A DNA stretch of 11,129 bases from an uncultured Aquabacterium sp. (GTDB lineage Bacteria > Pseudomonadota > Gammaproteobacteria > Burkholderiales > Burkholderiaceae_C), in assembly GCA_937923225.1 (NCBI GenBank), contig CALAKR010000348.1, forward strand, positions 1-11,129, read 5' to 3'. A model generated the notes under the pieces. It made no database searches and was not told where the DNA came from. It saw only the letters and a program-made list of their open reading frames with translations. The position numbers and the translations under genes are program-made. Positions 1 through 11,129 of this stretch are shown in pieces (the first letter of the stretch is position 1; the number at the start of each line of letters is the position of its first letter).

Positions 1-89
1 CCAAGGCCAGCGATGCGGACGATCCGCTGCATGCCGCCCGTGCCGCCGAGGTGACCTCGCTGTGGCGCCTGGGCGCAGCACCGCGCTGA
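1..89 (+). CDS. C-terminal fragment of an unidentified protein
   Basis: An open frame enters from the left edge (first full codon at position 3) and stops with TGA at 87-89, leaving 28 visible residues. The tail reads as natural protein (DDPLHAARAAEV, then SLWRLGAAPR). Its stop lies one base from the stop codon of the leftward triheme cytochrome at 91, a tight tail-to-tail arrangement that is common between real genes. The fragment is too short to assign a family, and no domain can be seen. It could also be a chance open frame, since no alternative gene covers 1-90. Resolving it needs the sequence to the left. Confidence 0.5.
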   Translation, partial: KASDADDPLHAARAAEVTSLWRLGAAPR

Positions 90-90
90 C

Positions 91-1401
91 TCAGTCGTCT
101 CCGCCGGCCCGCAGACGGCCCACCACGTGCGGCTCGACCACGCTGGCGCGGTTGCCCCAGCTGTCGCGCACATAGGTGGCCACCGCCGCGATCTCGTCGT
201 CCGACAGCAGGTGCGCGAAGGGGGGCATGCCGAAGGGGCGGGGGTTGCCCGCCGTGGCCGGCAAAAAGCCACCCTTGGCGATCACGCGGATCACGTTGGC
301 CGGCTCCGCCATGCGCACGGCCCGGTTGCCGGCCAGGCGCGGGTAGACGTCCGGCACGCCTTCACCCTGCTCACCATGGCAGGCGGCGCAATGCCGCGCA
401 TAGAGCGCCGCCCCCTGGGCCAGGCGTGTGCTGGTGGCGCGCGCCGGTTCAGGTGGCCGCGATCCAGCCGGCGGCAGACTCTTGAGGAAGACCGCCATGG
501 CGCGCAGGTCGGCCTCGCTCAAATGCTGCGTGCTGCGGTAGACCACGTCCGCCATCGGCCCCATCACGCTGCCCTTGGACGTCATGCCGGTGCGCAGCAG
601 GCCCACGATCTCCTGCTCGGACCAGTCGCTCACGCCGGCCTCGTGCGGATCACGCAGCGATGGCGCGTACCAGTTCTGCAGCGGCATCAACCCACCGGCC
701 AGCTCCAGCCCCTGTGACGCGCCCAGCAGGTTGCGCGCCTCGTGACAGGCCGCGCAATGGCCCAGCCCCCGCACCAGGTAGGCACCGCGGTTCCATTCGG
801 CCGTGCGCTCGGGCTCGTCACGGTGCACGCCAGGGCGGAAGTACAGCGCGCGCCACACGGCCAGCGCCGGCTGGGTGCTGAAGGGAAAGGCCAGCTCGTG
901 CGCGCGGTTGGGCGCCTTGACCGGCGGCAGGCTGCGCAGGTAGGCGTAGAGCGCGTCGCTGTCCGCCCGTGTGACCTGCGTGTAGTTGGGGTAGGGGAAG
1001 GCGGGGTAGAGCAGGCGCCCATCGATCGACCGGCCGTTGTGCAGCGCACGCCAGAAGGCGTCGGCCGACCAGCGCCCCAGACCGGTGGCCTCATCGGGCG
1101 TGAGGTTGCTGCTGTAAACCGTGCCGAAGGGCGTGGCCAGAGGGCGGCCGCCGGCATAGGGCGCACCGCCCCGTTCGGTGTGGCAGGTGGCGCAGTTGCC
1201 GGCGCGGGCCAGGTAGGCGCCGCGCGTGATCTGGGCCTCGGTGATGGGGGGCGTGGTTGCCGCGGATGCGAAGCCTTGCGCTGCAGGCACAGGCACTTCA
1301 TCCAGCCGGTTGAGCGACCACACCGTGGCGGTGGCGATGCCCGCCAATGCAGCCAGCAGGGCCAAGGTGATCAGCCGGCGACGGCGTGCCTTGAGGCTCA
1401 T
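91..1401 (-). CDS. Triheme c-type cytochrome, dehydrogenase electron-transfer subunit type
   Basis: A 436-residue protein with an N-terminal Arg-rich stretch and hydrophobic segment (about residues 10-29), which is a signal anchor or signal peptide, so the hemes would lie in the periplasm. Three CXXCH heme sites are visible: C70-C73-H74, C216-C219-H220 and C338-C341-H342. Likely axial methionines are in GPMADVV (280-284) for heme 2 and GMPPFAHLLSD near the C-terminus for heme 3. The first domain has YPAFPYPNY where related subunits often have YPAMPY, so its sixth ligand is unclear. The three-domain layout is that of the cytochrome subunits of membrane alcohol, gluconate and molybdenum aldehyde dehydrogenases, which pass electrons to quinone or a terminal oxidase. 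The start at 1401 is preferred over an upstream ATG at 1500. It has GGAG 6 nt upstream (1408-1411), precedes the signal sequence and overlaps the upstream stop as ATGA. No dehydrogenase subunit is in the window. Confidence 0.9.
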   Translation of the reverse strand: MSLKARRRRLITLALLAALAGIATATVWSLNRLDEVPVPAAQGFASAATTPPITEAQITRGAYLARAGNCATCHTERGGAPYAGGRPLATPFGTVYSSNLTPDEATGLGRWSADAFWRALHNGRSIDGRLLYPAFPYPNYTQVTRADSDALYAYLRSLPPVKAPNRAHELAFPFSTQPALAVWRALYFRPGVHRDEPERTAEWNRGAYLVRGLGHCAACHEARNLLGASQGLELAGGLMPLQNWYAPSLRDPHEAGVSDWSEQEIVGLLRTGMTSKGSVMGPMADVVYRSTQHLSEADLRAMAVFLKSLPPAGSRPPEPARATSTRLAQGAALYARHCAACHGEQGEGVPDVYPRLAGNRAVRMAEPANVIRVIAKGGFLPATAGNPRPFGMPPFAHLLSDDEIAAVATYVRDSWGNRASVVEPHVVGRLRAGGDD

Positions 1402-2162
1402 GGCTGGCTCCGGGGCACACCACCACATGGCATCGGCAAGGGCTGGGGCAGGCTCACCGCCGGCTTGCCGCCCGCCGGCCAAGGCTGGCTGGACAACCAC
1501 GACGCCACGGCACTGACATCATCGGGTGACAGGCGCCGGGCGATGTCGGCCATGCAGTCGGGCGCCTGTGCGCGCCGCCGGCCGTTGTGCCAGGCGCCGA
1601 TCTGCCCGGCCAGGTAGTGGCGCGGCAGACCCAGCAGGCCAGGGATGGCCGGGGCCACGCCCGTCAGCGTCTGGCCATGGCAGAGCACGCAGGCCGGCAG
1701 CCCTTTGGCCGCATCGCCCCGCATGACCAGCCGCTGGCCCCGGGCCAGCACCGCGGCCGATTCGGTGGGGCGGGCAGGTGCCGGGTAGGGCACATCCAGC
1801 GTCGCGAAGTAGCCGGCGATCTCGTGCAGGTAGGCATCGCTCAGGTGGTCGAGCAGGTAGACCATGGGCGCATAGCTGCGCCGCCCGTCACGAAAGTTCA
1901 GCAGCTGGTTGGTCAGGTAGCCTGCGGGCTTGCCCGCCAGGCGCGGGTAGTAACCATCGGGGCCGGCGCGGCCATCGGTGCCATGGCAGGTGGTGCAGGC
2001 ATCGACGCGCTGGCCGATGCTGTCCTGCAAGGGCGACACCGACAGTGGCGCGAGCCCGCCCGCAGGCTGGGAAAAGGCGGCTGGGGCCGCGACAGCGCAA
2101 CACCAAGCCAGAGCCCAGGCGATCCGAGGTCGAAGTCCTTGCATCGGGCCATTGTCGGCCAT
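1398..2162 (-). CDS. Diheme cytochrome c, c4-like
   Basis: About 250 residues with an export signal (RIAWALAWCCAVAAPAAF, ending near residue 31), so periplasmic. Two class I heme domains follow: C56-C59-H60 (CTTCH) and C158-C161-H162 (CVLCH). Each has a likely methionine ligand, M100 in SYAPM and M204 in PDCMADIARRLSPDD. Motifs YYPRLAGK and YLTNQLLNFRDGRR are characteristic of cytochrome c4 and its relatives, which carry electrons between membrane complexes or from dehydrogenases to oxidases. Its stop overlaps the start of the triheme cytochrome by ATGA (1398-1401), so the two are translationally coupled and probably act in one chain. The start is uncertain: ATG at 2162 or ATG at 2144. Neither has a good Shine-Dalgarno, but the later one gives a cleaner signal peptide (MQGLRPR). 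An in-frame stop at 2211-2213 excludes anything further upstream. Confidence 0.88.
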   Translation of the reverse strand: MADNGPMQGLRPRIAWALAWCCAVAAPAAFSQPAGGLAPLSVSPLQDSIGQRVDACTTCHGTDGRAGPDGYYPRLAGKPAGYLTNQLLNFRDGRRSYAPMVYLLDHLSDAYLHEIAGYFATLDVPYPAPARPTESAAVLARGQRLVMRGDAAKGLPACVLCHGQTLTGVAPAIPGLLGLPRHYLAGQIGAWHNGRRRAQAPDCMADIARRLSPDDVSAVASWLSSQPWPAGGKPAVSLPQPLPMPCGGVPRSQP

Positions 2163-2210
2163 GCACCGGCCCGGTGCAGCATTTTTTGACTGCGGGGAAC
2201 CCCTGGGCGC

Positions 2211-2855
2211 TCAGTAGCCCACGGTGAAGCGGCGGCGCGAATGGGCCGGCTTGTCCAGCTCGTCGATCAGGGCCACGGCGTAGTCCTGCAGCGAGATGTG
2301 GCTGTTGCCCTGCGCATCGACCAGCAACTGGTCACCCCCCAGACGGAACTGGCCAGTGCGCTGACCGGGCTCGATCATGGCCGAGGGGCTCAGGAAGGTC
2401 CAATCCAGCACAGGCTCGGCACGCAGCAGTTCCAGCGCCTGGCGGGCACCTTCGGCCGTGCCCTTCCATTGGGCGGGGAAATCAGGGCTGTCCAGCAGGA
2501 TCTTGCCGGGGGCCACCTCCAGCGTGGCCGCGCCGCCCACCACGAGGAAGCGGGGCACGCCGGCAGCCTTGACCGCCGCCAGGATGCTCTTGAAGCCCTT
2601 GACGTAGTAGTCCAGCGTGTCGGCCTGGGCATGGCCGCTGAAGGCCGAGATCACGGCGTCGAAACCCTGGCCCTTGAGGGCAGCGGTGAGGGCGGCGGTG
2701 TCAGTCACGTCCACGCCCTGGGCGCTGACCTGGCCGGTGGTGGCCACGCGCTCGGGGCGCGAGACCAGGGCGGTGATGGTGTGGCCACGGGAAGCGGCTT
2801 CCGCCAGCAGGTGGGTGCCGATGAAACCGGTGGCGCCGATGATCGCGATCTTCAT
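2211..2855 (-). CDS. NmrA-like NAD(P)-binding oxidoreductase
   Basis: A 214-residue cytoplasmic protein of the atypical short-chain dehydrogenase (NAD(P)-binding, NmrA/YwnB-like) group. The N-terminal Rossmann motif is IGATGFIG (residues 6-13), with further family marks at VISAFSGH (68-75), FLVVGGAATLEV (103-114) and the C-terminal ISLQDYAVALIDELDKP. It lacks a clear YxxxK catalytic pair, as many members do, so a redox-sensing or reductase role on an unknown substrate is all that can be said. The start at 2855 has AAGGA 8 nt upstream (2864-2868). An ATG at 2957 in the same frame would add 34 residues without Rossmann character and run into the control region, so it is rejected. The gene is divergent from the LysR gene and only 48 bp upstream of the diheme cytochrome on the same strand, so readthrough into the cytochromes is possible. 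Confidence 0.88.
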   Translation of the reverse strand: MKIAIIGATGFIGTHLLAEAASRGHTITALVSRPERVATTGQVSAQGVDVTDTAALTAALKGQGFDAVISAFSGHAQADTLDYYVKGFKSILAAVKAAGVPRFLVVGGAATLEVAPGKILLDSPDFPAQWKGTAEGARQALELLRAEPVLDWTFLSPSAMIEPGQRTGQFRLGGDQLLVDAQGNSHISLQDYAVALIDELDKPAHSRRRFTVGY

Positions 2856-2974
2856 GATGGATGTCCTTCGGGTTGGAACGATGGGTTCGTGATGGGTGAA
2901 TCTTGCGCCCCTCGATTGATTCGATAAAGACCCCGATAGACAATTCATTGTTTCCATATGATTGACAATCGCGC
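2856..2974. promoter_or_regulatory. Divergent control region between NmrA-like and LysR genes, with palindrome
   Basis: A 119-bp intergenic stretch between two divergently read genes, clearly more AT-rich than its surroundings in its right half (about 2911-2970). It contains ACAAT-TC-ATTGT (2940-2951), a perfect 5-bp inverted repeat with a 2-bp centre that extends imperfectly outward. A related half-site, ATTGACAAT, lies at 2961-2969. This is the expected place for a LysR-type regulator to bind and control both its own gene and the divergent one. No convincing sigma-70 promoter can be picked by eye in either direction. The operator call is inference from position and symmetry. Confidence 0.55.
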
Positions 2975-3886
2975 ATGGCCACCATCGACACCCTGAACCT
3001 GAACCACCTGCTGGTCTTCGCGGCCGTGGTGGAGGCCGGCAGCTTCACGGCCGCGGCGGATCGGCTGGGCCAGACCAAGGCCCGCGTGAGCCTGGTGCTG
3101 CGTGAACTGGAGGGGCAACTGGGTGGCGCCCTGCTCACGCGCACCACGCGCCGCCTGGCCCTGACCGAACTGGGCCAACAGGTATATGGCGAGTGCATCC
3201 CGCCCCTGCGTTCCGTGCAGGACACGGTGGCGCACCTGGGCCGTGACGACGGGCCGCTCAGCGGCACGCTGCGCATCACCGCGCCGGTGGACCATGCGGC
3301 GCAGTCGCTGGCCCCCGCCCTGGCGCGCTTCGCCATGCTGCACCCGGCCCTGCACATCGACCTGCGCGCCACCGACCAGCGCGTGGACCTGGTGCGCGAA
3401 GGGCTGGACCTGTCGATCCGCGTGGGCTGGCTGCGCGACTCCACCCAGCGGGCCCTGAAGCTGGGCGGCTTCGAACAATGGGTGCTGGCCAGCCCCGACT
3501 ACCTGCACCGGCGCGGCATGCCCAAGCAGCCCAGCGACCTGGCCGAGCATGACTGGGTGGCACTGAGCCTGCTGCCCTCGCCGCTGACCTGGACCTTCTC
3601 CCACGCCCGACGCGAGGCGCAGACGGTGCGCATGACCAGCCGCCTGCGCGTGGACTCCGGCGCGGCGCTGATGGCCCTGCTGGAGCACGGCATGGGCCTG
3701 TCGGTCACGGAGCAGTTCAGCGCCGCCAAGGCCCTGCGGGATCGCCGTCTGGTGCGCGTGCTGCCCGATTGGCAGGCGCCCTTCGGCGGCATCCACGCGG
3801 TCTACCCGCCGGGGCGGCAGGCGCCACCGGCACGGGTGCGGGCCTTCGTCGAGTTCTACCGTGAGTGGTTGAGCAAGACGGGTTGA
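2975..3886 (+). CDS. LysR-family transcriptional regulator
   Basis: 303 residues, the usual length for the family. The N-terminal winged helix-turn-helix covers about residues 8-66: LLVFAAVVEAGSFTAAADRL, then the recognition region TKARVSLVLRELE, then LLTRTTRRLALTELG. The effector-binding domain runs from about 90 to the C-terminus (GTLRITAPV, PALHIDLRAT, DLSIRVG). This overall pattern resembles the CrgA/AaeR-type LysR group, many of which regulate a divergent oxidoreductase gene. It would bind the intergenic palindrome and regulate the NmrA-like gene; the co-inducer cannot be inferred. ATG at 2975 fits the family start, but no Shine-Dalgarno is visible before it. Its stop at 3886 lies 6 bp from the stop of the leftward FAD oxidoreductase, so it is convergent with the Nit1C operon and not part of it. 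Confidence 0.93.
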   Translation: MATIDTLNLNHLLVFAAVVEAGSFTAAADRLGQTKARVSLVLRELEGQLGGALLTRTTRRLALTELGQQVYGECIPPLRSVQDTVAHLGRDDGPLSGTLRITAPVDHAAQSLAPALARFAMLHPALHIDLRATDQRVDLVREGLDLSIRVGWLRDSTQRALKLGGFEQWVLASPDYLHRRGMPKQPSDLAEHDWVALSLLPSPLTWTFSHARREAQTVRMTSRLRVDSGAALMALLEHGMGLSVTEQFSAAKALRDRRLVRVLPDWQAPFGGIHAVYPPGRQAPPARVRAFVEFYREWLSKTG

Positions 3887-3892
3887 CGGCGC

Positions 3893-5227
3893 TCAGGCCG
3901 CCATCGCCATCTGCACATGCGTGGGCTTGGTCCCGACCGTGGCCGAAGACAAGGGCGGACACAACTCGCGCTGCGCATCGATGCGATCGGCCAGGAAGGC
4001 CGCATCACGCGACACGCCCGAGAAGCGGCCCGAGCCCCAGGTGTACTGCCAGGGCAGGCCCAGGAAGTACAGGCCCTTCTGCTGCGTGACGCCACGCGTG
4101 TGCACGGGCTGACCCCGACCGTTGAAAACGGGCGCATCCAGCCATTCGAAATCGGGCCGAAAGCCAATGCACCAGATCACGCTGGTGATGCCGGCGGCCT
4201 GCAGGTTCAGGCTGAGTTGCTCGCCATCGGGCTGCCACACCGGCTCGTACACCGACGGTGGCGGTGCATCGATGCCCTGCGCGGCAATGTACTTGTCGAT
4301 GCTGGCGTTGATGCCGTTGTAGACCTGGTCGGCGCGGTCCAGTGCGGCTTGCAGGCCCGGCTCGAACTGCATCACACCATCGTCCAGCCCTGCCAGCAGG
4401 CCGTGCAGCTGCATGCCTTCGGCGGCGAACTTGCGCAGGTCGATGTCTCGTCCGCCATCGCGGCCGGTGACGTAGTGGTTGGTGTTGTCGCGCACGCCCT
4501 CGCGCAGCGGATGCTGGTGCACGGGCATGTCGTAATAGTTCATGTCGGCCAGCCAGTCGACCACGTCGCGGCCCCGGTAGAAGCGCGCACAGCGCGGTGC
4601 ATCACCCACAGCCAGGTGCACCTTGCGGCCGGCCAGGTGCAGGTCTTCGGCGATCTGCGAGCCGGACTGGCCCGAGCCCACCACCAGCACGGCACCCTCG
4701 GGCAAGGACTGTGGGTTGCGGTACTGCTCGGAGTGCACCTGCACGATGCCTGCAGGCAGGCGCTCGGCCAGGCGCGGCACGATGGGCACGTGGTAGCCGC
4801 CCGAGGCCACCACCACCTGGTCGGCCGTGCAGACCATGGCCTGGCCACCTTGCACGGTGTGCACCTCGAAGCCACCCTGCGGGCGCGGCAGCACCCTGCG
4901 CACGGCCACGCCTTCACGCAGCGGCGCGTTCACGCTGCGCTTGAAACCGGCCAGGTAGTCGTTGATCTGATCCTTCTTCATGAAGCCGTGCGGGTCGTCA
5001 CCCGCGTAGGGGTGGCCGGGCAGCTTGCACTGCCAGTTGGGCGTGACCAGGCAGAAGCTGTCCCAGCGCTGGGTACGCCAGCTGTGCATGGCCGTGTGCT
5101 TCTCGAAGACGACGTGGTCGGCGCCGATTTTCTGCAGGTAGTGGCTCATCGACAGGCCGGCCTGGCCGCCGCCGATGATGACGACCTCGTGGTGTTCAGG
5201 GATGCGGGGGGTGGCTGGAGCGTTCAT
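3893..5227 (-). CDS. nitH: FAD-dependent oxidoreductase of the Nit1C cluster (MSMEG_0569 family)
   Basis: A 444-residue flavoprotein related to CzcO/FMO-type monooxygenases. The FAD-binding Rossmann motif is [10 protein letters not shown] (16-25) and the NAD(P)H-binding one is [15 protein letters not shown] (182-196). The intervening [13 protein letters not shown] (160-172) resembles the FMO-type linker with HSxxY. The C-terminal part has [10 protein letters not shown] (351-360) and [18 protein letters not shown] (388-405), which are typical of the MSMEG_0569 family found only with Nit1-type nitrilases. It probably oxygenates or oxidises the pathway's nitrogen compound using FAD and NAD(P)H; the substrate is unknown. 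The start at 5227 has GAGGA 7 nt upstream (5235-5239). It is the last gene of the operon, 91 bp after nitG. That is the largest gap in the run, so a secondary promoter or processing site could lie there, although I see none. The letter nitH follows pseudomonad cyanide-growth nomenclature. Confidence 0.93.
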
Positions 5228-5318
5228 GGTGGTGTCCTCGCTGGCGCTGGGGGCGCATGGGTTTGGCTGTGTGGCGGTGAAGGAAGGTGCGGTGGTGGAT
5301 AACGTAGGGCGGCGCGGA

Positions 5319-5606
5319 TCAACTGCGGAAATCGATCACATGCACGCGGGCATCGGGCTGGTGCCTGAAGCGGGCGGCTCTCTCGTCGATCTCGGCCCAC
5401 TGGTCCATGGCGCGCGAGCAGGCGAAGCCGTACTTCGCGCGCACGCGTTCGGAGGCGATCTCCAGCGCCTCGCGGGTGCGGGCCAGGAAGTCGGTGAGCG
5501 GGTAGTCGGTGCCGGGCACCAGGTAGTCCTGCACGACCAGCGACGGTGAATAACAGGTGCTGTCGCTGCCATCGGGCCAGCGCACCTTGAAGAGCATTTC
5601 AGGCAT
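5319..5606 (-). CDS. nitG: Small Nit1C-cluster protein, MSMEG_0570 family
   Basis: A 95-residue protein of the MSMEG_0570 nitrogen-starvation family. The protein opens MPEMLFKVRWPDGS, contains YSPSLVVQDYLVPGTDYPL and ends VHVIDFRS. It has no signal peptide, membrane segment or catalytic motif that I recognise. Its biochemical role is unknown, and it occurs as a constant member of Nit1 clusters. A longer in-frame reading from 5789 would add 61 residues of low-quality sequence. The start at 5606 is chosen because AGGAG sits 7 nt upstream (5614-5618) and it matches the compact family length. The start overlaps the glycosyltransferase stop by 8 nt (5599-5606), indicating coupled translation. Equivalence to nitG of pseudomonads is by cluster position and family, and is reasonably sure. 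Confidence 0.9.
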   Translation of the reverse strand: MPEMLFKVRWPDGSDSTCYSPSLVVQDYLVPGTDYPLTDFLARTREALEIASERVRAKYGFACSRAMDQWAEIDERAARFRHQPDARVHVIDFRS

Positions 5607-6993
5607 GGAGGGGCTCCTGCGGAAGCAGTGAGGTGAAGGGCAGGGTCGAAAGGCTGTGCATCGGTGGCTGCGAGCTGGATGAAGCGTCCTGGCCATCGCG
5701 GTAATGCCGTTCGTGCAGTTCGGCGCTGCGTGACCAGGCGAAGCGGGCGCAGACATCGGGCGCGGCATCGAGCACGGGCACGCGGGCATCAGCCCGCAGG
5801 CTCAGGCGCAGCGCACGGGCCAGGTCGGCCACGCTGAGCGGATCGGCCCACAGGGTTTCGTGCAGCGCCAAGTGGTCGGTGAAGGGCCGGATGCGCGAGA
5901 CGATGGCCGGCGTACCGCAGGCCAGGGCTTCGAGCACGACCAGGCCGAAGCCTTCGCGCAATGAAGGCATGGCCAGTGCGGTGGCGCGGCGGTACAGGGC
6001 TGGCAAGGCCGCATCGGGCAGGGGGCCGGTCAGGTGCACGCGGGCACGGGTGGCTTCGGGCAGCGCGTTCAGCGTGGCATGGAAGCAGGCTGCATAGGCG
6101 TCGTGGTCGAGCAGGCTGGCACCGCCGGCGATCACGAGGCGGGCGTCGGGATGCGTGGTCGGTGTCGTTGTTGTTGTCGGCGTGGCGTCAAGGGCGCCGG
6201 CTTTGTCGAAGGCCACCACGTCGTCCAACGTGATGCCACCTTGCACCGCCGCGAAGGCGCGCAGCAGGCGCTCGGGGTTCTTGCGTTCCTCAATGCCGCC
6301 GACGGACAGCCACAGGGGGCCTGTGTGGCTTGGATCCAGGCCCAAGGCGCGCAGTTGGGCATCGTCCTGGGCGGTCTGCTCCGGGTCACCGCTGGCGGGC
6401 GTGAAGCGCACCGTGTCCACGCCATTGGGCACCAGGCCCGCGTCGCGCTGCCATTGGTCTTTCAGCACACCCTGCCACAGTGGGCTCACGCACAGCAGGC
6501 GGCTGGCATCGCGCACACCGCGGGCCTGCCAGGCTGTCAGCACCGGGTCGTCGAACGTGTCCAGGTGGTGCACGGTGCGCGTGAAGCCGGCGATGCGGCC
6601 TTCGGTGCGCAGGCGGGCCAGCGCATTGGCGGTGATGCTGTCCTGCGAGTGAAGCACGTCGAAGCGGTCCAGGCCCGGCAGATCACGCAGGTGGCGGGCG
6701 ACGGCATCGATGCGGGTGGCGACCATCGCTGCAAGGGGTGACAGTGGTTGACCATGACCAGCGTCTGCATCGTCATGCAAGAACGGTGACACCAGGCTGC
6801 CACTCGGCGCCGGCAACATGGCCAAACTCAAGACCGCTCGCGTCTCGCGGAACAGGCGCTGCCCCTCAGCCGCGGGCGCGATCAGGGTGACCTGGTGTCC
6901 GCGCTCGCACAGCGCATCGGCCAACGCCAGGGTGTGTACCACGCCGCCACGAGGGTTCAGTGAGTGCATCAGCAGGGCAATGCGCAGGCTCAT
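5599..6993 (-). CDS. Family-4 glycosyltransferase of the Nit1C cluster (MSMEG_0565 family)
   Basis: 464 residues with the GT-B fold. The N-terminal acceptor domain begins MSLRIALLMHSLNPRGGVVH (Gly-rich loop at 14-18). The C-terminal donor domain has LWLSVGGIEERKNPERLLRA (227-246) and the E-x7-E signature E347-E355 in REGFGLVVLEALACGTPAIV. It should be a cytoplasmic retaining transferase using a nucleotide-sugar donor; neither donor nor acceptor can be told. It carries a low-complexity Thr/Pro insertion (about 271-280) just before RLVIAGGASLL, and a Ser/Pro-rich tail (436-464) beyond the last GT element. The start at 6993 has GGGAGG 4 nt upstream (6998-7003) and overlaps the nitF stop as ATGA (6990-6993). 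Pseudomonad Nit1C clusters as I recall have no letter for this gene, whereas mycobacterial ones include it. Confidence 0.9.
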   Translation of the reverse strand: MSLRIALLMHSLNPRGGVVHTLALADALCERGHQVTLIAPAAEGQRLFRETRAVLSLAMLPAPSGSLVSPFLHDDADAGHGQPLSPLAAMVATRIDAVARHLRDLPGLDRFDVLHSQDSITANALARLRTEGRIAGFTRTVHHLDTFDDPVLTAWQARGVRDASRLLCVSPLWQGVLKDQWQRDAGLVPNGVDTVRFTPASGDPEQTAQDDAQLRALGLDPSHTGPLWLSVGGIEERKNPERLLRAFAAVQGGITLDDVVAFDKAGALDATPTTTTTPTTHPDARLVIAGGASLLDHDAYAACFHATLNALPEATRARVHLTGPLPDAALPALYRRATALAMPSLREGFGLVVLEALACGTPAIVSRIRPFTDHLALHETLWADPLSVADLARALRLSLRADARVPVLDAAPDVCARFAWSRSAELHERHYRDGQDASSSSQPPMHSLSTLPFTSLLPQEPLHA

Positions 6994-8045
6994 GCGGCCT
7001 CCCGCCTGGCAGCTTCGCGCGCACGAGCGCCGATGAAGTCATGTGCGCCCAGATCCCACAACAGCGCCTTGCCATCCTTGGCATCGCGCAGCCAGCACTG
7101 CGGCTGCGCGGTGATCTCGCCGATGGCCTCGCAGGCAATGCCACGTGCATGGAAGCGCCCACACACCTCCGCCACGTTATCAGGCGCCACCGACAGCAGG
7201 TAGCCGTAGCTGGGGAAAGCCGTCAGCCAACGCAGCGCGTGCGCATGGCAGGCGTCGCTGGGCGAGTAGCCCGAGGGGCAGGGGATGCGGTCCACGTCGA
7301 TCACGGCGCCCACGCGCGAGCACTCCAGCAGCATCAGCGCGGTGCCCAGGCAGCCGGCCATGCTGATGTCCTTGGCGGCGCGGCACAGGCCGGCCTCGGC
7401 CAGCTCAGGCAGCAGGGCCAGGTCGGCGCGCAGGCGCTCGGCCGGCATGGTGGTAGAGGCGTTCCAGAAGGGATAGGGCTCTTCCCAGCGGCCACGCAGG
7501 TCCACGGCCATCAGCAGTTGCTCGCCGGGGCGGGCTGCGAAGCTGGACAGCAGGCGCTTGGCGCGCCCCAGCACGGCCACGGCCAGCTGCCCGCGCGGCG
7601 CACGGTGGTTGCTGTGCCCGCCCACGATGGGCACGCCATAGGCTGCCGAGGCGGCAGCCATGCCCTGCAGGATGGGCTCGGCCTGGCCCGCGCCATCGCT
7701 CCACAGCGCATCGACCACGGCGATGGGGCGACCACCCATCGCGGCGACGTCGCTCAGGTTGACCATGATGGCGCTGTAGCCCGCGAACCAGGGCATGCGC
7801 GCAACGAAGTCGTCCACCAGGCCTTCGATGGCCAGCAGCAGGTGGCCATCACCGTTGGCATCGGGGATGGCGGCGCAGTCGTCGCCCAGCAGCACGCCGT
7901 CGCCGGAAGACAGGGTGGTGTCGGCCAGGCCGCCAGGCAGCGAGCGGGCCAGCACGCCCACCGCGTCGGCGATGTCGCGCTTGTGCTCGAAGCCCCGGCT
8001 GGCGCGCAAGGCCACGACCAGTTCGTTGAGGTCGAAGGCGCTCAT
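6990..8045 (-). CDS. nitF: AIR-synthase-like ATP-binding protein of the Nit1C cluster (Sll0787 family)
   Basis: 351 residues with the PurM/SelD/HypE/ThiL superfamily layout. The N-terminal ATP-binding half has GDGVLLGDDCAAI (48-60), IMVNLSDVAAMGGRP (93-107) and VGGHSNHRAP (141-150). The C-terminal half has RAAKDISMAGCLG (222-234), the counterpart of the ATDITGFG-type motif. Known superfamily members activate an oxygen or formyl group with ATP so that nitrogen can attack, or make selenophosphate. By analogy this protein could phosphorylate an amide- or formyl-like intermediate, but no activity is shown. The start at 8045 has a strong AGGGAGG 6 nt upstream (8052-8058) and overlaps the nitE stop as ATGA (8042-8045). 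A reading from 8342 adds 99 residues entirely inside nitE and is a shadow. In mycobacteria the GNAT and AIR-like parts are, as I recall, one protein, which fits the coupling here. Confidence 0.92.
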   Translation of the reverse strand: MSAFDLNELVVALRASRGFEHKRDIADAVGVLARSLPGGLADTTLSSGDGVLLGDDCAAIPDANGDGHLLLAIEGLVDDFVARMPWFAGYSAIMVNLSDVAAMGGRPIAVVDALWSDGAGQAEPILQGMAAASAAYGVPIVGGHSNHRAPRGQLAVAVLGRAKRLLSSFAARPGEQLLMAVDLRGRWEEPYPFWNASTTMPAERLRADLALLPELAEAGLCRAAKDISMAGCLGTALMLLECSRVGAVIDVDRIPCPSGYSPSDACHAHALRWLTAFPSYGYLLSVAPDNVAEVCGRFHARGIACEAIGEITAQPQCWLRDAKDGKALLWDLGAHDFIGARAREAARREAA

Positions 8046-8659
8046 GAGCGGCCTCCCTGGGCGGACGACAAGGTCAGGTAGCCCCACTCGGGCTCGGCAC
8101 AGGGCGGGTAATGCGGCAGGCTGGCCTGCATCAGGCCATGCACCCGGCCATGCAGCACCACCTCGCGCTGCAGCTGCCAGTGCAGGCGCTGAAACAGCGG
8201 CACGTTCTGCGCCTGCACGTGAGCCCAGAACTGCCGGGCACCTTGCGCATGCGCCATGCCCACGGCCAGACGGATCAGCGTGGCACCCAGCCGCCCGTGG
8301 TGGCGAAATGAGGGATGCACCGCCAGGCGCGATCCCCACCACACGCCCGGCTCAGCCTGGTGGATGCGCACGGTGCCCACGACCTGGTCCGCCTCGCCGG
8401 CCACGCAGGCGCAGGCCACGAGCAAGGTGGCGTGATCGTCGATGGCATCACGGTCGTCGCCCACGAACACGCCCTGCTCCACGCAGAACACGGCGCGGCG
8501 CAGCGCATGGGCATCACGCCGTTCCCAGGCCTGCGTGGCCTGCTTGACGCGGAACGCCGTGGGCACGAAGGCCGCGGGCAGGTCGCAGAAATCGTCCGTG
8601 CGCCAGGCCCGTGCGGCCGGTGCGGCATCGATCAGGGCGGTCGTGCTGGAGAAGGTCAT
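8042..8659 (-). CDS. nitE: GNAT acetyltransferase of the Nit1C cluster (MSMEG_0567/Sll0786 family)
   Basis: 205 residues. GNAT elements appear in order: FCVEQGVFVGDD (58-69), the central strand VVGTVRIHQ (93-101), the acetyl-CoA pyrophosphate loop SRLAVHPSFRHHGRLGATLI (110-129, R/Q-x-x-G-x-G/A at 119-126), and the late motif NVPLFQRLHWQLQ (152-164). The C-terminal HYPP and EWGYL stretches are family-specific. It should transfer an acetyl or other acyl group from CoA to an amine in the pathway; the acceptor is unknown. The start at 8659 has GGAG 5 nt upstream (8665-8668) and leaves a 46-bp gap after nitD. The in-frame extension to 8908 is Arg/Ser/Cys-rich shadow sequence inside nitD. It is coupled to nitF by an ATGA overlap, and the partnership of these two domains is recurrent in Nit1C clusters. 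Confidence 0.92.
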   Translation of the reverse strand: MTFSSTTALIDAAPAARAWRTDDFCDLPAAFVPTAFRVKQATQAWERRDAHALRRAVFCVEQGVFVGDDRDAIDDHATLLVACACVAGEADQVVGTVRIHQAEPGVWWGSRLAVHPSFRHHGRLGATLIRLAVGMAHAQGARQFWAHVQAQNVPLFQRLHWQLQREVVLHGRVHGLMQASLPHYPPCAEPEWGYLTLSSAQGGRS

Positions 8660-8705
8660 GGCGGCTCCGTGGTTCAGGTCCAAGGGCGTGCGAAACGTGA
8701 GGCGC

Positions 8706-9911
8706 TCAGGCCTCGAACATCGACAGCGACGAGCAGGCGCCGCACTTGCCGCAGCCCGCCTTGATGTCAGACGAACGCAGGCCCGCTGCCGCCACCATCG
8801 CGCCCAGCGGCTCCAGCACCGAGCGCATGAAGGCCGGGTCGGGCGCCGGGTGGCCTTCGAGCGGCGTGCCGCTGATGGGCACGAAGGGCACGACGAAGGG
8901 ATAGACACCCAGGTCCAGCAGGCGCTGGCTCATGTCCAGAATCGCTTCGCGCGTGTCGCCCAGGCCGGCCAGGATGTAGGTGCTGACCTGGCCGCGCCCG
9001 AACACCTTGACGGATGCCTCGAAGGCACTGAAGTAGCGCGACAGCGGCACGCTGGCCTTGCCCGGCATGATGCGCTGGCGCACTTCGGGCATGACGGCTT
9101 CCAGGTGCATGCCCAGCGTGTCCACGCCAGCCTCTTTCATCCGCGTGAACCACGCGTCGTCGTCCGGCGGCTCGCACTGGGCCTGGATGGGCAGGTCCAC
9201 GGCGGCCCTGATGGCACGGGCGCTGTCGGTCAGGATGGCCGCGCCGCGGTCGGGCGTGGGCGGCGTGCCGGTGGTCAGCACCATGTGCTTGACACCGTCG
9301 AGCTCGACCGCCGCGCGCGCCACCTCGGCCAGTTGCTCGGGTGTCTTGCGGGCGATGGTGCGGCCGGCCGCCAGCGACTGGCCGATCGAGCAGAACTGGC
9401 AGGTCTTGCGGCGGCTGTCGTAGCGGATGCAGGTCTGCAGCACGGTGGTGGCGAGCACGTCCCGACCGTGCAGAGTGGCGATGTGCGAGTAGGGGATGCC
9501 ATCCGCCGTGCTGCGCGCATAGAAGCGCGGCGTCTTGGGGAACTCGATGCGCGCGATGGGGATGCTGGCGTGGCGAAGCACGCTGGTGCCGTCCGCGCCC
9601 GGGGCCTCGGCCACGAAGGGCGAATCCCAGGCGGGCGCGGTGTGCACGGGCACCATCACCGTCACGCCGTCGATGGTGACGGCCTTGTGGTCCGAAGGGC
9701 CTGCGCCGCCACGGCGGCTGGCCAGGCCCGCACTGGGGTCGATCAGGCGCAGGCCACGCGATTGCAGCTCGGTCATCAGGCGGCGGGCTTCGGCCGAGGG
9801 GCCTTGGCCGTGGATGGCCGGCGCAGACACTGGCTGCTCGCGCACAGATGACGGCGCGGCCGCCTCCACGTCGTCAAGCGACGCGGGCAAGAGGGCTTCG
9901 CTCAGGCTCAT
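8706..9911 (-). CDS. nitD: Variant radical SAM protein of the Nit1C cluster (MSMEG_0568 family)
   Basis: 401 residues. The radical SAM cluster motif has unusual spacing, C161-x9-C171-x2-C174 ([14 protein letters not shown]), instead of CX3CX2C, as in the MSMEG_0568 family. TTGTPPTP (213-220) takes the place of the GGE SAM-binding motif, and the TIM-barrel continues through [10 protein letters not shown] and [12 protein letters not shown] second cysteine set, C387-x2-C390-x2-C393, lies nine residues from the C-terminus and could hold an auxiliary iron-sulfur cluster. The expected reaction is a 5'-deoxyadenosyl-radical step on the pathway intermediate; the substrate is unknown. The start at 9911 has GGGAG 8 nt upstream and makes the gene overlap nitC by 38 nt. 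The first 45 residues are Ala/Ser/Pro-rich and look poorly conserved, so ATG at 9776 is an alternative, but it lacks a ribosome site. Confidence 0.93.
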
Positions 9912-10917
9912 GGCTGGAACTCCCGAAGGGTTGGGGCTGTGCGGTCGTTGTCAACGCATCGCTTGGGGTGCTGATCGGTGCCGAACGGAAGGCCTCGCGC
10001 ACGGGCGAGGTCTCGCGGCCATCCATCACCAGGCTCAACAGCTCGGGCCGCGCGTAGTGGCCCACCGAATCCATCATGCGTTTGCGCTTGGTGATCAGGC
10101 TCATGTCCAGGTCGGCGATCACCATGCCTTCGCCCTCCTTCAAGGGCGGCGCCAGGTGCACGCCCTCGGGCGAGACGATGGCCGTGCAGCAGCCGCCACG
10201 CAGCGCCTTCTGCAGGCCCGCATCGGGCGTGAGCGACTGGATCTGCGCATCGGTCAGCCAGCCGGTGCTGTTGATGACGAAGCAGCCCGATTCCAGCGCG
10301 TGGTGGCGGATCGTCACCTCCATCTGGTCAGCGAAGATCGGGCCGACCAGCGAACCGGGGAACTGCGCGCAGTGGATTTCTTCATGGCCAGCCATCAGCG
10401 CGTAGCGCGCCAGCGGGTTGTAGTGCTCCCAGCAGGCCAGCGCGCCCAGGCGGCCCACGGCCGTGTCCACCACTTTGAGCCCGCTGCCATCGCCCTGCCC
10501 CCACACCATGCGCTCATGGAAGGTGGGCGTGATCTTGCGGCGCTTGAGCACCAGGGTGCCGTCGGCATCGAAGACCAACTGCGTGTTGTAGATGGTGCCG
10601 TGGTCGCGCTCGTTGACGCCCAGCACCACGACGATGCCGTGGGCACGGGCCTGCTGCGCCACCGCGTCGGTCACGGGCCCGGGCACCACCACCGCGTGCT
10701 CGTACAGCTTCATGTGCTCGGGGCCACTGGCCACGGGCGGTCGAATGAACGAGAAGTAGGGGTAGTAGGGCACGAAGGTCTCGGGGAAGACCACGATCTG
10801 CGCGCCCTGCCCAGCCGCCTGTGCGATGGCTTCGCAGACCTTGTGCAGCGTGCCTTCGGCCTCGCCCAGCACGGGCGAGATCTGCACGGCCGCCGCCTTG
10901 ATGATGCGTGTGTTCAT
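9874..10917 (-). CDS. nitC: Nit1-type nitrilase (Sll0784 family)
   Basis: 347 residues of the carbon-nitrogen hydrolase superfamily, cytoplasmic. The catalytic set is visible: E46 in [15 protein letters not shown]128 in KRRKITPT, the structural E136 in HERMVWG, and the nucleophile C162 in [21 protein letters not shown] after the cysteine marks a true nitrilase rather than an amidase. The family converts nitriles to acid plus ammonia. In pseudomonads the Nit1C nitrilase is required for growth on cyanide, but its physiological substrate was not settled to my knowledge. The catalytic core ends at [10 protein letters not shown] (289-298), after which a Ser/Thr/Pro-rich tail of about 45 residues overlaps nitD. 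The start at 10917 has GAGGT 7 nt upstream (10925-10929). It follows the Sll0783-like gene by 42 bp, the standard cyanobacterial and pseudomonad order. Confidence 0.95.
9920..9924 (-). promoter_or_regulatory. Ribosome-binding site of nitD, inside nitC
   Basis: GGGAG read on the minus strand, 8 nt before the ATG at 9911. It lies inside the nitC coding sequence and is the main reason to prefer the long nitD start, with a 38-nt gene overlap, over the internal ATG at 9776, which has no purine-rich sequence before it. Confidence 0.6.
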
Positions 10918-10959
10918 GAAGATGACCTCACGGTGGCGCTTGAACGCTGATGAAGGCGC

Positions 10960-11129
10960 TCAGAGCGTCCAGGTGTCCAGGATGAAGGCGTTGGACTTGC
11001 GGTGCAGCAGGATGATGTCCAGCACGTCCAGCGGGTTGATGGGCTTGATGCCTTCGATCAGCGAGCCTTCGCCATGGCCGTACAGGGCCTGCAGCGCGAA
11101 GCGGCAGGCGTAGACCTTGCCGCCCTCCT
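10960..11129 (-). CDS. nitB: C-terminal part of an Sll0783/MSMEG_0572-family nitrogen-starvation protein
   Basis: The gene enters from the right edge and its last 55 codons plus the stop (10960-10962) are visible. The residues include [20 protein letters not shown], then [17 protein letters not shown] and the end AFILDTWTL, which I recognise as the conserved C-terminus of the MSMEG_0572/Sll0783 family. In Synechocystis sll0783 is strongly induced by nitrogen starvation and its loss impairs polyhydroxybutyrate formation. Its biochemical activity is unknown. It is the first gene of the cluster seen here and sits 42 bp upstream of nitC, as expected. The start codon, the ribosome site and the operon promoter are outside the window. 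The letter nitB follows pseudomonad usage. Confidence 0.88.

Follow-up and report, generated by a model that had tools for sequence, protein, structure and literature searches.

Nit1C has been on record as a conserved gene cluster since 2005, and the account given then (Podar 2005, PMC1199592) describes a glycosyltransferase (GT) between ORF5 and ORF6 of the Burkholderia and Rubrivivax Nit1C clusters. A deletion of the eight-gene gpr operon (MSMEG_0565-0572) of M. smegmatis has been made and characterised (Yang et al. 2018, PMC6039565); the operon is induced by nitrogen starvation, and MSMEG_0565 is annotated elsewhere as a putative glycosyl transferase (PMC4222082). The Pseudomonas nit1C operon, nitA-nitBCDEFGH (PMC11049912, PMC8567248), is described as having seven structural genes. 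All eight families already have NCBIfam names; the eight-gene architecture was known before, as was the puzzle over its chemistry. The links to nitrogen starvation and to growth on cyanide cited in the preliminary description of the present locus hold in the published work. A requirement of the cluster for growth on cyanide or at low nitrogen is documented in Pseudomonas and, as a biofilm phenotype, in M. smegmatis.

The window, i.e. the whole stretch of DNA analysed (11,129 bases, an entire contig of an uncultured Aquabacterium sp.), carries a betaproteobacterial Nit1C operon, one of those with eight genes including the GT. Coordinates and NCBIfam models give a single minus-strand run, NitB(end)-NitC-NitD-NitE-NitF-GT-NitG-NitH:

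10960..11127, minus strand: NitB, MSMEG_0572/Sll0783 family, last 55 residues (TIGR04044 positions 105-159 of 159, 91.6 bits)
9874..10917, minus strand: NitC, Nit6803-type nitrilase, 347 aa (TIGR04048, 584 bits, cut-off 502.6)
8706..9911, minus strand: NitD, MSMEG_0568 family radical SAM protein, 401 aa (TIGR04043, 606 bits)
8042..8659, minus strand: NitE, MSMEG_0567/Sll0786 family GNAT acyltransferase, 205 aa, inferred start MTFSST (TIGR04045, 216 bits)
6990..8045, minus strand: NitF, sll0787 family AIR-synthase-like protein, 351 aa, inferred start MSAFDL (TIGR04049, 448 bits)
5599..6993, minus strand: MSMEG_0565 family GT4 glycosyltransferase, 464 aa (TIGR04047, 404 bits in three stretches)
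5319..5606, minus strand: NitG, MSMEG_0570 family, 95 aa, inferred start MPEMLF (TIGR04042, 137 bits)
3893..5227, minus strand: NitH, MSMEG_0569 family flavin-dependent oxidoreductase, 444 aa (TIGR04046, 680 bits)

Seven of the eight families exceed their NCBIfam cut-offs; the NitB fragment falls under that of TIGR04044 (109.85) because the contig end cuts the gene. These family matches, together with a gene order like that of Podar 2005, bear out the identification as Nit1C. The Nit6803-type nitrilase, radical SAM protein, acetyltransferase, AIR synthase, ORF6 of about 100 aa and flavoprotein of that account are all present by NCBIfam cut-offs, and by coordinates they follow its order 1-2-3-4-5-(GT)-6-7 on one strand with few intergenic bases. 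From the Burkholderia and Rubrivivax clusters as described there, where the GT follows ORF5 (AIR synthase) and precedes ORF6 and the flavoprotein closes the series, the window differs only in organism and in the cut NitB. The M. smegmatis operon has eight ORFs, as in the window, but its published description includes an aliphatic amidase (0566), a nitrilase-like protein (0571) and control by GlnR. The Pseudomonas operon shares its seven structural genes and their order with the window; unlike the window, it has no GT among the genes listed, and its divergent upstream regulator is the sigma-54-dependent NitA rather than the MocR type of the other Proteobacteria analysed here. Nearest in the core tree were Aquabacterium olei and a Burkholderiales MAG. 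The Nit1C cluster of A. olei plasmid pTB101 (L043), the nearest row (80% identity over 1443 core-alignment columns), has the same eight genes in the window's order, but is complete, with an upstream divergent MocR-type gene and other downstream genes.

The seven whole genes are tightly coupled, with spacings (in bases, some starts being inferred) of +42 (B-C), -38 (C-D), +46 (D-E), -4 (E-F), -4 (F-GT), -8 (GT-G) and +91 (G-H). Departures from columns at least 95% conserved in relatives are so few that the genes look intact: 1/141 in NitC, 1/165 in NitD, 0/40 in NitE, 0/63 in NitF, 2/82 in the GT, 0/18 in NitG, 0/107 in NitH and 0/25 in the NitB fragment. The preliminary description had reported a complete eight-gene operon in one minus-strand run. 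The single run, all eight families and their order stand, but completeness does not, as nitB runs off the contig end, leaving 55 of about 160 residues. No further NitB pieces were found across the source assembly (505 contigs, 53.76% complete). With the contig breaking off within nitB, the window includes neither the promoter nor whatever regulator may lie upstream. At the other end, a LysR gene (2975-3886, plus strand) lies 3' of nitH; it is convergent with nitH and divergent from an NAD(P)-binding gene, and was rejected as the operon's regulator.

Conserved motifs are retained in several of the proteins. NitC has FPETF at residue 44, KRRKI at 125 and CWEHY at 162, which we take to be the Glu-Lys-Cys site, and its closest PDB relative is 3wuy (509 bits). 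Conserved cysteines of NitD are at 161, 171 and 174 (CX9CX2C) and at 246, 387, 390 and 393; in relatives, too, NitD shows extra conserved cysteines. NitE carries RHHGRLG at residue 119, the GT EGFGLVVLE at 347, and NitH GGGQAG at 19 and GSGQSG at 184. Against the methanogenesis marker 2 model (TIGR03267), NitF also scores 200 bits, under the cut-off of 365, in a match that spans model positions 1-319 of 323. The AlphaFold pLDDT of NitG is 95.7. Modelling of a NitB relative (not the window's own protein) predicts a DsrE/TusD fold. Cys113, invariant among 38 NitB proteins and retained in the window, presumably corresponds to the TusD/DsrE active-site cysteine. The evidence on this fold, as well as that on MocR, promoter and LnmK-type genes below, comes from relatives and lies outside or beyond the window.

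A comparison of clusters with and without the GT, which the preliminary description had called for, showed the gene present in 65 of 98 scored loci and absent from 33, with 12 state changes on the core tree; the GT-less loci include a clade of 19 mainly Rhodobacterales rows. Two loci (L075, L124) were unscored as their contigs end first, L090 had too few core genes for the tree, L048 duplicates the L049 record and was left out, and the identical L074 and L138 were both counted. In 398 genomes the GT family exceeded its cut-off ten times, each time adjoining NitD. The gene occupies one fixed slot and its divergence parallels that of its neighbours, for which reason a recent chance insertion was rejected. 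The 12 state changes fit an optional step; a glycosylated product, which the preliminary description had suggested as one possibility beside a glycosylated intermediate, is only putative. A 2024 Pseudomonas paper gives the cyanotroph operon, in its operon description, as seven genes without a GT, and the sugar step therefore looks dispensable for growth on cyanide. The Nit1C families do co-occur, the reverse of the loss of linkage that the preliminary description had named as evidence against it.

A divergent MocR-type gene was found at 90 of 100 related loci, mostly by tblastn likeness and including low-identity matches (22-23%) at L113 and L123. Among the ten others, upstream sequence is scant or missing for L045, L090 and L110; the gene of L046 lies on the operon's own strand, the L104 locus is rearranged, and no match appeared at L047, L057, L065, L067 or L143. 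Both genes tested, from L043 (divergent) and L046 (upstream, same strand), contain a GntR DNA-binding domain (PF00392) and an aminotransferase-like domain (PF00155); their best NCBIfam match was EhuR (378 and 367 bits, under the cut-off of 480). Known MocR-type regulators bind amino compounds. Between nitB and the MocR-type gene, a sigma-54-type site stands before nitB in 69 of the 90 MocR-bearing loci (10 of 90 also have one on the opposite, MocR-ward strand), and a repeated ATTGnnYGnA motif occurs in 77; motif discovery and counting used the same 90 regions. As the loci are related to one another, neither these counts nor the other locus counts are independent. Among the loci examined, the sigma-54-type site was missing in Paracoccaceae, Roseobacteraceae and some others. 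The window's nearest kin have the site with 1-2 mismatches, and the motif is scarce in them (one copy in L043, two in L125, two in L115, one in L112, none in L105); 4 of 15 phylum-sample loci had fewer than two copies. A search for MocR in the window's incomplete genome gave no match. The sigma-54-type sites, as predicted from sequence, are consistent with nitrogen control.

Downstream of nitH, an LnmK-type gene continues 34 of 80 Nit1C clusters, and the other 46 have none within 1.5 kb. Two of these genes exceed the TIGR04098/TIGR04099 cut-offs (L044, 304/351 bits; L045, 184/194 bits), the other calls being made by tblastn or from names in the records. A methylmalonyl-CoA mutase occurs in a few of the LnmK-bearing clusters, and acyl-CoA-ligase-like genes adjoin some clusters. 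LnmK-like genes are also found outside Nit1C (in the 398 genomes, two of the five cases that exceed the cut-off), as well as in a Thalassospira ACP/acyl-AMP-ligase cluster; none was matched in the window's incomplete genome. The actinobacterial clusters analysed, on two Rhodococcus plasmids, lack Nit6803 and carry two CN-hydrolases instead, have GNAT fused to AIRS, and end with the GT; one of the two CN-hydrolases still scored best with an archaeal nitrilase model.

The preliminary description held that the enzymes look more like building or modifying a small molecule than plain nitrile hydrolysis. The GT, the MocR-type regulator, the LnmK, mutase and ligase neighbours and the Rhodococcus CN-hydrolases lend this comparative support, while its chemistry stays conjectural. 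At roughly one in two, we favour a pathway under nitrogen-limitation control for making or remodelling a small molecule derived from an amine, with nitrile (or amide) hydrolysis by NitC as one step among several. Sigma-54 would turn the operon on under nitrogen limitation and MocR would gate it by a PLP-bound amino compound. NitE might then acylate the amine and NitF use ATP to activate a carboxamide or carboxylate; the skeleton could be modified by NitD, possibly given sulfur by NitB, and by the flavoenzyme NitH, with ammonia released from a C-N bond by NitC. The GT may attach a sugar as optional tailoring, and in some lineages an LnmK-type enzyme could add or process a propionyl unit. More tentatively, proteobacterial Nit1C as a whole may be a sigma-54- and MocR-gated biosynthesis of an amine-derived, acylated and often glycosylated nitrogen-starvation metabolite. 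On that view the radical SAM enzyme would receive sulfur through NitB, some lineages would attach a propionyl unit by means of LnmK-type enzymes, and the nitrilase activity of NitC would allow growth on cyanide as a by-product, not as what the cluster is for. If Nit1C does make a small molecule, a nitrogen-starvation metabolite still to be described would be encoded in genomes from marine picocyanobacteria to soil bacteria, and the connection of Nit1C with cyanide would have to be read anew. A practical route to it is suggested by the motif, the promoter-like site and the regulator, leading from the MocR ligand among amino compounds to the metabolite.

Against the small-molecule pathway, the Pseudomonas data (PMC11049912, PMC8567248), in which NitC is needed for growth on cyanide and the operon proteins are induced by a cyanide-containing residue and 3-cyanoalanine, fit plain nitrile assimilation. 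In a scavenging operon, cyanide and 2-oxoacids would form cyanohydrins, which NitC would hydrolyse to acid and ammonia, leaving accessory roles (protection, substrate supply, repair) to the other proteins. Such a role is described for Pseudomonas pseudoalcaligenes/oleovorans and likewise for P. fluorescens, in marine picocyanobacteria the reported habitats of the cluster are warm waters, replete in iron and especially poor in N, and nitrogen control would suit it too. Scavenging leaves unexplained the lasting linkage of six or seven unrelated enzymes across many families, the retention of a GT by two thirds of the loci (65/98), the MocR-type, LnmK or mutase neighbours, and the other CN-hydrolases in Rhodococcus, and we regard it as possible but doubtful. 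Improbable, in our view, is that the operon mainly lifts the NADPH/NADP ratio under nitrogen starvation. In M. smegmatis (PMC6039565) gpr affects NADPH level, peroxide resistance and biofilm growth, expression giving higher NADPH/NADP and peroxide resistance and deletion abolishing the resistance, and a Synechocystis sll0783/PHB paper names excess NADPH in its title; however, no step obviously makes NADPH, the effect may be indirect, and the M. smegmatis authors describe single genes as not assignable. An obligatory glycoside as the final product, which the GT's fixed slot and constant pairing with NitD (10/10) would favour, is very improbable given its 33 absences and 12 tree changes, the 19-row clade and the Pseudomonas clusters listed without it, and its mean pairwise identity of 54%, which makes it the least conserved protein of the operon.

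In the 398 genomes, the radical SAM model gave 138 matches at E 0.001, only 16 of them over the cut-off, and the weak ones were rejected as Nit1C members; the block between E 1e-36 and 1e-23 consists mostly of ORFs of about 880 aa.

The window is an entire contig of a fragmented genome (53.76% complete, 505 contigs), and from position 3893 to the contig end its minus strand carries seven whole genes and the end part of one more; every one of them corresponds to a separate NCBIfam family, and seven models were exceeded at their cut-offs. The preliminary description of this run as a Nit1C operon was correct except in calling it complete, as NitB is reduced to its last 55 residues because the contig ends there, and no further pieces of it were found in the same 53.76% complete genome. 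Adjacent operon genes overlap by 4–38 bases or are separated by gaps of at most 91 bases. The starts of NitE (8659), NitF (8045) and NitG (5606) were placed at the onset of the family matches, the longest open reading frames starting upstream. The encoded proteins retain the highly conserved columns of their relatives with hardly any exceptions, and the window is another member of an already known cluster type. The truncated gene and the genes flanking the operon are listed below.

Features of the window outside the seven whole operon genes
91–1500, minus strand: cytochrome c gene, beyond the NAD(P)-binding gene
1398–2162, minus strand: cytochrome c gene, adjoining the first with a 103-base overlap
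2211–2957, minus strand: NAD(P)-binding gene, divergent from the LysR gene
2975–3886, plus strand: LysR gene, convergent with nitH, the ends of the two genes 6 bases apart
10960–11127, minus strand: NitB/Sll0783, last 55 residues, NCBIfam family match below its cut-off

None of the LysR, NAD(P)-binding and cytochrome c genes belongs to the recurrent Nit1C neighbours in the loci compared. The best NCBIfam score of the LysR gene was to YafC (180 bits, cut-off 470), and the two cytochrome c genes (nt 91–2162) matched no NCBIfam model over its cut-off. Another contig of the same genome carries a second strong CN-hydrolase (G000:C309:65-850, 183 bits to PF00795).

The linkage of the glycosyltransferase (GT) to the cluster was assessed in 398 genomes drawn evenly across the phylum, the window's own genome being counted. 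With about four GT candidates scored per genome, NitD (TIGR04043) exceeded its cut-off in 16 genomes and GT (TIGR04047) in 10, the window's genome being in both sets; all 10 GT genomes lie within the 16, with GT near NitD on the same contig. Among the 100 related loci read (5 plasmid, 80 genome-contig and 15 phylum-sample), 65 bear GT, and in 64 of these it occupies the slot NitF-GT-NitG, the sole exception being Rhodococcus. GT is the least conserved protein (mean pairwise identity 54%; NitB, 82%; NitC and NitD, 76%), and over 63 eight-gene loci its identity correlates with that of NitF (r 0.91) and NitD (r 0.87). A FastTree reconstruction from five core proteins had 100 rows, of which 98 were scored for GT (65 with, 33 without), and gave long-branch warnings for loci L047, L143 and L046. 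On it, GT presence/absence requires 12 changes, 11 forced by starred branches, vs 27.7 in shuffles. While the tree itself cannot separate gain from loss, the simpler reading is that GT represents an old optional step that has been repeatedly lost, since its slot is fixed and its divergence parallels that of its neighbours.

In 90 of the 100 loci (14/15 in the phylum sample) a MocR-like gene is oriented divergently from nitB at a distance of no more than 1.5 kb. Both upstream genes checked, in Aquabacterium olei pTB101 (L043, divergent) and Acetobacter (L046, on the nitB strand), specify GntR and aminotransferase domains. The ligands of MocR-type regulators are amino compounds, bound in the form of PLP adducts. 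A -24/-12-type site (consensus TGGCAC-N5-TTGC) was found on the nitB strand with at most one mismatch in 69 of 90 intergenic regions, vs 0–2 per shuffle (20 mononucleotide shuffles), 10 on the opposite strand and none in reversed sequences; it is also present in 14/15 phylum-sample loci. Within the 80-locus set it was absent from Paracoccaceae (0/6), Roseobacteraceae (0/6), Aurantimonadaceae (0/2), Methylococcaceae (0/2) and single members of other families. Of the 90 regions, 85 contain the motif ATTGnnYGnA and 77 contain two or more copies of it (8 and 2 in one shuffle; 0 for two copies when reversed), counts that are descriptive as the motif was found and counted on the same data. Adjacent copies are most often 12 bases apart and equally oriented (22 of 186 pairs), and 11/15 phylum-sample loci have at least two copies. 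The window's nearest kin are poor in the motif (L043, 1; L125, 2; L115, 2; L112, 1; L105, 0). Three Rhizobium loci (L057, L065, L067) have no adjacent MocR gene yet retain several copies and the sigma-54-type site. A literature search found no published link of Nit1C to MocR or to LnmK.

NitF belongs to the PurL/ThiL/SelD superfamily, members of which spend ATP on substrate activation. It also aligns with nearly the whole model of methanogenesis marker 2 (nt 6990–8045; TIGR03267, 200 bits, cut-off 365), and the NitB model gave matches in the control genomes of Synechococcus elongatus and Methanosarcina acetivorans, over the cut-off in one of the two; Nit1C may be linked to methanogen marker genes. 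The next relatives of NitD are the LipS2 and PylB models and HydE structures (E 2e-4), and the protein has a second cluster of conserved cysteines.

Nit1C was described by Podar et al. 2005 (PMC1199592), and the eight-gene operon of M. smegmatis was deleted by Yang et al. 2018 (PMC6039565); PMC4222082 gives MSMEG_0565 of this species as a putative glycosyl transferase. Cyanobacteria are reported to carry a seven-gene cluster (PMC10119275, PMC9716671). Papers on Pseudomonas (PMC11049912, PMC8567248, PMC6368324) report that cyanide cannot be assimilated without the nit1C cluster and its nitrilase; GT is missing from their gene lists. Plain cyanide assimilation, the chief rival explanation, accounts for NitC but leaves the other genes unexplained. 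The best-supported reading is that Nit1C would be a pathway under nitrogen control that works on a small molecule derived from an amine, with GT as an optional tailoring step and a sequence of reactions that we infer. The small-molecule chemistry proposed in the preliminary description is partly supported by the regulator, promoter-site and GT comparisons, useful additions that derive from relatives of the window and not from the window itself.

The cluster is extended or altered in several relatives. An LnmK-like gene follows nitH within 1.5 kb in 34 of the 80 genome loci, and the two that were checked against TIGR04099 and TIGR04098 score above both cut-offs. A methylmalonyl-CoA mutase gene comes next after it in L044 and L146 (over the mutase cut-off in L044), and in Acetobacter L046 an acetate/propionate-CoA-ligase-like gene comes after nitH. 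Across the 398 genomes, LnmK-like proteins were over the cut-off in five cases, three of them in Nit1C carriers; in Thalassospira the gene lies among ACP and acyl-AMP-ligase genes, away from Nit1C. Two Rhodococcus plasmids lack the Nit6803 nitrilase and carry two other CN-hydrolases instead; the best models for those of L047 are N-carbamoylputrescine amidase and archaeal nitrilase, with scores far below both cut-offs. An amidase and a nitrilase-like ORF are likewise named in the M. smegmatis operon paper (PMC6039565). The Hansschlegelia cluster (L062, nt 8378–13498) is naturally reduced: NitB, NitC, NitD, NitH and an LnmK-like gene are present, and tblastn found no NitE, NitF, GT or NitG between NitD and NitH. 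According to PMC7029842, annotations of a Nit6803 nitrilase and an MSMEG_0572 protein occur in 111/136 reference genomes and in 0/19 B. cepacia isolates from the space-station water system, which might be an informative natural loss. On a Methylocystis plasmid (L148, nt 6170–19700) the genes are dispersed, with GT and NitB apart from the rest and NitB on the opposite strand. The Nit1C of L070, recorded as "Solirubrobacterales bacterium 70-9", groups with alphaproteobacterial ones, reflecting either mis-binning or transfer. A plasmid-collection listing gave NitD relatives in 513 plasmid records (373 Klebsiella, 30 Escherichia), and the record AP014882.1 (nt 149237–150310) labels its Nit1C radical SAM gene NifB, apparently in error.
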